Positions 1 through 64,000 of a stretch of 64,000 nucleotides of DNA are shown in pieces. Position 1 is the stretch's first letter; each line of letters starts with the position of its first letter. The translations under genes were made by a program, and so were the position numbers. Source of the DNA: Fusobacterium varium (lineage in GTDB: Bacteria > Fusobacteriota > Fusobacteriia > Fusobacteriales > Fusobacteriaceae); NCBI GenBank assembly GCA_900637705.1, contig LR134390.1:2294001-2358000 (forward strand), in the 5' to 3' direction. The notes beneath the pieces were generated by a model that worked only from the letters and a program-made list of their open reading frames with translations, was not told the DNA's origin and searched no databases.

Positions 1-309
1 CATTTTTATTTAATTTTCGCTGCTATTTATGGAGTGATTTTCTTTGAATTTAAACCAACTTTTAGAGGGTGGGTAGATTCATTTATATTTTTAAATGTTC
101 TTGCAGTTATTATTTTCTTTATAAATTCAAACCTTGGAACAAATTATCTTTATGTTAATAGAATTCCTGATTTTACCTCTCCATTGGATCACTTTGGAAA
201 ATGGCCTTATTATATTGGGATTGTAGAAGGAATATATCTAGTATTGACATATGCTATTTATTTTCCATTCAGAAGAAAAACTTTTAAATACAGTACAAAA
301 TATTTTTAG
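1..309 (+). CDS. YwaF/TIGR02206-like integral membrane protein, 3' end only
   Basis: The reading frame is open from base 1 and ends at 309, so only the C-terminal ~102 residues are present. The visible part has at least two hydrophobic membrane segments (about residues 25-45 and 75-95 of the fragment). Between them is a loop rich in aromatic residues and prolines, and the tail is basic. The pattern GTNYLYVNRIPD followed by a short helix resembles the C-terminus of the YwaF/TIGR02206 family of small polytopic membrane proteins of unknown function. The GTG at 34 is internal and not a start. A strong hairpin terminator follows directly. The family call is moderate because the first half is missing. 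Confidence 0.6.
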   Translation, partial: HFYLIFAAIYGVIFFEFKPTFRGWVDSFIFLNVLAVIIFFINSNLGTNYLYVNRIPDFTSPLDHFGKWPYYIGIVEGIYLVLTYAIYFPFRRKTFKYSTKYF

Positions 310-319
310 AAACTATACT

Positions 320-354
320 AGGAGAATGATACATATGCATTCTCCTTTTTTATT
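320..354 (+). terminator. Rho-independent terminator of the YwaF-like gene
   Basis: Perfect 9-bp inverted repeat AGGAGAATG / CATTCTCCT with an 8-nt loop, followed by a run of T. It lies 10 bp after the stop codon of the plus-strand gene. Confidence 0.85.
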
Positions 355-495
355 GTAAATTATATATTTAAGTTTTCAGTTTTGTATTGAAAATATAATT
401 TTTATGTTTTATATTATTCATAATTAGCTCATAAAAAAATATTGTATTATGAATAATATAATAAAAGAATTTATGGTTTCTTTATTATTGAAATT

Positions 496-543
496 TAAAA
501 AAAAGGTTGCCTTATAAGCATAATCCGGCTTTTAGGTCAACCT
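496..543 (-). terminator. Rho-independent terminator downstream of yigZ
   Basis: On the minus strand AGGTTGACCT pairs with AGGCAACCT (one bulged A) around a ~20-nt loop. Eight T residues follow. It sits immediately after the yigZ stop codon. Confidence 0.75.
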
Positions 544-554
544 CTTTTATTTTT

Positions 555-1133
555 TTATAATTCTATTATAAGCAATCCTTTTACTTCTTTTAAAGTTTCA
601 AAAGTTTTCATATCAGTTTTTACTTTATATGTCACTCTTTCATTAAATCCTTTGTCTAGATATTCTCCATTAAAACTATCTATTATGCTTTCTATTTCGC
701 TTATTTTTTCATATGGAAAATCTATTATGTATATTTTTTTCTCTATATATTCTGCTATTCCAGCTTCCTGTATAGCAAGTTTTGCAGTTTTTGCATAATT
801 TCTGACAAGTCCTCCAGCTCCTAGTTTTATTCCACCAAAGTACCTTGTTGCAACTACAACTAAATTTGTAACATCCATATATGTTATTATATCCCCCATT
901 GGCTTTCCTGCTGTTCCACTAGGTTCTCCATCATCATCAGTTTTAAAATATTCCTGTCCATTATCTATAACTTTATATGCTGTACAATTATGAGTTGCAT
1001 CTTTATGCTTTTCTCTTATTTTAGTTATAAACTCTTCAGCCTCTTCTTTGCTTCCTATTGGTTTTACATATCCAATAAATTTTGATTTCCTTTCTTCAAA
1101 CTCTATCGAACATTCTCTCTCTACGCTTTTCAT
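555..1133 (-). CDS. yigZ: YigZ/IMPACT family protein
   Basis: 192 residues, the usual length of bacterial YigZ (UPF0029 / IMPACT family). The N-terminal IMPACT domain (about 15-120) carries the family signature VVATRYFGGIKLGAGGL near residues 92-108. An earlier block DDDGEPSGTAGKP lies near residue 67. The C-terminal part (about 130-190) fits the DUF1949 ferredoxin-like fold. The family is linked to translation control in eukaryotes (IMPACT/GCN1); the bacterial role is not settled. It lies 10 bp downstream of the M50 protease gene on the same strand and ends at a terminator, so it is probably the last gene of a comEC - M50 - yigZ transcript. Confidence 0.93.
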   Translation of the reverse strand: MKSVERECSIEFEERKSKFIGYVKPIGSKEEAEEFITKIREKHKDATHNCTAYKVIDNGQEYFKTDDDGEPSGTAGKPMGDIITYMDVTNLVVVATRYFGGIKLGAGGLVRNYAKTAKLAIQEAGIAEYIEKKIYIIDFPYEKISEIESIIDSFNGEYLDKGFNERVTYKVKTDMKTFETLKEVKGLLIIEL

Positions 1134-1143
1134 CTTTTCCTGC

Positions 1144-1878
1144 CTATATCAATTTTTCTAAAATATAAATTACTCCTGAATATATTGGAGCTATTATTCT
1201 TCCTAATAGACCTGTCATATTTAAAAGAAGTATAATTATTATTCCATATCTGTCCATATAGAAAATTGTATTTCTTAAATCATCGTTTCCTAGAGAAGCC
1301 AGAACTCTCGAACCATCTAATGGAGGAATTGGAATAAGGTTAAATACTCCAAGAAGAATATTTAATCTTATCATATAAATTATAGCTGCATAAACATATC
1401 TATTTCCCAAGTGAACTGCTGCATATTTAAAAAGAAATAGTCCTATTGCTGCGAGTATAAAATTTGAAGTTACTCCAGCTATTGCCACTAAAAACTCTCC
1501 TAATCTACCATATTTCAATCTCCAATAATTAATTGGAACTGGTTTTGCCCAACCAAATACAAAAGATGACCCAGAAAGTATCAATAAAATTGGAAACAAT
1601 GTTCCTAAGGGATCTAAATGTTTTAAAGGATTCAGACTTAATCTTCCATAATTTTTCGCTGTAGGATCCCCACATATGTATGCCATCACTCCATGAGCTA
1701 CCTCATGTATCAAAAGTGACAAAAGAAGTATAGCTATATTCAAAAATATCATTGGATTTGTAAAAATATTTCCACCTGTTCCTAAAACAAAATACAAAAC
1801 TATAATTCCTAGAATAATTTTTGTCAAATTAGGCATTCCACTATTTAAATATTTTAGTTCTTCCAGAAATCTTTTCAT
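1144..1878 (-). CDS. Site-2-protease family (M50) membrane zinc metalloprotease
   Basis: 244 residues with about six hydrophobic segments. The zinc motif HEVAH is at 58-62 inside a membrane helix. The third-ligand motif PLDG is at 186-189, preceded by FNLIPIPP. These are the hallmarks of the S2P/M50 intramembrane proteases, here the short YwhC/Rip-like type without a PDZ domain. Such enzymes cleave membrane-spanning substrates such as anti-sigma factors; no substrate can be named from the context. The start overlaps the end of comEC by 38 bp, suggesting translational coupling. The catalytic residues are all present. Confidence 0.9.
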   Translation of the reverse strand: MKRFLEELKYLNSGMPNLTKIILGIIVLYFVLGTGGNIFTNPMIFLNIAILLLSLLIHEVAHGVMAYICGDPTAKNYGRLSLNPLKHLDPLGTLFPILLILSGSSFVFGWAKPVPINYWRLKYGRLGEFLVAIAGVTSNFILAAIGLFLFKYAAVHLGNRYVYAAIIYMIRLNILLGVFNLIPIPPLDGSRVLASLGNDDLRNTIFYMDRYGIIIILLLNMTGLLGRIIAPIYSGVIYILEKLI

Positions 1879-3196
1879 CTTTTTTACCTTCCATCTTAAA
1901 TTTATTATAAAATACTCCCCAAAATATTATAACATAAAAAATCAAAAACAGAGCATTATCCTTACTTCCATTATATCTTAAAGTCAAATATGGAACTTTA
2001 GAAAAAATTGCTACCAACTTCATAAATGTTTCAAATATAATGTTTGTCATTGGAAAAATAATAAATCCAAGTCCTATATTTTCCAACAAAAGCCCAATAA
2101 ATGAAATTACTATATATAAAGTTCCTATTGGTAAAATGATTAAATTGCTAAAAAAAGAAAGAAACTGAATAGTTCCAAATTCCTTAATTAATATAGGTAA
2201 AAGAAAAAATTGTATAGTTGTGAGAAGTATCAATTTTTCTATAATTCTAGATTTCCCTTTATAAAGAACCTTTCTTATTATTGGATATATACATATTATA
2301 GCAAATACTGCTAAATAGGATAATATAAACGATACTTCATTCATTGATACAGGATTTATAAATATTCCTCCTATAAATGCTACTGCCAAAGACTTAGTTG
2401 CATCTATGTCCTCATAGAATATTTTTCCCCCTATAAATATCAATGCCATTATATAAGCCCTAATTAATGAAGGTGAATGTTTAACTCCAAAAAAATATAT
2501 GGTTAGGGAACATAACATAAAAATATATCTATTCTTTCTTGAAATAGGCAATTTTTTAGAAATAAAACTACATATTCCTAAAATAATTCCTATATGCAAT
2601 CCTGAAAGAGCCATAAGATATGATATCCCTACATAACTAAATTCTCTTCTCATATTTCTAGTAAGCTGTTTTCCTTCACCGAGTATAACTGCCCTATAAA
2701 CTCTTTTGAATTGGGGGTTTCCATTTTCAATAAATTTTTTTGCGTTATTTTCAAAATAATTTTTTAACCAATTTTTTTCTATTTTTTCTTCTGTTATTTT
2801 GTTGATATAAAAATACTGCATATTCTCTCTATTTTCTATCTTAGCTATTTCAGCTAAAATCATATATTTCCCATTAGGTATCTCTGGAATAAATGTATAA
2901 CTTTTTATTTTAGGATATCTGTTATCTATTTTTATTATCCGTCCCATTCCATTATTAACTTCTACTTTCATTTTAACTATATCCAATCTTTTAGAATCAT
3001 TAAAATGTATACATAAAAGTAATCTTACAATCAATAGAATTGGAATTATATATATAAGCTTATCCTTACTTTTAAAAAATATCCATATTCCACATACTAT
3101 TAAAACAGTAAGAAAAATTGAAGTCCATAAAGAAAATATATTAAAAATAGTCATAATTATAAAAACTTCTAAAGCTAGAATATAAATGAGTTCCAA
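1841..3196 (-). CDS. comEC: ComEC/Rec2-family competence membrane protein
   Basis: 451 residues, polytopic. The ComEC core signature is near residues 187-205 (YVGISYLMALSGLHIGI), followed by about eight membrane helices. In transformable bacteria ComEC forms the inner-membrane channel for single-stranded DNA. The C-terminal metallo-beta-lactamase nuclease domain found in long ComEC proteins is absent. The N-terminal soluble region (about 70-150) fits the OB-like DUF4131 part. The start is TTG at 3196, with an SD GGAGG 7 bases upstream. Whether the host is transformable cannot be told from this window, because no comEA or comF is nearby. Confidence 0.87.
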   Translation of the reverse strand: MELIYILALEVFIIMTIFNIFSLWTSIFLTVLIVCGIWIFFKSKDKLIYIIPILLIVRLLLCIHFNDSKRLDIVKMKVEVNNGMGRIIKIDNRYPKIKSYTFIPEIPNGKYMILAEIAKIENRENMQYFYINKITEEKIEKNWLKNYFENNAKKFIENGNPQFKRVYRAVILGEGKQLTRNMRREFSYVGISYLMALSGLHIGIILGICSFISKKLPISRKNRYIFMLCSLTIYFFGVKHSPSLIRAYIMALIFIGGKIFYEDIDATKSLAVAFIGGIFINPVSMNEVSFILSYLAVFAIICIYPIIRKVLYKGKSRIIEKLILLTTIQFFLLPILIKEFGTIQFLSFFSNLIILPIGTLYIVISFIGLLLENIGLGFIIFPMTNIIFETFMKLVAIFSKVPYLTLRYNGSKDNALFLIFYVIIFWGVFYNKFKMEGKKDEKISGRTKIFK

Positions 3197-3222
3197 GATT
3201 TGCCTCCGATTTTTAAATATTT

Positions 3223-4545
3223 CTATTCCTCATACTTATAGTAAAATATGAATGATATAATAAATGAAATCGTAGACACAATAGAAGTAAGGTATATACC
3301 ACTCTTTTCCACTCCTTTTGGAGTTCCTGTTATTGCTGATAAAATATCCCCATTTCCTGATACCAAAATTATAGGTAAAATAAGTATAGATATTAAAAAT
3401 GCCATTTTCAAGAAAAATCCCTGTATCCCAAAACAAACTCCCTCTATTCTATGACCTGTTTCATCACTTATTTTGCTTCCTATCTCGCTGAGCATAGCAG
3501 GTGGGAAAATAAATCCTGCCCCTGCAATTGGTATTCCTATCAAAGCAAATAATATAAATCCAAATTTTGCTGGTATTGCTTTTCCAAGAAAAAATAAAGC
3601 TGCTGTAAATATTATCAACATAACTAAACAGCTCAACATAATTTTTCTGTATCCATATTTTCTAGAAAGCAGATTAGTAGGATAAAAACATAATGCTGAC
3701 ATTCCAAAAAGAAGAGCTGATGCCAATGTTATTGCACCTTTTCCATATCCCATGATATCCTCTACAAAATAGTTCATAACTGCTCTGAGATTATTAAATC
3801 CTATAAAAAAGAATAAAAGTCCTAAAAGATACAATACAAAAGATTTATTTTTAAATAATATTCCCATTGTAGCTTTAAAACTGGCATCTGAACTTTGTCC
3901 TAAAGAATATTTTCTCTCTGGGACTAAAAATACTGTTATATATCCTCCAATTACTGCTATAGCACATAGAGAGATAACCATTCCTCTGACTCCAAAAAGA
4001 ACATCTCCCTTTCCAATTATTTTTATCAACACACCAGGAATTATCATTGCTACTGCAGTATATAAAAGCCTGAATATAGACTGCCATGTAGACAGATTGA
4101 GTCTTTCCTCCTGTGTCTGCCCTATTTCAGGTATAAGAGCATTATAAGGAGCTCCTACAACAGTATAAAATGAAAAGAACAGTGAACCTATTATTGCAAG
4201 ATAAATAAAAGCTGCTTTCTCATTTCCCATTGGTGGATAAAAAAATGCTGTTGTACATATTGCCAGAGGAATAGTTCCTACTGCTATAAAAGGAATCCTT
4301 CTTCCCCATTTTGTATTTACTCTATCTGACAAAAATCCAACTACAGGGTCTGTTATCATATCCACTAATCTTGATATAACAAGTGCAAGTGAAATAAATA
4401 ATGGAGCCATTACTGGTTTTAGCCCTGAATTTTCAGGTGGAAGATAGAAATATAATATCCATTGTGCAAAAATCTGATCCACAATGGCATAACTAACTCC
4501 TAGTCCATAAAATATCTGTATACTTAAAGGTATTCTTTTTCCCAT
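3223..4545 (-). CDS. GPH-family (MelB-like) sugar:cation symporter, MFS
   Basis: 440 residues with twelve likely membrane helices. The MelB/GPH signature lies in the first third: RLVDMITDPVVGFLSDR (about 61-77) followed by WGRRIPFI. GPH transporters (glycoside-pentoside-hexuronide:cation symporters) couple sugar entry to Na+ or H+. The substrate cannot be assigned, because no glycosidase or sugar kinase lies next to it. The ATG at 4545 is preferred over the GTG codon just upstream because it sits six bases after GGAG. The gene is separated by 26 bp from comEC and may be read in the same direction as that group. Confidence 0.88.
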   Translation of the reverse strand: MGKRIPLSIQIFYGLGVSYAIVDQIFAQWILYFYLPPENSGLKPVMAPLFISLALVISRLVDMITDPVVGFLSDRVNTKWGRRIPFIAVGTIPLAICTTAFFYPPMGNEKAAFIYLAIIGSLFFSFYTVVGAPYNALIPEIGQTQEERLNLSTWQSIFRLLYTAVAMIIPGVLIKIIGKGDVLFGVRGMVISLCAIAVIGGYITVFLVPERKYSLGQSSDASFKATMGILFKNKSFVLYLLGLLFFFIGFNNLRAVMNYFVEDIMGYGKGAITLASALLFGMSALCFYPTNLLSRKYGYRKIMLSCLVMLIIFTAALFFLGKAIPAKFGFILFALIGIPIAGAGFIFPPAMLSEIGSKISDETGHRIEGVCFGIQGFFLKMAFLISILILPIILVSGNGDILSAITGTPKGVEKSGIYLTSIVSTISFIISFIFYYKYEE

Positions 4546-4705
4546 CACATTCTCCTTTTTATTTAATCTTTATCCTTTATAGATATTTTTAATTTTTATA
4601 TTATTATACCAAATTAATATCAATATTTTTATTTATTTTTCTTGTATAATTTTTTCCTAATTATCTAAATTTATTTGTTTTAATAAATTAATATTGATAT
4701 TTTCT

Positions 4706-5883
4706 TTACTTTTCTTTTATCATCAATGGAATCTTTGAATCTTCATAATAATTTATCATTTTATATATAAGAGAGGCTCTTTCATTAAACTCTATAAGTT
4801 CTCTTACATCAGAGGAAAATTTATCTTTAATATTTTTCATAGATGTTATAATTTTACTATTTTCTTCTTTTTTCAAATAGCTCAAATATTCTCTTCCCCT
4901 GTCATTAAATCCTAGTACTCTTATATAAGGAATTTCTTTTTTTATTTCCTGAGTAAGTTTTTGTGTTATCCCAGTTAAAATATGAATCAATATTCGTTGA
5001 GTTCTCCCTTGAGTAAATCTTTTGCTTGTTATTTCTCTATAAAAATCTTTAAATTCATAATTTTTTAATGCCATTTCATAAAGTCTGTTCTCATACCCTT
5101 TTTCCATATCCTGAATATTAAACAACATATTTTTATTTCTTATTATTTCATATCTTAATATAGGATAAAAATCTTCCAAATATGCAAGTCTATTCTTTTC
5201 TTTCTCTTCTCTTAATATCCTGAAACTTTCTTCTGGCATCAAGCTGCTTATATCAGTATTTTCTTTTAAAAATTTCCTTATGGCAGTTGCACTGGCAAAA
5301 CTTTCACATATATTTTCTTCATAATACCCAGTTTTTTCTCTCTTTATAAGAATAGGAACTATGCTACTTTTCCAATATTTTATAGCTTTTAAATATTCCA
5401 CACCTAAAATATCATTTGAAGCAAGAGAAATATCTTTTCCTTCTATTTCTCTTAAAGTTTTAGAGTATGCTGTTGGATACGAATCTCCATTTGAAAGATT
5501 TTCTTTTATTGTATTTTTAAATTCTTCTGTTTCTTCTATTTGAGCAATTTTTTTAAATTATCTATATCTGATTTTTCTGAACCAAATATAATATTACTGC
5601 ACTTTAATTCATTAAGAATTCCCACTGAACCTATAGCAAAAATTTCAGCACTCTGACAAGAATAAAATACTGGAAGCTCAACTACCATATCTATTCCATT
5701 TTTTAAAGCCATCTCTGCTCGTTTCCACCTGTTTATAACAGCAGGTTCTCCCCTCTGAACAAAATCCCCACTCATAACAGCTATCTTTATACTTTCTCTA
5801 TCTATTTCACATGCCCTTTCAAAATGATATTTATGTCCATTATGAAAAGGATTATATTCCACAATTAATCCTGATGCTTTCAT
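4706..5883 (-). pseudogene. tmcAL: tRNA(Met) cytidine acetate ligase TmcAL, interrupted by a one-base frameshift
   Basis: Two frames together encode one protein of about 390 residues. The N-terminal part (5883 down to about 5550) has GLIVEYNPFHNGHKYH, the HxGH-type nucleotidyltransferase motif, plus MSGDFVQRGEP. The second frame continues through PTAYSK and ASNDILGVEYLKA, both typical of TmcAL. TmcAL uses ATP and acetate to make ac4C at the wobble base of elongator tRNA(Met). The break is at the A7 run (minus strand; plus 5548-5554): adding one A, or a -1 slip, joins LKK to IAQIEE without loss. The ATG at 5883 is chosen because GGAG lies five bases upstream. Real mutation, sequencing error and slippage cannot be told apart here. 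Confidence 0.85.
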
Positions 5884-5961
5884 CATTGCTCCTTTCTCTT
5901 TTCTACTTATCATCATATCAGTTGTTTATTAACAAATCAATCAATATTTGTTGCTTTTCTA

Positions 5962-5989
5962 TTGCTTTTTCAAAATTTTAGTTTATAAT
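5962..5989 (+). promoter_or_regulatory. Candidate sigma-70 promoter for coaX
   Basis: TTGCTT at 5962-5967, 16-bp spacer, TATAAT at 5984-5989. The SD AAGGAGG and ATG follow about 20 bases downstream. Prediction from consensus only. Confidence 0.6.
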
Positions 5990-6021
5990 TAAGTATATAC
6001 TTGATATAAGGAGGAAATCAT

Positions 6022-6797
6022 ATGCTTTTAGCAATTGATATTGGTAACACCCACATAGTGACGGGTTTGTTAGATGACACAGGAAATGTTCTACTCACTT
6101 TTAGAGTTGCTTCTAATGATAAATTAACTGAAGATGAGTATTTTTCATATTTAAGAAATATATCAAAATTTAATAAAATAGACATTGAAAAAATTGATGG
6201 AATGATAGTTGCATCTGTAGTTCCAAATCTTATTACAATATTCCATTTTCTTGGAAAAAAATATTTTAATATAGAACCTATGATAGTAAACTCAGAATTA
6301 AAAAAACCTTTTACTTTTGCTCCAAATCTTAATCCAACTGGTTTTGGTGCTGATAGAATAATAGATATAGTTCAGTCTTTAAGCGACTATCCAGATAAAA
6401 ATCTTGTTATATTTGATTTTGGAACTGCAACTACTTATGAAGTGCTTGAGAAAAATATTTATATAGGAGGAGGAATTCTTCCTGGAATAGAAATGTCTAT
6501 AAATGCTTTATTTGCTAATACAGCAAAATTACCAAAAGTAAAATTCAGTACTCCTGATTCTGTACTTGGAAAAAATACTATTGAACAGATTCAAGCTGGA
6601 ATATTCTATGGATATGCTGGACAGATAAAGCATATAATAAAAAAATCAAGGAAGTAGTAAAAGATCCATTTATTATTGCAACAGGTGGACTTGGTAAAAT
6701 TCTTTCTGCTGAAATAGAAGAAATTGATGTTTACTCCCCTGATTTAAGTATAAAAGGGCTTCATACTCTTTATGAATATAACAAAACTCATAATTAA
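6022..6797 (+). pseudogene. coaX: Type III pantothenate kinase CoaX, interrupted by a one-base frameshift
   Basis: CoaX phosphorylates pantothenate in the first step of coenzyme A synthesis. The N-terminal phosphate-binding motif AIDIGNTH and the internal FDFGTATTYE and GGGILPG motifs are intact. The first frame stops at 6657 after 211 codons. The next frame supplies the missing C-terminus (IIATGGLGKI, then ...LHTLYEYNK) to 6797, giving the normal ~258 residues. The break is at an A7 run (6639-6645); one more A, or a -1 slip, restores KHIIKKIKEVV. CoaX is usually the only pantothenate kinase in bacteria that carry it. A true knockout would therefore be costly, which favours error or slippage. 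SD AAGGAGG precedes the ATG. Confidence 0.88.
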
Positions 6798-6828
6798 ATA
6801 AAATATTTTTAAATATTCCTAAGTAAAA

Positions 6829-6867
6829 AGGGTCTAACTGTAATTTAACAGCTAGACCCTCTTTTTT
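6829..6867. terminator. Bidirectional terminator between coaX and the exported-protein gene
   Basis: AGGGTCTA...TAGACCCT inverted repeat (6829-6860) with an inner CTGT/AACAG extension. T-rich on the plus side and A-rich on the other, so it can serve coaX (+) and the convergent gene ending at 6866 (-). Confidence 0.8.
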
Positions 6868-7432
6868 AGTTTAATACTTTTTTATTTTTCTTTACAAAAT
6901 CTATTATTTTAAAATAATCTTCCATTGCTGCATTAATATATGCCTTTTGCCCTACATAATTATCTGGATAAAGTTTTGCAGCTGATTCTTTAAATATCTC
7001 TACAACTTCAGCCGGAACTTTAGACGAAGCTATTTCTTTAGCCAGTTCCTCTTTAGCTGCATTGTTTTTTTCTTCAGTTACTGCTGCATTTTTCAATGTT
7101 TCTACTTTTACTCTTTCTACAAGCTCATTATAATTTGCTATTTCACTTGGAAGAACCTGATACTGTTTTATAAAGTTTGAACCATACATTTCTCTCAATC
7201 TTTGTTTTATTCTTTGAAATTCCACTGCAGGTATTCCAGATTCCTCTCCCATTTTTTCCATTTTTAAATATGATTCTGTCTGCCATCTTCTGAAAGACAT
7301 TCTGTCGCTTCCTTCAAAAGATTGAGATTCTCTGATTATAGCTTTTTCAATATCTTCTGGTATCTCTTGCTTAGTAGCAGCAAAAATTGAAATATTTAAA
7401 GCTATCAATCCTAGTACTATTACTTTCTTCAT
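6866..7432 (-). CDS. Exported protein of unknown function, Fusobacterium type
   Basis: 188 residues. A Sec signal peptide is clear: MKK, then a hydrophobic core VIVLGLIALNISIF, then cleavage after AA near residue 19. The mature protein is highly charged and mostly helical, with alternating E/K-rich and A-rich stretches (about 85-150) that could form a coiled coil. No catalytic motif or lipobox is visible, so it is probably a soluble periplasmic protein. SD GGAGG lies upstream of ATG at 7432. I do not recognise a named family. The IS3 element begins about 30 bp upstream of the start, so its native promoter may have been displaced. Confidence 0.7.
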   Translation of the reverse strand: MKKVIVLGLIALNISIFAATKQEIPEDIEKAIIRESQSFEGSDRMSFRRWQTESYLKMEKMGEESGIPAVEFQRIKQRLREMYGSNFIKQYQVLPSEIANYNELVERVKVETLKNAAVTEEKNNAAKEELAKEIASSKVPAEVVEIFKESAAKLYPDNYVGQKAYINAAMEDYFKIIDFVKKNKKVLN

Positions 7433-7472
7433 TCTTTCCTCCTCTAATTTATAGACATTTCTATGTCGTATT

Positions 7473-8320
7473 TTATATTTTTATTTTTGTATATTTTTCT
7501 CTGTATTTTACAGGACTTATTCCACCAAGCTTTAATTGTATTCTTTCATTATTATAAAAATCTATATAATTTTTTATTTTTTGAGATAAATCCTCATATG
7601 TTATTCCTCTATCTAATAAGTATATCAGTTCTGCTTTAAAATGTCCAAAAATATCTCAATAGGCACATTATCCCAACAATTGCCACGTCTTGACATAGAT
7701 TGAATAATCCCTCTTTCTTTCAGCATATCACAATATTCTTTTCCTGTATACTGAAAACCTTGATCAGTATGTAAAATACATTTTTCTTCTAATGGAAATT
7801 TAAAAATTTTGTCCAAAGTTTTTACAACAAGTTCAAAGCCATCAGTAAACCCTAAATCATAGGCAATTATTTCATCATTAAAAACATCTTTTACAGCATT
7901 CATATATACAGTAAAATTATACATTTTTATTTCAGTAATATCCATACACAATTTTTCTAAAGGCTTTTCTGAACTAAAATCTCTATTTAAAATATTATCT
8001 GCAATTTTTCCAGACCAGCTCTTCCCTTTATAGCTTTGGTTCCTTATTATTGATTTTACTCCAAGCTCTCTCATTATTCTGTATATTCTTTTATGATTTA
8101 CTTTAAACTCTGTATTACTATTAATATATGAACATAATCTTTTTACTCCATATGTACCATTATATTTCTCATTTATCTTTATAATCAATTCTTCTATTTT
8201 TTTATTTTCTTTTTCTCTTTTACTTATATCATATCTACTTTTTTTCCACTTGTAATAAGCACTTCTAGATACTCCTGCAGCCCAGCATAAAGATGTAACT
8301 GGATATTCATCTTCCAACAT
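7473..8320 (-). pseudogene. IS3-family transposase OrfB (integrase core), frameshifted near its end
   Basis: Contains an HTH_21-like start (WAAGVSRSAYYKWKK) and the rve integrase core. The DDE residues are visible as LCMDITEI (first Asp), HTDQGFQYTG (second Asp) and NCWDNVPIE, which leads to the catalytic Glu. The open frame stops at 7625 after FLDILKQN. The next frame provides FGHFKAELIYLLD and the conserved tail FYNNERIQLKLGGISPVKYR to 7473. The break is at a run of five T on the minus strand (plus 7647-7651); one more T restores EIFFGHFKAEL. OrfB is probably made as an OrfAB fusion through the A_AAA_AAG site upstream. As sequenced, the element would be inactive. Confidence 0.88.
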
Positions 8321-8322
8321 CT

Positions 8323-8658
8323 CTATAGCTCTATATCTATCTCTTCCAGCTGCAGAATATACAACTTTTTTAAATATTCATTCTCCATTCTCAAATACTT
8401 ATTTTCTTTTTTTATAGATAAGTTTTTTTCATTAGAAATATTTTTTATTTTCTTTAAAATCATATTTTTACTACTTCTTCTTCTATCAAAAGCCTTTTCT
8501 CCTAATTCTTTATACTTCTTTACCCAATCTAGTATTTGTGTATCAGATTTAACTCCATATTCTTTTGCTAACATTTCAGCACTGACATTAGATTTTAAGT
8601 ATGCTTTTACAACTGATAATTTCAAATTTTTGTCATATCTACTATATTCTCTGCACAT
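8323..8658 (-). CDS. IS3-family transposase OrfA (helix-turn-helix)
   Basis: 111 residues. The N-terminal helix-turn-helix (about 10-50) has the pattern LKLSVVKAYLKSNVSAEML followed by YGVKSDTQILDWVKKY. This binds the IS ends. The C-terminal leucine-zipper-like coiled coil (about 75-105) has repeated N-K-Y-L and E-N-E-Y-L heptads. The stop lies 3 bp before the first ATG of orfB. The -1 frame stays open across the junction (KKVVYSAAGRDRYRAIE), so a slip at A_AAA_AAG in the LKK codons joins the two proteins. SD AGGAGG lies 8 bases before ATG at 8658. Confidence 0.87.
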   Translation of the reverse strand: MCREYSRYDKNLKLSVVKAYLKSNVSAEMLAKEYGVKSDTQILDWVKKYKELGEKAFDRRRSSKNMILKKIKNISNEKNLSIKKENKYLRMENEYLKKLYILQLEEIDIEL

Positions 8659-8724
8659 AATAAAACCTCCTAAATAAATTATTTGTTTAAAAGAAATATT
8701 AAATACTTTTCAAAAAATTTTTAA

Positions 8725-8745
8725 GGATGACCTTATGAGTCATCC
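8725..8745. terminator. Hairpin terminator flanking the IS3 element
   Basis: Perfect GGATGAC / GTCATCC stem with a 7-nt loop, T/A-rich on both sides. It may belong to the locus that existed before the IS inserted. Confidence 0.6.
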
Positions 8746-8829
8746 CTATATTTTTTTATCCTTCAATATTTCTCTAAAATACTATATTAGAGTTAGTATA
8801 TTCCCTTTATATTATACCTTGATTTTCCT

Positions 8830-8860
8830 CAAAAAAAAGTGCCTACCTGAGGTAAGCACT
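8830..8860 (-). terminator. Terminator of porin gene 1
   Basis: Minus strand AGTGCTTACC TCA GGTAGGCACT, a 10-bp stem with one GU pair, followed by T7. The same design recurs after the other two porin genes. Confidence 0.88.
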
Positions 8861-8890
8861 AAAAATTTTCATTTAATTTTTTAAACCAAA

Positions 8891-9976
8891 CTAGAATGTA
8901 GTTTTGAATCCTGCGAATACAGTTGGTTGCCATCTCCAGTGAGAAGCTTCTCCATTTCCTGTAATATCCCAGTTTCTATATTCAGCACCAGCTGCTGCAT
9001 ATACTACAACATTTGGAGTTGCTTGGTAATTAACTTGGATTGTTGGTAATGCATATAAAGAATATTTTGCATTCTCATCTTTATCAGTTCCAAATTTTTT
9101 CTCTTGTGACCAGTTGTAAGCATCATATCCACCTTCAAAATTGAAGTCAATACCTACATTTCCATTTGTATATAGGTTAGTTGTATTGTATAAGTATGCT
9201 TCCATATCTACTGTAAAGTTTTTATCTTTAAATTTTCTTCCACCATCAAACTCTTGATCTTTTCCATAGAAATGTTGGTCAACATAGAAATTTAATTCAA
9301 ATGAGAATCCATATGGTAATTCATGGAATGATGCAATATCAAATCCTAATCTATTATCATAATTATCATCATTTGATGCTTCCCATACATATTTGTATTT
9401 AGGTGCTACTACAAAATTAGTAGTTTTAATAAAATCATTGTTGAACATATATTCAGCAAAGTTAAATCTTGCTTGGTATTCTACTTCTTGTGCACCAGAT
9501 AAATCATCTCTATCTCTATAATGAACTCTTGAAGTTAAATTAACTTTAGAATCTCCAAGATTTCCATGATTATAGAAATATCTTAATCTTACATCTGCTC
9601 CAGAATTTCTAGTTGATACTCCCTCATCATCTTTTGCACTTGAGCTATTTAAATCATTGTAATTTCTAACTCTGTATTCAAGGGCTTGTTTTTCAGTCAT
9701 GTTAATTTTTCCTTGTAACTGAGTTCTTGAATAGTTATTAGCTCCACCATTCCAAGATCCTTCATTTTTACCTTCAGTATCTCCATACCATCTGTATTGA
9801 AGGTCAACATAACCGTTAGGTCTGAACCCTACTTCTTTGTCTCTGTAAACTATAACTTCTTTTTCAATTACTTGAACAGGAGCTTCCTCAACTACAACTG
9901 GAGCTGGAACAACTTCTTTTGCAGATGCAGATGCTACAACAAGTAAAGAACCTAGTAAAAGTGCTAATTTTCTCAT
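8891..9976 (-). CDS. FomA-like outer-membrane porin, copy 1
   Basis: 361 residues from the ATG at 9976. That start is chosen because the SD AAGGGGAGAT lies just upstream; the in-frame codons further upstream run into promoter sequence. The signal peptide MRKLALLLGSLLVVASASA is followed by a Pro/Val/Glu-rich linker and VIVYRDKEVGFRPNGYV, both typical of the Fusobacterium FomA family. The remainder is a series of alternating amphipathic strands ending in FAGFKTTF. The terminal Phe is the usual BAM recognition residue of outer-membrane beta-barrels. FomA is a voltage-dependent general porin and adhesin in F. nucleatum. The first ~58 codons are almost identical in three copies here, while the barrels differ. 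Confidence 0.87.
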   Translation of the reverse strand: MRKLALLLGSLLVVASASAKEVVPAPVVVEEAPVQVIEKEVIVYRDKEVGFRPNGYVDLQYRWYGDTEGKNEGSWNGGANNYSRTQLQGKINMTEKQALEYRVRNYNDLNSSSAKDDEGVSTRNSGADVRLRYFYNHGNLGDSKVNLTSRVHYRDRDDLSGAQEVEYQARFNFAEYMFNNDFIKTTNFVVAPKYKYVWEASNDDNYDNRLGFDIASFHELPYGFSFELNFYVDQHFYGKDQEFDGGRKFKDKNFTVDMEAYLYNTTNLYTNGNVGIDFNFEGGYDAYNWSQEKKFGTDKDENAKYSLYALPTIQVNYQATPNVVVYAAAGAEYRNWDITGNGEASHWRWQPTVFAGFKTTF

Positions 9977-10048
9977 AATTATCTCCCCTTTAAAAGATTT
10001 TTTTATACCTCCCCTTGTTTCCAAGAGTAGATATTTCCCATTACCAAT

Positions 10049-10077
10049 GTTATACATTATTTTTCAAGATTTGTAAA
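10049..10077 (-). promoter_or_regulatory. Candidate promoter specific to porin copy 1
   Basis: Minus strand TTTACA (10077-10072), 17-bp spacer, TATAAC (10054-10049). It lies in the part of the leader that is not shared with porin copies 2 and 3, so copy 1 may be controlled differently. The conserved block further upstream (about 10158-10210) is shared by all three. Confidence 0.55.
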
Positions 10078-10213
10078 TACCTTTTTTAAAATTTATTCAC
10101 AAAACTTTCATATTTCAATCATAAATCTCCTAATTATGATACTTAAAACTTTTTTCCAAAAAGAGGATAGAGAAAGGATAGACATACCCCCTTAAAGTAG
10201 ACAACTTTTTATT

Positions 10214-10251
10214 CAAAAAATAAAAGAAGCCTGCCATAAAGACAAACTTCT
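10214..10251 (-). terminator. Terminator of the zeta-toxin gene
   Basis: Minus strand 11-bp stem AGAAGTTTGTC / GGCAGGCTTCT (with GU pairs), 5-nt loop, followed by TTTATTTTTT. It starts 3 bp after the toxin stop codon. Confidence 0.8.
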
Positions 10252-10253
10252 AT

Positions 10254-10820
10254 TTAGATATATTTAATTATATTTTCTAACCATTTAGGAATATTTTCAC
10301 TCCATATAATATTTCCATTTTCTACAAGAAGGCATTCTTTTATATAATCACTATTATCGTAAACCGTTATTTTATCACATATTTTAAAAATCTTTTTTAA
10401 ATTTTCAAATGATTCAATATATCTCTTTTCTATATCTTTATCTGGTATTCCATGACCACCATTTTTTACTCTTATTCTTACCCTTTCTTTAGCAATTTCT
10501 ACATCTTTTACTCCAATATAATGTAAATATATTTTAAATCCTCTTTCTTTAGCTTTTAAAATTCCTTTTAAAACAGTATTTCCTGTCAAAGTTGTTTCCT
10601 GATTAAAAGAAATACCTTTTTCTATATACTCATTTCTCCATTTAATTCCAATTCTGGCAGCTTTTATCTGATCTGATGAGTTTTTCCATTCTCCAATCTC
10701 TTTGACTATTTCATCAGTATTAATTCTTTTTCCTAAATCATTATTCTTTATTATTTCAATATTATATAAAGTTGATTTCCCTGCTCCATTTACTCCAGCA
10801 AAAATAGTATATATCTTCAT
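10254..10820 (-). CDS. Zeta-toxin-family P-loop kinase
   Basis: 188 residues. The Walker A motif GVNGAGKST is at 9-17, followed by RINTDEIVKEIG and FNQETTLTG. The latter corresponds to the substrate-binding region of zeta/PezT toxins, which phosphorylate UDP-N-acetylglucosamine and block cell-wall synthesis. A basic segment RVRIRVKNGGHGIPDKDIEKRY supplies the lid. The ATG at 10820 is preferred because the upstream extension overlaps the preceding small gene. The minus-strand sequence TAATATG shows the two genes nearly touch. With the small upstream gene it looks like a toxin-antitoxin pair. A metabolic kinase role is the alternative, since several chromosomal zeta-like proteins are uncharacterised. 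Confidence 0.78.
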   Translation of the reverse strand: MKIYTIFAGVNGAGKSTLYNIEIIKNNDLGKRINTDEIVKEIGEWKNSSDQIKAARIGIKWRNEYIEKGISFNQETTLTGNTVLKGILKAKERGFKIYLHYIGVKDVEIAKERVRIRVKNGGHGIPDKDIEKRYIESFENLKKIFKICDKITVYDNSDYIKECLLVENGNIIWSENIPKWLENIIKYI

Positions 10821-10821
10821 A

Positions 10822-10995
10822 TTAATATATTCCTTCTTCAATAATTTTCTTTTGCTCTTCCTGTAATAAAAAATTTCTTGCATTAAAATAAAATTCTTTT
10901 TCTTCTTTAGTTTTTGCTGATTTTATCAATTCAAAATATTCATCTATTTTTAAAGTTTTAAAATATTCATATATATTTACATCTCTTATTTCCAT
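10822..10995 (-). CDS. Small protein upstream of zeta toxin, candidate antitoxin
   Basis: 57 residues, starting MEIRDVNIYEYFKTLKIDEY and ending EEGIY. It is acidic and helical, with a Lys/Glu-rich middle. An SD GGAGGT lies 7 bases before the ATG at 10995. Its stop TAA is one base from the toxin ATG, so the two are almost certainly co-transcribed and coupled. It has no recognised DNA-binding domain and does not resemble classical epsilon or PezA. The antitoxin role is inferred only from size, order and coupling. Confidence 0.6.
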   Translation of the reverse strand: MEIRDVNIYEYFKTLKIDEYFELIKSAKTKEEKEFYFNARNFLLQEEQKKIIEEGIY

Positions 10996-11078
10996 ATTTT
11001 GACCTCCATGATTATCTTAATCTTATTATATATGTTAACCTTTTTTTCAAATAAAATCAATGAATATTTATGTAGATA

Positions 11079-11107
11079 CAAAAAAAGTGCCCACAAAAGT
11101 GAGCACT
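11079..11107 (-). terminator. Terminator of porin gene 2
   Basis: Minus strand AGTGCTCAC TTTT GTGGGCACT, then T6. The stem is identical to that after porin copy 3. Confidence 0.88.
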
Positions 11108-11138
11108 AAAAATTTTTTATTTAATTTTTTAAATTAGA

Positions 11139-12281
11139 CTAGAATGTAGTTTTGAATCCTGCTATAACAGTTGGTTGCCATCTCCAGTTAGTTGCAGAAG
11201 CTTCAGATTCCACAGCCCAGTTTCTATATTCAGCACCAGCTTCTACATATACTTTTACAGCTGGAGTTGCTTGATAATTAAACTTAATTGTTGGTAATGC
11301 ATATAAAGAATATGCTGCATTTTTAGTTCCTACACCTTCTCCTTTTGGATTTAAAGCTGTATATTTACCACTATATTTTCCTTCTTTTTGTGCAGTTCCG
11401 AATTTCTTTTCTTGAGACCAGTTATATTGGTCATATCCACCTTCAAAGTTGAAATCTATCGATACTTTTCCATTTGTATATAGGTTAGTTGTATTACGTA
11501 AATATGCTTCTACATCTACTGTAAAGTTTTTATCTTCCATTTTATTAGTTCCATCGAAGAATTGGTCTTTTCCATAAAAATGTTGAGTTGTATATACATT
11601 AAACTCAAATGAAAAACCGTATGGTAAATTTGTCCATGAATATAAATCTACACCTAACTGATTATCATAGTTATCGTTATTTTTATTCCATACATAAGCA
11701 TATCTAGGAGCTATTGTAAAGTCAGTAGTTTTTGCAAAATCATTGTTGAACATATATTCAGCAAAATTAAACATTGCCATATATTCTACATCTTGAGCTC
11801 CAGAATTTTTATCTCTGTATTGAACTCTTGAAGTAAAATCTACTTTAGAATCTCCAAGATTTCCATGATCATAAAAATATCTTAATCTTGTTTCTGTTCC
11901 TTCTTTTGCAGAATCAGAGTATTCATTAGAACTATCTACATCATTCCAATCTCTAATTCTATATTCTAATCTTTGCTTTTCAGTCATATTGATAGCACCA
12001 GACAATTGAAGTCTTGAATAGTTATTTGCTCCTTCATGCCATCCATCTTTTCTTTCTTCTTTTTTATCTCCTTGCCCTTCAGTTTTTCCATACCATCTGT
12101 ATTGAAGGTCAACATAACCGTTAGGTCTGAACCCTACTTCTTTGTCTCTGTAAACTATAACTTCTTTTTCAATTACTTGAACAGGAGCTTCCTCAACTAC
12201 AACTGGAGCTGGAACAACTTCTTTTGCAGATGCAGATGCTACAACAAGTAAAGAACCTAGTAAAAGTGCTAATTTTCTCAT
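11139..12281 (-). CDS. FomA-like outer-membrane porin, copy 2
   Basis: 380 residues. The signal peptide and the first ~58 residues are the same as in copy 1. The predicted barrel is related but clearly divergent (for example GAQDVEYMAMFNFAEYMF against GAQEVEYQARFNFAEYMF). A longer insert near residues 295-325 (Gly/Lys-rich) probably forms an exposed loop. It ends IAGFKTTF with terminal Phe, the outer-membrane insertion signal. SD AAGGGGAGAT precedes ATG at 12281. Probable role: general diffusion porin and surface antigen in the outer membrane. The zeta/antitoxin pair separates it from copy 1. Confidence 0.87.
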   Translation of the reverse strand: MRKLALLLGSLLVVASASAKEVVPAPVVVEEAPVQVIEKEVIVYRDKEVGFRPNGYVDLQYRWYGKTEGQGDKKEERKDGWHEGANNYSRLQLSGAINMTEKQRLEYRIRDWNDVDSSNEYSDSAKEGTETRLRYFYDHGNLGDSKVDFTSRVQYRDKNSGAQDVEYMAMFNFAEYMFNNDFAKTTDFTIAPRYAYVWNKNNDNYDNQLGVDLYSWTNLPYGFSFEFNVYTTQHFYGKDQFFDGTNKMEDKNFTVDVEAYLRNTTNLYTNGKVSIDFNFEGGYDQYNWSQEKKFGTAQKEGKYSGKYTALNPKGEGVGTKNAAYSLYALPTIKFNYQATPAVKVYVEAGAEYRNWAVESEASATNWRWQPTVIAGFKTTF

Positions 12282-12285
12282 AATT

Positions 12286-12445
12286 ATCTCCCCTTTAAAA
12301 AGATTTTTTTATACCTCCCCTTGTTTCCAAGAGTAGATATTTCCCATTACCAATGTGGGGAGGGGTTCACAAATCTTAATTAACTTTTTTCCAAAAAGAG
12401 GATAGAGAAAGGATAGACATACCCCCTTAAAGTAGACAACTTTTT
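12286..12445 (-). promoter_or_regulatory. Conserved 5' leader of porin copy 2, with a possible SD-masking element
   Basis: On the minus strand the leader runs from GTTGTCTACTTTAAGGGGGT, through the direct repeat TCTATCCT (twice), to the SD AAGGGGAGAT. It carries GAACCCCTCCCCAC (complement of 12355-12368). CCTCCCC can pair with GGGGAGG (complement of 12314-12320) or with the GGGGAG of the SD itself. A 12-codon upstream frame (MGNIYSWKQGEV), without an SD, lies between them. Complementarity is seen directly; control of translation is inference. Confidence 0.6.
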
Positions 12446-12465
12446 TATTATATTAATTTATATAT

Positions 12466-12501
12466 AATAAAAAAAGAGACTGATCCTTTTAGAACAGCCT
12501 C
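12466..12501 (-). terminator. Terminator of the initiator-like gene pair
   Basis: Minus strand GAGGCTG...CAGTCTC (7 bp, one GU) followed by T7. It is well placed to end transcription coming from 12857-13656. Confidence 0.6.
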
Positions 12502-12544
12502 AACCTCGGGGAGAGATTTTTTATATAAAATTTTATTATTAGCG

Positions 12545-12830
12545 TTTCCCTCTTGTTGGGAGGGTTCATAAGATTTCTGGGAAAAATCTTTTTTTAATGG
12601 GGTATTAACATTTTTACTAGATTCTTTATTATTTTTATATTATTTAGACTTTTATTTTTCTTAAAAAGTTTAAATATTTTTTATTTTTTTGTTCTCTCCC
12701 CTCTTTTTTATCAGAGGGGAGATTATTTTTCTGGGGGAGAAAAAATCTTTATTATTTGTTGTTTTATTTCTATGATATTTAGACTCTTAGTTGTTAAAAA
12801 AAGTTTAAAAGTTTTTTAATATTTTATTTT
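12545..12830. repeat. Two diverged tandem units with hairpins, downstream of the initiator-like gene
   Basis: Unit A (about 12557-12690) and unit B (about 12714-12830) align. Each begins with a G-rich GGGAGGG/GAGGGGAG block and TCTGGG, then an AT-rich stretch ATTTAGACT...AAAGTTTAAA. A perfect 9-bp hairpin TCTCCCCTC/GAGGGGAGA (12695-12722) sits at the junction. The G-rich starts resemble the GGGGAGGGGTTCA part of the porin leaders. No gene is visible here. It could be decayed porin-leader copies or part of an old replicon. Confidence 0.5.
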
Positions 12831-12856
12831 TTATATAATTTCTACAATTATTCAGA

Positions 12857-13261
12857 TTAATTTCCTCCTAATGTCCCATTGAGAATCTTATCAATAAAAT
12901 CTCCTGTAAAATCCTCATACACTGGTTTTACAAACTTTTTCTTAACTTCATTCTTTTGGTTATTTTTTTTATCCTTAAAGTTTCCATTAAGAGCTTTTTT
13001 CAAATTCTCTATTTTAAAAATTGCATTTATACTCATATTATTTTTTACAAACTCAGATTGGCTCATCAAGGTTAAGGATTCAAAAAGTTTCTCAGTTCCC
13101 AGTTCTCTATATGCTTTTAAAAGAATATAGTTTTCAGGTCTATAGTTAAAAACTGGAAGTTCTAATTCATTGTATTTTTTCAATATCTCTTGTATTTCTA
13201 CAGGAGCATTATTTAAGTTCCCTTTTCTCCATTCTTCTTTCTCCTCAATTTCCTCTTTCAT
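12857..13261 (-). CDS. C-terminal part of an initiator-like protein, probably one gene with 13282-13656
   Basis: 134 residues, highly charged. The block EIQEILKKYNELELPVFNY and the ...LFESLTLMSQSEFVKNNMS region resemble the C-terminal helical part of plasmid/phage replication-initiation or DnaD-like proteins. The tail is basic (DKKNNQKNEVKKKF). ATG at 13261 has only a close AGGAG, so an independent start is doubtful. Adding one A to the A6 run (plus T6, 13283-13288) of the upstream frame fuses NSKKK to IDNSLIGEMKEE and runs straight into this frame. The two together make a ~260-residue protein. Function inferred from domain order only. Confidence 0.6.
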   Translation of the reverse strand: MKEEIEEKEEWRKGNLNNAPVEIQEILKKYNELELPVFNYRPENYILLKAYRELGTEKLFESLTLMSQSEFVKNNMSINAIFKIENLKKALNGNFKDKKNNQKNEVKKKFVKPVYEDFTGDFIDKILNGTLGGN

Positions 13262-13281
13262 CTCTCCTATGAGGCTATTAT

Positions 13282-13656
13282 CTATTTTTTCTTACTATTT
13301 CTATCAGTACTTTTTACATCTTCTTCTGATATTTTCGTTGATTCTGTACATAGTACCATATTTATAGTGTATAAATTTCTGGTAAATTTCCCTTTTTCTT
13401 TATGTTGTACTACTGTTATGTAACTACTATCTTTTAATTCTTTTATATATTTTCCCAAAGTATTTTTGCTTATCACCAAATCTTCACACAGTAATTTTTG
13501 TGATGGAAAAGCATCTTTTCCTTTTCCTGCATAGCTGCATATATAGGCATAAATAGCTTTAGATACTACATTCAAATTTCTATCCCTCATTACTTTTTTT
13601 GCTATAATTCCATATCCTCTCTCAAGTATTCCTTCCATTTTTACTTTATCTGCCAT
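13282..13656 (-). CDS. Winged-helix (HTH_36-like) replication-initiator-type protein, N-terminal part
   Basis: 124 residues. Residues about 20-95 fit an HTH_36/DnaD-like winged helix: VSKAIYAYICSYAGKGKDAF, then PSQKLLCEDLVISKNTLGKYIKELK as the recognition-helix region, then a beta wing. This family occurs in phage and plasmid replication modules. SD AGGAGA precedes ATG at 13656. Three 10-bp direct repeats lie 65 bp upstream, a typical initiator/iteron arrangement. The frame ends prematurely at TAG and is probably continued in 12857-13261 through a one-base homopolymer defect. It may be a remnant of an integrated plasmid or phage. Confidence 0.65.
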   Translation of the reverse strand: MADKVKMEGILERGYGIIAKKVMRDRNLNVVSKAIYAYICSYAGKGKDAFPSQKLLCEDLVISKNTLGKYIKELKDSSYITVVQHKEKGKFTRNLYTINMVLCTESTKISEEDVKSTDRNSKKK

Positions 13657-13720
13657 TTTTCTCTCCTATCTGATTTTATTTTTATGTTTAAATGGTACTA
13701 TATTAAAAAAATTTAACCAG

Positions 13721-13760
13721 TGATGATTTATGACGATTTGTGACGATTTGTGAAATCTAA
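13721..13760. repeat. Iteron-like 10-bp tandem repeats
   Basis: TGATGATTTA, TGACGATTTG, TGACGATTTG, then a partial TGAAATCTAA, in exact 10-bp steps. They lie upstream of the winged-helix initiator-like gene. The rest of the gap to 14068 is AT-rich with no visible gene. Confidence 0.65.
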
Positions 13761-14067
13761 TTAAAATAATATTTTTGCCCTATGCTTTTATGGGATTCTT
13801 TCATTTTCCTTAGGATATAAATATCTGTATTCTCATTAAATTTTTTTAGGAAATTTGTACTATTTTATTTACACCCCCTGTGTGTATATTTTATTATTTA
13901 TCTTTCTTGTTATTATTAATCTTTATGTTATTATTTAATACTGTTATTATTAGTGTCTATCTGATGGTATCCCAAGATTTGAGTGTTGGTTATTTTGGTA
14001 TATGGAGAAATGGTATACAGAGTAATATTATTTTAGGAAATTATTTTGTTTGAGATATTAATTTTTA

Positions 14068-14097
14068 ACAAAAAAAGTGCCCACAAAAGTGAGCACT
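14068..14097 (-). terminator. Terminator of porin gene 3
   Basis: Minus strand AGTGCTCAC TTTT GTGGGCACT followed by T7. Identical stem and flank to that of porin copy 2. Confidence 0.88.
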
Positions 14098-14128
14098 AAA
14101 AATTTTTTATTTAATTTTTTAAACCAAA

Positions 14129-15217
14129 CTAGAATGTAGTTTTCATACCTACAGTTGCAAGAGGTTGCCATCTAAAATCTCTAGATGAGTTTTCATTTGA
14201 ATATTTAAAGTTTGCATATTCTGCTTCTAAATGTACAAATGCATTCATAGTTGGAGTTACACTATAAGTATATTTAACTCCTGGTCTTGCATATAGTTTA
14301 TATTCTACATCATCTTCACTTTTTACTCTATCTATTTTTCCACCATATACTTTATCATTTTCAGACCAAGTATAAGGATCGTATCCCATGTCTACTGTAA
14401 AATCTATTGCATGTTTTCCATTTGTATATAAATTTACATTATTAGTTAAATATAATTCCATATCTATTTGGAAATTTTTATCATCTTTCTTTTTATCAAG
14501 TCCCCATTCTTTATCATTTCCATAGAAGAATTCTTGAGCATAGAAATTCAATTCCAAATTAAATCCTAAAGGTAATTTAGTATTAGTATATAACGCTAAT
14601 CCTAATCTATTAGCATAATTAGAATCATTTGAGTCCCAATCATATCCATATCTAGGAGCTAATGTAAAATCAGTAGTTTTTACATAATCATTGTTGAACA
14701 TGTAGTCAGCGAAATTAAATCTTGCCTCATAATGTGATTTTTGAACATCATCATAATCATGAATATATTCTACATGTGATGTAAAATCAACTTTTGAATC
14801 TCCTAGTAATCCATGATTATAGTAATATCTTAATCTGACTTGTGTGTCTTCTTTTCCAACTGTTTTAGGATCTCCTGATGTTGATTTATGATTCCAGTCA
14901 TTATATGTTCTTGTTCTGTATTCCAAAGATTGTTTTTCTGTCATATTAATGTATCCCATTATTTCTGTTCTTCCATAGTTGCTCTTCATTCCATCATGTC
15001 TAAAATCTTGTTCTTCAATATCTCCATAATATTTGTACTTAAGACTTACATAACCGTTAGGTCTGAATCCTACTTCTTTGTCTCTGTAAACTATAACTTC
15101 TTTTTCAATTACTTGAACAGGAGCTTCCTCAACTACAACTGGAGCTGGAACAACTTCTTTTGCAGATGCAGATGCTACAACAAGTAAAGAACCTAGTAAA
15201 AGTGCTAATTTTCTCAT
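14129..15217 (-). CDS. FomA-like outer-membrane porin, copy 3
   Basis: 362 residues from the ATG at 15217 (SD AAGGGGAGAT). The signal peptide and first ~58 residues match copies 1 and 2. At DNA level this part differs from them by about one base over ~180. The barrel is the most divergent of the three (for example GYVSLKYKYYG where the others have GYVDLQYRWYG). It still ends VGMKTTF with terminal Phe. It is probably a porin with different surface loops. Near-identical ends around a divergent centre suggest recombination or gene conversion between copies. Confidence 0.87.
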   Translation of the reverse strand: MRKLALLLGSLLVVASASAKEVVPAPVVVEEAPVQVIEKEVIVYRDKEVGFRPNGYVSLKYKYYGDIEEQDFRHDGMKSNYGRTEIMGYINMTEKQSLEYRTRTYNDWNHKSTSGDPKTVGKEDTQVRLRYYYNHGLLGDSKVDFTSHVEYIHDYDDVQKSHYEARFNFADYMFNNDYVKTTDFTLAPRYGYDWDSNDSNYANRLGLALYTNTKLPLGFNLELNFYAQEFFYGNDKEWGLDKKKDDKNFQIDMELYLTNNVNLYTNGKHAIDFTVDMGYDPYTWSENDKVYGGKIDRVKSEDDVEYKLYARPGVKYTYSVTPTMNAFVHLEAEYANFKYSNENSSRDFRWQPLATVGMKTTF

Positions 15218-15221
15218 AATT

Positions 15222-15381
15222 ATCTCCCCTTTAAAAAGATTTTTTATACCTCCCCTTGTTTCCAAGAGTAGATATTTCCCATTACCAATGTGGGGAGGGG
15301 TTCACAAATCTTAATTAACTTTTTTCCAAAAAGAGGATAGAGAAAGGATAGACATACCCCCTTAAAGTAGACAACTTTTTT
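15222..15381 (-). promoter_or_regulatory. Conserved 5' leader of porin copy 3
   Basis: Almost identical to the leader of copy 2, including the CCCCTCCCC element (complement of 15290-15303), GGGGAGG (complement of 15249-15255), and the outer block ending at GTTGTCTACTTTAAGGGGGT. The same possible SD-masking pairing exists. Copy 1 lacks the C-rich element. Confidence 0.6.
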
Positions 15382-15442
15382 ATTGGGAAAAAGTTATAAA
15401 GCACATAAAGAAACTTAGATTTTTATTTTATATTTTTTAACT

Positions 15443-15471
15443 TTGGAAACATTCAAATCTTGTGATATAAT
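15443..15471 (+). promoter_or_regulatory. Candidate sigma-70 promoter of trkA-trkH
   Basis: TTGGAA (15443-15448), 17-bp spacer, TATAAT (15466-15471), 48 bp before the trkA start. Confidence 0.75.
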
Positions 15472-15518
15472 TACTTCGTACTAAAATTAATAGAATTATA
15501 TTTTAATAGGGGTATAGT

Positions 15519-16874
15519 ATGAAAATTACAATTGTTGGAGCAGGAAAAATAGGAGAACTTCTCTGCAAAGATCTTGCTATCGAAGGGAATGATATAACAC
15601 TTATTGAGGAAGATCCGAAAATACTTGATAAAATTCTTTCATCTTCAGATATTATGGGATTAGTTGGAAATGGTGCCAATTGTGAAGTATTAAAAGAAGC
15701 TTCTGTGGAAACAGCTGATATTTTTATAGCTGTTACACATTCTGATGAAATAAATATTATTTCATCTGTAATAGCAAAAAAAATGGGAGCTAAATACACT
15801 ATAGCCAGAGTTAGAAACCCTGAATATTCTTCACAAATGAAGTTTATGAGTGATTCTCTTGGAATAGATATAATGCTGAATCCCGAAGCAGAAGCTGCTT
15901 TTTTTATAGCTAGAAATCTAGAGTTTCCAAATGCTTTAAACGTTGAAACTTTTGCAGGAAATAAAGTAAATCTTGTAGAAGTACTTATTGAAAAAGATAC
16001 TTATTTAGATGGAATAAAGCTGATGGAATTTAAAAATAAATATTTTGCAAGTTTACTTGTCTGTATTGTAAAAAGGGGGCAGGAAATATATATTCCAACT
16101 GGAAACTTTATCTTACAGGCTGGAGATAGAATATATGTAACTGGTATTCAAAGTGAACTCTCAAAATTCTATAAATCCCTTGGACATAAAGAAGAACGTA
16201 TAAAATCTGTTATTATTATAGGGGGAGGTCGCATAACTTATTATTTAACAGATATACTTTTAGAAAGAATGATGGATGTAAAAATAATTGAAATCAATGA
16301 AAATAAAGCACAAGAATTGAGTGGTATATATGAGAATGCTGTCATAGTTCATGGAGATGGAACTGATAGTGATCTTCTTGATGAAGAAAGATTTGGAGAA
16401 TATGATGCATGTGTATCTCTTACAGGTATAGATGAAGAAAATATAATCCTTTCTATGTATGCTAATAAATTAGGAATCAAAAAAACTATTACAAAAATAA
16501 ATGGTGTATCTCTATTTAATGTCTTAGAACTGGTAGGGCTTCAGTCTATTGTTACACCAAAAAAAATAATTGCTGACTACATTGTAAGAATAGTCAGATC
16601 ACTAGTAAGCTCACAGGGAGAAAATATTGAAACTCTTTACAGGTTAGTTGATAACAATGTTGAAGCAATTGAATTTAAAGTTCCTGAAAATAGTAGTGTT
16701 ATCAATATTCCACTAAAAGATTTAAACATAAAAGATAATCTTTTGATTGCATATATTTTAAGAAATGATCAACTTATATTTCCAGGTGGACTTGATGTAA
16801 TGAAACCTCAAGATAGAGTTATTATTGTTACTACTGAAAAATTCTTAGATGACATCAATAAAATATTAAAATAA
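15519..16874 (+). CDS. trkA: Trk potassium-uptake regulatory protein TrkA
   Basis: 451 residues made of two repeats. Each has an RCK/TrkA_N Rossmann domain (GAGKIGELL near residues 7-15; IGGGRITYYL near 230) followed by a TrkA_C domain (about 135-215 and 365-450). TrkA binds NAD(H)/nucleotides on the cytoplasmic face and gates the TrkH channel. SD GGGG precedes ATG. trkH starts 6-12 bp after the stop, and both are read from one good promoter. Confidence 0.95.
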   Translation: MKITIVGAGKIGELLCKDLAIEGNDITLIEEDPKILDKILSSSDIMGLVGNGANCEVLKEASVETADIFIAVTHSDEINIISSVIAKKMGAKYTIARVRNPEYSSQMKFMSDSLGIDIMLNPEAEAAFFIARNLEFPNALNVETFAGNKVNLVEVLIEKDTYLDGIKLMEFKNKYFASLLVCIVKRGQEIYIPTGNFILQAGDRIYVTGIQSELSKFYKSLGHKEERIKSVIIIGGGRITYYLTDILLERMMDVKIIEINENKAQELSGIYENAVIVHGDGTDSDLLDEERFGEYDACVSLTGIDEENIILSMYANKLGIKKTITKINGVSLFNVLELVGLQSIVTPKKIIADYIVRIVRSLVSSQGENIETLYRLVDNNVEAIEFKVPENSSVINIPLKDLNIKDNLLIAYILRNDQLIFPGGLDVMKPQDRVIIVTTEKFLDDINKILK

Positions 16875-16880
16875 TGGGGA

Positions 16881-18337
16881 ATGAATATGAATAATAAAAT
16901 GGTAAGATATGTAATTGGGCATATCTTAAAACTAGAAACTGCTTTTATGCTGATTCCATTAGCATTAAGTTTTTTTTATCATGAAAGCTTCATTGTAAAA
17001 AAATCTTATATTTTTACCATAGTATTGCTTTTGATTTCCAGTCTTCTTATTTCTAAAAAAGTTCCTGAGAATCAAAAGATATATGCAAAAGAAGGTCTGG
17101 TTATAGTATCTATTTCTTGGATAGCATTGTCACTTTTTGGTGCACTTCCTTTTGTGTTCAGCAATAGGATTCCTTCTTTTATAGATGCTTTTTTTGAAAC
17201 GGTAAGTGGATTTACTACAACTGGAGCCAGTATCCTATCAAATGTTGAAGCTTTGGAGCATTCTCTTTTATTTTGGAGAAGTTTTACACATTTAGTAGGT
17301 GGAATGGGTGTATTAGTTCTAGCCTTGGCTATACTTCCAAAAAACACTAACCAATCTCTACATATAATGAAAGCCGAAGTTCCTGGCCCTACATTTGGTA
17401 AATTGGTTGCAAAAATGTCTTATAATTCTAGAATTCTGTATATGATATATATTTTTATTACTATTATCATTATAATATTGTTAAAACTTGGTGGTATGCC
17501 TCTTTTTGATTCTGTTGTTCATGCTTTTGGTACAGTCGGAACAGGAGGATTTGGAATAAAGAACAGTAGTGTGTCTTATTATAACAGTTCATATATTGAT
17601 TATGTATTGGGAATAGGTATGCTCCTCTGTGGAATGAATTTCAATCTTTTCTATGCTCTGCTTTTAAAAATTATAAGCAGGTATTCAAAAATGAAGAGCT
17701 AAAATATTATTGCAGTATAGTTGTTCTAGCTATCATTGCTATTGTTATAAATATTGCTCCAGCATATAAAAACAGCAATCGTTTGTTTAGAGATGTATTT
17801 TTTACTGTTTCATCAGTAATTACAACAACAGGTTACTCTACTGTAGATTTTGATGCATGGCCTGTATTTTCCAAAACTGTTCTTCTCTTTCTTATGTTTG
17901 TAGGAGGGTGTGCTGGTTCTACAGCTGGAGGACTAAAAGTTTCAAGAATAGCAATACTTTTTAAAACTGTAGTTGGTGAATTTAAAAAAATAGGTACTCC
18001 TAATAGAGTAATAAATATTAAAATGGATAAAAAAGTTATAACTAAAGAATTATCAAGTGGAATAAGCACTTACTTAATGCTTTACATCACTATATTTTTA
18101 ATAGCTATACTATGTGTATCGTGGGATTCTCCTGATTTTATATCAGCTTTCAGTGCTGTTGCTGCTACATTTAATAATATTGGACCTGGTATGGGAATAG
18201 TTGGACCAACATCAAACTATGCCTCTTTTTCTAACATAAATAAACTAATATTATCTTTGGTTATGCTTTTAGGAAGATTAGAAATTTTTCCTATATTGAT
18301 ATTATTTTCACCTAGTTTATATAAAAAGTCTAATTAA
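16881..18337 (+). pseudogene. trkH: Trk potassium-uptake membrane protein TrkH, interrupted by a one-base frameshift
   Basis: TrkH forms the K+-conducting subunit with four pore-like repeats. The first frame (to 17702) covers repeats with SGFTTTGASIL and FGTVGTGGFG. The second frame (to 18337) has SVITTTGYSTVDF and FNNIGPGMG. The break is at an A5 run (17666-17670): one more A gives LLLKNYKQVFKNEELKYY, linking both frames. Restored length is about 485 residues, normal for the family. GGGG lies directly before the first ATG, and the second in-frame ATG (16887) has better spacing. The pore-signature glycines are all present, so the protein is likely functional if the frameshift is an error. Confidence 0.88.
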
Positions 18338-18365
18338 TATTTTCAATAATCTAACTGTAATAAAA

Positions 18366-18398
18366 AACTCTCTCAATCAATGACTAAGAGAGTTTTTT
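18366..18398. terminator. Bidirectional terminator between trkH and the peptide-binding lipoprotein
   Basis: AACTCTCT...AGAGAGTT stem with a 13-nt loop, followed by T7 on the plus strand and preceded by A-rich sequence on the other. Confidence 0.8.
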
Positions 18399-18406
18399 TA
18401 TTATTC

Positions 18407-19930
18407 TTATATTTTATTTTTCTTTTTTATTTTTGTTAAAACATGATGTCCATTTGGTCTAAATATAAAGTTAGTTATATTTTTTCTCATTCCTACTAAT
18501 TCATTTTTTCTAAGAATAGGTATTAATGGAAGATCTTCTTCTAGTATAGCCTGAGCCTTTCTATATATTTCATCTCTTTTTTCTATATCTGTTTCAAGTC
18601 TGCCTTGCTCTGCAAGTTTGTCATATTCTGGATTACTATAAAAACTTCTATTTCCAGCAGCCCCTCTTGCATCAGTATGATAAAGTGGATATAATACAAT
18701 ATCAGAGTCATTAGTTCCCGGGAACCATCCTCCCAATATCAATTCATGCTGTCCAATAGCACTTTTCTCAAGATAAGTTCCCCATTCAACTGGTTCTATT
18801 ATCAAATCTATTCCCAATTCTTTTAAATTAGCCTGTATAATTTGAGCAGTTTGAATATTGGCAGGTGTAGAATCTGTCATTATTTTCATTTCTTTAGGGA
18901 TATCTCCAACTTTACTTAAAAGTTCTTTTGCTTTATCCAAATTTATACTGATATCTCCAGTTGGTTTTCCTCCTATCATATTAGGGCTTACCATTGAAGT
19001 AGCAGGTTCTCCAGCATTATCATAAACAGCACTTAATATTCCTTCTCTGTCCAATACATAATTTACAGCCTGTCTAAATTCTTTTTTATTAAATGGAACT
19101 TTTTCAGTATTAAATCCTACATATTCTGTCCTCATAGATGGCTTATTTACTAGAGTAAGGTCTTTGTTTTCTTCTATAAATTTTATATCTGATGGACTAA
19201 GATTATATGCTATATCTACTTCTCCTGTTTCTAATGCTATAAGTCTGTTGTTTCCTTCTGGTATTACTTTAAATACAAGTTCATCTATTTCTGGTTTTCC
19301 CATAAAACTTTCTTCAAAAGGTTCAAATCTCAATACATCACCACTATTCCAATAAGTAAGTTTGAAAGGTCCTGTTCCATTTGGATTTACAGCTATCTCA
19401 CTTTCGCCTCTTTTTAAAGTATCTTCTTTGTTTATTATTCCACAAAGAGAAAGAGTCATGTTATATAATAATGGTGAAAATTCACTTGATAAAAGTATCC
19501 TTACATGTGTATCATCTACTATTTCAACTCCACTTATTTTTTCCAGCAATATACGTGTACCTGCTTTTTCTCTCATTCTTTCCACAGAAAAAGCTACATC
19601 TTCTACTGTAAGTTCAGCACCATTATGAAATTTTATTCCTTTTTTTATAGTAAAAAGAATTGATTTTGGATTTTCAAATTCCCATTTTTCAGCTATTTCT
19701 GGAATAAGATTTCCTTCATCATCTACAGCCAAAAGAGTATTAAATACCTGTCTTGCTACTGTCATAGATGCTACTTGATTGGCAAGAGGAGGATCTAAAG
19801 TTTTAGGTTTTGCTGCCTGTGCTACTGTCACAATCACCTTTTCATTTTTTACTTCCTTTTTTTCCTCTCCCTTTCCTCCACATCCTAGTAAAAATGTTGA
19901 TAATACTACAGCCACTATCTTTTTTATCAT
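18407..19930 (-). CDS. ABC-transporter peptide-binding lipoprotein (SBP_bac_5, OppA/DppA-like)
   Basis: 507 residues. The lipoprotein signal peptide ends in STFLLGC (lipobox Leu-Leu-Gly-Cys near residue 17). The mature part has the family pattern PKTLDPPLAN, then GIKFHNGAELTVEDVAFS and NPNGTGPFKL, and later LPLIPILR near the C-terminus. It captures peptides or similar solutes outside the inner membrane for an ABC importer. No permease or ATPase gene lies nearby, so it must share a transporter encoded elsewhere. The SNF2 gene ends 66 bp upstream on the same strand. Confidence 0.92.
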   Translation of the reverse strand: MIKKIVAVVLSTFLLGCGGKGEEKKEVKNEKVIVTVAQAAKPKTLDPPLANQVASMTVARQVFNTLLAVDDEGNLIPEIAEKWEFENPKSILFTIKKGIKFHNGAELTVEDVAFSVERMREKAGTRILLEKISGVEIVDDTHVRILLSSEFSPLLYNMTLSLCGIINKEDTLKRGESEIAVNPNGTGPFKLTYWNSGDVLRFEPFEESFMGKPEIDELVFKVIPEGNNRLIALETGEVDIAYNLSPSDIKFIEENKDLTLVNKPSMRTEYVGFNTEKVPFNKKEFRQAVNYVLDREGILSAVYDNAGEPATSMVSPNMIGGKPTGDISINLDKAKELLSKVGDIPKEMKIMTDSTPANIQTAQIIQANLKELGIDLIIEPVEWGTYLEKSAIGQHELILGGWFPGTNDSDIVLYPLYHTDARGAAGNRSFYSNPEYDKLAEQGRLETDIEKRDEIYRKAQAILEEDLPLIPILRKNELVGMRKNITNFIFRPNGHHVLTKIKKKNKI

Positions 19931-19996
19931 ATGTTCCTCCCTAGATTACTTTAATATATCTAACTTCTACCATGTTTCTTAATTTCTGTCCATATT

Positions 19997-22900
19997 TTAT
20001 TTTACACTCAATAATTCTAATATATCTTTTTTAGTCATAGAAATTATATTTTCTTGTTTTTCATCTAGTATTTCTCTTATTAATTTTTCTTTTTCATCTT
20101 TTATTATATTTATCTTTTCCTCAATTGTTCCTTTAGCTATCATTTTAAAAACATTAACATTCTTTGTTTGTCCCATTCTATAAGCTCTGTCAGTAGCTTG
20201 ATTTTCAACAGAAGAATTCCACCAAGGATCAAAATGTATTACAGTATCTGCTCCAGTAAGATTAAGTCCACTTCCTCCAGCTTTCAAAGAAATGATAAAT
20301 ATATCCCCTTCTCCTGAATTAAATCTTTCTACCAATTCCATTCGGTGCTCAGATTTTGTTTTTCCATCTAAATAGAGATAAGTCATGTCCTTAGGTATAT
20401 TCTCTTTAATTATACTTAACATTTCAGTAAATTGTGAAAATAAAAGAACCCTGTGTCCACCACTTTTACACTCTTCTAAAAGTTCTAATAAAGCTTCTAA
20501 TTTAGAACTTTCTCCATCATAATCAGCTAAAAAGAGTTTTGGATGATTACACAGCTGTCTTAATCTTGTAAGCCAAACAAATATTTCCAATGAATTATTT
20601 TTTTCACGAAGTTCTTTTTTACATTTTTCCAAATAAGCTAAATACAACTTCTTTTCATCTTCTCCTAATTCAACTATAATATCAGTTTCAATTTTATCAG
20701 GAAGTTCCTTAAGTACTTCTCTTTTAAGCCTTCTTAGAATAAATGGAGCTATCATCTCTCTTAAATCTTTTAAATTTTCATTATATTTATTTAAAAATTT
20801 TGTATGTTTTCCCAAATACCCTGGAAAAACAAAGTCAAAAATACTCCATAGTTCTAAAGTATTATTTTCTATTGGAGTTCCTGTCAATGCTATTCTTATG
20901 CCTGCTTTTATTTTTTTTACTGAATCAGCAGTTCTAGACAGAAAGTTCTTTATATTTTGAGCTTCATCAATAATTAATGTGTCAATAAAAATATCTTTAT
21001 AGAACTCTTCATCTTTGACTAAAAAGCCATATGTACTTATAAGGATATCTCCAGACTTAGAATTTTCAACAATTTCTTTTCTTATTGGCGCTTTTCCTTC
21101 CACTATATTTACATTAAGTTCTGGAGCAAACTTTTTAAATTCATTTCTCCAGTTATACATAAGAGTTTTAGGTACTATAATAAGTTTCAAACCTGTTTTT
21201 TCTTTTATTGCTGAAAGATAAGATATTATCTGTAAAGTCTTTCCAAGTCCCATATCATCTGCTAATATTCCTCCCATTCCTAATTTTCTTAGAAATAAAA
21301 GCCATTGTACTCCTATTTTTTGATATTCTCTTAACATTGGAAAATTTTTATTTATACTTATATCATCACTTTTTTCTTTACATTGCATAATTTTTTCAAA
21401 TATATTCTCTAAATCCTTTGCTAATTCTATATTATTTAATTTTTCTAAAAAATTTGACAGAAAATATCCATAACTTTTCTCCCTTTTTATTACTCCAGAA
21501 AGTATCTCAGCTTTTTTAGCATCAGATTTAGCTAATAATTCTGAAAATTTTTGCATATTTTCATTTTCTCCTAAGAGAAGTATTTCTCCATTTTTTAAAA
21601 TATAATATTTTTTTTCTTCCTTAATCGATTTCAACACTTCATAAACTTCCTCATTTGAAATTCCATCTACTTCAAAATTTATTTCAAGAAGGTCAGTGAC
21701 TTTAGTTGAAACTCGATAGTTTAATGTTTCATATTTTTTTATTTTAAAATCTTTCGAGTAAAATATTTTATATTTTTCACTTAACTTTGGAATTTTCTCT
21801 TTTATAAAACTGTACACTTCTTCATGGTTATTTAAAATATATGTCCCATTATTTTCTAAAAAATGATATTCTCCTAGTATATCAAGAATATTTTTTTTAT
21901 CTATCCTATTATTTCCAATAATAATTTTTTCTATATCTTTCTTTTCTTTTCCATCAAACATTTTCTTTATATTTAGAGTTATCCCTTCTCTCTTATATAA
22001 ATCTATGAATATTACCGTTTCTATAACTTTAGGTTCATATATTTTTTCTTTCAGTTTTTTGTCTAAATTTATTTTGGCAAACTTTGATATTTTTTCTACA
22101 ATATCTTTCATACTTACTTCATTTAAACTTATATTCCAATCCTTTAACTCCATTATACTTTCAAATTCCCTAAATTCTTCTAATTTTTCTGAAGATACTT
22201 TATATATTTTTGTATCAATAATATCTCTATATCCAATATAACTATTTCCAATACTCATATATTTTACATAATCAGGAGTAGTTATATGTATTTTTTCATT
22301 ATAATAATCTAAATTAACTTTTATAAGTTTTTCCAATCTTTCTTCTTTTATATTTATTTTTTCATTTTTTTCCAATATATTGAAAAGTCTTTCAGCAGAT
22401 CTCTTCCTTTTAAGTATCTCTTCAATAGAAAAATTTGAAGACCTAAAACTAAAAAATTCATACATTTCTTTTAAATAGTCTATAAATTCTTTCTCCCAGC
22501 CACTGAAATAATCTCTTTTAGGTTCATATGTATATTTTACTCCAAATTTCATTGGATTTTCTTCATAATTACTTAAAAATTCTGAAATTTTACTATTAAG
22601 TTTATATTTTTTCTTATCTACTAAAAATGATATATCCATATTAAGATTAGATTTGTTTGTTTCATTTTTATTTGCCATGCATAAGTCAACTTCTAAAATA
22701 ATTCTATTTTTTTCAATTTCTTTCTTTTTAAAATACTCTATTATCTTCCTTTCTTCAGAGTCCTCCAACTCTTCAAGAAAATTATTCCCTTCAAATGCCA
22801 GAGCTACTACATGCTTACATATGCTTTTATTTAAACCAAAATAAACACAATTGCAATTAAAATCTATAAGCTCATTCCTTGTAAATTTTATTTTAGGTGT

Positions 22901-23065
22901 ATATACCTCACCAATACCATTAACTCTTCCTTCCATTTCAAACATATTTTTAGTTTTTTCTATTTGATAATCAAAGAGCTGCCCATTATCATAACAATCT
23001 CTTCCTTTATCAAGTACTTTTTCATTCTTTATTTTTCTGAACACATTTGATAAAAATCTTGCCAC
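19997..23065 (-). CDS. SNF2-family helicase with N-terminal SWIM zinc finger
   Basis: 1022 residues. A SWIM-type zinc finger (CNCVYFGLNKSICKHVVAL) is near residue 70. A long central region (about 110-560) matches SNF2-associated bacterial domains. The helicase core follows: GGILADDMGLGKTLQ (Walker A, about 600), LIIDEAQNIKN (about 700), then a helicase C domain with SLKAGGSGLNLTGAD and QATDRAYRMGQT. Such proteins are DNA-translocating ATPases of the RapA/HepA-SNF2 group. Their substrates in bacteria are mostly unknown. It lies next to the SWIM/MoxR/VWA operon, a suggestive but unproven link. Confidence 0.92.
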   Translation of the reverse strand: MARFLSNVFRKIKNEKVLDKGRDCYDNGQLFDYQIEKTKNMFEMEGRVNGIGEVYTPKIKFTRNELIDFNCNCVYFGLNKSICKHVVALAFEGNNFLEELEDSEERKIIEYFKKKEIEKNRIILEVDLCMANKNETNKSNLNMDISFLVDKKKYKLNSKISEFLSNYEENPMKFGVKYTYEPKRDYFSGWEKEFIDYLKEMYEFFSFRSSNFSIEEILKRKRSAERLFNILEKNEKINIKEERLEKLIKVNLDYYNEKIHITTPDYVKYMSIGNSYIGYRDIIDTKIYKVSSEKLEEFREFESIMELKDWNISLNEVSMKDIVEKISKFAKINLDKKLKEKIYEPKVIETVIFIDLYKREGITLNIKKMFDGKEKKDIEKIIIGNNRIDKKNILDILGEYHFLENNGTYILNNHEEVYSFIKEKIPKLSEKYKIFYSKDFKIKKYETLNYRVSTKVTDLLEINFEVDGISNEEVYEVLKSIKEEKKYYILKNGEILLLGENENMQKFSELLAKSDAKKAEILSGVIKREKSYGYFLSNFLEKLNNIELAKDLENIFEKIMQCKEKSDDISINKNFPMLREYQKIGVQWLLFLRKLGMGGILADDMGLGKTLQIISYLSAIKEKTGLKLIIVPKTLMYNWRNEFKKFAPELNVNIVEGKAPIRKEIVENSKSGDILISTYGFLVKDEEFYKDIFIDTLIIDEAQNIKNFLSRTADSVKKIKAGIRIALTGTPIENNTLELWSIFDFVFPGYLGKHTKFLNKYNENLKDLREMIAPFILRRLKREVLKELPDKIETDIIVELGEDEKKLYLAYLEKCKKELREKNNSLEIFVWLTRLRQLCNHPKLFLADYDGESSKLEALLELLEECKSGGHRVLLFSQFTEMLSIIKENIPKDMTYLYLDGKTKSEHRMELVERFNSGEGDIFIISLKAGGSGLNLTGADTVIHFDPWWNSSVENQATDRAYRMGQTKNVNVFKMIAKGTIEEKINIIKDEKEKLIREILDEKQENIISMTKKDILELLSVK

Positions 23066-23130
23066 TTTATTCTTAGAATCTGTAATTAAAACAAACTCTA
23101 TCCTCCTTTATCCAATTTATCTACATAATC

Positions 23131-23165
23131 ACAAAGAACAGAATCAAATAATTCAATTCTGTTCT
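23131..23165. terminator. Palindromic hairpin between the DUF2085 gene and the SNF2 gene
   Basis: AAAGAACAGAAT...ATTCTGTTCTTT, a 12-bp stem with an 11-nt loop. No long T run on either side, so termination is uncertain. Confidence 0.5.
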
Positions 23166-23180
23166 TTAAGTTAATATTAT

Positions 23181-23554
23181 CTATTTATTAATAAAAATAT
23201 ACCTTTTCAGAAAAATAATAGCTAATTTTAACATTAGTCTATGAAAGTATAAAAAAATAAATATAGCTCCCATTCCAAATAAATTCCTGTAACGCATCTT
23301 AGAATATTATTACTCTCTCTTTTTCCTAAAGCCTGTGTTCCTCCATCAACCATTAAAGGAATAAGAATTAAAACGGTTACCCAACCTCTTGGAACCTCTA
23401 ATAAAATGCAGTATATTATTCCTATTATCCAGCCCAGCAATACTCCTGTACATCTCGCACATATTGGAAATTGTTTTCCATTGAAATAAAAACTTCTATC
23501 TGGTCTTGAGTGACACATAAATAATATTTTTAAAAATCTTCCTATTTTATCCAT
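23181..23554 (-). pseudogene. DUF2085 small membrane protein, frameshifted near its end
   Basis: The open frame (stop at 23234) has the DUF2085 motif: CHSRPDRSFYFNGKQFPICA, then CTGVLLGW. This Cys/His-rich signature precedes two or three membrane helices. The end of the open frame is poor. Adding one T to GGAATTTATTTGG (A3 on the plus strand at 23282-23284) restores a hydrophobic helix GILFGMGAIFIFLYFHRLML, ending at 23181. Function of DUF2085 is unknown. It overlaps the upstream small membrane gene's stop by one base, so it belongs to the long operon above it. Confidence 0.72.
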
Positions 23555-23829
23555 TAGCTTGTTGTAGCAATAGCCATTCCTACAATAAACACAATAGATA
23601 TAAAATAGATAATAACAAATACTGCTCCTATAATAGCGCTAACCAAAGCTCCTATTCCCACTGCTTTTGCTGTTTTAGGTTTCTCATCTCTCCATACCAA
23701 CCACAATATCAATCCAACTATGGGAATGCAAAAACCTAGACAACCCCAAGCAAATCCTCCTCTATCTGGATTCTTCTTTTGAATTTTTTCTTCTTCTAAT
23801 GTTTTAAATTCTTCTTTTTCTTCATTCAT
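23554..23829 (-). CDS. Small two-helix membrane protein, tandem paralogue A
   Basis: 91 residues. The N-terminal charged part (MNEEKEEFKTLEEE...) is followed by GCLGFCIPIVGLILWLVWRDEK (first helix), PKTAKAVGIGALVS, and a second long hydrophobic helix. The pattern WLVWRDEKPKTAKA is common in small bacterial membrane proteins with a DUF-type 'super-infection exclusion-like' tail, but no function is established. It is clearly a paralogue of the gene at 23956-24204. Both start with good SD sites. Confidence 0.72.
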   Translation of the reverse strand: MNEEKEEFKTLEEEKIQKKNPDRGGFAWGCLGFCIPIVGLILWLVWRDEKPKTAKAVGIGALVSAIIGAVFVIIYFISIVFIVGMAIATTS

Positions 23830-23955
23830 TCTTATGTATCCCCCTTAATGTATATATGAGTATATTTTAACACAGCTATCTAAGTATTTCCAGAACATTT
23901 CCATATTTACTTTAAATTTAATACATTTTATTAAAGAATACTTCCTTAATCTCAT

Positions 23956-24204
23956 TCATAAATGAGTTGTTTTATTTAATAAAAATAAAATAGTTATATA
24001 AGCAAATATAAAAAGCGATATAAAAATAATGGTACTGATTAATGCTCCTATTCCTAAAACTTTTGCTGTTTTAGGTTTTTCATCTCTCCATACCAGCCAA
24101 AGTATAAAACCAACCATTGGTACAAAAAAACCTAGACAACTCCACCAAAATCCACCTTTATCTTCTTTTGAATTTTCAGTAATTTCTTCTTTTTCTTCAT
24201 TCAT
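23956..24204 (-). CDS. Small two-helix membrane protein, tandem paralogue B
   Basis: 82 residues. Same plan as its neighbour at 23554-23829: acidic N-terminus, CLGFFVPMVGFILWLVWRDE, PKTAKVLGIGALIS, then a hydrophobic C-terminal helix. The two share about 30 near-identical residues across the first helix and following loop, so they arose by tandem duplication. SD GGAGG lies upstream of ATG at 24204. It starts 12 bp after the 96-residue gene at 24217 and may be the tail of the MoxR/VWA operon. Confidence 0.72.
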   Translation of the reverse strand: MNEEKEEITENSKEDKGGFWWSCLGFFVPMVGFILWLVWRDEKPKTAKVLGIGALISTIIFISLFIFAYITILFLLNKTTHL

Positions 24205-24216
24205 TATTATATCCTC

Positions 24217-24507
24217 CTACAAAATCATATCTTTTGCATTTTGAATATAAAATTCTAATTTACAAAATACATCAGCAGCTGCTCTTATATCATATTCAAA
24301 ACTGTTTCTTCTTTGATTAAGTTTATCTCTAAGTTCCCTCATAAGTTCTTCAGCTTTGCTCATTCCAGTTTTTTGGCATAATTTTTCTATTTGTTCAAGT
24401 TTTTCAAAAGTTGCAGGTTGCACCATATGAAAACCACTTAAAAAAATATCATTCATAATATTTTCTGTATCATTTATTATTGTTTCTAAAATATTATTAT
24501 CTTTCAT
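24217..24507 (-). CDS. Small helical protein at the end of the MoxR/VWA operon
   Basis: 96 residues, all-helical by composition. It has a heptad-like centre (FEKLEQIEKLCQKTGMSKAE) and ends in AAADVFCKLEFYIQNAKDMI. It starts 12 bp after the SWIM-protein stop, with its own SD (AGGTG). No known domain is recognised. Its position suggests an accessory or adaptor subunit of the SWIM/VWA/AAA+ system. Confidence 0.68.
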   Translation of the reverse strand: MKDNNILETIINDTENIMNDIFLSGFHMVQPATFEKLEQIEKLCQKTGMSKAEELMRELRDKLNQRRNSFEYDIRAAADVFCKLEFYIQNAKDMIL

Positions 24508-24519
24508 TCTTTCACCTGC

Positions 24520-26211
24520 TTAAAAAAATATATTTTTTATCTTTCCATCTTGTATCCCACTTAAAAATTTTCCATTCATTATTCCATTTTTTTCAGTAAT
24601 ACTTCCAAGAATATATTCAAAATATGACCCAGTCTTATTTTTTTCAAAATATTTTATAGCGTTTTCTGATACAGAATTATATTTTATATCAAACACTATA
24701 GTATTTCCATTTGAATCTAATACATCAAATTTAAGTTTCTGTTCTATTTTATCATATTCTATATTTTTTATTTCCTCTGCTTTTATTAAAAAAATATTTT
24801 TAGTAGCTGAATATGGTTCAAAATATCTAAATTTATGTTTTCTCAATTCAGTTATGATAAGTGAATAATCTGAAACAGCCAATTCATTTATATCTTCTTC
24901 AGTTGTTTTTCCCTTTATATTACATATTGTAGATTTTGCAGAAGATATCTTTCCTGTAGAAAGTTTTGCATCTTTCAAAATCATTTTTGACACTGATACC
25001 TCTTTAAAAGAAAGCTCATTTGACCATACCTGCCCCATATTGTACAGAGTACTTATTTGTGAACTATTTTCATATGGTCTAAGAGTACTCATTGACAAAA
25101 TACTATTTATATCTTTACAGTAAAAATATGCTGTTATAAGAAGATCATTTCTTTTTGTAATGCCTCCAGAAGCTCCTAATCCTATTAATTCAATGTTATC
25201 AAGGTTAAACTTTTCCTCCTGCCTCTGTCCTACCAGCATTATTTTTTTTCTATTATCTTTCACTATGAGCAGAGCAGATGTTCTGTTGTAAATAGAACAT
25301 AATATGTGCATCAGCCTTTTATTAGAAAAAGATATATTTTTAGAAAAATAAAAGCCAAGTTCACTTGAAAGATTTTTTAATTCATCTGCTGATGCAAAAA
25401 GTTTTATTCCATAAATCTGTATATAAAATTTTTCTGCCTGACTTATCTCATTCCCTGTCAACCCTGATATCCCACGATCAAATATTGAACTTATAAAAAT
25501 ATGAAGATTTTCTATAATCTCTTTTTCCTTTTCTCCTATTTCTATTGTTTCATATTCTGTATCTTCCTCTGTTATTTTTCCTTCCTTTATCAAGTAAGAT
25601 ATCAGAGCATATATTTTATGTGAACATATCCCCTTCTCCTTACAAGAACACATTGCATTTTCAATAGATTTTTCTTTAGGAAAATATACTTTAGCATTTT
25701 GACTGGCAATGGTTACAGTAAGCATATCTCCATATTCAAAAATCGCTTCATTTCTTATAAAAATTGAATTTATAACAGAATTATAGGTTTTCTTCCCTAC
25801 AATTTCCAGTATCTTATCCCCTGTGAGTTTTTTTAATTCTTCATAGAAATTTATTTCATCAATTTTTTCCTCTTTATCTTCTTCTATCTCTTTTTCTTCT
25901 TCATTTTGATTACTGTCATAAAATTCTTTCAAATAAAGAAGTGCCATTACAATATGTTTGCAGATACTTGAAGCTGGACATGTACATCTGCTTTTCTGTA
26001 TATTCACATTTAATTCCACAACTACATCTTCTATTTTTACTTCTATAATTCCTGTATCCTTTACTGACAATAGAATATTTTCTCTGGCTTTTTCCAGGTC
26101 TTTTATAGAACGTTTATATATCCCTTTATTTGAAATACTAACTATAAACTCTTCATTTATGAAAGGGAGAAAAGGCTTTATTTCATTTATAACACTATTT
26201 TTGCTATCCAT
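24520..26211 (-). CDS. SWIM zinc-finger protein (YehQ-like)
   Basis: 563 residues. Two SWIM-type zinc sites: CTCPASSICKHIVMA near residue 80 and CSCKEKGICSHKIYAL near residue 188, separated by an acidic linker (EEEKEIEEDKEEK). The SWIM motif CxCx(n)CxH binds nucleic acid or protein. The C-terminal half (about 240-560) has no recognised fold. The arrangement next to VWA, DUF5682 and MoxR proteins matches E. coli yehQ. The start overlaps the VWA gene by 25 bp, which implies coupled translation. Confidence 0.82.
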   Translation of the reverse strand: MDSKNSVINEIKPFLPFINEEFIVSISNKGIYKRSIKDLEKARENILLSVKDTGIIEVKIEDVVVELNVNIQKSRCTCPASSICKHIVMALLYLKEFYDSNQNEEEKEIEEDKEEKIDEINFYEELKKLTGDKILEIVGKKTYNSVINSIFIRNEAIFEYGDMLTVTIASQNAKVYFPKEKSIENAMCSCKEKGICSHKIYALISYLIKEGKITEEDTEYETIEIGEKEKEIIENLHIFISSIFDRGISGLTGNEISQAEKFYIQIYGIKLFASADELKNLSSELGFYFSKNISFSNKRLMHILCSIYNRTSALLIVKDNRKKIMLVGQRQEEKFNLDNIELIGLGASGGITKRNDLLITAYFYCKDINSILSMSTLRPYENSSQISTLYNMGQVWSNELSFKEVSVSKMILKDAKLSTGKISSAKSTICNIKGKTTEEDINELAVSDYSLIITELRKHKFRYFEPYSATKNIFLIKAEEIKNIEYDKIEQKLKFDVLDSNGNTIVFDIKYNSVSENAIKYFEKNKTGSYFEYILGSITEKNGIMNGKFLSGIQDGKIKNIFF

Positions 26212-27296
26212 TGTGCCAACTCCTTTGGTGTTATAGCTGCTACATCTGCACCTAAATTTGCCATTTTTTGAGCAGCATTTTTGTCATAACTTCCTTGTGC
26301 ACTATAATCCAAAGCAGGAAGTACAAACATTCTTGCACCTGTTTCTATGATATCAAAAACCCTCCTGTACATTTGTCTATAATCATAGCCGTCATAAAGA
26401 TCACTTACTAGCACAACTATTGTTTTTTGAGGCTGAGTTATCTTAGAAGCAGCATAATCAAGAGCTTTTGATATATCTGTTCCTCCTCCCAGTTGCACAC
26501 TTAAAAGTGTTTCTACTGGGTCGCTCACATAATCAGTTAGATCCACCACACTTGTATCAAACACTATCAGTTTTGTATCTATCATTGATAGTTTAGAAAA
26601 TATTCCAGCCATAACAGCACTATAGATTACAGAAGATACCATACTTCCACTTTGATCTACTACTATTATTATATGATATTCATTTTGTTTTTTTATACGA
26701 GAAGAAAAATACAATCTTGAAGGGACAAGAACTTTTCTCTCTGCATCATAATTTTTTAAATTTCTTCTTACAGTTTTTTTAAAATCAAAGTTTCTCATTG
26801 TACGAAGTACACCACTTTTATATGGATTTTTCTTTCCATGAAAAGCTTCTACTATCTCTTTTCTTAATTGCTCCTCAATCTCTTTAACCACTTCTCCTAT
26901 TATGTTCCTAGCTGTTTGAAGTACTTGAGGACTCATCATTTTTTTAAATGCCAATATATTTTTTAACAATTCCATATCAGGCTGCATCTGTTTAAGTATC
27001 TTTTCATCAGTAAGAAGCTCTGTCAGATTATATTTAGAAATTGCCTGCTTTTGCATTATTTCCACTGTTTCTGCTGGAAAAAGCTCCCTTACTTTTCCTA
27101 TCCATTCTGGAACAGTAAGGCTTGAAGCTCCTCTCCCACCTTCTTTACGTATTCCCTGTTCTTCTGAATACTCCCTTGAATAAAGAAAATCAAGAACAGA
27201 ATCCATAGTGGCATATTGAGGGTCCAGGCTCATATTTTCCTGAGCAAATTCCCCAAGAACAAGCCTCCACTTATTAAGTGTTTTTCTATCTTCCAT
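26187..27296 (-). CDS. VWA-domain protein (CoxE/YehP-like) with intact MIDAS
   Basis: 369 residues. The C-terminal von Willebrand A domain has a full metal-ion-dependent adhesion site: DQSGSM (about 213), GGGTDISKAL, and VLVSDLYDG. The N-terminal ~180 residues are helical (about 20 % charged) and match the DUF/CoxE-type partner of MoxR ATPases. In known MoxR-VWA pairs the VWA protein brings a target to the AAA+ ring for remodelling or metal insertion. It overlaps the SWIM gene by 25 bp and the DUF5682 gene by 11 bp. Resembles E. coli yehP. Confidence 0.87.
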   Translation of the reverse strand: MEDRKTLNKWRLVLGEFAQENMSLDPQYATMDSVLDFLYSREYSEEQGIRKEGGRGASSLTVPEWIGKVRELFPAETVEIMQKQAISKYNLTELLTDEKILKQMQPDMELLKNILAFKKMMSPQVLQTARNIIGEVVKEIEEQLRKEIVEAFHGKKNPYKSGVLRTMRNFDFKKTVRRNLKNYDAERKVLVPSRLYFSSRIKKQNEYHIIIVVDQSGSMVSSVIYSAVMAGIFSKLSMIDTKLIVFDTSVVDLTDYVSDPVETLLSVQLGGGTDISKALDYAASKITQPQKTIVVLVSDLYDGYDYRQMYRRVFDIIETGARMFVLPALDYSAQGSYDKNAAQKMANLGADVAAITPKELAQWIAKIVL

Positions 27297-29730
27297 TTTC
27301 TTCCCCCTTTATCAAAAGCCATTCATCCAGTTTTTCAGAACAATATCTATCTATATCTGCTGCTCTTTCCATCTGCTTTTGATCAAAAACATCTCCATAT
27401 AGTAATTCTTCTCCTGACATATTATAAAATGAAGATACCTGTTTAGCTATTTTATCAGTTTCAAAGGGAAGAAAATATGTAAAGGCATATCTCAAATCTG
27501 GAAGTATTTCCAAAAATAAATCTCCATCAGTTTCTTTCAAGATTTCATCTAAAGAGTGAAGCATTCTGTCATCTACAAAAACTATGTCCTTAGCTATTTT
27601 AAAAAATCCCTTCAAAAAAGATGCTGACATTTTTTTTGAAATATCAGATCCATTAAGATAAGAATTAAATTTAACCATAGCCTCCTCTAAGGATATTCTG
27701 CCCTTTTTAAAAAGGACTGCACTTCCTGCTCCAGAAAGGGCAGTATTGGCCGAGTTGTTCTCATATATAGAAAACATACTTTGAATAAAGGCTTCTTCAT
27801 CTTCTCTATTCTGACTATCTATAAAATAAGTATACAGAAGCTTTATTCCATCACAAATATTATCTTCATCTTCTTTTTTAGAACTTATAACAGTATAAAT
27901 CAATGTAAGCATACGATTTAAATTTAACTCTATCACTTTATCCAGCAATGGTATATCTATTCCAGTAAAACTTGCATTATATGTTTTTACTTCACAAAGA
28001 TTTTTAAAGCAGTCAGATACACTTAAAAAATCCATATCATTACCTATTATATCTATTAATTTTTCAAAAATAATACCATATACACTGTTTAATCCCATAC
28101 GATTTGCCTGCAAAAGTTTTTCTGAAAGTTCTCTGGCATTACTGTGTTCAGCCGATATCCCTTTTATTATGAGAGAAAGACAGGCTTCCTCTACTGTTCC
28201 CCCATATGCAGAATTTGTAATAAGAGCCACCTGTACTCCCGGAAAGAAACGATATTCCCAAGTTTCTCTAAGAAGTATCCTTCCCTTTCCAGTATTTGAA
28301 TCCTGCCCTTTCAAATAATTACAAAAATCTGTTTTTAAAAAGTTCATTTGATGAAAAAATCTGCTTTTCTCTCTATGGCTTTCATTATTAAATATATCTA
28401 ATTTTGTTTCTTTTTTCATACTTACTGTTGTGGATATTTTAAATTTTTTACATTTCACAAAAAAATCATTCACCAAAGGAGGAACTCCACAATCTGGGTC
28501 TATACTTCCCATTTCCATTCCAGTAAGAAGCCTGTAGAGATTTTTTAATGCCGGCTGATGATATGAATTTATTTCCCCCTTTACAAAAGATGCCTTAACT
28601 CCATCTATCAGTTCAAATACTCCACATTCTTTCTTTTCTCTAAGTTCACCTAAACCTCTAGCCATATAGTATGACTGCATTTCATCAGAAATTAAAAGAG
28701 GCTGTTTTTTTCTTACTGCCCCTGCTGTATTGATAATAAAACGCAATACTGATTCCTCAAAAGGTCTTTTCCTATTTTTATTTATATTCTCCCATACCTT
28801 TTGATAAAAAAATGGAAATACCATTCCTGATTCATATCCTGAATTTCTATCAGATTCTTCAAAAGAATAAGGCATAAGGTAACTTGGGGAATCTTCCTCC
28901 TTTATATTTTCTATTTTAAATAAAGGAAGTTTTTCTGCTGTAATAAGATTTACAAGCTCTATTGTATGTATTCCACCAGTTACCACTAAAACTTTTTTAT
29001 ATTTTTTCATAGCTTCTCTAATATTTTCAGCCATATAATACTCTCTGATTATATCCCCATGATAAATTAATTCATCTTGAGGAGTATTCTCTCTGCTGTA
29101 ATAACAATAGTAAAATAAGCTTTTTAAAAAACTTTCAGTTTCTGTATGAAATCCCTCTATTTCAAAAAGCATCTCCCATAGTTCATTAAAATTTTTACAG
29201 CCCATTTTCTCTACAAGCATTTTATAATAACTGCTCTGTAAAAATACTCTGTCATCTTCATAATTCTCTACATTTTTTTGCTCTGGGTTGGGTGTATTTA
29301 AAAGTTTTTCCCCATAACTAAGATCAATAAATTCACAATGTATCCCTTTCTCTGCTCCTTTTCTCAGTGCAGTCAGTTCAGGGGAGTAGTCAAGAAATGG
29401 ATAAAAAGCTCTGTATTTTCCTTTTTCTTCAGTTATTTTTCCTAATTTATCATCATAGCTCAGATATATGCAGAAAGGTGTTTTTGTTTTATCTGATACT
29501 GCATATTCTATTAAATGTCCTGCATTTTTTGGTCCTTCTATCAATATAGCTTCTGGCTGATATTCTTTTATCACTTTTTCCAAATGAAAAGAACAGACTG
29601 GACTATGATGTCTTACTGGAAACAATATGAAATTTGAAGATAAATCATAACTTTTTTTGAAAAGTTCATCTATTTTTTTTATTTCTTCCTTTATTTCAGG
29701 TTGTTTCTCGCCTCGTAATAATCTATCCAT
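27286..29730 (-). CDS. DUF5682 protein (YehM-like)
   Basis: 814 residues. The N-terminal motif FPVRHHSPVCSFHLEK (about 37-52), then ILIEGPKNAGH (about 62-72) and VVTGGIHTIEL (about 247-257), are characteristic of DUF5682. The HH...EG...GGxH pattern resembles the TraB/EreA type of fold, but any enzymatic role is inference. The rest is helical and repeat-like. It is overlapped 40 bp by the AAA+ gene upstream. Its constant association with MoxR, VWA and SWIM genes (E. coli yehM) suggests a core subunit. The function is not established. Confidence 0.82.
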   Translation of the reverse strand: MDRLLRGEKQPEIKEEIKKIDELFKKSYDLSSNFILFPVRHHSPVCSFHLEKVIKEYQPEAILIEGPKNAGHLIEYAVSDKTKTPFCIYLSYDDKLGKITEEKGKYRAFYPFLDYSPELTALRKGAEKGIHCEFIDLSYGEKLLNTPNPEQKNVENYEDDRVFLQSSYYKMLVEKMGCKNFNELWEMLFEIEGFHTETESFLKSLFYYCYYSRENTPQDELIYHGDIIREYYMAENIREAMKKYKKVLVVTGGIHTIELVNLITAEKLPLFKIENIKEEDSPSYLMPYSFEESDRNSGYESGMVFPFFYQKVWENINKNRKRPFEESVLRFIINTAGAVRKKQPLLISDEMQSYYMARGLGELREKKECGVFELIDGVKASFVKGEINSYHQPALKNLYRLLTGMEMGSIDPDCGVPPLVNDFFVKCKKFKISTTVSMKKETKLDIFNNESHREKSRFFHQMNFLKTDFCNYLKGQDSNTGKGRILLRETWEYRFFPGVQVALITNSAYGGTVEEACLSLIIKGISAEHSNARELSEKLLQANRMGLNSVYGIIFEKLIDIIGNDMDFLSVSDCFKNLCEVKTYNASFTGIDIPLLDKVIELNLNRMLTLIYTVISSKKEDEDNICDGIKLLYTYFIDSQNREDEEAFIQSMFSIYENNSANTALSGAGSAVLFKKGRISLEEAMVKFNSYLNGSDISKKMSASFLKGFFKIAKDIVFVDDRMLHSLDEILKETDGDLFLEILPDLRYAFTYFLPFETDKIAKQVSSFYNMSGEELLYGDVFDQKQMERAADIDRYCSEKLDEWLLIKGEENGR

Positions 29731-30803
29731 AATGACCCCTCTTTTTCTGCTCTTTTTTTCACAACAGTTCCAAAATAATTTTTAAGTTTTGATAAATCAT
29801 CTCTATTTTCCTTGATTACTGCTCCTTTTATATTTTGAACAAGTTTGTCAGCAGTTATTTTTCCATCACTGTAATAATATGAATCAATAGCAGTTTGGAA
29901 ATACACTGATACTGCTTCTGCTGTACTCATAACTGATGATGGTATATCTACTTTTATATTTTCATAAGTTATACCTTCTCTCAATTCTCTGAAAGTCAAA
30001 GCAAGTACTTCAATAACATTATGATCTATTTTCATTTCTATATTAGCCTCATTGAACATTTTTTCACATTCCTGTTCTATTATTTTAGCCTCTATAGTTA
30101 CACTGCTCACTGGCAGAACTGTTTCAAAATTAAATCTTCTTTTCAAAGCACTGCTCATCTCATTGATACCCTTATCTCTGGTATTAGCAGTAGCTATCAC
30201 ATTAAATCCCGGTCTTGCATACAGTACTGGTTCTTCTGCAAACTCTGGAATATTCAACATTTTATCACTCATAACACTTATCATGCTGTCCTGCATTTCC
30301 AATGGACATCTGGTTATTTCTTCAAAACGAGTTATTATTCCTTCTTTCATTCCAATATATAAAGGTGCTGGAACAAGAGCTTCCCTTACAGGCCCTTTTG
30401 CTAAAAGCATTGCATAGTTCCACGAATATTTTATCATATCTTCAGTAGTCCCTGCTGTTCCCTGAATAGTATTTGTACTTGTTCCACAGATAGCAGCAGA
30501 TAAAAGTTCACTCAACATAGTTTTTGCTGTTCCGGGATCTCCCACAAGCATAAGTCCTCTATTTCCAGCAAGAGTGATTATACTTCTTTCTACAAGAGAA
30601 TCATCTCCATAGAATTTTTTAGTTATTTTTACTTTCTTCCCGTTATATTCTACAGCCTTGTCACTTCCAAGGATAAATGTTCTCACTGCTTTGGGGGACA
30701 TAAGCCAATTTTCTGGTTTTTTCCCAGTATCTGTATTTCTCAATGCCTCTAATTCCTCAGCATATTTCATCTCCATAGTAGGTTTTAAAATTTTTACTTC
30801 CAC
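29691..30803 (-). CDS. MoxR-type AAA+ ATPase (YehL-like)
   Basis: 370 residues. Walker A GDPGTAKT near residue 90; Walker B region IITRFEEITRC; sensor 1 NVIATANTRD and arginine-finger region SSALKRRFNFE follow. This is the MoxR/AAA_5 clade. Such ATPases act as ring-shaped chaperones with VWA partners. The start is GTG at 30803, eight bases after GGGAGG, two bases after the upstream gene's stop. The end overlaps the DUF5682 gene by 40 bp. Corresponds to yehL of E. coli. Confidence 0.9.
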   Translation of the reverse strand: MEVKILKPTMEMKYAEELEALRNTDTGKKPENWLMSPKAVRTFILGSDKAVEYNGKKVKITKKFYGDDSLVERSIITLAGNRGLMLVGDPGTAKTMLSELLSAAICGTSTNTIQGTAGTTEDMIKYSWNYAMLLAKGPVREALVPAPLYIGMKEGIITRFEEITRCPLEMQDSMISVMSDKMLNIPEFAEEPVLYARPGFNVIATANTRDKGINEMSSALKRRFNFETVLPVSSVTIEAKIIEQECEKMFNEANIEMKIDHNVIEVLALTFRELREGITYENIKVDIPSSVMSTAEAVSVYFQTAIDSYYYSDGKITADKLVQNIKGAVIKENRDDLSKLKNYFGTVVKKRAEKEGSLWIDYYEARNNLK

Positions 30804-30805
30804 AA

Positions 30806-33800
30806 CTATTCCTCCCTGTTTTCAATAGCTTTTTCTGTTATCATGTTTCCTGCAAGATATGCAAGGCTAATAAGTTTTTTAGGTACTTTTCTAAGAACTA
30901 TTTCACTATTGCTTTCTCTTGAAATAAAACTTATTTTAAGTATGCTGATAATTGTACTATAATCCCCTGGATAGAAATTATTAGTAGATATAAACATCTT
31001 TATATTACTTGATTCATCTATAAAAGTACAGCCACAGCATTCTCCATATTCAGCAAATTCCATATTAAAGCCAAGTTTATTTGCTGCACTTTTAAAAGTT
31101 GAAGCATAAATTTTCTTTGTTTTAAATTCTGTTATATCTTTTTCCTCAAGCTCATCATCTTTTAAAGTATATACTGGTATATTCAATTGATCTACTGGCT
31201 GTACTATTTCATAATCTTCTAATTGTTCTGTCCATGCTGCCAGCTCTTCCTCATCTATATCAGCAGGGTGTAATGGAAGTATATATGTTCCATTTTCTAA
31301 TTCATACTCTTCTTCATCTACTGTATTAAAAGTTCCATCTTCCATATATCTGAAAGTTTTTATAATATTTCCTTTATCATCTACCTCTTCCCATACAAGT
31401 TTTGTTGCAAAGCTGTTCATTATAGGATTTTCTATAAGCAGCTCCTTCCATTTATCTATACTCCATTTTCTTCCTATTATAACTGCTTTAGCCATCCTTA
31501 ACTTTTGAGATTCTACAACAATTTTTATCTGTTTCTTTATATTTTTTAGTTCCTCTTTACATTCTGCTGCCATATCTTCATTGTCATTATTCTTAGCTGA
31601 TGCCTTTGGAAGAGATTTTATTTGCTTTCCAGTATTATCAAAAAGTGTTATTTCCATCTTATCATCTAATACTGCTTTAAATTCCCTCTCTCCATAACTG
31701 AATATCCTAGTTCTGTCTTTTCCGAATCCTAAATCAGGAACTATTATATCATCTAATTCATCTCTAGACATTCCCATAGCTTCTGCTGCTATATCCATAG
31801 CTTCAAGAGCAGCTCTTTTTACTCTTTTATTTTTATGTTTTCTTGACATACTATCCACTGTAAGAAGTGCCATTTTGCTTCCATTCATACACAAAGATTG
31901 AATAGCAAAGGTTGCAAGTCCAGGTTTGCTGTTATCTGCCCAAAAGTCTATTTGTTTTTTAATCATAGGTATTTGAGCTTCACCAGCTGTAAGAGCCAAA
32001 GGCAGAAGCAGATTTCTGTATTTTGTAGTTGAACCTTCAGCAATCCACATATCAAAAATATTTTTCATTAAAAGCCTTAAATCATAAATATTTACAATTT
32101 CCTGTATTTTTTTGCATCCCTTAATTATATACAGATCTTTCAAAACTATATATTCAGACACAAAATATTTCATTACTTTTTCTGAAATTTTTTCCTCTGA
32201 ATCCTTTATTCTCACATTTGCATAATCTATTTCTTTAGCATAAGGAGTATTTTTATCATTAGTTTTAGTGTATAGATTTTCTATATACTCTGTTATTTCA
32301 TTAATATTCTGCATTGCTTTCAAATCCTTTTCTATTTTATCATTATCCCATATTCTTACAAGACGCATAGCAGTATCAGCAGTTATTTTGCTTTTAGCTC
32401 CAGCTAATTCCTCTACTTTAGAACGTACTTCATTTTCTTTAGATTTAAGCATATCTTCCACCATGCTTGTTATACTTTTTATTTTCTTTTCAAATACATT
32501 AGTAAGTTCCACATAATCAAATCCATTATTTTCCTTGTAAAGAATATTGATAAAGCTTTTTAAATAATCTATTTCAAAAGAATTATTTTTCAATAGTTCA
32601 TATATCTCAGCTTCATATTTATGAGCAAATTCCAGAAATTCTTTTTTTTCTGCTTCTTCTTCCCTAAATCTATAGTCAAGATATCCTTGACATATGTCTT
32701 CAAATGAAATTCCCAATTTTTCATAAAGTCTTGCATAAATATTTTCATTTTTTGCAGGACATACACACTTATAATTTATTATAAAATGGAAAAGATATCT
32801 TATATATCCTTTCATTTTAAATACTACTCCCACAGCATTCCTTGCCACTGTAGAATATTCTATTAAAGAAAGAGCTGAAACATTTATTTTATTAGCTTTT
32901 ATTCTATGTTTATATGCATTTCCATTTTCAGATATTTTTATTCCATCCAGCACAGCCTTTTCATTTCTCAAGAATTCAAAATCTTCCATTCCAACATCAG
33001 GAAATTCATATTCATATACTTCTTTGTTTGTATACATTTCACTGCATGATTTTATAAGTATATCCTCAATTTTATCTAGATACTCTTTTTTCTCTGCTCC
33101 ATCAATGTAGTTATTTTTTATAAGAAGGCTGAGAAGTATTCCTCCCATAACGTCTTCTTCATCTATTTCTCTTTTCATTATAGACTTAACATACTCTGGT
33201 GACGACTTCATACTTTCTTCTATTACTTTATAAAAATATCTTTCATTATATCTATAACCATTTGAAATACATTCTAAACAAAAGTCTAATTTATATTTAT
33301 CAGAAAGTTTTAATCCTTCTATATTTTTCATTGTCTGTTCATCATTATTAGGTATATAAAGAAAAGACACAGGTTCTGCCATTGCAGCTATCCTTACCCC
33401 TTGAAAAATAATATTTGAAGCCATTTTTACCTCTCTTATTATTTTATTAATTAAAATAACTTCATGCATTTCAGAAATAAAAAACAATTTTATCTGATCT
33501 AATTTATTATAGTACTTTTCTATTTGAACATCTTTTATATCATTTTCCAAAATACCTTTTACAGTTTTATCTTTTAATCTCTTCTTTAAAATGCTATAAA
33601 AAAATCTTTCCAGCTTTTCTACTATATTTTCTTTTTTTCCAAAGAAAATATTACCTATTTTTTCTATTGGACTGCTTTCATTTTCCTTTTTTAATTTTGC
33701 TATAAGTAGCATTCCTGCTGCAAAAGCTGCATTTCCGTTTACTTTATCATATTCATTTATATATTCATCAGCAATGTCCTTATAATTTTCAATAAATTTA

Positions 33801-34216
33801 TTTACCAGTTCTTTTTCTGTCTGCCACCAATATCTTGTAGCATACAAAAGCATTTTTTGAAAATCCTCCTTTATAAATGCTTTGCTGAATCCCAATTTTT
33901 TATAAAGACTATACTTTCCAACAAAAACTTGAAACTGAGTACTCAATTTATCTGGACATTCTTTATACAACAACTCTGTATATCTTTTTAGTACTTCCCC
34001 ATCCTCATTATCTATAAAATTTTTATTTTCATCAAAACACCCTAACTGGTCAAAACCATATGCCTGATATATAGAAATTTTCTTTCTCAAATCATTCCCT
34101 GATGGAGCTGTATTTGTTTCCCCCAATATATAACTTTCTAACTGATCTCTCAGTTGAGGTTCGTTATAAGAATATACATTTCTCATAATAATTTCTGCTG
34201 CTTCTTTTCTTGCCAT
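30806..34216 (-). CDS. DUF4132/MolR-like giant protein (YehI-like), first gene of the MoxR/VWA operon
   Basis: 1136 residues, no signal peptide or membrane helix. The C-terminal third (about 920-1040) fits DUF4132: the WSIDKWKELLIENPIMNSFA block, then LVWEEVDDKGN and LHPADIDEEELAAW. The remainder is helical, possibly HEAT-like, around 730-830 (ALTAGEAQIPMIKKQ, ALEAMDIAAEAMG). DUF4132 proteins occur with MoxR/VWA genes (E. coli yehI/molR region); their role is unknown. SD GGGGG precedes the ATG at 34216. It is preceded by 800 bp without a gene, so it is likely the head of the operon. Confidence 0.84.
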   Translation of the reverse strand: MARKEAAEIIMRNVYSYNEPQLRDQLESYILGETNTAPSGNDLRKKISIYQAYGFDQLGCFDENKNFIDNEDGEVLKRYTELLYKECPDKLSTQFQVFVGKYSLYKKLGFSKAFIKEDFQKMLLYATRYWWQTEKELVNKFIENYKDIADEYINEYDKVNGNAAFAAGMLLIAKLKKENESSPIEKIGNIFFGKKENIVEKLERFFYSILKKRLKDKTVKGILENDIKDVQIEKYYNKLDQIKLFFISEMHEVILINKIIREVKMASNIIFQGVRIAAMAEPVSFLYIPNNDEQTMKNIEGLKLSDKYKLDFCLECISNGYRYNERYFYKVIEESMKSSPEYVKSIMKREIDEEDVMGGILLSLLIKNNYIDGAEKKEYLDKIEDILIKSCSEMYTNKEVYEYEFPDVGMEDFEFLRNEKAVLDGIKISENGNAYKHRIKANKINVSALSLIEYSTVARNAVGVVFKMKGYIRYLFHFIINYKCVCPAKNENIYARLYEKLGISFEDICQGYLDYRFREEEAEKKEFLEFAHKYEAEIYELLKNNSFEIDYLKSFINILYKENNGFDYVELTNVFEKKIKSITSMVEDMLKSKENEVRSKVEELAGAKSKITADTAMRLVRIWDNDKIEKDLKAMQNINEITEYIENLYTKTNDKNTPYAKEIDYANVRIKDSEEKISEKVMKYFVSEYIVLKDLYIIKGCKKIQEIVNIYDLRLLMKNIFDMWIAEGSTTKYRNLLLPLALTAGEAQIPMIKKQIDFWADNSKPGLATFAIQSLCMNGSKMALLTVDSMSRKHKNKRVKRAALEAMDIAAEAMGMSRDELDDIIVPDLGFGKDRTRIFSYGEREFKAVLDDKMEITLFDNTGKQIKSLPKASAKNNDNEDMAAECKEELKNIKKQIKIVVESQKLRMAKAVIIGRKWSIDKWKELLIENPIMNSFATKLVWEEVDDKGNIIKTFRYMEDGTFNTVDEEEYELENGTYILPLHPADIDEEELAAWTEQLEDYEIVQPVDQLNIPVYTLKDDELEEKDITEFKTKKIYASTFKSAANKLGFNMEFAEYGECCGCTFIDESSNIKMFISTNNFYPGDYSTIISILKISFISRESNSEIVLRKVPKKLISLAYLAGNMITEKAIENREE

Positions 34217-34574
34217 GTTTATCCCCCTATGTTTTATAATAGTTTTATCACTTTACCAAAATAACCAAGTTTTAATTTTCTTGTTTTTATTATACTTCAT
34301 AATTTTAAATAAATAAACATTCTCTTATATATATTTACAGATAATTTTTTTGCAACTATAAATAAACAGTTATTAATATTCTTTTATCCAACATTTCTTC
34401 AACTACCTGCACCTTCAGACTTTACAAAATAAAAAAGAAGCATTTATAAAGAAAGAACATATTTTAAAAATTTTTATAGAAATATCTGTTGTTTAATTTC
34501 CATTTTTAAATATTTTTCTATCTTAATTAACAAGCTTCTTCAAATTAAAATATTTAATTTAAATATAATGTCAT

Positions 34575-34745
34575 CAATAAAATAAAGGAACTTATAATAG
34601 TGGTAGTCTTGCTCCCCCACAGCTTCCTATTATGAGGTCTAATCATCTCCCATATCTTTTACAGTAACCCTAGGTTCACCCCCCAGAAAAAATAACACCT
34701 CTTTCATATTTCTGTAGTTTCTCTATATTTTGCTCTCCTTAAAAA
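34575..34745 (-). ncRNA. Candidate structured RNA in the 800-bp gap upstream of the DUF4132 operon
   Basis: In this AT-rich gap one ~100-base stretch is G-rich on the minus strand: CTGGGGGGTGAACCTAGGG, then GGAAGCTGTGGGGGAGC. Its 5' side (AAGGAGAG near 34742) can pair with TTCCTT at the 3' side (near 34587). A 7-bp stem ATAATAG/CTATTAT (34594-34600 / 34627-34633) with an inner GTGG/CCAC is visible, and GAGGT/ACCTC encloses the middle. The layout of a long closing stem around bulges recalls 6S RNA, but I cannot confirm that family. A 22-codon frame (34639-34707) overlaps it without a good SD. The rest of 34217-35017 shows nothing else. Confidence 0.45.
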
Positions 34746-34971
34746 TTATTCTGTCTATATTCAATTAAATCTTAACTAAATTTTATCTCATTAATACTTG
34801 CTCTACTATTTAAATTTCAACATAAAAAGAGAGGTGCTTAATACATCTCAGACACTCAATTAATTGTTCATATTTTTAGAAACTCTAAATTTCACTGTTT
34901 TTTTAGGGTGTATATTCATACATTCTCTTGTTAAAGGGAACTTTTAATTTTTTTATAGTTATTTTTAACTA

Positions 34972-35002
34972 ATAAAAAAGCCCACTGATTAAATCAGTGA
35001 GC
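34972..35002 (-). terminator. Terminator of fprA
   Basis: Minus strand GCTCACTGATTTAATCAGTGGGC (10-bp stem) followed by T6, 16 bp after the fprA stop. Confidence 0.88.
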
Positions 35003-35017
35003 TTTTTTATTATTAAA

Positions 35018-36229
35018 TTAATTTTTTTCTTTCATTGATTCAAGTATACTATCAACAAAAATATCCATCTCTTCAATTGTATTTTCATTCATAGCAGAAG
35101 TTAACGAAACTCTCTCATTCAATACTGTCATTTCTCTCATATCTTCTAAGAATTCCTGCATTAATTTTCCAGATTCACAAGCCCAAGAACCATTTTCCAG
35201 AATACCAAATGTTCTCTTTTGTAGATTTAAAGCTTTCATATCCATCAAATAATTATGCATCAATGGATAAATTCCTAAATTATATGTTACAGATGCCAAT
35301 ACTACATGGCTGTATTTAAATGTTTCAGATATAAGTTGAGAAACATGAGTTTTAGAAACATCATACATTACCACATTAGTCATTCCTTTTTCTACAAGTT
35401 TAGAAGCAAGTACAGACACAGCATTTTCTGTATTTCCATACATTGAAGCATATACAATCATTACACCTTTTTCTTCAGGCTCATATCTACTCCATTTATC
35501 ATATTTCTCCAAGAAATATCCTAAATCACTACGCCAAACCGGACCATGTAAAGGACATATAATTTTTATATCTATTCCACCAGCTTTCTTTAAAAGTGAC
35601 TGTACATGAGGTCCATATTTTCCAACTATATTTGTATAGTAACGTCTTGCATCATCAAGCCATTCTCTATCAAATTTTACTTCATCATTAAATAGTTTTC
35701 CATCTAAAGCTCCAAAAGATCCAAAAGCATCTGCACTGAATAAAACTCCGTTAGAAAGATCAAAACTTACCATAGCTTCTGGCCAGTGTACCATTGGAGC
35801 TGCAACGAATAAAATTTCATGCTTTCCAAAAGAGATCTTATCTCCCTCTTTTACTTCTTGTGTTTTTGAATTATCTATATGGAATCCAAATTGATTCATA
35901 AGATAAAATGCTTTTTCATTACTGATAACTTTAACTTTAGGATAACGAAGCATTACTTCTTCTATCATAGCAGCATGGTCAGGTTCCATATGATTGATAA
36001 CCATATAGTCTAAAGGTCTTCCATCTAAAACTGCTTGTATATTTTCTATAAATTGACGTCCTATTGACCAGTCTACTGTATCAAATAGAACAGTTTTTTT
36101 ATCTAATAAAAGATATGAATTGTATGATACTCCTCTAGGAATGGGGTGTATATTTTCAAATAGATGAAGACGATGATCATCTCCTCCTACCCAATATAAA
36201 TCTTCAGTTACTTTTCTAACATTATGCAT
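35018..36229 (-). CDS. fprA: FprA-type A-type flavoprotein (flavo-diiron protein)
   Basis: 403 residues. The N-terminal metallo-beta-lactamase-like diiron domain has NHMEPDHAAMIEE (about 78-90: H-x-E-x-D-H ligands) and further His residues in HWPEA and CPLHGPVWR. The C-terminal flavodoxin domain starts at MIVYASMYGNTENAV (about 254-268). Flavo-diiron proteins reduce O2 to water, or NO to N2O, using electrons from rubredoxin or a related donor. The gene lies 50 bp downstream of a dehydrogenase fused to rubredoxin on the same strand, giving an obvious electron donor. SD GGAGGAGTAATTC precedes ATG. Confidence 0.94.
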   Translation of the reverse strand: MHNVRKVTEDLYWVGGDDHRLHLFENIHPIPRGVSYNSYLLLDKKTVLFDTVDWSIGRQFIENIQAVLDGRPLDYMVINHMEPDHAAMIEEVMLRYPKVKVISNEKAFYLMNQFGFHIDNSKTQEVKEGDKISFGKHEILFVAAPMVHWPEAMVSFDLSNGVLFSADAFGSFGALDGKLFNDEVKFDREWLDDARRYYTNIVGKYGPHVQSLLKKAGGIDIKIICPLHGPVWRSDLGYFLEKYDKWSRYEPEEKGVMIVYASMYGNTENAVSVLASKLVEKGMTNVVMYDVSKTHVSQLISETFKYSHVVLASVTYNLGIYPLMHNYLMDMKALNLQKRTFGILENGSWACESGKLMQEFLEDMREMTVLNERVSLTSAMNENTIEEMDIFVDSILESMKEKN

Positions 36230-36279
36230 GAATTACTCCTCCTTTATGCTTAAAACAGCTTAAATTTTTTACTAATATC

Positions 36280-38190
36280 TTAAACCTCAATAAACATATC
36301 CTTACTTTCTCCACATATTGGACAGATCCATTCTTCAGGAAGAGCTTCAAAAAGTGTTCCTGATTTTATATCATTTTCTTCATCTCCTATAGCTGGATCA
36401 TATTCATATCCACAACCATTACATACGTGACGCTTCCAAGTAGGTATTTCTTTTTTAGGTATAATTCTCTTCATTTTTTTCATTGGTGGAGCTTCTTTTT
36501 TAGGTTCTCCATTATCTAATGCAGCAGTAAGTAAAGGAAGTATTTCTTCAACTGTTCCAATTATTCCATAGTCAGCATTTTTAAATATTTGTGCATTTGG
36601 ATTATTATTAATAGCAACTATTGTTGTAGCATCTTTTATTCCTTTTAAGTGCTGACCTGCTCCTGAAATTCCACAAGCTATATATAAGTTTCCATTAAAT
36701 TTTTGTCCTGACATTCCAACATAACGATTTAATGGAAGATATCTTAAAGTTTCAGCCACTGGTCTAGATGATCCAATAGCAGCTCCTGCTTGTATAGCTA
36801 GCTTTTTGATAAGCTCCATATTTTCTTTTGGTCCTATTCCTTTTCCAGCACTTACTACACGATCAGCCTTTGATATAGGAGTATCTATATCTATTCCCAC
36901 TGTAAAATCATATCCATCAGCTTTTAAAGCTTCTACTAGAGCTTCTACTCTTTCTTTTGCACTTCCTTCTTTTAATATTATATTTTTACGAATACCTGTT
37001 GCATGCCCTTTTGAAGATGGCTTTTTAGAACCTCCATCGCTTTTAGGCATTTTACCAATTAAGTGCGAAGCAATAACTACTCTTTGAATTTCATTTGTTC
37101 CTTCATATATAGTACAAATTTTTGCATCACGATAAGCACGCTCTACTTCCATACCTTTAAGATATCCAGTTCCTCCAAAAATTTGCAGTGCTTCATTTAC
37201 AATTTCCAAACATACATCAGAAGCATATTGTTTCGCCATAGCAGATTCCATAGCATAATTTTCATGATTTTCCTTTAATTCAGCAGCACTATATACTAAA
37301 AATCTTGCTGCTCTTAATTTTGTTGCCATATCAGCTAATTTAAATGAAATTACCTGTTGGAAAGCAATTGGTTTTCCAAATTGTTCTCTTTCTTTTGCAT
37401 ATTCAAGAGCATTTTCAAAAGCACCTTGAGCAATTCCAAGGGCCTGAGAAGCTATTCCTATTCTTCCACCATCCAGTGTAGACATAGCAATTTTAAATCC
37501 TTCTCCTTCTTTCCCTAAAAGATTTTCCTTTGGTACTTTTACATTATTAAATATCAATTCGGCAGTAGAAGATGAACGAATACCCATTTTATCATAGTGA
37601 TCTCCAAACGTGAATCCTTCCCAACCTTTTTCAACTATGAAAGCACTTATTCCTCTTGTTCCTATATCAGGAGTTGTAACTGCAAAAACTATATATGTTT
37701 CAGCCTTATCAGCATTTGTTATAAATATTTTTCCACCATTTAGAATATAGTAATCTCCTTCTAGTACTGCTGTTGTTTCAGTTCCTCCAGCATCACTTCC
37801 TGCATTTGGTTCTGTAAGTCCAAAAGCTCCTAACTTTTCTCCCTTTGCTAATGGTACTAAATATTTTTGTTTTTGTTCTTCAGTTCCATAAGCAAAAATA
37901 GGATACGAACCTAAAGAAACATGAGCTGATAAAATTACTCCTGTTCCTCCATCTACTCTTGACAATTCTTCAACAGCAATTGCATAACTAAGCATATCTA
38001 AACCGGCTCCACCATATTCTTTTGGAAATGGCGTTCCCAATATTCCCATTTCTCCTAATTTTTTTACAGCTTCAGTTGGAAATTCATTTTCCTTATCAAG
38101 CATAAAAGCTATGGGTTTTACCTCTGTTTCTGCAAATTCTCTTATTTTCATACGTAAATTTTCATGATCTTCTGTTGTTTTAAAAAACAT
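36280..38190 (-). CDS. Acyl-CoA dehydrogenase / ETF-alpha FAD domain / rubredoxin fusion
   Basis: 636 residues in three modules. Residues 1-380: acyl-CoA dehydrogenase with [28 protein letters not shown] and the catalytic Glu in [10 protein letters not shown] (about 360). Residues about 440-550: the C-terminal FAD-binding domain of ETF alpha ([32 protein letters not shown]). Residues about 590-636: rubredoxin with [10 protein letters not shown] and CPICG. The N-terminal ETF-alpha domain and ETF beta are absent. So electrons could pass from substrate flavin to ETF-type FAD to rubredoxin iron in one chain. The next gene is FprA, a rubredoxin-using O2 reductase. SD AAGGAGG and a consensus promoter precede it. 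Confidence 0.93.
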
Positions 38191-38285
38191 ATACTGCCTC
38201 CTTCTGTCTTAATATTCTAAATGACTCTTAAAACTTTTTTATAATGGATACAAAATTAAATTTAATGTTTTTTTACTATATATAC

Positions 38286-38314
38286 ATAATATCATTGTAG
38301 ACCTTTAATGTCAA
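38286..38314 (-). promoter_or_regulatory. Consensus promoter of the dehydrogenase-fprA operon
   Basis: Minus strand TTGACA (38314-38309), 17-bp spacer, TATTAT (38291-38286). About 90 bases of leader follow to the SD. The rest of 38191-38590 is AT-rich with no visible gene. Confidence 0.8.
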
Positions 38315-38545
38315 CTATAATTTTTGTTTTTTATCTGAGTTTTTTTGCTCTAATTAGAACATTTTATAGCAATTTTCCATTATTTTTTATTAAAATTTTA
38401 TAAAAATACCTCTAAATGCTTTCAATTTTTATAGATTTTATTCTAATAATATTCTAAATAATATAACTCTCAAAACTATAACCTTATAGAATTATTCGAG
38501 TCATTTTTCTATTTTCATTTTTTATTTACAATTATTTTAAAATAA

Positions 38546-38582
38546 TAATAAAAAAACAGCCTTGTTATACTCAAAGCTGTTG
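38546..38582 (-). terminator. Terminator downstream of the NSS transporter gene
   Basis: Minus strand AACAGC...GCTGTT stem (38555-38582) followed by T7. It lies about 115 bp after the transporter stop; a short frame in between is not supported as a gene. Confidence 0.75.
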
Positions 38583-38699
38583 AAAATAATTATTTTTTTA
38601 TCCATAGATCAAGAGTTATTCCCTCAACTCCACTTACTTTATTTACTCCTCTTTTAATCAATACTTTGTTACAAAAATATGTATAATCTAACTTGCTTT

Positions 38700-40013
38700 C
38701 TATCCTATTCCACCATAAATAAGACCCAAAATTATTATTACTATTGTTCCTGGAATAAATATATATCTTCCAAACCATAATATTATACTACCTGTTTTAA
38801 AATTACTCCCCTTATTAATTTCAGTTATTACTTTATTTTTATCTACACAATAAAAATAAACTCCCAAAGATATAACTGCTCCTAGTGGAATAAGAATAAC
38901 TGAAACAAAATCAGCAAATTTTCCAAAATAATTCATATTTAAATCTAAAACCAACCCTATAATAAGAGCTATTCCTCCTACTATTACAGCTGATTTTTTC
39001 CTTGAAAATCCAAATTTATCCATAAATGATTCCACTGGTACTTCAAGCTGGTTGATAGCAGATGAAAGAGCAGCAAATATAACACTTAGAAAAAATATTC
39101 CTCCAAGAAATGTTCCCCCTGGAATATGTGAAAATATTGCAGGTATTGTTATAAATAAAAGAGAAGGTCCTGCTCCTGCATCTAATCCAAAAGCAAATGC
39201 TGCTGGTATTATTATAAAACCAGCCATAAGAGCTGCTATTGTGTCTAGAAAGCAGGTCTGAATCACACTTTCAAATATATTTACATCATCACCAAGATAA
39301 CTTCCATATACTAGAAGTGCTGAACCACTCAATCCAACTGTAAAAAATGCCTGTCCTAGTGCCATTATCCATGTTATTGGCTCCTTGAGCATATTCCAGT
39401 TAGGTTGAAGAAGAAAATTAACTCCTGATATGGCATTTGGTAGAGTAAGTGACCTTATCATAAGCCCCAAAAATATTACAAACATTAGAGGCATTATTAT
39501 TTTATTTATCTTTTCTATCCCCTTTACAACTCCAAGAGATATAACTGTTACACTAAAAACTATTCCTACTACGTGCCATGGGATAGAAGCTGTCTGTCCT
39601 GCAAGCTGTCCAAAATATTCTCCATATTCAACATGATTTATAGCTCCTGTAAGATATGAAAAAAAATATTTTATTACCCAACCAAAAACTATAACATAAA
39701 ATATAAACACTCCTGTTACTGATATTATAGGAATTACTGGAAGATATTTTTTTAATGGTAATTTCGTATTTTGTATTATTTCAGGTAAGCCAAATATACC
39801 TTTTTTCATCATTCTTCCAAATGATATTTCTCCTACAAGACCAACTACTGCAAACAATGCAATAAATATGAAATATGGTATAAGAAAAGCTGCTCCACCA
39901 TATTTCCCTAATTTCCAGGAAAATAACCATATATTTCCAAGTCCAATAGCTGCTCCAACACATGAAAGCATGAATCCTATTTTACCTGTAAAACTTTCTC
40001 TTTTTTCACTCAT
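38700..40013 (-). CDS. Sodium-dependent NSS-family transporter
   Basis: 437 residues, about 11-12 membrane helices. The first helix carries the neurotransmitter:sodium symporter signature CVGAAIGLGNIWLFSWKLGKYGG (residues about 14-36, shown in part), the Na+ and substrate site of LeuT-like carriers. Amino acids are the usual substrates; the specific one cannot be told. ATG at 40013 is chosen because GGGGGA lies just upstream; the earlier ATG overlaps that SD. It follows proS but is separated from it by a strong terminator. Confidence 0.92.
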   Translation of the reverse strand: MSEKRESFTGKIGFMLSCVGAAIGLGNIWLFSWKLGKYGGAAFLIPYFIFIALFAVVGLVGEISFGRMMKKGIFGLPEIIQNTKLPLKKYLPVIPIISVTGVFIFYVIVFGWVIKYFFSYLTGAINHVEYGEYFGQLAGQTASIPWHVVGIVFSVTVISLGVVKGIEKINKIIMPLMFVIFLGLMIRSLTLPNAISGVNFLLQPNWNMLKEPITWIMALGQAFFTVGLSGSALLVYGSYLGDDVNIFESVIQTCFLDTIAALMAGFIIIPAAFAFGLDAGAGPSLLFITIPAIFSHIPGGTFLGGIFFLSVIFAALSSAINQLEVPVESFMDKFGFSRKKSAVIVGGIALIIGLVLDLNMNYFGKFADFVSVILIPLGAVISLGVYFYCVDKNKVITEINKGSNFKTGSIILWFGRYIFIPGTIVIIILGLIYGGIG

Positions 40014-40033
40014 AGTGTCCCCCATTAAAATAA

Positions 40034-40070
40034 TTAGAAAAGAGGCAGGTCGAAAAATCCATCTGCCTCT
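40034..40070 (-). terminator. Terminator of proS
   Basis: Minus strand AGAGGCAG / CTGCCTCT 8-bp stem with a 14-nt loop, then TTTTC. Sixteen bases after the proS stop. Confidence 0.85.
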
Positions 40071-40085
40071 TCAACTTTACTTCAA

Positions 40086-41795
40086 TTAATATTTTTTCAT
40101 TAATTCTCTTACTGTAGAAACTACATCATCTTTAGATAGCTCAATAGTTTCTCCAGTTCTTCTAATCTTAAGTTCTACAATTCCCTCTCCAGCTTTTTTA
40201 CCAGAAACAACTTTAAATGGGAATCCAATAAGATCTGCATCTTTAAATTTAAATCCAGGTCTTTCATCTCTGTCATCTATCATAGCTTCTATTCCATCAT
40301 TTAAAAGAGCTTCATATATTTCTTCAGCTACTTTTACTTGCTCTTCATTTTTTATATTAGCAGGAATAACATCTACAATATAAGGTGCCAAAGCTGTAGG
40401 CCAGATAATTCCAAATTCATCATTATTTTGTTCAATAGCAGATGCAAGAGTTCTTGATACTCCTATTCCATAACACCCCATAATCATAACTTTGCTTTCA
40501 CCTTTATCATCAAGGAAAGTTGCATTCATAGCTTTTGAATATTTATCTCCAAGTTTAAAAATATGTCCTACTTCTATTCCTCTTGCACTATGAAGTTTTC
40601 CTCCACATCTTTCACATGTTTCTCCTGCTTTTACAGTTTTCACATCTGCAACTATATCAGCTTTATAATCTCTTCCATAATTTACATTTATGTAGTGAGT
40701 ATCGGCCTTATTTCCACCAGCTGTATGATTATTAATTTCAGTTACAGTAGTATCTGCAACTATTTTTATATTTCCTAATTCTATTCCATATGGTCCAATA
40801 AATCCTTTTACAAGTCCATGTTTTTCAAGTTCTTCATCTGTAAGAAGAGCTACATCTACAGCATTGACTATATTTTTAAGTTTTGTTTCATTTACTTCAT
40901 AATCTCCTCTTATTAAAACCATATACACCTGGTCATTTCCCATATCTCTGTACATCATGGCTTTTACTGTTTTACTGTAAGGAATATTAAGAAATTGAAC
41001 TATGTCATCTATCTTAGCAACATTTGGAGTATCTATTAATTCTGCATTTTTTATTTCTTCTTTTGGTGCTGCTTCCACTTTGCTTACAGCAGTTTCTACA
41101 TTTGCTGCATATGAACAAGAATCACAATATATGATTTCATCTTCTCCAGAATCTGCCAGTACATGAAACTCCTGAGAACCGCTTCCTCCTATTGCTCCAG
41201 AGTCTGCTTCTACTGGTCTGAATTTAAGTCCACATCTTGAGAATATTCTTGAATAAGTATCTCTCATATTTAAAAATTCTTCATCTAATGATTCAACTGT
41301 TGCATGAAAAGAATATCCATCTTTCATAACAAATTCTCTTCCTCTCATAAGTCCAAATCTTGGTCTTATTTCATCTCTAAACTTAGTTTGAATTTGATAA
41401 AGACTTAATGGTAGAGATTTATATGACGAGATGTCATTTCTTATTAAATCTGTAATAACTTCTTCATGAGTTGGTCCTAATACGAAATCTCTTTTGTTTC
41501 TATCTTGAAGCTTCATCATTAAAGGTCCCATTACATCCCATCTTCCGCTCTCTTTCCATAATTCAGCTGGTTGAAGTACTGGCATCAAGATTTCCTGTGA
41601 ACCTGCTCTATTCATCTCTTCTCTTACTATATTCTCCACTTTTCTTAAAGCTTTATACCCTAATGGTAAATATGTATAAACTCCACTTGTAAGTTTTTTT
41701 ATCATACCTGCTCTCAATAGAAGTTTATGACTTGCTGTTTCTGCTTCTTTTGGAGTTTCTTTAAGTGTTTTTATATAACTCTTACTAAATCTCAT
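40086..41795 (-). CDS. proS: Prolyl-tRNA synthetase (bacterial type)
   Basis: 569 residues, normal for the prokaryote-type ProRS. Class II motifs: motif 1 near GSQEILMPVLQPAELW, motif 2 FRDEIRPRFGLMRGREF, motif 3 MGCYGIGVSRTLASAIE. The YbaK-like editing insert lies in the middle (about 225-385, with KAMMYRDMGND and GGNKADTHY). Then comes the anticodon-binding domain (DDRDERPGFKFKDADLIG). It charges tRNA(Pro). SD GGAGGG precedes ATG at 41795. recG ends 59 bp upstream in the same direction. Confidence 0.97.
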   Translation of the reverse strand: MRFSKSYIKTLKETPKEAETASHKLLLRAGMIKKLTSGVYTYLPLGYKALRKVENIVREEMNRAGSQEILMPVLQPAELWKESGRWDVMGPLMMKLQDRNKRDFVLGPTHEEVITDLIRNDISSYKSLPLSLYQIQTKFRDEIRPRFGLMRGREFVMKDGYSFHATVESLDEEFLNMRDTYSRIFSRCGLKFRPVEADSGAIGGSGSQEFHVLADSGEDEIIYCDSCSYAANVETAVSKVEAAPKEEIKNAELIDTPNVAKIDDIVQFLNIPYSKTVKAMMYRDMGNDQVYMVLIRGDYEVNETKLKNIVNAVDVALLTDEELEKHGLVKGFIGPYGIELGNIKIVADTTVTEINNHTAGGNKADTHYINVNYGRDYKADIVADVKTVKAGETCERCGGKLHSARGIEVGHIFKLGDKYSKAMNATFLDDKGESKVMIMGCYGIGVSRTLASAIEQNNDEFGIIWPTALAPYIVDVIPANIKNEEQVKVAEEIYEALLNDGIEAMIDDRDERPGFKFKDADLIGFPFKVVSGKKAGEGIVELKIRRTGETIELSKDDVVSTVRELMKKY

Positions 41796-41854
41796 TTTAC
41801 CCTCCGAATTTTCTATAATTTACTCTATATTCTATCATATTTTAATTTTTTTTT

Positions 41855-43915
41855 CTAACTTTCTTTAAACTTTTCTTCAATATCATATTTTAGATATCTG
41901 TTTTTTATTATTCCCTTATTTTCTTTAAGATAATCTGTGCATATATCCTTTACAAGCTTAATAGTTTTCACATCATGAACTATATCTGTAAATTTAAGGT
42001 CACTAAATCCACTTTGTTTTGTTCCAAATATCTCTCCTGATTTTCTAAGTTTTAAATCTTCTTCTGCTATTTTAAATCCATCCTGTGTTTCTTCCATTAC
42101 TTGAAGTCTTGATTTAGAAACTGCATTCTCTGTTCTTGATACAAGAAAACAGTAAGATTGATATTCTCCTCTACCTACTCTTCCTCTCAACTGATGAAGG
42201 GCAGAAAGTCCAAACCTTTCAGCATTATTTATTACCATAACTGTGGCATTTGGTACATCTACTCCAACTTCAATGACAGTAGTTGATACCATTATATCCA
42301 GTTCCTTATTTTTAAAGCTGTTCATTATCTCATCTTTATCAGCATTTTTCATCCTTCCATGAAGCACACCTATCCTATATTCAGGAAGGTATTTGCTCAC
42401 TTCTTCAAGAAGTTCTTCTGTAGATTTAGCAGCCAACTTTTCACTTTCCTCTATGAGAGGAGCTACAAAATATGCCTGTCTTCCTTGAGATAATTTTTTT
42501 CCAATAAACTCATACATAGTTTTCGTTTCATCTATTGTAGCTATCCACTTAGTTTTGATAGGTTTTCTCCCTGGAGGAAGTTCATCTATTACTGACACAT
42601 CTAAATCTCCATAAATACTCAATGCCAGTGATCTCGGAATTGGTGTTGCACTCATTACCACCAGATTAGCAAGAACTCCCTTATCTCTCAATAATTTTCT
42701 CTGTACCACACCGAATCTATGCTGTTCATCTATAATTATTAAACCAAGTCTTTCAAATTCTACATTTTCTTCTATAAGAGCATGAGTTCCTATTACAATA
42801 TCCACTTCTCCCTCTTTTATTGAATCCAGAAGCTTTTGTTTAGCCTTTCCTTTAAAACTTCCTGTAAGAAGCTCCACTCTCACTCCAAGTTTTTCAAACT
42901 TATCTTTTACTGAAAGATAATGCTGGACTGCAAGTATTTCTGTTGGTGCCATCAATACTCCCTGATATGAATTTTCTACCATATAGAGTAAAAGAACCAT
43001 AGATACTATTGTTTTCCCACTTCCTACATCTCCCTGTATAAGTCTGTTTATTATTCTTCCATTTGAAAGATCTCTGTATATTTCTGTTATAACTTTTTTT
43101 TGAGCTTTTGTTAGTGAAAAAGTTAAATTTTCAAGATATTGCTTTACCAATGTTTTTTTATCTTCCAGCTCATACTTACTTGTGTTCTGACTATCCATTT
43201 CAAATCTTTTTTGAAGTATTCCCATTTCCAAAACTAATAATTCTTCTATAGCAAATCTTCTTTTTGCTTCTTCAAGATTTTTACTGTTAGTAGGAAAATG
43301 AATCTCCTTCATAGCCTGTTCTCTATTCATTACTTTATATTTTTTCAATATTTCCTCTGGAATATTTTCTTGAAAAATATACAATTTACTCTTTACAGCT
43401 TCTTTCATTAATTTTCTTAAAGTATTCTGTGGCATTTCCTTGCTTGTACTATATATAGGAAGTATTTCTCCAGCTTCAAGTTTCTGTTGATTGCTTCCCA
43501 ATTTAAATTCTGGATTTACCAGCTGATATACATAACCTCTCTTTATTTGACCAATGAATATATATTCCTCTCCTATCTTTAAAGTTTTTCTAAGATAAGG
43601 CATTTGAAACCATACTAATTCTATTATTCCTGTATTGTCAGTAGCTGTAGCTTTAACCATTTTCAGCCCCGACCTAGTGGGAGGGGCACTCACAGTCAAA
43701 AGTGTTGCCTTGAGAACTACATACTCATCTCCACGAAGATCTCCTATCTTCATGATATTAGTCCTATCATCATATGCTCTTGGGAAATAATAGAATAAAT
43801 CATACAAAGATTTTATCCCCAGTCTTTTCAGCTTATTTGTATTTTTTTCATCAAAATACTTTATTTCAGCATCTTCAATAGGCTGATATATATCTCTGTA
43901 TTCTTCTTTTCTCAT
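41855..43915 (-). CDS. recG: ATP-dependent DNA helicase RecG
   Basis: 686 residues, usual length. The N-terminal wedge/OB domain (about 60-160) is followed by the superfamily 2 helicase core: GDVGSGKTIVS (Walker A, about 296), DEQHRFGV (DExH, about 396), and motif VI region QLRGRVGRGEYQSYC. The C-terminal TRG motif region is also present. RecG reverses stalled replication forks and branch-migrates Holliday junctions. Located between yebC and proS on one strand. Confidence 0.97.
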   Translation of the reverse strand: MRKEEYRDIYQPIEDAEIKYFDEKNTNKLKRLGIKSLYDLFYYFPRAYDDRTNIMKIGDLRGDEYVVLKATLLTVSAPPTRSGLKMVKATATDNTGIIELVWFQMPYLRKTLKIGEEYIFIGQIKRGYVYQLVNPEFKLGSNQQKLEAGEILPIYSTSKEMPQNTLRKLMKEAVKSKLYIFQENIPEEILKKYKVMNREQAMKEIHFPTNSKNLEEAKRRFAIEELLVLEMGILQKRFEMDSQNTSKYELEDKKTLVKQYLENLTFSLTKAQKKVITEIYRDLSNGRIINRLIQGDVGSGKTIVSMVLLLYMVENSYQGVLMAPTEILAVQHYLSVKDKFEKLGVRVELLTGSFKGKAKQKLLDSIKEGEVDIVIGTHALIEENVEFERLGLIIIDEQHRFGVVQRKLLRDKGVLANLVVMSATPIPRSLALSIYGDLDVSVIDELPPGRKPIKTKWIATIDETKTMYEFIGKKLSQGRQAYFVAPLIEESEKLAAKSTEELLEEVSKYLPEYRIGVLHGRMKNADKDEIMNSFKNKELDIMVSTTVIEVGVDVPNATVMVINNAERFGLSALHQLRGRVGRGEYQSYCFLVSRTENAVSKSRLQVMEETQDGFKIAEEDLKLRKSGEIFGTKQSGFSDLKFTDIVHDVKTIKLVKDICTDYLKENKGIIKNRYLKYDIEEKFKES

Positions 43916-43942
43916 CTAAACTTTCCCTCCCTTTATATAAAA

Positions 43943-43990
43943 ATTATGAGGCAGCTCAAAACCAAAATAAGTTTGAGCCCCCTCACTATA
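43943..43990 (-). terminator. Terminator of yebC
   Basis: Minus strand TGAGG...GCTCAAA / TTTTGAGC...CCTCA compound stem (43947-43985), followed by TAATTTTTAT. Confidence 0.8.
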
Positions 43991-43997
43991 CTTTTCT

Positions 43998-44747
43998 CTA
44001 ATCTAATTGATCTAGTAATTCCTCTGCAATATCAAAGTTAGCATAAACCTCTTGAACATCATCAAGATCATCTAATGCGTCATAAAGAACCATTACTTTT
44101 TTAGCAGTTTCAAGATCAGTAATCTCAACTTTATTTTCTGGATTCATTGAAATCTCAGCTTCTTCATAAGAATATCCTGCTTCTTTTAAATTTTCAAGAA
44201 CAGTTTGAAATTCAGTATAATTAGTAATAACTTCAAATACTCCATCTTCTTCAGATACATCTTCTGCTCCAGCTTCCAAAGCTGCCATCATAAACTCATC
44301 AGAATCTATTCCTTCAGATTTTACAGTAATTACTCCCTGTTTTTTAAACATCCATGCAACAGCACCATCAGTTCCTAAATTTCCACCTTTTCTAGTGAAA
44401 GTCATTCTTACTTCTGAAGCTGATCTATTTTTATTATCTGTAACTACATCAACTATAAAAGCAGTTCCTGCTGGTCCATAACCTTCATATCTAATTTCAG
44501 AAAACTCTACTCCTTCAAGTTCTCCAGTTCCTTTTTTAATAGCTCTTTCTAATATATCTTTAGGCATATTTCCAGCTTTTGCTTTCTCTATTGCCAGTCT
44601 AAGTCTAGGGTTGAAGTTTGGATCTCCTCCACCTTCTTTAGCTGCTATTGTTAATTCTCTTCCAAATTTAGTAAATAATTTTGCTCTCTTTCTATCTTGA
44701 GCACCTTTTCTATGCTGGATATTATTCCATTTACTATGTCCTGACAC
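43998..44747 (-). CDS. yebC: YebC/PmpR-family regulatory or translation protein
   Basis: 249 residues with the YebC signature SGHSKWNNIQHRKGAQD at the N-terminus and the acidic domains 2 and 3 (RYEGYGPAGTAFIVDVVTDN, about 96-115). YebC-family proteins have been described as transcription regulators and, more recently, as helpers of ribosomes at proline stretches. The start is GTG at 44747, six bases after AGGAGG. The gene follows the walJ-UDG-fthC cluster and ends at its own terminator. Confidence 0.96.
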   Translation of the reverse strand: MSGHSKWNNIQHRKGAQDRKRAKLFTKFGRELTIAAKEGGGDPNFNPRLRLAIEKAKAGNMPKDILERAIKKGTGELEGVEFSEIRYEGYGPAGTAFIVDVVTDNKNRSASEVRMTFTRKGGNLGTDGAVAWMFKKQGVITVKSEGIDSDEFMMAALEAGAEDVSEEDGVFEVITNYTEFQTVLENLKEAGYSYEEAEISMNPENKVEITDLETAKKVMVLYDALDDLDDVQEVYANFDIAEELLDQLD

Positions 44748-44806
44748 AAGAAACCTCCTAATTTTTTCTTAATAATATAAAATTTTATCACATTAGCTCA
44801 GATTTT

Positions 44807-45358
44807 TCAATATTTCTTAACTTCAATCATATTATTTTTTAAAAAAATGATATCCACTTTTTTATCGTGCTTCTCAGCTTCTATTTTTTCTACCAATTGA
44901 AAATCATAAGCAATGGATACTTTCACAGAATCTAGATAATTTTCTAAAAATCTATCATAATAACCTCTTCCAAATCCTATTCTATTACCAGCTTCATCAA
45001 AAACTATTCCTGGAACCACTATCAAATCTATTCTTCCATTGTATCTATCTCCAATAGGTTCTTCTATCCCCATAGCTCCTTTTTGAAACCCTTTTCCATA
45101 TTCTACAGCTTCCATTTCATTTTTTCCTATTGTTCTTGGAAGCAGAAGTTTTTTTCCTGCTTTTAATATAGCTTCATTTATTTTATGAGTATCTATCTCA
45201 TTTTTAAAGCTCATATAACTCATTATTATTTGTGCCTCTTGAAAATATCTACTTTCCAGCAAATTTTTCATTATTTTTTCACTAGTTTCTTTCACTTCAA
45301 AAGAAGAAAGCAATTCTCTTTTCTCTCTTATTTGATTTCTAATAATCCTCTTCTCCAT
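44807..45358 (-). CDS. 5-formyltetrahydrofolate cyclo-ligase
   Basis: 183 residues. Family motifs: the N-terminal basic region KRIIRNQIREKRELL, GIEEPIGDRYN, and the ATP-binding C-terminal motif NRIGFGRGYYDRFL near 127-140. The enzyme converts 5-formyl-THF to 5,10-methenyl-THF using ATP. It overlaps the UDG-family gene by 20 bp. Confidence 0.94.
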   Translation of the reverse strand: MEKRIIRNQIREKRELLSSFEVKETSEKIMKNLLESRYFQEAQIIMSYMSFKNEIDTHKINEAILKAGKKLLLPRTIGKNEMEAVEYGKGFQKGAMGIEEPIGDRYNGRIDLIVVPGIVFDEAGNRIGFGRGYYDRFLENYLDSVKVSIAYDFQLVEKIEAEKHDKKVDIIFLKNNMIEVKKY

Positions 45359-45950
45359 ACCCTTTTGACATCTCCTCTTTCAAAAGTTTAAGGTCGCTCC
45401 AGAATTCTATAGCTACTTTAGATTTTTTGCCACTATCATTTCTAGATTTTTTTACAAAATTTACATCATAAGTCAAGAGAAGTTTTATTCCTCCAACCCA
45501 TTGAATAAATTTACCTCTTTCCTCTCCTATTTTTACTTCTCTTTTAAGAAGCGCTCTTGCTGCTTCAGACCCTAAAGCTACAACTATTTCAGGATTTATA
45601 AGAGCTATCTGCATATCCAACATTTCCAGAAGTTCATTCTGATCATCTTCCATATAATCTCTGAACTTGCAGTCTTTTTTAGCAAGTGTAGTTATATAAT
45701 ATTCATCTGGCAATATTCCTTCTATATCACATAGTTTTATGAGGAATTCTCCACTAGAACCAGAAGCAACTTTTAAATCTTCATTTTGATAAAGCTCTGG
45801 ATCATCTCCTATAAAAAGTACAGAAGCTTCTTTATTTCCACTTCCTATAAGAAGTTTTCTAGCAGCTCCTTCTCCATAGTTACTCCCAAGACCTCCAACT
45901 TCAAATTTTATAGTTTCCCAAAGTTCTCCTACTTCTTCATTTTTCATCAT
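45339..45950 (-). CDS. Uracil-DNA glycosylase superfamily protein
   Basis: 203 residues. The core resembles family 4-like UDGs: VLFIGDDPELYQNEDL (near 41-56) in the position of the GEAPG-type motif, a FLIKLCDIEGI helix, YYITTLAKKDCKF, and NPEIVVALGSEAARALL. The cysteines that bind the FeS cluster in true family 4 UDGs are not clearly present, and the first motif is diverged, so activity is uncertain. A DNA-repair role is probable. SD AAGGAGG precedes ATG. It lies 12 bp downstream of the WalJ-like gene. Confidence 0.8.
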   Translation of the reverse strand: MMKNEEVGELWETIKFEVGGLGSNYGEGAARKLLIGSGNKEASVLFIGDDPELYQNEDLKVASGSSGEFLIKLCDIEGILPDEYYITTLAKKDCKFRDYMEDDQNELLEMLDMQIALINPEIVVALGSEAARALLKREVKIGEERGKFIQWVGGIKLLLTYDVNFVKKSRNDSGKKSKVAIEFWSDLKLLKEEMSKGYGEEDY

Positions 45951-45962
45951 ATCTACACCTCC

Positions 45963-46739
45963 TTACAGTTCAAAGACATCTGTTACCTTATCCTGCATAG
46001 CTATTTCAAAATCAAGTTTTATATTGTTAGTTAAAAGTTCTTCTTTTACAGTATTTCTTACGATATCATAATTATTACTGTCTTTGCTGATATGGGCAAG
46101 ATACACCTTTCTTAATCTTTCAGTATACATATCCTTTATAAATCTGGCTGCATCATTATTAGAAAGATGCCCGTTTCTACTTTTTACTCTTGCTTTTAAA
46201 TCCCATGGATAACTGCATTTCATAAGCATATTATAATCATAGTTGCATTCAATAACCATAATATCCACTTCTTTAAAATACTCTCTTACAGTATTACTTA
46301 CATATCCTATGTCTGTTGATATTGCCATTCTTTTTCCACACTCAGTTTCCAATCTATACCCTATAGTTCTTTCAGCGTCATGCATTACATCAAAAGGACG
46401 TACTTTTATTCCATCTTTCAAGAAAAAATCCTTTGTTATAAGTTTTAGATTTTTATCAGCAATCTTTCCAAGTTTATTCTCACCAGCAGCATAACTTTCA
46501 GGGGTTATGTATATTGGAATATCATATTTTCTTGATATTATCCCAGCTCCCTGTATGTGATCTGTGTGTTCATGTGTTATCAGTAACGCATCTATTTCAT
46601 TTATATCCCTATCTATACATTTTAATTTTTCCTCTATTTTTTTACAGCTAAATCCTGCATCAATTAAAAGCTTGATACCATCATTCTCTATAAAAATAGA
46701 GTTTCCACTACTTCCACTTCCTAAAATTGAAACTTTCAT
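45963..46739 (-). CDS. MBL-fold metallohydrolase (WalJ/YycJ-like)
   Basis: 258 residues. The metal-binding motif THEHTDH is at 55-61; further ligands appear in DVMHDAERT, STDIGY and LAHISKDSNN. The LGSGSSGNSIFIE start is typical of the YycJ/WalJ group, linked in Firmicutes to cell-wall and DNA metabolism with 5'-exonuclease activity. It is the first gene of the walJ - UDG - fthC cluster. Confidence 0.9.
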   Translation of the reverse strand: MKVSILGSGSSGNSIFIENDGIKLLIDAGFSCKKIEEKLKCIDRDINEIDALLITHEHTDHIQGAGIISRKYDIPIYITPESYAAGENKLGKIADKNLKLITKDFFLKDGIKVRPFDVMHDAERTIGYRLETECGKRMAISTDIGYVSNTVREYFKEVDIMVIECNYDYNMLMKCSYPWDLKARVKSRNGHLSNNDAARFIKDMYTERLRKVYLAHISKDSNNYDIVRNTVKEELLTNNIKLDFEIAMQDKVTDVFEL

Positions 46740-46854
46740 CTATTATTTCCCTTCTAAAATAAAAAATTATTAACATGTAAATTATATCGTAAATTACTTT
46801 TTTATACAACTGTTATTCTTTTTATGAAAATTTAGGATTGAATATTTTTGTTTT

Positions 46855-46996
46855 TGAAATTTATTTTTTTCTTTGTAACAATTTTGTCACAATTACTTGA
46901 TATATTAAACATATAAAATCTTTCCCCAAGATGTTTTATATATAGATGAAAATAGCAGAGCAAACTTCCCCGTTTGTTCTGCTATTTTTATTTTTT
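46855..46996 (+). ncRNA. Candidate small RNA gene, copy 1 of a twin pair
   Basis: A conserved promoter-like block (TTGTAACA..., extended -10 TGATATATT at 46898-46906) leads to a predicted start near 46913. The short transcript has hairpin 1 ATCTTTCCCCAAGAT (46918-46932, loop TCCCC) and a strong terminator AATAGCAGAGCAAAC...GTTTGTTCTGCTATT with loop TTCCCC and a T-rich tail. About 85 bases of the upstream block and hairpin 1 are repeated almost exactly at 48870-48950. Two C-rich loops suggest base-pairing with SD sites. No protein frame fits. The hairpin also serves as terminator for the gene at 46997. Confidence 0.55.
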
Positions 46997-48483
46997 TTAT
47001 TTACTTACTGGATAAAGATTATGTTGATTTTCAGGATCAAGTTCAAACCCTTTTATATTTTTTTGCATTCCTACATTATTATCTGGATAAACTAGTGGAA
47101 TTAATGGAACTTCTTCCATTATTATATTCTGTGCCTCTTTATAACTTTCTAATCTATCTGCTTCTACAGTAGTTTCTCTTCCTTTATCAAGAAGCTCATC
47201 TACTCTTGCATTTGTATAATAAGTTCTATTTCCAGCACTTCCATGATTTTTAGAATGGAAAACTGCATATAACGCTGAATCGGCGTCTGGACTTGGTGTC
47301 CATCCTAATAAAAACATATCATGTTCTTTTCTTATTAATCTATCTAAATAAGAACCCCATTCCAAAATCTCTATTGAAGCGTCTATTCCTATTTGTTTTA
47401 ATTGATCTTGCAAAATAACAGCAGTATCTTTTCTTATTCCATTATCATTAGTCCAAATTTTTGCTTTAAATCCATTAGGATATCCTGCTTGTGCCAAAAG
47501 TTCTTTAGCTTTGGCTACATTGTATTCATAACCTTTAGTATCTTTATTATATCCAAATACATCTGGAGATACAGGTGAATTTGCTTTAGAGGCTGCTCCT
47601 AAATATACTGCTCCAATCATACTGTTCATATCTATTGCATATGCTATTGCCTGTCTTACTTCTTTTTTATCAAAAGGAGCTTTCTCAGTATTAAATCCGA
47701 GATAATTCATTGTTAAAGCCGGCTTTTGAAGAAGAGCAAGATTAGAATGATTTTTTACCATATCATGGTCAATAGGATCAATATCATAAGCAATATCTGC
47801 TTCTTTTGTTTCTAAAGCTATTGTTCTGTTTACTCCCTCTGGAATAACCCTAAATATTAATGTATCTATTGCTGGTTTTCCTTTATAATAATCAGGATTT
47901 GCTTTTAAAACTATTCTGTCAGCTGATACCCAAGAATCAAACATAAATGGACCTGTTCCAACTGGGTGCTGTCCATAATTATCTCCAGCAGCTTTTACTA
48001 CTTTTTCACTCATTATTCCTGCTCCCTTATGAGCAAGATAATTAACAAGTGGTCCAAAAGGTTTTTTAGTTGTTATTCTTACTGTTTCATCATCAATAGC
48101 CTCTATTTTATCTATATCAGAATAGAAACTCATCATACTTGGAGCATCTTTAGCTTTTTGAAGACTAAATACAACATCTCCAACAGTCAATGGATCCCCA
48201 TTATGAAATTTTATATTTTTTCTAATTTTTACATCTAATGTTAAGGGATCAACCTGTGTCCAACTCTCTGCCAATCCTGGAACAAGTTTTCCATGATCTC
48301 TTTCTACTAGAGTATCATAAATCTGAAGTGTTACTCTATGAGAAGGTACATCATTAGACGCTGTTGGGTCTAGTGTTTTTGCATCTGCATTTTGAGCAAC
48401 TGTTACATTCATTTCAGCATAAATATTTACTGACAATAAGAGCATTGTTAATAAAAAAATATTATTGATAACTTTTTTTTCAT
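46997..48483 (-). CDS. ABC-transporter peptide-binding protein (SBP_bac_5), with a one-base defect at codons 2-4
   Basis: The long open frame starts internally at 48445, inside the signal peptide. A better start is ATG at 48483 with SD GGAGG. As sequenced it reads MKKKLS then stops, because the A run after ATG has eight A (plus T8, 48473-48480). Nine A gives MKKKVINNIFLLTMLLL and a normal Sec signal ending NIYA. The mature part has DAKTLDPTASND, KFHNGDPLTVGDVVFS and HPVGTGPFM, typical of OppA/DppA-type proteins. There is no lipobox. Related to the lipoprotein gene at 18407. An A8/A9 tract right after the start codon is also a classical phase-variation site. Confidence 0.88.
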
Positions 48484-48605
48484 GTTTTTCAACTCCTCCA
48501 TTTCATTATAATCGTATTATACTACAAATTTTTCTAATTTTAAAGATTATTTACGAAAATAATACATTTTCATTTCACTCATGTTTTAAAAATATTTTTT
48601 CAAAA

Positions 48606-48652
48606 AATAAAAAAATAAAAACAGCCTAAATTATTTAAAATTTAAAGGCTGT
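48606..48652 (-). terminator. Strong terminator upstream of the peptide-binding protein gene
   Basis: Minus strand ACAGCCT / AGGCTGT stem (48621-48652), 18-nt loop, then TTTTATTTTTTT. It must end a transcript from 48655-48870, where no convincing gene is seen. A 12-codon frame MRKKSLTLNIVK, followed after its stop by in-frame LQVARDYLINILENRF, may be the remnant of one. Confidence 0.7.
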
Positions 48653-48869
48653 CTATATATAAATCTTTCTTAAGCCTATTTAAAATAATAATTTCAAAAT
48701 CTATTCTCTAAAATATTTATCAAGTAATCTCTAGCTACTTGAAGTTACTTAACAATATTCAAAGTGAGCGACTTCTTCCTCATTTAATTAAATAATCTCC
48801 TCCTGATATTTCCACTCTATAACAATATAAATATACCTTATTAATATCTAAAATCAAGATGATTTTTGA

Positions 48870-49012
48870 AATTTTATTTTTTTCTTTGTAACACTTTTGC
48901 CACAATTACTTGATATATTAAACATATAAAATCTTTCCCCAAGATATTTTAATATATAAAAATATAAAAATAGCAGGTCAGTTGTTCAACCTTCCTGCTA
49001 TTTTTATATTTT
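48870..49012 (+). ncRNA. Candidate small RNA gene, copy 2 of a twin pair
   Basis: Same upstream block as at 46855, with extended -10 TGATATATT at 48911-48919 and predicted start near 48926. Hairpin 1 ATCTTTCCCCAAGAT (48931-48945) is identical to copy 1. The terminator differs in its loop: AATAGCAGG...CCTGCTATT (48968-49003) with loop TCAGTTGTTCAACCTT, then T5. Conserved promoter and seed, with a changed terminator loop, are what is expected for duplicated regulatory RNAs. The hairpin also lies downstream of the S66 gene and could end its mRNA. Confidence 0.55.
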
Positions 49013-49074
49013 CAATATCTTTATTTTTACATAACTACAATGAAAAAATTTTATTAAATTAAAGTAAAATATTT

Positions 49075-50112
49075 CTATTCTATTGTTGGATTTTCCAAAA
49101 ATGTTATTGTTTTTTCTTCACAATTTAACTCTGCTATAATTCCATATGGAATTATTCCTATTGGTTTAGCATGTCCAAAATTTACATTATAAAAAATTGG
49201 AAGATTTACCAACTTCTCTTCATCAACCACAACATCTTTAATTACTGTTTTATATTCTTCATAAAATATTTCACCTTGTGGTTTCCCTATGATGATACCA
49301 TTTATTACTTTCAGTATTCCTTGAGCAGCAAGATTTCTAAAAGTCCATTTGACAAACTCTGGTGATGGTTTATCTTCACTTGTTTCAATAAATAATATTG
49401 AGTTTTTCCACTCCTCTAAAGTTGGCCAAATTTTTGTACAATTGACTATCATAAACACATCAAGACACCCACCTAAAAGATGCCCCTTTATAATTCCAAA
49501 ACCATTTATAACTTCATATCCATGTGTATCTTTTTTCATTCTATATGATGTATTTATATTGTTCTTTTCCCATAAAATACATTCCTCTGTCCATTCTGGG
49601 CTTGGGAGAAGAGAATATTTATTCCATTCTCCAAACAATATATCATTAACTGCATTTTTGGTGTAATCAAACATTTTTACATATTCACCAAACTCACACA
49701 TTATAGAAGGTCCATAAAATGATATAAGTCCTGCTTTATACATCATAAAATGATTTATAGTACTATCTGAATATCCCATAAATATTTTAGGATTGTTTTT
49801 TATTATATCTAAATCAACATAAGGAAGTATACGTATTGTATCTTCTCCTCCAATAGCGCAAAAAATAGCTGAAATTGTTTTATCCAAAAATGCTTCCATT
49901 AAATCCTTAGCTCTCAACTCTGGATATTGTGCTATAAATTCACTGCCTTTTAGTGCATTAGGCATACAAATAACTTCTAATCCAAAATCTTTTTCCAATC
50001 TCTCTTTTGCAATATAAAATTTATGAATGAAGTTTTCATCTCCTAAACCACCCCATGAAAGGCTTACAATAGCAATTTTATCACCTTTTTTCAATCTCTT
50101 TGGTTTTATCAT
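49075..50112 (-). CDS. S66-family peptidase (LD-carboxypeptidase / MccF-like)
   Basis: 345 residues. The nucleophile elbow FMGYSDST (Ser near 111) and later catalytic Glu (SILFIETSEDKPSPE) and His (YNVNFGHAKPIGI) form the Ser-Glu-His triad of family S66. This length and the YGPSIMCEFGE block fit MccF-type proteins better than cytoplasmic LdcA. MccF cleaves microcin-C-type aminoacyl-nucleotides; LdcA trims muropeptides. Which one applies cannot be decided here. The start codon is followed by IKPKRLKKGDKIAIVSLSWG, the usual N-terminus. Confidence 0.9.
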   Translation of the reverse strand: MIKPKRLKKGDKIAIVSLSWGGLGDENFIHKFYIAKERLEKDFGLEVICMPNALKGSEFIAQYPELRAKDLMEAFLDKTISAIFCAIGGEDTIRILPYVDLDIIKNNPKIFMGYSDSTINHFMMYKAGLISFYGPSIMCEFGEYVKMFDYTKNAVNDILFGEWNKYSLLPSPEWTEECILWEKNNINTSYRMKKDTHGYEVINGFGIIKGHLLGGCLDVFMIVNCTKIWPTLEEWKNSILFIETSEDKPSPEFVKWTFRNLAAQGILKVINGIIIGKPQGEIFYEEYKTVIKDVVVDEEKLVNLPIFYNVNFGHAKPIGIIPYGIIAELNCEEKTITFLENPTIE

Positions 50113-50263
50113 TCAGATGCCTTTCTCTTACAAAATAAATAATTTTTATTATGCTCTATATAAAAATATTTCAAAAATTCTATCTTAACTCTATTTTGCC
50201 ATTCTTAGTCCTTACTTAAAATTCTATAAATTATTTAGTTTAAAACAAAATTAAGCCCTCATT

Positions 50264-51307
50264 TTACTTATATTTTTTGCATAATTCTTCAAAATCTTTT
50301 AAAAATTCATCTACATGCTCTTTTTTAGTTGCCCAAGATGTAACAAAACGTATAGCAGAATGTTTTTCATCTACTTTCTCCCAAAATTCATATCTATATT
50401 TTTTCCCTATTTCTTCTATCATTTCTATTGGAAATATTGGAAACTGTTGATTTGTATATGAATCTGTTTTTAATTTAAATCCTTTATCTAAAAATGCTTT
50501 TTTCAGTTTCATAGCCATTTCATTAGAATGCTTTCCTACTTGATAATAATTATCACCCTTAAATAATTCAACAAACTGTACTCCTAAAAGTCTTCCTTTA
50601 GCTAGAGTAGCTCCTTTTTGCTTTGTAATACGTATAAACTGGCTCTTTCTCAATTCTTCATTAATTATTACCAAAGCTTCTCCAAATAAAAGTCCACATT
50701 TTGTTCCTCCTATATAGAAAACATCAGAGTATTTTGGATAATCTTCAAGTTTCAAATCATTTTTTTCTGAAGCTAGAGCTGATGCAAGTCTTGCTCCATC
50801 AATATATAAATAAAGGTCTTTAGATTTGCAATATTCATAAAGATCAATAAGCTCTTGTTTGCTGTAAAGAGTACCTATTTCTGTAGGATTTGATATATAT
50901 ACCATTTTAGGCTGTACCATATGAGTATCTTCATGAAGATCAACAGATTTCCTTACAAGTTCTACATTTAATTTTCCATCTCCTGAAGTTTTCAATTCGA
51001 TTACTTTATGACCAGTAGCTTCTATAGCTCCACCTTCATGTACACTTATATGTCCTGTATCTGCAGCTATTACTGCCTCATGAGGACGAAGAGAATGAGC
51101 AATTGTAAGTAGATTGGTTTGAGTTCCCCCAACTAAAAGACGTACATAACAATCATCACACTTAATACTTTTCTTTATTGCTTCTATAGCTTGAGAAGTA
51201 TACTCATCTTCACCATATCCAACTGTTTGTTCCATATTTGTTTTCAGCAGAGCCTCCATTACATATGGTAATGCTCCTTCACTGTAATCATTTTTAAAAC
51301 TTATCAT
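50264..51307 (-). CDS. Low-specificity L-threonine aldolase family enzyme
   Basis: 347 residues, PLP fold type I. The PLP lysine is in DVFYIGGTKCGLLFGEAL (Lys near 205). The upstream motifs GGTQTNLLTIA and LYIDGARLASAL are typical of threonine aldolases/beta-eliminating lyases. The enzyme splits threonine (or allo-threonine) to glycine and acetaldehyde. SD AAGGAGG precedes ATG. It is transcribed away from the M20 operon. Confidence 0.92.
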   Translation of the reverse strand: MISFKNDYSEGALPYVMEALLKTNMEQTVGYGEDEYTSQAIEAIKKSIKCDDCYVRLLVGGTQTNLLTIAHSLRPHEAVIAADTGHISVHEGGAIEATGHKVIELKTSGDGKLNVELVRKSVDLHEDTHMVQPKMVYISNPTEIGTLYSKQELIDLYEYCKSKDLYLYIDGARLASALASEKNDLKLEDYPKYSDVFYIGGTKCGLLFGEALVIINEELRKSQFIRITKQKGATLAKGRLLGVQFVELFKGDNYYQVGKHSNEMAMKLKKAFLDKGFKLKTDSYTNQQFPIFPIEMIEEIGKKYRYEFWEKVDEKHSAIRFVTSWATKKEHVDEFLKDFEELCKKYK

Positions 51308-51735
51308 CTTTTCCTCCTTATACAGCCTTTTATTTTCATAAAAATCATACCCTAATATAAGAAAATTATAATAAGTTTATTTCTATTTGTAAAGGTTTCT
51401 TTTATATATATTTATTCCTATACTTTGAAATTTTTACAAATTTTCTATGCATGATAAATTTTTTTCTAATTATTTTTAAATATATTTCCTAAAATAATTT
51501 GTTTTAAAATTCTTCTATCCTATGCTCAAATTCCATATTAAAAAAATTAAAATTTATATCATTACTTCAACCAATGCTAATTATTCAAACAAAATTCTTG
51601 AATTTTTAGTCAAAATGTGGTATTTTTCTTTATAATAAATAAGTTTTCTTTTTTTCTTCATTTTTTGAAAAAACTAATAGCAATTTAGAAAACTTATCAA
51701 AATCTTTTCACTAAAGATTATAAGGGGGAATTTAT
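51308..51735. other. 428-bp AT-rich gap with divergent promoters
   Basis: No gene seen. A TATAAT at 51631-51636 may be the -10 of the plus-strand M20 operon (weak -35), leaving a leader of about 95 bases. Nothing else distinctive. Confidence 0.5.
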
Positions 51736-52944
51736 ATGGTAATGAACAGTTTACAGGCTTTTATTGTACTGGCTATAGTATATTATGCTGGTGAATTTAT
51801 CGGAACGAGAACTAAAGCATGGATACCTTCAGTATTCGTCACTGCTTGTTTATTCTTATTTGGATATTGGACTTTCTTTCCAAAGAATATAGTTGATATA
51901 GCTGGATTAGGAGCACCACTTGGAGGTTTACTTGCTATAATGCTTTGTATCACTCACATGGGTACAATCATCAGTATTGAGCAATTAAAATCTCAATGGA
52001 AAATTATATGTGTAACTCTTGCTGGACTATTAGGAATGGTAGTTTTCTGCTGGTTTATCTGTATCCCTTTAGTTGGTCGTGCTTATGTTATTGCTGGACT
52101 TCCATCTCTTACTGGTGGAATTGTTGCAGCTACAATGATGAATCAAGCTGCTGCTGCTAAAGGATTAAATGTAGCTGCTGTTCTTGCTATTGCTATGTAT
52201 GCTATTCAAGGATTTGTTGGATATCCATTGACAGCTATTGTGTTAAAAAAAGAAGGAAAAATACTTCTTGAAAGATATCATAAAGGTGAAAGAGGAGTTC
52301 TTGGAAACGAAGGTGTAGATGCTGATACAGGTAATATGGCTGTAAAAGAAGAAACTAGAAAAACTCTTATTCCCCCTATGCCTGAAAAATATTCAACTAC
52401 AGCATTTATATTATTGAAACTTATGCTTGTGTCTTATCTGTCTACAGTTATTTCTGGTTGGACAGGTGGAAAACTTAATGCTGCTGTTATTACATTGGTT
52501 TTAGGTATTGTATTTACTGAACTTGGATTTTTGGATAAAAATTCACTTCAAAAATCTGGTTCTTATGGATTCTTAATGTATGTTCTTATGATTTTTGTTT
52601 TCTCTGGTCTTAAAGATGCTACTCCTGAAATGCTTTTAGAGTGTATTGGACCTATGTTTGTAATCATAGTTGTTGGAGTTATAGGAATGGGAATACTTTC
52701 TATTGTTGTTGGAAAATTCCTTAAAGTTAGCTGGAGAATGGCTCTTGCTACTTCACTTACAGCTCTTTATGGATTCCCACCTAACTATATACTTACTGAA
52801 GAAGCTGCAAAAGCTCTAGCTCAAACACCAGAAGAAAAGCAATTCCTTATGGATAATACTCTTCCTCAAATGATTGTTGGAGGATTTGTAACAGTAACTA
52901 TAACTTCAGTTATTATAGCTGGAATATTTGTAAACCTAATCTAA
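51736..52944 (+). CDS. Polytopic membrane protein, likely carrier for the adjacent M20 hydrolases
   Basis: 402 residues, about 11 hydrophobic segments. There are Gly/Ala-rich re-entrant-like loops (GLPSLTGGIVAATMMNQAAA, about 125-144) and a second GFPPNYI...PQMIVGGFV block near the end. The two-halves layout resembles ion-coupled carboxylate carriers such as GltS-like proteins, but I do not recognise a named family. SD AAGGGGG precedes ATG. It lies 39 bp before two M20 amidohydrolases in the same direction, so it probably imports (or exports) their N-acyl amino acid or peptide-like substrate. That is inference. Confidence 0.7.
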   Translation: MVMNSLQAFIVLAIVYYAGEFIGTRTKAWIPSVFVTACLFLFGYWTFFPKNIVDIAGLGAPLGGLLAIMLCITHMGTIISIEQLKSQWKIICVTLAGLLGMVVFCWFICIPLVGRAYVIAGLPSLTGGIVAATMMNQAAAAKGLNVAAVLAIAMYAIQGFVGYPLTAIVLKKEGKILLERYHKGERGVLGNEGVDADTGNMAVKEETRKTLIPPMPEKYSTTAFILLKLMLVSYLSTVISGWTGGKLNAAVITLVLGIVFTELGFLDKNSLQKSGSYGFLMYVLMIFVFSGLKDATPEMLLECIGPMFVIIVVGVIGMGILSIVVGKFLKVSWRMALATSLTALYGFPPNYILTEEAAKALAQTPEEKQFLMDNTLPQMIVGGFVTVTITSVIIAGIFVNLI

Positions 52945-52983
52945 GATATTTCATATCACTTTTAATAAAAAGGAGATTTTTTC

Positions 52984-54180
52984 ATGGATATAAAAAAACT
53001 TGCTGAAAAATATGATGATTATATCATTGAACAAAGAAGATATTTTCACCAAAACCCAGAATTATCTTTTGAAGAAAAAGAAACTACTCAAGCTCTGAAA
53101 AAACAGCTTGAAGATATGGGAATAGAAGTTACTACTTTTGATGATTATTATGGACTTGTAGGTATGATTCGTGGTGGAAAAAAATCAGGAAAAACTATAA
53201 TGCTTAGAGCTGATATTGATGCTCTTCCTATTGAAGAACATGCTGATGTCCCTTTCGCTTCAAAAAATGGAAAAATGCATGCTTGTGGACATGACTGTCA
53301 TATGGCTATGCTCCTTGGAGCAGTTAAAATTTTAAATGAAATCAAAGATGAACTTGATGGAGATGTAAAAATATTATTTCAATCAGCAGAAGAATCTTGC
53401 TATGGGGCTAAATACTATGTAGAAAAAGGAATCCTTGATGATGTCGATGCTGTATTTGGTATGCACATCTGGGGAACTCTTGATGCTCCATATTTCAATT
53501 TAGAAGCTGGTGGAAGAATGGCTTCTTGTGATAACTTTAAAATAACTGTAGAAGGTACAAGTGCTCATGGTTCTGCACCTCATCTGGGACATGACGCCAT
53601 TGTAGCTGCTGCTTCAATGATAATGAATTTACAGACTTTCGTAAGTCGTATGAATGATCCTTTAAATACTCTTGTTCTTTCAATCGGTACTTTTAAAGGT
53701 GGTCAAAGATTCAATATAATTCCTAACCACGTAGAAATGGAAGGAACTATACGTACTTACTCAAGAGAATTAAGAAAAAAAATGGAAGCAAACATAAGAG
53801 CAATAATTGAAAATGTTGCCAATATTTTCGGCTGCAAAGTAAAATTAGAATATGATGCCTTCCCTAACCCTGTTATTAATGAACATAAGGATTTAAACAG
53901 ACTAGCTCATGATGCTGCTGTAAAACTATATGGTGAAGAATCTCTTACTACTATGCCTAAACTTACTGGATCAGAAGATTTTGCATATTTCATGGATAAA
54001 GTTCCCGGATTCTTTGGATTCTTAGGGTGTGCAAATAAAGAAATAGGAGCTTGTTATTCTAACCACAATGACAAATTTAAAGTGGATGAAACTGTACTGC
54101 ACAGAGGTTCTGCCCTATATGCTCAATTTGCAGTTGACTTCCTTGCTGAAAAATCTAAAAATGAGGGAGGGAATAAATAA
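52984..54180 (+). CDS. M20-family amidohydrolase 1
   Basis: 398 residues, M20D type (hippurate / IAA-amino-acid hydrolase-like). The metal ligands are visible: MHACGHDCHMAML (about 98-110), QSAEESC (about 138-144) and the late TGSEDFAYFM. The lid-domain motif GTSAHGSAPHLGHDAI contributes the substrate-side His. Such enzymes split N-acyl amino acids. The stop overlaps the next gene's ATG, so the pair is coupled. Paralogous with 54180-55358. Confidence 0.93.
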   Translation: MDIKKLAEKYDDYIIEQRRYFHQNPELSFEEKETTQALKKQLEDMGIEVTTFDDYYGLVGMIRGGKKSGKTIMLRADIDALPIEEHADVPFASKNGKMHACGHDCHMAMLLGAVKILNEIKDELDGDVKILFQSAEESCYGAKYYVEKGILDDVDAVFGMHIWGTLDAPYFNLEAGGRMASCDNFKITVEGTSAHGSAPHLGHDAIVAAASMIMNLQTFVSRMNDPLNTLVLSIGTFKGGQRFNIIPNHVEMEGTIRTYSRELRKKMEANIRAIIENVANIFGCKVKLEYDAFPNPVINEHKDLNRLAHDAAVKLYGEESLTTMPKLTGSEDFAYFMDKVPGFFGFLGCANKEIGACYSNHNDKFKVDETVLHRGSALYAQFAVDFLAEKSKNEGGNK

Positions 54181-55358
54181 TGCTGATCAAAGAACTTTCT
54201 GAAAAATATAATGAATATATAATAGACCGTAGAAGATATTATCATCAATATCCTGAACTTACTCTACAAGAGATTGAAACTACAAAATCTATAATTAAAG
54301 ACTTAAAAGAAATAGGAATAGAAGATATAAAAACATTTAAAGATTTTTATGGTTGTGTTGGAATATTAAAAGGTGGAAAACCAGGTAAAACTGTCCTTCT
54401 TCGTGCTGATATCGACGCTCTTCCTGTATTAGAAAAAACTGGACTTCCTTTTGCTTCAAAGATTGAAGGAAAAATGCATGCTTGTGGACATGATAATCAT
54501 ATAGCTATGTTGCTGGGAGCTGCTAAAATATTATTTGATATGAAAGATGAAATTGCTGGAACTGTTAAATTTTTATTCCAACCAGCAGAAGAATTAGCTG
54601 TAGGAGCAAAGGCTGTAGTTGAACAAGGAGTCATGGACGATGTTGATGCCTGCTATGGCATTCATATTTGGTCTATGGTGGATTCTCCAAAAATCAATAT
54701 GGAAATAGGAGAAAGAATGGCTTCTTGTGATAATTTTAAAATAACCATTAAAGGATTTGGTTCTCATGGTTCTGCTCCTCATCTTGGACATGATGCTATT
54801 GTGGCAGCAAGTGGTGTTATAATGGGGCTTCAAACTATTGTAAGCCGTATTAATAATCCTTTAAATGCTGCTGTTATTACTATTGGAGTAGTTGATGCTG
54901 GACAAAGATTTAATATTATTGCTGATAAAGCTGTATTAGAAGGAACTGTACGTACTTTTAATAAAAAATTTAGAATGGAAATAGAAGGACTTATCAGACA
55001 AATATCTAATGATATTGCTGCTGGATATCAGTGTACTGCTGAAACTGAGTATTCATATCTGACAGGTGCTGTTATAAATGAAGATCAACATTTGGTCGAT
55101 ATAGCTCAAAATGCTGTTAAAAAACTATATGGTGAAGATGGTTTAACAGAACTAGAAAAAATGACTGGTTCAGAAGATTTTGCTTATCTTATGGAAAAAG
55201 CTCCTGGAGTATATGGTTTCATTGGTGCAAGAAACCCTGCTATTCCAGGTTCTGAAAAAAGCAATCATCATGAATGTTTTACAGTAGATGAAGAAGCTTT
55301 ACGAAGAGGAGCAGCTGTTGCAGCTCAATTCGCTTTTGACTTTTTAACTGAAAAATAA
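54180..55358 (+). CDS. M20-family amidohydrolase 2
   Basis: 392 residues, same M20D architecture as its neighbour: MHACGHDNHIAML, QPAEELAVGAK and MTGSEDFAYLM. The catalytic and metal-binding residues are conserved. The two proteins share the AHGSAPHLGHDAI-type lid (here GSHGSAPHLGHDAI) but differ elsewhere, so they may act on different substrates or as a heteromer. SD AGGGAGGG in the tail of the upstream gene; the A of ATG overlaps its stop. A perfect 26-bp palindromic terminator follows. Confidence 0.93.
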   Translation: MLIKELSEKYNEYIIDRRRYYHQYPELTLQEIETTKSIIKDLKEIGIEDIKTFKDFYGCVGILKGGKPGKTVLLRADIDALPVLEKTGLPFASKIEGKMHACGHDNHIAMLLGAAKILFDMKDEIAGTVKFLFQPAEELAVGAKAVVEQGVMDDVDACYGIHIWSMVDSPKINMEIGERMASCDNFKITIKGFGSHGSAPHLGHDAIVAASGVIMGLQTIVSRINNPLNAAVITIGVVDAGQRFNIIADKAVLEGTVRTFNKKFRMEIEGLIRQISNDIAAGYQCTAETEYSYLTGAVINEDQHLVDIAQNAVKKLYGEDGLTELEKMTGSEDFAYLMEKAPGVYGFIGARNPAIPGSEKSNHHECFTVDEEALRRGAAVAAQFAFDFLTEK

Positions 55359-55374
55359 TTAAGTATAATTTAAT

Positions 55375-55400
55375 AAGGGAGTTGAAATTTCAACTCCCTT
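55375..55400. terminator. Bidirectional terminator between M20 operon and methyltransferase
   Basis: Perfect palindrome AAGGGAGTTGAAATTTCAACTCCCTT. AT-rich flanks on both strands. Confidence 0.85.
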
Positions 55401-55412
55401 ATTCTTATTCTT

Positions 55413-56145
55413 CTATATTTTCTTTGCTGATACTAAAAGCATCATTGGACGACGTAGTTCATCTTCCATTGCTGGAATTGTTTCCAGCATTTCTGCTGAT
55501 GGCTGTGCCTCTACTATCCCTGTTATTTCAAATCCTGTTTTTAAAAGTGTATTAAGATAAGTAGTCAATGTTTTGTGATATTTTACTACCTTTTCTCCTA
55601 AAAAGATTGATTCTCTCTTTCCCTCTAAATAATAGCTATCCACAGGCCAGTGAAGTATATTTCCATTTTCGTCATAATACCAATCTTCTTTTCCTTGGGC
55701 AGTAAAAACTGGGTGTTCTACAGAAAAATAAATTCTCCACCTTCTACTAAACATAGATTTACTTTTTTGCATATATCCTCAAAAGATTTTATATAATGAA
55801 AGGCTAAAGAACTCAATACAATATCAAAGGAATCTTTTTTAAAGTCTATATCCTCGATAGGCATTTGTATATATTCAACATTTGAGAACTTAGTTTTTTT
55901 CCTTGCTTCACTCAGCATTTTTGAAGATATATCTATTCCAACAGCAGATGCTGCTCCCTGTTCTACAGCATATATACAATGCCAGCCAAATCCACAACCT
56001 AAATCAAGAACCCTTTTTCTTTGAAATCAGGAAGCATCTTTTTCAATTCATGCCATTCCCCTGCTCCTGCCAAACCTTTTTTAGATCTGTCCATCTGACT
56101 ATATTTCTCAAAAAATATTTTATCATCATATTTATTCTCTTTCAT
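55413..56145 (-). pseudogene. Class I SAM-dependent methyltransferase, two one-base frameshifts
   Basis: Three reading frames together make one protein of about 243 residues. Frame 1, from ATG at 56145 (SD GGAGGG), reads MKENKYDDKIFFEKYSQMD to LPDFKEK. Frame 2 reads RVLDLGCGFGWHCIYA (motif I, SAM binding) to CLVEGGEFIF. Frame 3 reads SVEHPVFTAQGKEDW to the end. The breaks are at T5 (plus 56014-56018) and A5 (plus 55724-55728); one extra base at each restores the frame exactly. Similar to the Methyltransf_11 family. The substrate is unknown. Confidence 0.8.
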
Positions 56146-56728
56146 TTTCCCTCCAATTATATATTTCTTCATATTATACTTTACCTATCCAAAGGAGGCA
56201 AGATGAAATGTTTTTCTATTCTGAATTTTTCTATAAAGATTCTTTCTTTTTCACACTCCTCTTTATCTATTTTTTTCAATATTTTTTCTTCCCCTATGTT
56301 TATTATTTATATCTTCTAATAAAAAAATATTTTTTGATGTATAAAAAAAATCCCATATATTTTAGAGTTTTTATTTCTAAAATTATACGGACTTAACATC
56401 TCTATAATTTATTTATTCTTTCTTTAACTTTATCCAGTTTTTCCAGCAAAACCTCTCAAGCTGTCACCATGCTGTCCCCTTATTTTTTCAGTACTTCATC
56501 AAATTTCATATTATACCTCTCTTTAATTATATTCTTCCCTAAATATAAATTATTTTTTACTTTTAATAAAAATAAACATCATACTCGTATTTCTAAAATG
56601 ATACTTATTTATATTTCATAAAAAATTAAAAACAATAAAATAGAAATATCAAAAAAAGGCTACCCAAACTAATGATTTTTAATCATTAATTTGCAGTAGC
56701 CTCAAATTTAACCTACTAAAGTTAAAAA
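56146..56728. other. 583-bp gap with two doubtful small frames
   Basis: Minus strand: a frame from ATG 56509 (SD AGAGG) reads MKFDEVLKK then stops; the later in-frame part EVLLEKLDKVKERINKL ends at 56402. It looks like a decayed ~36-residue gene. Plus strand: SD AAGGAGG at 56193-56199 precedes ATG codons at 56203 and 56208. The latter opens a 62-codon, very Phe/Tyr-rich frame that could be a small membrane peptide or just T-rich sequence. Confidence 0.35.
56651..56702 (-). terminator. Terminator of the rubrerythrin gene
   Basis: Minus strand AGGCTAC...GTAGCCT outer stem, with inner AATGATT/AATCATT, followed by T7. Confidence 0.88.
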
Positions 56729-57280
56729 TTATTTACCAAAATATCTATTTAATAATCCTACAAATGCTTTTCCATGTCTAGCTTCATCTTTAGCCATTTC
56801 ATGAACTGTATCGTGAATAGCGTCAAATCCTAACATTTTAGCTCTCTTAGCTAAATCAAATTTCCCTGATGTAGCTCCATATTCAGCTTCAACTCTTTTA
56901 GTTAAGTTTTCTTCTGAAGATGCACTTACACATTCTCCTAGTAATTCAGCAAATTTAGCTGCGTGCTCAGCTTCTTCAAAAGCTATTCTTTTATAAGCTT
57001 CAGCAATTTCTGGATATCCTTCTCTATCAGCAGCTCTAGACATTGCTAGGTACATTCCAACTTCTGTGCATTCTCCTTCAAAGTTAGCTCTTAGACCCAT
57101 TATAATTTCTTCATCTCCACAAGCTAATCCTTCTCCGATTACATGTTCAGTAGCCCAAACTTTTTCAGTTCCTTCTACTACTAATTCCCATTTGTCTTTT
57201 CCTGCTTTACATACTGGACATTTGTCAATACTCTCATCAGTTATAATTTCTCCACATACTTTACATCTGTATTTTGCCAT
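56729..57280 (-). CDS. Reverse rubrerythrin (rubredoxin-first), NADH-linked peroxidase component
   Basis: 183 residues. The rubredoxin-like Fe site comes first: CKVCG (Cys 6/9) and CPVC (about 22/25). The ferritin-like diiron domain follows ([40 protein letters not shown] supply Glu/His ligands). This reversed order is known from clostridial revRbr, which reduces H2O2 and O2 with rubredoxin/NADH reductases. SD GGAGG and a consensus promoter with a palindrome lie upstream. It fits the oxidative-defence role of fprA at 35018. Confidence 0.94.
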
Positions 57281-57320
57281 TTTACATTTCCTCCTTTAAA
57301 ATTACTTCTCATTTCCTTTT

Positions 57321-57378
57321 TGTAACCATTACATTTTTATTACACTATTAATATACTACACTTTACATTTTATGTCAA
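57321..57378 (-). promoter_or_regulatory. Promoter of the rubrerythrin gene with a palindromic site
   Basis: Minus strand TTGACA (57378-57373), 17-bp spacer, TATATT (57355-57350). A 13-bp palindrome TGTAACCATTACA (57321-57333) lies just after the predicted start, a position suited to repression. The regulator is unknown. Confidence 0.7.
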
Positions 57379-57387
57379 TAATTTTTT

Positions 57388-58083
57388 TTATTTTTTTTTA
57401 TTTATTAAATGCCTCTGTGGCTGAAGAGTTATATCAGTTAAAACTGTTCCTTCTCTTTGAGATAATACCACTTCTACAGCTTCAGCTACACATTCAGGTG
57501 TAATGTAGCTATTTTCTTCATCTCCTTGACAAAAATTTAAATGGTCGTAAAATGGTGTCTTTGTAATATCAGGGTGAATTGTTATAACTTTTACTCCACT
57601 CTTTCTCACTTCATCAAAAAGCCCTTTTGAAAAATGAGATAATCCTGCTTTTGTAGCTGAATAAGCACAACCATATGTACTTGATTTCTTAGCTGTTATG
57701 GATGAAATATTTATTATAGTTCCTCTAATCTTCTTTAAATCTCTCAAAAAAAGCTGAGTAAGAATGAGAGGTGCTTCAAGATTTAGAGCCACCATATTAT
57801 GTATCTTGTTTACATTTATTTCTTCATGAGGACCAAAATACCCCACTCCTGCACAATTTATCAATAGCTCTATTTCAGCTTCTTTTTTTATCTCTTTTAC
57901 AATTTTCTCTATATCAAAAATCTTTGTAAGATCACACACTATTTTTTTAAATTTATCATTACTAGATGCTACTTTTTCAAATTCTCTTCCTATTCCATAT
58001 ACTGTATATCCCATATCTACCAGCTTATTTGTTATTGCCAATCCTATTCCAGATGTGGCTCCTGTTACAACAGCACTTTTCAT
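57388..58083 (-). CDS. Short-chain dehydrogenase/reductase
   Basis: 231 residues, classical SDR. The NAD(P) motif TGATSGIG is near the start; NCAGVGYFG and the catalytic Ser and Tyr-x3-Lys (INISSITAKK; YSATKAG) follow. The start at 58083 is preferred because AGGAG is eight bases upstream. An upstream in-frame ATG lies too close, and further extension overlaps the next gene. Its substrate is unknown. It directly follows the SPL-like gene with a small overlap region, so the two are co-transcribed. Confidence 0.9.
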   Translation of the reverse strand: MKSAVVTGATSGIGLAITNKLVDMGYTVYGIGREFEKVASSNDKFKKIVCDLTKIFDIEKIVKEIKKEAEIELLINCAGVGYFGPHEEINVNKIHNMVALNLEAPLILTQLFLRDLKKIRGTIINISSITAKKSSTYGCAYSATKAGLSHFSKGLFDEVRKSGVKVITIHPDITKTPFYDHLNFCQGDEENSYITPECVAEAVEVVLSQREGTVLTDITLQPQRHLINKKK

Positions 58084-58096
58084 ATTCATTCTCCTG

Positions 58097-59107
58097 TTAA
58101 ATAAATATTTTTTCATCTTCTATATATTTTTTTACTTCTTTTCTCATAAAATTCATCATTTTATTTATATGTTGTGGATAATAGCTGTATACCCCATTTT
58201 CACAAAAAAACGGATATGAAAGCACCTCTGAGCTACCTCTACTTTTTCTCATTCTTTTGAGATACTCTTTAGATATCCTAAATGTTCCTATACTGATATC
58301 TAAAATCTTTTCAGGAGATAATTCTTTAAAAGTTTTTTTTATAAGTTCTCCATACTCTTCTTCAAAATTTTTCATATATATTACTGGATCAAAACAAACC
58401 CTTACTTTCCAACCTTTTTCCAGCATTTCATTTGCAGCTTTTAATCTTTGTTCTAAAACAGCTGTTCCCTTTTCATATTGCATAGTAAATTCCTTTGGGG
58501 AAAGTGTCCATGCAAGTATAAAATTATCTGCTGGCTCTAAATTTTTTAAAACTTTTATATTGCTGCTTTTTGTTCTAAGTTCTATTTTTAATTTCTTATT
58601 TTTTCTTACAAACTCATACCATTGTTCTACCAATCCCGTTATTCCTTCTAATGCTAAAAGGTCAGTATCATAAGAAATACATATATACATTGACTTCTCT
58701 TGAAGAATTTTTTCTATCTCCCTAAAGCAATCTTCTATATTTACAAAAATAACTATATTAGCAGATGTATATACTCCCTGCAAGTAACAATATTCACAGT
58801 CATATACACAATTCATTACAGAAGATGTATAATAAAAATTATCATTTCCAAAACTTTCACATACCTTTGCTCCCTCATAGAGATAGCTTTCCTTTTTTAC
58901 AGCCAATATGAGTTTAGGAGATTTTTTTTGTATAATAAAATTTTGATTTCCTTTAGAAAAAATTTCTTTATATATATCTACCTCTATAACATTTGAATTT
59001 GGGAACTTTTCTAATATTCTTTTTGCAAGAGGATAATTAACAGCTTCCTTTTCTATATATATGTGCGAAAAGCTAGAACTCAATAATTTCTTTTCTAATT
59101 CGTTCAA
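58097..59107 (-). CDS. Spore-photoproduct-lyase-like radical SAM protein
   Basis: 336 residues. The radical SAM cluster motif is CVYDCEYCYLQ (C-x3-C-x2-C, near residue 100), as in SplB. Later blocks are ISYDTDLLALE, RTKSSNIKVL and WTLSPKEFTMQYEKGT. Spore photoproduct lyase repairs a UV thymine dimer found in spores. Fusobacteria do not form spores, so this is probably a paralogue with another DNA-repair or modification role. The catalytic Cys position near the C-terminus of true SplB is not evident (only one Cys, in FFCENGVYSY). Neighbours: SDR downstream, nucleosidase upstream with overlapping ends. Confidence 0.85.
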   Translation of the reverse strand: MNELEKKLLSSSFSHIYIEKEAVNYPLAKRILEKFPNSNVIEVDIYKEIFSKGNQNFIIQKKSPKLILAVKKESYLYEGAKVCESFGNDNFYYTSSVMNCVYDCEYCYLQGVYTSANIVIFVNIEDCFREIEKILQEKSMYICISYDTDLLALEGITGLVEQWYEFVRKNKKLKIELRTKSSNIKVLKNLEPADNFILAWTLSPKEFTMQYEKGTAVLEQRLKAANEMLEKGWKVRVCFDPVIYMKNFEEEYGELIKKTFKELSPEKILDISIGTFRISKEYLKRMRKSRGSSEVLSYPFFCENGVYSYYPQHINKMMNFMRKEVKKYIEDEKIFI

Positions 59108-59254
59108 AAGTTATCTTCCCCTCCCTTTTATCCTTTATCTTTATGTCAGAATATTTTAAAATTATATTTTCTATGCTTTTATTTTGAATTTTATAATATT
59201 TTATAAGCTCTAAAAATTCATAATACATACTTTCTGTAAGTCTTAAATTCTCTT

Positions 59255-59908
59255 CTATTTTTTTATACTTTCTTTTTCTTTTAAGGTAAATATCTCTTTA
59301 TTTCCAACGTTAAATTTTTTTCTCTCTACCAGCCAGTCTGCTATTTTATTAATCTTATTTTCTACCAGTTCCATAACTTTTTCTGCTGTTATTTTTGAAG
59401 TATTTAAATAATCTGATACTATTTTTATTATATTTATCTGATGTTGTGAAAAAAATAAAGAGGCTGCTTCACATACCCCAGCTCCTTCCATATCTACTAT
59501 TTCACCTTTTATTTTCTCTTTTTCCATTCTCTCATCTACAACCTGAAAAAACGTTTCCAATGTTCCTTCTTTAAATTTGTGCTTAAACAACATATCTGGA
59601 TAAAAATTTTTTTTACTGCAATTATTTATAATTTTATTGCAAAGAATTATATCTCCTATGGAAAAACTATCTTTTACAGCTCCACATATACCCAAATTAA
59701 CAAAAATATCCTCTTCTCCTATATCTAAATTACCTAATACATATGTAACTGCTATAGCCCCTTGCATAATTCCTGAACCAGTTATTATCAAAGTTATTTC
59801 TTCATTTTTAAACACTTGATATTTTTTTATTTCATTATCCTTTTTTAATTTAAAATATGTTATTAATGGTTTTGCCTCTACTGTCAAAGCCACTGCTATA
59901 TATATCAT
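59255..59908 (-). CDS. Phosphorylase-superfamily nucleosidase (MTAN/PNP-like), C-terminus shifted
   Basis: 217 residues in the open frame from ATG 59908 (SD GAGGG). Motifs: FVNLGICGAV (ribose/phosphate-side loop), IVDMEGAGVCEAA (catalytic Glu and base-binding), and IKIVSDYLNTSK with the catalytic Asp. This is the nucleoside phosphorylase/nucleosidase fold of MTA/SAH nucleosidase and futalosine hydrolase. The frame ends at an A7 run (plus T7, 59258-59264). One more A continues it as KKIEENLRLTESMYYEFL to a stop at 59073, giving ~60 extra helical residues and overlapping the SPL-like gene. The substrate is unknown. Product of radical SAM chemistry (5'-deoxyadenosine) is one plausible target. 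Confidence 0.8.
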   Translation of the reverse strand: MIYIAVALTVEAKPLITYFKLKKDNEIKKYQVFKNEEITLIITGSGIMQGAIAVTYVLGNLDIGEEDIFVNLGICGAVKDSFSIGDIILCNKIINNCSKKNFYPDMLFKHKFKEGTLETFFQVVDERMEKEKIKGEIVDMEGAGVCEAASLFFSQHQINIIKIVSDYLNTSKITAEKVMELVENKINKIADWLVERKKFNVGNKEIFTLKEKESIKK

Positions 59909-59956
59909 ATTTTCCCTCTTCTTCACTTTATTTTATAAATATTTTATCATATATAT

Positions 59957-60451
59957 TTAAATTTTTTTATCATAACAGTAGAATTCTTTTTCTTTTCCTA
60001 AGAAATTCATATTCCCTCTATGAATATATCCGAGCTTTAATAAAAGAGTATTCATCTTTTTATTAATTGAATAGGTATCAGTTTTAATATAATTTACTCC
60101 ATTTTCTTTTGCTGTTTTTTCAGTAAATTTAATAAGCTTTGTTGCAGTTCCCTGATTTCTATACTTTGGATTTATAGACATTCTATGAAGTATCAGACAT
60201 TTTTCATTTGATTCCCAGTTTATATCCTTATACTCATCAGGTTCTACAAAATTAGCACAGATAAATCCATATAATTCTCCATTTTCTTCACTTACATAAA
60301 GAGATTCACTTTCTACATCTCCAATAAAATCATTTTTTTGTGGATAATTTTCATCCCACTGTGTATTGCCATATGTTTTCATTTCCTCAATAGTAGCTTT
60401 TATTATTTCCATTATTCTATCTAAATCTCTTACTTCTGCTTTTCTTATCAT
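59957..60451 (-). CDS. GNAT-family N-acetyltransferase
   Basis: 164 residues. The acetyl-CoA binding motif A is LHRMSINPKYRNQGTATKLI (about 98-117: R-x-x-G-x-A type), preceded by a beta strand LYGFICANF. Substrate unknown. The ATG overlaps the stop of the MarR gene (ATGA), so both are translated from one mRNA and the MarR protein may control this enzyme. Confidence 0.9.
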   Translation of the reverse strand: MIRKAEVRDLDRIMEIIKATIEEMKTYGNTQWDENYPQKNDFIGDVESESLYVSEENGELYGFICANFVEPDEYKDINWESNEKCLILHRMSINPKYRNQGTATKLIKFTEKTAKENGVNYIKTDTYSINKKMNTLLLKLGYIHRGNMNFLGKEKEFYCYDKKI

Positions 60452-60831
60452 TCTTTTCCTCCCTTTGCCTTCAACCAGTCTTTAGCTGCATTTTCACTCA
60501 TCTTCTCCAATAAATTCTCCACTACTTCTCTTTCTTTTTTCGTTAACCCTTCCATACATATATCTATATTTCTATTTTCTTCTGTGATTATTAGATCATA
60601 TACTTCTAAAGCTTTCTTAGTTGGATACAGCTTATATTCTCTCTTATCCTTTTCATCTTGTTCTTTGTTTATATATCCAGCTTCTATTAATTTTTTTACT
60701 GCTTTAGTTGTAGTACTCTTATCCACTGTAAGAATTTTAGATAACTCTATAAAGTTTATTCCTTTATTTTCACATATTCTTGTAAGAAATATAAACTGCC
60801 CTTTTTGTAAAGATAATTCTCTGTATTTCAT
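60448..60831 (-). CDS. MarR-family transcription regulator (true start probably near 60903)
   Basis: 127 residues from the first ATG (60831). The winged helix has INFIELSKILTVDKSTTTKAVKKLI (recognition helix, shown in part) and the wing EKDKREYKLYPTKK. The frame stays open 24 codons upstream (IEKLSNQILRKIGTLSRAIH...), which is the missing first MarR helix. An AAGGAGGT SD lies just before codon ATA at 60901-60903, while no SD precedes 60831. So the full protein is about 151 residues with a non-standard start, or a base is wrong. Likely auto-repressor of the marR-GNAT operon. Confidence 0.85.
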   Translation of the reverse strand: MKYRELSLQKGQFIFLTRICENKGINFIELSKILTVDKSTTTKAVKKLIEAGYINKEQDEKDKREYKLYPTKKALEVYDLIITEENRNIDICMEGLTKKEREVVENLLEKMSENAAKDWLKAKGGKE

Positions 60832-60910
60832 ATCACTTGTTGAATGTATAGCTCTTGAAAGAGTTCCTATTTTTCTTAATATTTGATTACTTAATTTTTC
60901 TATATCTTTT

Positions 60911-60975
60911 ACCTCCTTATATTATTAGTTGAACTTTCAATTATATTTTATTCTAATATAGTTGAACTGTCAACT
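60911..60975 (-). promoter_or_regulatory. marR promoter with two operator palindromes
   Basis: Minus strand TTGACA (60973-60968), 17-bp spacer, TAAAAT (60950-60945), then SD AAGGAGGT (60918-60911). Two related palindromes AGTTGAACTGTCAACT (60960-60975, perfect) and AGTTGAACTTTCAATT (60927-60942) lie 33 bp apart, covering the -35 and the start site. Ideal for a MarR dimer pair. Confidence 0.82.
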
Positions 60976-61039
60976 AAATTCTCAACTTATTATTTTTATT
61001 TAGCTCTTGTATTTCTTTAGTGAGAATACTAAGAAAAAT

Positions 61040-61087
61040 AAAAAAAGGAGTGACATTATAATGAAAAATCTCCTCATTAAGTCACTC
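61040..61087 (-). terminator. Terminator of the nitroreductase gene
   Basis: Minus strand GAGTGAC...GTCACTC stem (61048-61087) followed by CTTTTTTT. Confidence 0.8.
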
Positions 61088-61096
61088 ACTTTTATT

Positions 61097-61897
61097 TTAT
61101 TTCCAAGAAATCTCTGCTTTTTTTCTGGGTACAGTCCTTCTAAACTTTATATCTGGATAACCCATAAGCATACATGAAATAATTTCCTTTTTATTTATTC
61201 CAAGTATCTTTCTAACTTTTTCACTATTTTTTAAAGCCATCTCGATAAATCCTGTAAATAAAACTCCTATTCCCTCTGCATTTGCCATAAGCTCAATATT
61301 AGATGAAGCTAATCCACCATTCAATGGAGAAAAGGCTGTTACTACTAAAAGTACTGGTGCTTCAAAAAATAGTATGTCATTTTTTGAGTCTTTTTTATAA
61401 TCCTCATACATCTTTATCCATCTAGGAGCGTATATTCCCATAACATCTTTCTCATTTATGTTTTTTAATGCAAATTCATATAGACTTTCCCATATTAGTG
61501 GCTTTATTTCTTCTAAATTTTCCTGCACTACTATATATGATACGTCCTGCATATTTGATCCAGTAGCTGTATATCGACCTGCTTCAAGAATTCTTTCTAA
61601 TTTTTCTTTCTCTACTGGTTTATTTTTATAATGACGCACACTTCTTCTAAATTTTATAAAATTTAATAGTCTATCAGGAGAAATATCAAATTTTTCTTTA
61701 TCATATTCCTCTATTCCTTCCTGTGGATAATTAGTAATCGAAACTGCATCTACTGGGCATACTGCAATACAATGACCACACTGCATACATCTTCCTTTAA
61801 TCTCTGCTTTGCCATTTTCTAAAAAAAGATTTTCTGGAAAACAATCCTTTACACAAGCTCCACAGCCTATACATTTCTCTTTATCAATACTTACCAT
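61097..61897 (-). CDS. Ferredoxin-nitroreductase fusion protein
   Basis: 266 residues. The first ~60 hold two [4Fe-4S] motifs (CIGCGACVKDC and CMQCGHCIAVCP). The rest is a flavin nitroreductase domain (RRSVRHYKNKPVEKEKLERI, TGSNMQDVSY, LMANAEGIGVLFTGF). This two-part type is common in anaerobes; it passes ferredoxin-like electrons to FMN for reducing nitro or quinone compounds. Substrate unknown. SD AAGGAG is eight bases before ATG. Confidence 0.93.
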   Translation of the reverse strand: MVSIDKEKCIGCGACVKDCFPENLFLENGKAEIKGRCMQCGHCIAVCPVDAVSITNYPQEGIEEYDKEKFDISPDRLLNFIKFRRSVRHYKNKPVEKEKLERILEAGRYTATGSNMQDVSYIVVQENLEEIKPLIWESLYEFALKNINEKDVMGIYAPRWIKMYEDYKKDSKNDILFFEAPVLLVVTAFSPLNGGLASSNIELMANAEGIGVLFTGFIEMALKNSEKVRKILGINKKEIISCMLMGYPDIKFRRTVPRKKAEISWK

Positions 61898-61980
61898 GCT
61901 ATTCTCCTTGCAATGATTTAATTTCTACTATTTTAATTATATACTTTTCTAAAAAAAATTTCTATTCTTATCATAATTTT

Positions 61981-62628
61981 TTATTTATTATAATTTTTTA
62001 TAAATTCATATCCATTTCTAATGTGTTTTTCCATCAATTCAGACACTTTCTTCTCATCTCTTTTTTTCAAATACTTAAGAATATCCAAATGTTCCTGAAC
62101 AATTTCCTGCCTTCTTATTGAATATCTTCCTGAAATATCTCTATCATAAAGAATAACCACCATAAGTTCATTGAGTAGTTTGCTCAATCTCTCATTCTTT
62201 GCTATTCTCAATAATTCATTATGAAATTCTGTATTTAATTCTATAAGTATTTCTGGAGTTTTTGCTTCATTACATTTTTCTAATATTCCTTCCAATATTT
62301 TTATATCTTCTTCAGTAATATTTCTAACAGCCAGCTTTCCTACCATACCTTCTAAAGCTTCCCTGCATTCATATATTTCTAATAAGTCTTTCTGTTCTAT
62401 CCCCTTTACTATTACTCCTTTCCATGAAGCTACCTCTATAAGACCATCTGAAGCTAATTTTCTAAATGCCTCCCTCACAGGTGTAGGGCTTACATCAAAC
62501 ATTTTAGCTATAGAAGTTTCAGTTATTTTAGTTCCTCTTTCTAATTCTCCGTCCATTATAAGTTCTTTTAATCTGTCATAAACTTTTTCACTTAAAGTTT
62601 TTTTGTCATCTAATTTTATAAACTTCAT
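61981..62628 (-). CDS. GntR-family (FadR/FCD) transcription regulator
   Basis: 215 residues. Winged helix at about 10-70 (KVYDRLKELIMDGELERG, VSPTPVREAFRKLASDGL). The FCD ligand-binding domain follows (YECREALEGMVGKLAVRN, LNTEFHNELLR, EHLDILKYLKKRD). The metal-site histidines of FCD are visible in EFHNEL and EHLDIL. The start at 62628 follows SD GGAGGG. Target unknown: the nitroreductase gene downstream, 84 bp away on the same strand, is a candidate. Confidence 0.92.
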   Translation of the reverse strand: MKFIKLDDKKTLSEKVYDRLKELIMDGELERGTKITETSIAKMFDVSPTPVREAFRKLASDGLIEVASWKGVIVKGIEQKDLLEIYECREALEGMVGKLAVRNITEEDIKILEGILEKCNEAKTPEILIELNTEFHNELLRIAKNERLSKLLNELMVVILYDRDISGRYSIRRQEIVQEHLDILKYLKKRDEKKVSELMEKHIRNGYEFIKNYNK

Positions 62629-62700
62629 TATTCCCTCCAATAAAAACTTTATTTTTCAAGAATATTTTACTATATAAAACTGATAAATACAATTTTAAAA

Positions 62701-62714
62701 TAGAATATATTCTA
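62701..62714. promoter_or_regulatory. 14-bp palindrome upstream of the GntR gene
   Basis: TAGAATATATTCTA is a perfect palindrome about 75 bp before the start codon, upstream of a likely promoter (minus strand TTGTAT, 17 bp, TAAAAT). Candidate operator; AT-rich context lowers confidence. Confidence 0.45.
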
Positions 62715-62733
62715 CAGAATAATTTGTATTCAA

Positions 62734-62770
62734 TAAAAAAAGATACTCTATCATCAGAATATCTTTTTTA
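62734..62770 (-). terminator. Terminator of the nadC-niaR operon
   Basis: Minus strand AAAGATA...TATCTTT stem followed by T7, about 30 bp after the niaR stop. Confidence 0.75.
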
Positions 62771-62799
62771 ATCCTATTATTTTAAATACATTTTTACTT

Positions 62800-63306
62800 T
62801 TACCTATTTAAATACCCTTTTTCTTTCAATTCTTTTTCTATCAGCTCTAATACCTCTTCACTGTCTGAATGAACTGTATGAAAATGTTTTCCCGATGTTA
62901 GATTCTTTAAAGGAACTGATTCTCCACTCTTGATTCCTTTGATAAGCTCTTGAACTTTTCTTCTAGAATTTATTTCCAATTCAACTTTTAAATTTCCATA
63001 GACCTCATGGTTGACAAAAACATCATCTACTATTCCTCCCAAATCAACAATAGTATTGAGTTCATCTTCTATTTGATCATCAGAATGACATACGGAAAAT
63101 ACCCTGCTGAAAAGTTTTGGAGCTTTGTAGAGATATCCTCTTGTTGTGGAAAAAATATCATAATTCTCTGCTCGAAGAAGAGCTATATCCTGAACTATTA
63201 CCTGACGGCTTACATTGTATTTTTTAGCAAGTTCTGTCCCTGATATAGGCTCCTTTACAGATTTAATTAATTTTAATATTTCATAACGTCTTTCTTTTCC
63301 AGTCAC
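62800..63306 (-). CDS. niaR: NiaR-type repressor of NAD genes (HTH + 3H domain)
   Basis: 168 residues. HTH_11 domain at 1-60 (GTELAKKYNVSRQVIVQDIA). The 3H domain (about 70-165) carries the conserved histidines: VCHSDDQ, VNHEVYG and GKHFHTVHS. NiaR (YrxA) is a metal-dependent repressor that binds nicotinic acid and shuts off de novo NAD synthesis and niacin uptake. It lies 25 bp downstream of nadC in the same transcript, which supports this call. Confidence 0.93.
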   Translation of the reverse strand: MTGKERRYEILKLIKSVKEPISGTELAKKYNVSRQVIVQDIALLRAENYDIFSTTRGYLYKAPKLFSRVFSVCHSDDQIEDELNTIVDLGGIVDDVFVNHEVYGNLKVELEINSRRKVQELIKGIKSGESVPLKNLTSGKHFHTVHSDSEEVLELIEKELKEKGYLNR

Positions 63307-63331
63307 AACATTTCCTCTTTTCGCTAATTTT

Positions 63332-64000
63332 TTATAGGATACATAGATTCTTTAAGGACACATCAAGTATTGGTGCTGAATGAGTGAGTGCTCCACTAGA
63401 AATATAGTCAACTCCTGTTTCTATAACAGTTTTAATATTTTCTTTAGTAATATTTCCAGAACATTCTGTTTCAGCTTTTCCAGCAGCCATAAGCACAGCT
63501 TTCTTCATCATTTCAGGGGTCATATTATCAAGCATTATTATATCTGCTCCTGCATCTAATGCTTCCTGCATCATATCCAGATTTTCTACTTCTACTTCTA
63601 TTTTTCTTACAAAAGAAGTGTATTCTTTTGCCATTTTTACAGCTTTAGTTATTCCACCAGCTGCATTTATATGATTATCTTTTAAAAGTACCCCATCTGA
63701 AAGATTATAACGATGATTATATCCACCACCTATTTTTACTGCATATTTTTCAAAGATACGCATATTAGGAGTAGTTTTTCTTGTATCCAAAAGTTTTACT
63801 GAACTTCCTTCCAACAATTTTACCACATTACTTGTATAAGTTGCAATACCACTCATACGTTGTAAAAAATTAAGTGCTGTTCTTTCCCCAGAAAGAAGTG
63901 CTCTCACATCACCTTCTATTTCTGCAATAATATTCCCATTTTTTACATTATCTCCATCTTTAAAATACATTTTAACAGAAATATTTTCATCTAGGAGTTC
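63332..64000 (-). CDS. nadC: Quinolinate phosphoribosyltransferase NadC, 5' end outside the window
   Basis: The frame is open to the window edge, so the N-terminal part is cut off (about 220 residues remain). The core has GERTALNFLQRMSGIAT, LLDTRKTTPNMR and NHRYNLSDGVLLKDNH. The PRPP and quinolinate-binding residues are also visible in VEVENLDMMQEAL and IIMLDNMTPEMM. NadC makes nicotinate mononucleotide from quinolinate in de novo NAD synthesis. The ATG at 63970 is internal; in-frame codons continue upstream to 64000. Followed by its regulator niaR. Confidence 0.95.
   Translation of the reverse strand, partial: ELLDENISVKMYFKDGDNVKNGNIIAEIEGDVRALLSGERTALNFLQRMSGIATYTSNVVKLLEGSSVKLLDTRKTTPNMRIFEKYAVKIGGGYNHRYNLSDGVLLKDNHINAAGGITKAVKMAKEYTSFVRKIEVEVENLDMMQEALDAGADIIMLDNMTPEMMKKAVLMAAGKAETECSGNITKENIKTVIETGVDYISSGALTHSAPILDVSLKNLCIL

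What the first reader, a model, noticed from the sequence alone, without database searches (positions are those of the whole stretch)
24217..34216. A coupled DUF4132 - MoxR - DUF5682 - VWA - SWIM operon of unknown function
Five genes run 34216 to 24520 with no gaps larger than 2 bp and overlaps of 40, 11 and 25 bp, so one machine is likely. All key residues look intact: MoxR Walker A GDPGTAKT, VWA MIDAS DQSGSM / GGGTD / SD, and two SWIM zinc sites. The set matches E. coli yehI, yehL, yehM, yehP and yehQ, which to my knowledge have no settled role. MoxR-VWA pairs elsewhere act as chaperones, and related operons have been proposed to be biological-conflict systems. Extra small genes (96 residues, two paralogous two-helix membrane proteins, DUF2085) follow here and could be effectors or membrane anchors. 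That part is inference.
Basis: partly seen in the sequence, partly recalled or inferred. Interest (0 to 1): 0.75.

Follow-up and report, generated by a model that had tools for sequence, protein, structure and literature searches.

The report
Conserved ATPase-hydrolase operon, variable recognition arm
This is the Fusobacterium version of a widespread but unexplained bacterial gene cluster (E. coli yehI-L-M-P-Q); its conserved parts look like an ATP-driven motor coupled to a predicted enzyme of the Tiki/TraB family, and in E. coli its largest part keeps duplicating and changing, as recognition proteins do.

Summary
In detail: five coupled genes (34216-24520, minus strand), collinear with E. coli yehI-L-M-P-Q. 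Linkage is strong: 48 of 59 well-flanked related loci carry all five, and the components' distance matrices correlate at r = 0.88-0.97.
New here:
(1) DUF5682 (YehM) carries an N-terminal Tiki/TraB/ChaN-superfamily domain. Profile match to TraB: E = 6.6e-7, with controls at or below 1%. ChaN, HopBA1 and BcR135 match the model. Histidines, glutamates and arginines at the expected positions are kept across five named phyla.
(2) The 96-residue gene is not an effector. It is the detached C-terminal domain of the SWIM protein, fused in 31 loci and separate in 32.
(3) The membrane proteins and DUF2085 do not recur outside the genus.
(4) A second operon type has DUF5691 in place of DUF4132.
(5) In seven E. 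coli strains the DUF4132 neighbour of yehI is duplicated and about four times as divergent as metG, mainly in its N-terminal solenoid; four strains carry broken components.
The cluster sits in 97.7% of E. coli genomes and is not enriched near defence genes against a matched control. Best reading: an ATP-driven remodelling hydrolase with DUF4132 as a diversifying recognition arm. A role in conflict is plausible but untested.

The parts
30806..34216 (-). DUF4132 protein, 1136 aa (YehI-like): long alpha-helical HEAT-type solenoid (about 1-825) plus C-terminal alpha/beta domain (about 830-1136) that holds the Pfam DUF4132 core (863-1050)
   Evidence: Pfam; AlphaFold2 mean pLDDT 76, C-terminal part about 90; solenoid matches only, importin/exportin type
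29691..30803 (-). MoxR AAA+ ATPase, 370 aa, YehL type; Walker A GDPGTAKT, Walker B-like FEE, sensor NTRD, Arg-rich KRRF
   Evidence: Pfam AAA_5; 44% to YehL; alignment
27286..29730 (-). DUF5682 protein, 814 aa (YehM-like): N-terminal Tiki/TraB-superfamily hydrolase-like domain plus C-terminal helical repeat
   Evidence: Pfam; AlphaFold2 mean pLDDT 88; ChaN, HopBA1, BcR135 matches at the N-terminus; TraB profile match
28861..29649 (-). Tiki-superfamily domain of the DUF5682 protein (residues 28-290) with R40-H41, E65, R229-E230 and G252-x-x-H255
   Evidence: invariance in 57 sequences and across both operon types
26187..27296 (-). VWA protein, 369 aa, CoxE family (YehP-like), complete MIDAS
   Evidence: Pfam VWA_CoxE 4.2e-46; 42% to YehP; alignment
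24520..26211 (-). SWIM zinc-finger protein, 563 aa (YehQ-like), two CxCx6CxH motifs
   Evidence: Pfam SWIM; sequence; YehQ match E 3.6e-16
24217..24507 (-). Separate C-terminal domain of the SWIM protein, 96 aa
   Evidence: matches positions 588-672 of 688 of the SWIM-protein profile; fused in 31 loci, separate in 32, no shuffled hits
34217..35017 (.). About 800-bp intergenic region upstream of the operon with AGGGGG ribosome-binding site before the DUF4132 ATG; presumed promoter region
   Evidence: sequence; promoter scan no better than shuffles; no Rfam match

Best explanation
An ATP-driven substrate-remodelling hydrolase. MoxR (YehL) would form the ATPase ring and VWA (YehP) would couple it to a client through its MIDAS site. 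DUF5682 (YehM) would hydrolyse or cleave the client with a Tiki/TraB-type active site mounted on a helical scaffold. DUF4132 (a long solenoid) together with the SWIM protein and its 96-aa tail would recognise the client. DUF4132 is the replaceable arm: duplicated and diversified in E. coli, replaced by DUF5691 in other phyla. The variable arm suggests clients that change over time, so a resident conflict or surveillance role is my first choice of biology, narrowly ahead of housekeeping maturation. Shown: operon linkage, intact motifs, the Tiki fold assignment, the SWIM-tail fission, DUF4132 variability. Inferred: complex formation, catalysis, client recognition, biological role.
For: 48 of 59 well-flanked loci carry all five genes in several gene orders; component distance matrices correlate at r = 0.88-0.97. 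DUF5682 N-terminus: TraB/PrgY profile match over 211 columns, probability 92%, E 6.6e-7, against at most 1.0% for reversed, column-shuffled and unrelated profiles; ChaN Z 8.8, HopBA1 Z 8.0, BcR135 Z 7.0, all at the N-terminal part of the model, proteins named as TIKI-superfamily members in PMC6254334. Active-site positions invariant in 57 Bacillota-type sequences and kept in Deinococcota, Pseudomonadota, Bacteroidota, Fusobacteriota and Bacillota. DUF4132 diversification: mean 11.4% nucleotide divergence against 2.8% for metG, 12-19% through much of the N-terminal two thirds and about 4-5% in much of the C-terminal part; an extra paralogue (44% identical) in two of seven strains. Tandem DUF4132 also in Iodobacter and Clostridia.
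Against: No interaction, activity or phenotype is known. The first Glu of the 2His/2Glu Tiki site (PMC6254334) is replaced by Arg40, so the protein may bind a cofactor (as ChaN does) or be inactive. DUF4132 is not unusually divergent among the four Fusobacterium species (86-92%, like SWIM). The E. coli strains were taken along a similarity ranking, so the frequency of broken copies is not an estimate. Whole-model Foldseek matches for DUF5682 were all weak (E above 0.01).
Confidence: 0.45

Rival explanations
1. A housekeeping maturation chaperone in the manner of RavA-ViaA, NorQ-NorD or CoxD-CoxE: MoxR-VWA remodels one dedicated host complex or inserts a cofactor, and DUF5682 acts as a binding or processing factor.
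For: The VWA protein is of the CoxE family; MoxR-VWA pairs with known function act this way (PMC3893208; PMC7159879); the locus is at one chromosomal position in 97.7% of E. coli genomes; ChaN-like folds can bind haem.
Against: Patchy across species (5 of 249 Bacillota, 11 of 98 Fusobacteriota); duplicated, fast-changing DUF4132 and several broken copies within E. coli; no recurrent client gene next to the operon.
Confidence: 0.3
2. A mobile anti-phage defence system of the MoxR-VWA ternary type described by Kaur et al. 2020.
For: Same MoxR-VWA core; P-loop of the GxxxTAK[S/T] type, which that paper reports for two of its systems; plasmid copies beside restriction-modification or recombinase genes; patchy across species.
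Against: No VMAP, iSTAND, FtsH or beta-propeller partner and no exchangeable effectors; no PADLOC match for the five core components; roughly 4-5% of flanking ORFs match defence families against about 4% in a matched control from the same contigs; nearly fixed in E. coli.
Confidence: 0.15
3. A DNA-damage or molybdate response module, with WGR-DUF4132 (MolR) as the input.
For: DRA0166 (DUF4132) rises when DdrO is depleted, and MolR is said to belong to the LexA regulon (PMC8533742); a one-mismatch LexA-type site lies about 10 bp upstream of yehF; WGR domain on the E. coli paralogue.
Against: That study saw no change in molybdate genes; the LexA-type matches in the region are not above chance overall (13 against 8.8 expected); the window operon has no WGR domain.
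Confidence: 0.1

Closest known systems
E. coli yehI-yehL-yehM-yehP-yehQ cluster (YehL subfamily of MoxR ATPases)
   Same: All five proteins homologous, same order
   Different: E. coli has one or two further tandem DUF4132 genes, WGR on one of them, a small gene yehK, and no separate SWIM tail gene
RavA-ViaA (E. coli) and CoxD-CoxE / NorQ-NorD MoxR-VWA pairs
   Same: MoxR AAA+ plus VWA partner in one operon; VWA of the CoxE family here
   Different: To my knowledge those pairs lack DUF5682, SWIM and DUF4132 partners, and their clients are known metalloenzymes or respiratory complexes
MoxR-vWA ternary conflict systems (Kaur et al. 2020, PMC7159879)
   Same: MoxR-VWA core with a third large component; unusual P-loop GxxxTAK[S/T]
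   Different: Third component is a Tiki-type protein, not VMAP, iSTAND, FtsH or beta-propeller; no effector shuffling seen
Tiki/TraB/ChaN/EreA enzyme superfamily
   Same: Fold, strand-end motifs (xRH, E, RE..MA, GGxH) and profile similarity of the DUF5682 N-terminus
   Different: Fused to a long helical repeat and tied to an AAA+ operon; first Glu of the 2His/2Glu site is Arg
DUF5691-type operon (SWIM-DUF5691-MoxR-DUF5682-VWA) of Deinococcus, Methylosinus and Hymenobacter
   Same: Same MoxR, DUF5682, VWA and SWIM parts (in Hymenobacter SWIM-like and DUF5691 stretches lie in one protein)
   Different: DUF5691 in place of DUF4132; gene order differs. Leptotrichia has the same layout with an unassigned 365-638-aa protein

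Membership tests
YehL-type operon (yehI-L-M-P-Q) | Five homologous genes, linked | tested here: met
MoxR AAA+ / VWA pair | MoxR-type AAA+ with Walker A/B beside a VWA with intact MIDAS | tested here: met
MoxR AAA+ / VWA pair | Physical MoxR-VWA complex and ATPase activity | not testable with these tools
   needs biochemistry
Tiki/TraB/ChaN superfamily (DUF5682 N-terminus) | Common fold | tested here: met
   ChaN Z 8.8 (rmsd 4.8, 164 aligned), HopBA1 Z 8.0, BcR135 Z 7.0, on the N-terminal region; the last two lie near the level of chance matches, so the sequence profile below carries much of the weight
Tiki/TraB/ChaN superfamily (DUF5682 N-terminus) | Sequence-profile similarity to a known member family | tested here: met
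   TraB/PrgY alignment, probability 92%, E 6.6e-7, controls at or below 1.0%
Tiki/TraB/ChaN superfamily (DUF5682 N-terminus) | 2His/2Glu catalytic set | tested here: inconclusive
   two His and one Glu at matching places, first Glu replaced by Arg (motif from PMC6254334)
MoxR-vWA ternary conflict systems (Kaur et al. 2020) | Third component VMAP, iSTAND, FtsH or beta-propeller protein | tested here: not met
   Pfam scans of all core and adjacent genes
MoxR-vWA ternary conflict systems (Kaur et al. 2020) | Exchangeable effector genes | tested here: not met
   no recurrent or variable effector besides DUF4132 copies in 80 loci
Known anti-phage defence systems | Match of the components to PADLOC models | tested here: not met
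   none of the five, and only a marginal PtuA match for the 96-aa protein (E 0.0098)

The most novel reading that the evidence does not exclude
A new class of bacterial surveillance machine: an AAA+ MoxR-VWA motor feeding clients to a Tiki-fold protease, with DUF4132 solenoids as diversifying, duplicated receptors, resident in the chromosome of nearly every E. coli.
Probability: 0.3. Interest if true: 0.85.

Novelty: new variant of a known kind. Interest (0 to 1): 0.6.

Why it matters
A cluster found at one chromosomal position in nearly all sequenced E. coli has no assigned function. Assigning DUF5682 to the Tiki superfamily gives it a candidate enzyme and named residues to mutate, and the variability of DUF4132 says which part probably reads the target. 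It also suggests why laboratory work may have missed it: K-12 carries a frameshifted DUF4132 gene and an early stop in YehQ, and other strains are broken elsewhere, so tests in K-12 alone may show nothing.

Tried and rejected
Defence-island association: flanking ORFs gave convincing defence hits (Wadjet JetA/B/D, BREX BrxA/BrxB, AbiE), and a first control from Bacilli gave few; a matched control from distant parts of the same contigs gave a similar share (two methyltransferases, AbiEi/AbiEii, MzaE in 125 ORFs), so the association was dropped. Counts are approximate, because the tool lists families and not members. Small genes as effectors: rejected for the 96-aa gene; no recurrence for the others. 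Phage origin: no hit in viral contigs; one unverified 'phage' contig carries MoxR-DUF5682-VWA and is probably bacterial. PDB sequence search with DUF5682, MoxR and DUF4132 gave no close homologue. My first TraB alignment used wrong strands for some loci and was redone. A search for the ChaN family in Fusobacteriota found none. Fold searches did not list a match for the DUF4132 C-terminal domain alone.
Full report
OBSERVATION. The five ORFs, their 2-bp gap and their overlaps of 40, 11 and 25 bp are exactly as reported. Pfam supports DUF4132, AAA_5 (MoxR), DUF5682, VWA_CoxE and SWIM. The key motifs are intact. Each protein pairs with E. coli YehI, YehL, YehM, YehP and YehQ in the same order at 25, 44, 23, 42 and 20% identity. 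Three congeners carry the same operon.

LINKAGE. A scan of reference genomes with the MoxR alignment returned 80 loci from Clostridia, Bacilli and a few Treponema, Bacteroidota and Brachyspira bins. Of 59 loci with enough flank, 57 have DUF5682, 54 VWA, 52 SWIM, 50 DUF4132 and 48 all five. DUF4132 may stand first, last or in the middle, so linkage is kept although order changes. Distance matrices of the five proteins correlate at r = 0.88-0.97 in 42 loci; mean identity falls from MoxR (70%) through VWA (57%), DUF5682 (42%) and DUF4132 (32%) to SWIM (30%). Shared species history contributes to these correlations. No other gene recurs next to the operon: the frequent neighbours are ordinary regulators and transporters. 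The membrane proteins, DUF2085 and the Snf2 helicase downstream are therefore not part of the core; Snf2 and similar small genes recur in the three congeners only.

THE SMALL GENE. The 96-residue protein matches positions 588-672 of the 688-position profile of longer SWIM proteins. Thirty-one SWIM ORFs of 595-869 aa carry this domain fused at the C-terminus, and 32 loci have it as a separate gene; no shuffled control matched. It is a split domain of a core component.

THE PREDICTED ENZYME. In 57 DUF5682 sequences the residues P38, R40, H41, H42, S43, P44, C46, E65, G66, P67, E118, D136, E183, E186, E190, R213, R229, E230, G252 and H255 are invariant. The pattern resembles TraB/Tiki proteins: His after strand 1, Glu after strand 2, RE..MA before, and GGxH after, a late strand. 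Three tests agree. The AlphaFold2 model (pLDDT 88) matches ChaN (Z 8.8), HopBA1 (Z 8.0) and BcR135 (Z 7.0) over its N-terminal region; these proteins are named as TIKI superfamily in PMC6254334. A mitochondrial complex IV subunit of Tetrahymena ranked first (Z 11.5), and I do not know its family. A profile comparison with 29 TraB/PrgY proteins gives probability 92% and E 6.6e-7 over 211 columns, while reversed, C-terminal, VWA, MoxR and 30 column-shuffled profiles give at most 1.0%. Pfam itself hints at Cofac_haem_bdg (E 0.033). Across both operon types and five named phyla xRH, E, RE and GxxH remain, while RHHSP varies to RHFSP, RHLSP or RHHGP. Of the 2His/2Glu set, the first Glu is Arg here, so hydrolysis is a prediction. 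The rest of the protein is a helical repeat.

THE RECOGNITION ARM. DUF4132 is modelled as a long helical solenoid (N-terminus less certain) followed by a confident alpha/beta domain. Fold matches are to importin/exportin-type solenoids only, with low scores. In Deinococcus, Methylosinus and Hymenobacter a DUF5691 protein takes its place. Leptotrichia and one Bacillota genome have the same layout with a 365-638-aa protein that Pfam does not name; in the Bacillota case it has HEAT repeats. Rhizobia and Iodobacter keep DUF4132.

E. COLI POPULATION. yehL-yehQ matches 5301 of 5426 complete genomes, 5162 at 80% coverage or more, with a median of one place per genome, nearly always chromosomal; yehI is similar (5283). 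The second, WGR-bearing DUF4132 gene covers 80% in only 3988. In seven strains, mean nucleotide divergence is 2.8% for metG, 3.2% yehL, 3.7% yehP, 4.0% yehM, 5.1% yehI, 5.3% yehQ and 11.4% for the DUF4132 gene next to yehI. In that gene it is 12-19% through much of the first half to two thirds and mostly 3.5-7% in the last third. Two strains have a third, 44%-identical copy, and in one of them the second copy is shortened, with similarity only over its C-terminal half. Four of the seven have broken components: K-12 (DUF4132 and YehQ), NCTC86 (yehM), 2014C-3011 (both DUF4132 genes, SWIM) and Nord1 (yehL, yehM). The strains were taken along a similarity ranking, so this is a lead and not a rate.

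PATCHINESS AND DEFENCE. DUF5682 is found in 5 of 249 Bacillota genomes over the cut-off and 11 of 98 Fusobacteriota. PADLOC has no model for the five core components. In 313 flanking ORFs I saw Wadjet, BREX, Abi and candidate genes, but distant regions of the same contigs gave a similar share. So the operon is not specially placed in defence islands.

MECHANISM AND ROLE. Shown by sequence: one linked set, intact ATPase and MIDAS motifs, a Tiki-type domain, a split SWIM tail and a diversifying DUF4132. Inferred: MoxR ring, VWA adaptor, DUF5682 as enzyme, DUF4132 or DUF5691 and SWIM as client recognition. Known MoxR-VWA pairs remodel or mature dedicated protein complexes (PMC3893208; PMC7159879). 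Variable, duplicated recognition arms over a conserved motor fit changing clients, hence my lean to conflict or surveillance; near-fixation in E. coli and the lack of defence clustering keep the maturation rival close. The Deinococcus report of DUF4132 induction on DdrO depletion (PMC8533742) and the LexA-like site near yehF keep a DNA-damage link open.

LITERATURE. In 5.39 million open papers, 'DUF5682' or 'DUF4132' occurs in three, none with a function. yeh genes appear incidentally, as in butanol tolerance, copper evolution and a deuterium-adapted strain. Subscription papers were not searched, so an earlier Tiki assignment or phenotype cannot be excluded.

Noticed in passing
window 19997-23065: Snf2-family helicase with SNF2_assoc domain just downstream, also next to the operon in three congeners; NCBIfam's best match is a pilus-expression-regulating Snf2 helicase, below cut-off.
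   Followed up: partly
G000:C1:404232-404663 (L002, L024): A second, stand-alone DUF4132 protein (about 1460 aa) in the same genome without the MoxR, VWA, DUF5682 or SWIM partners.
   Followed up: no
L015 6450-6465: LexA-like site with one mismatch about 10 bp upstream of yehF in E. coli K-12; such matches are not above chance in the region overall.
   Followed up: partly
G102:C1:153819-154877 and G372:C11:53963-55012: Two Lachnospiraceae-type genomes hold a second, distant YehL-type MoxR (45-46%) besides the main copy, perhaps the DUF5691-type operon.
   Followed up: no
L040, L041, L043 just after MoxR: A UvrD-like helicase ORF of about 1100-1190 aa (cut short in L043) follows MoxR directly in three loci, in two of them ahead of DUF5682: a repeated insertion or a variant.
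   Followed up: no
L021, L022, L023 against the window: The upstream flank differs: the three congeners share 576-580-, 201- and 284-293-aa genes before DUF4132, whereas the window has a beta-lactamase/flavodoxin-type and an acyl-CoA dehydrogenase gene.
   Followed up: no
window 34217-35017: An 800-bp stretch without a long ORF or Rfam match upstream of the operon.
   Followed up: partly
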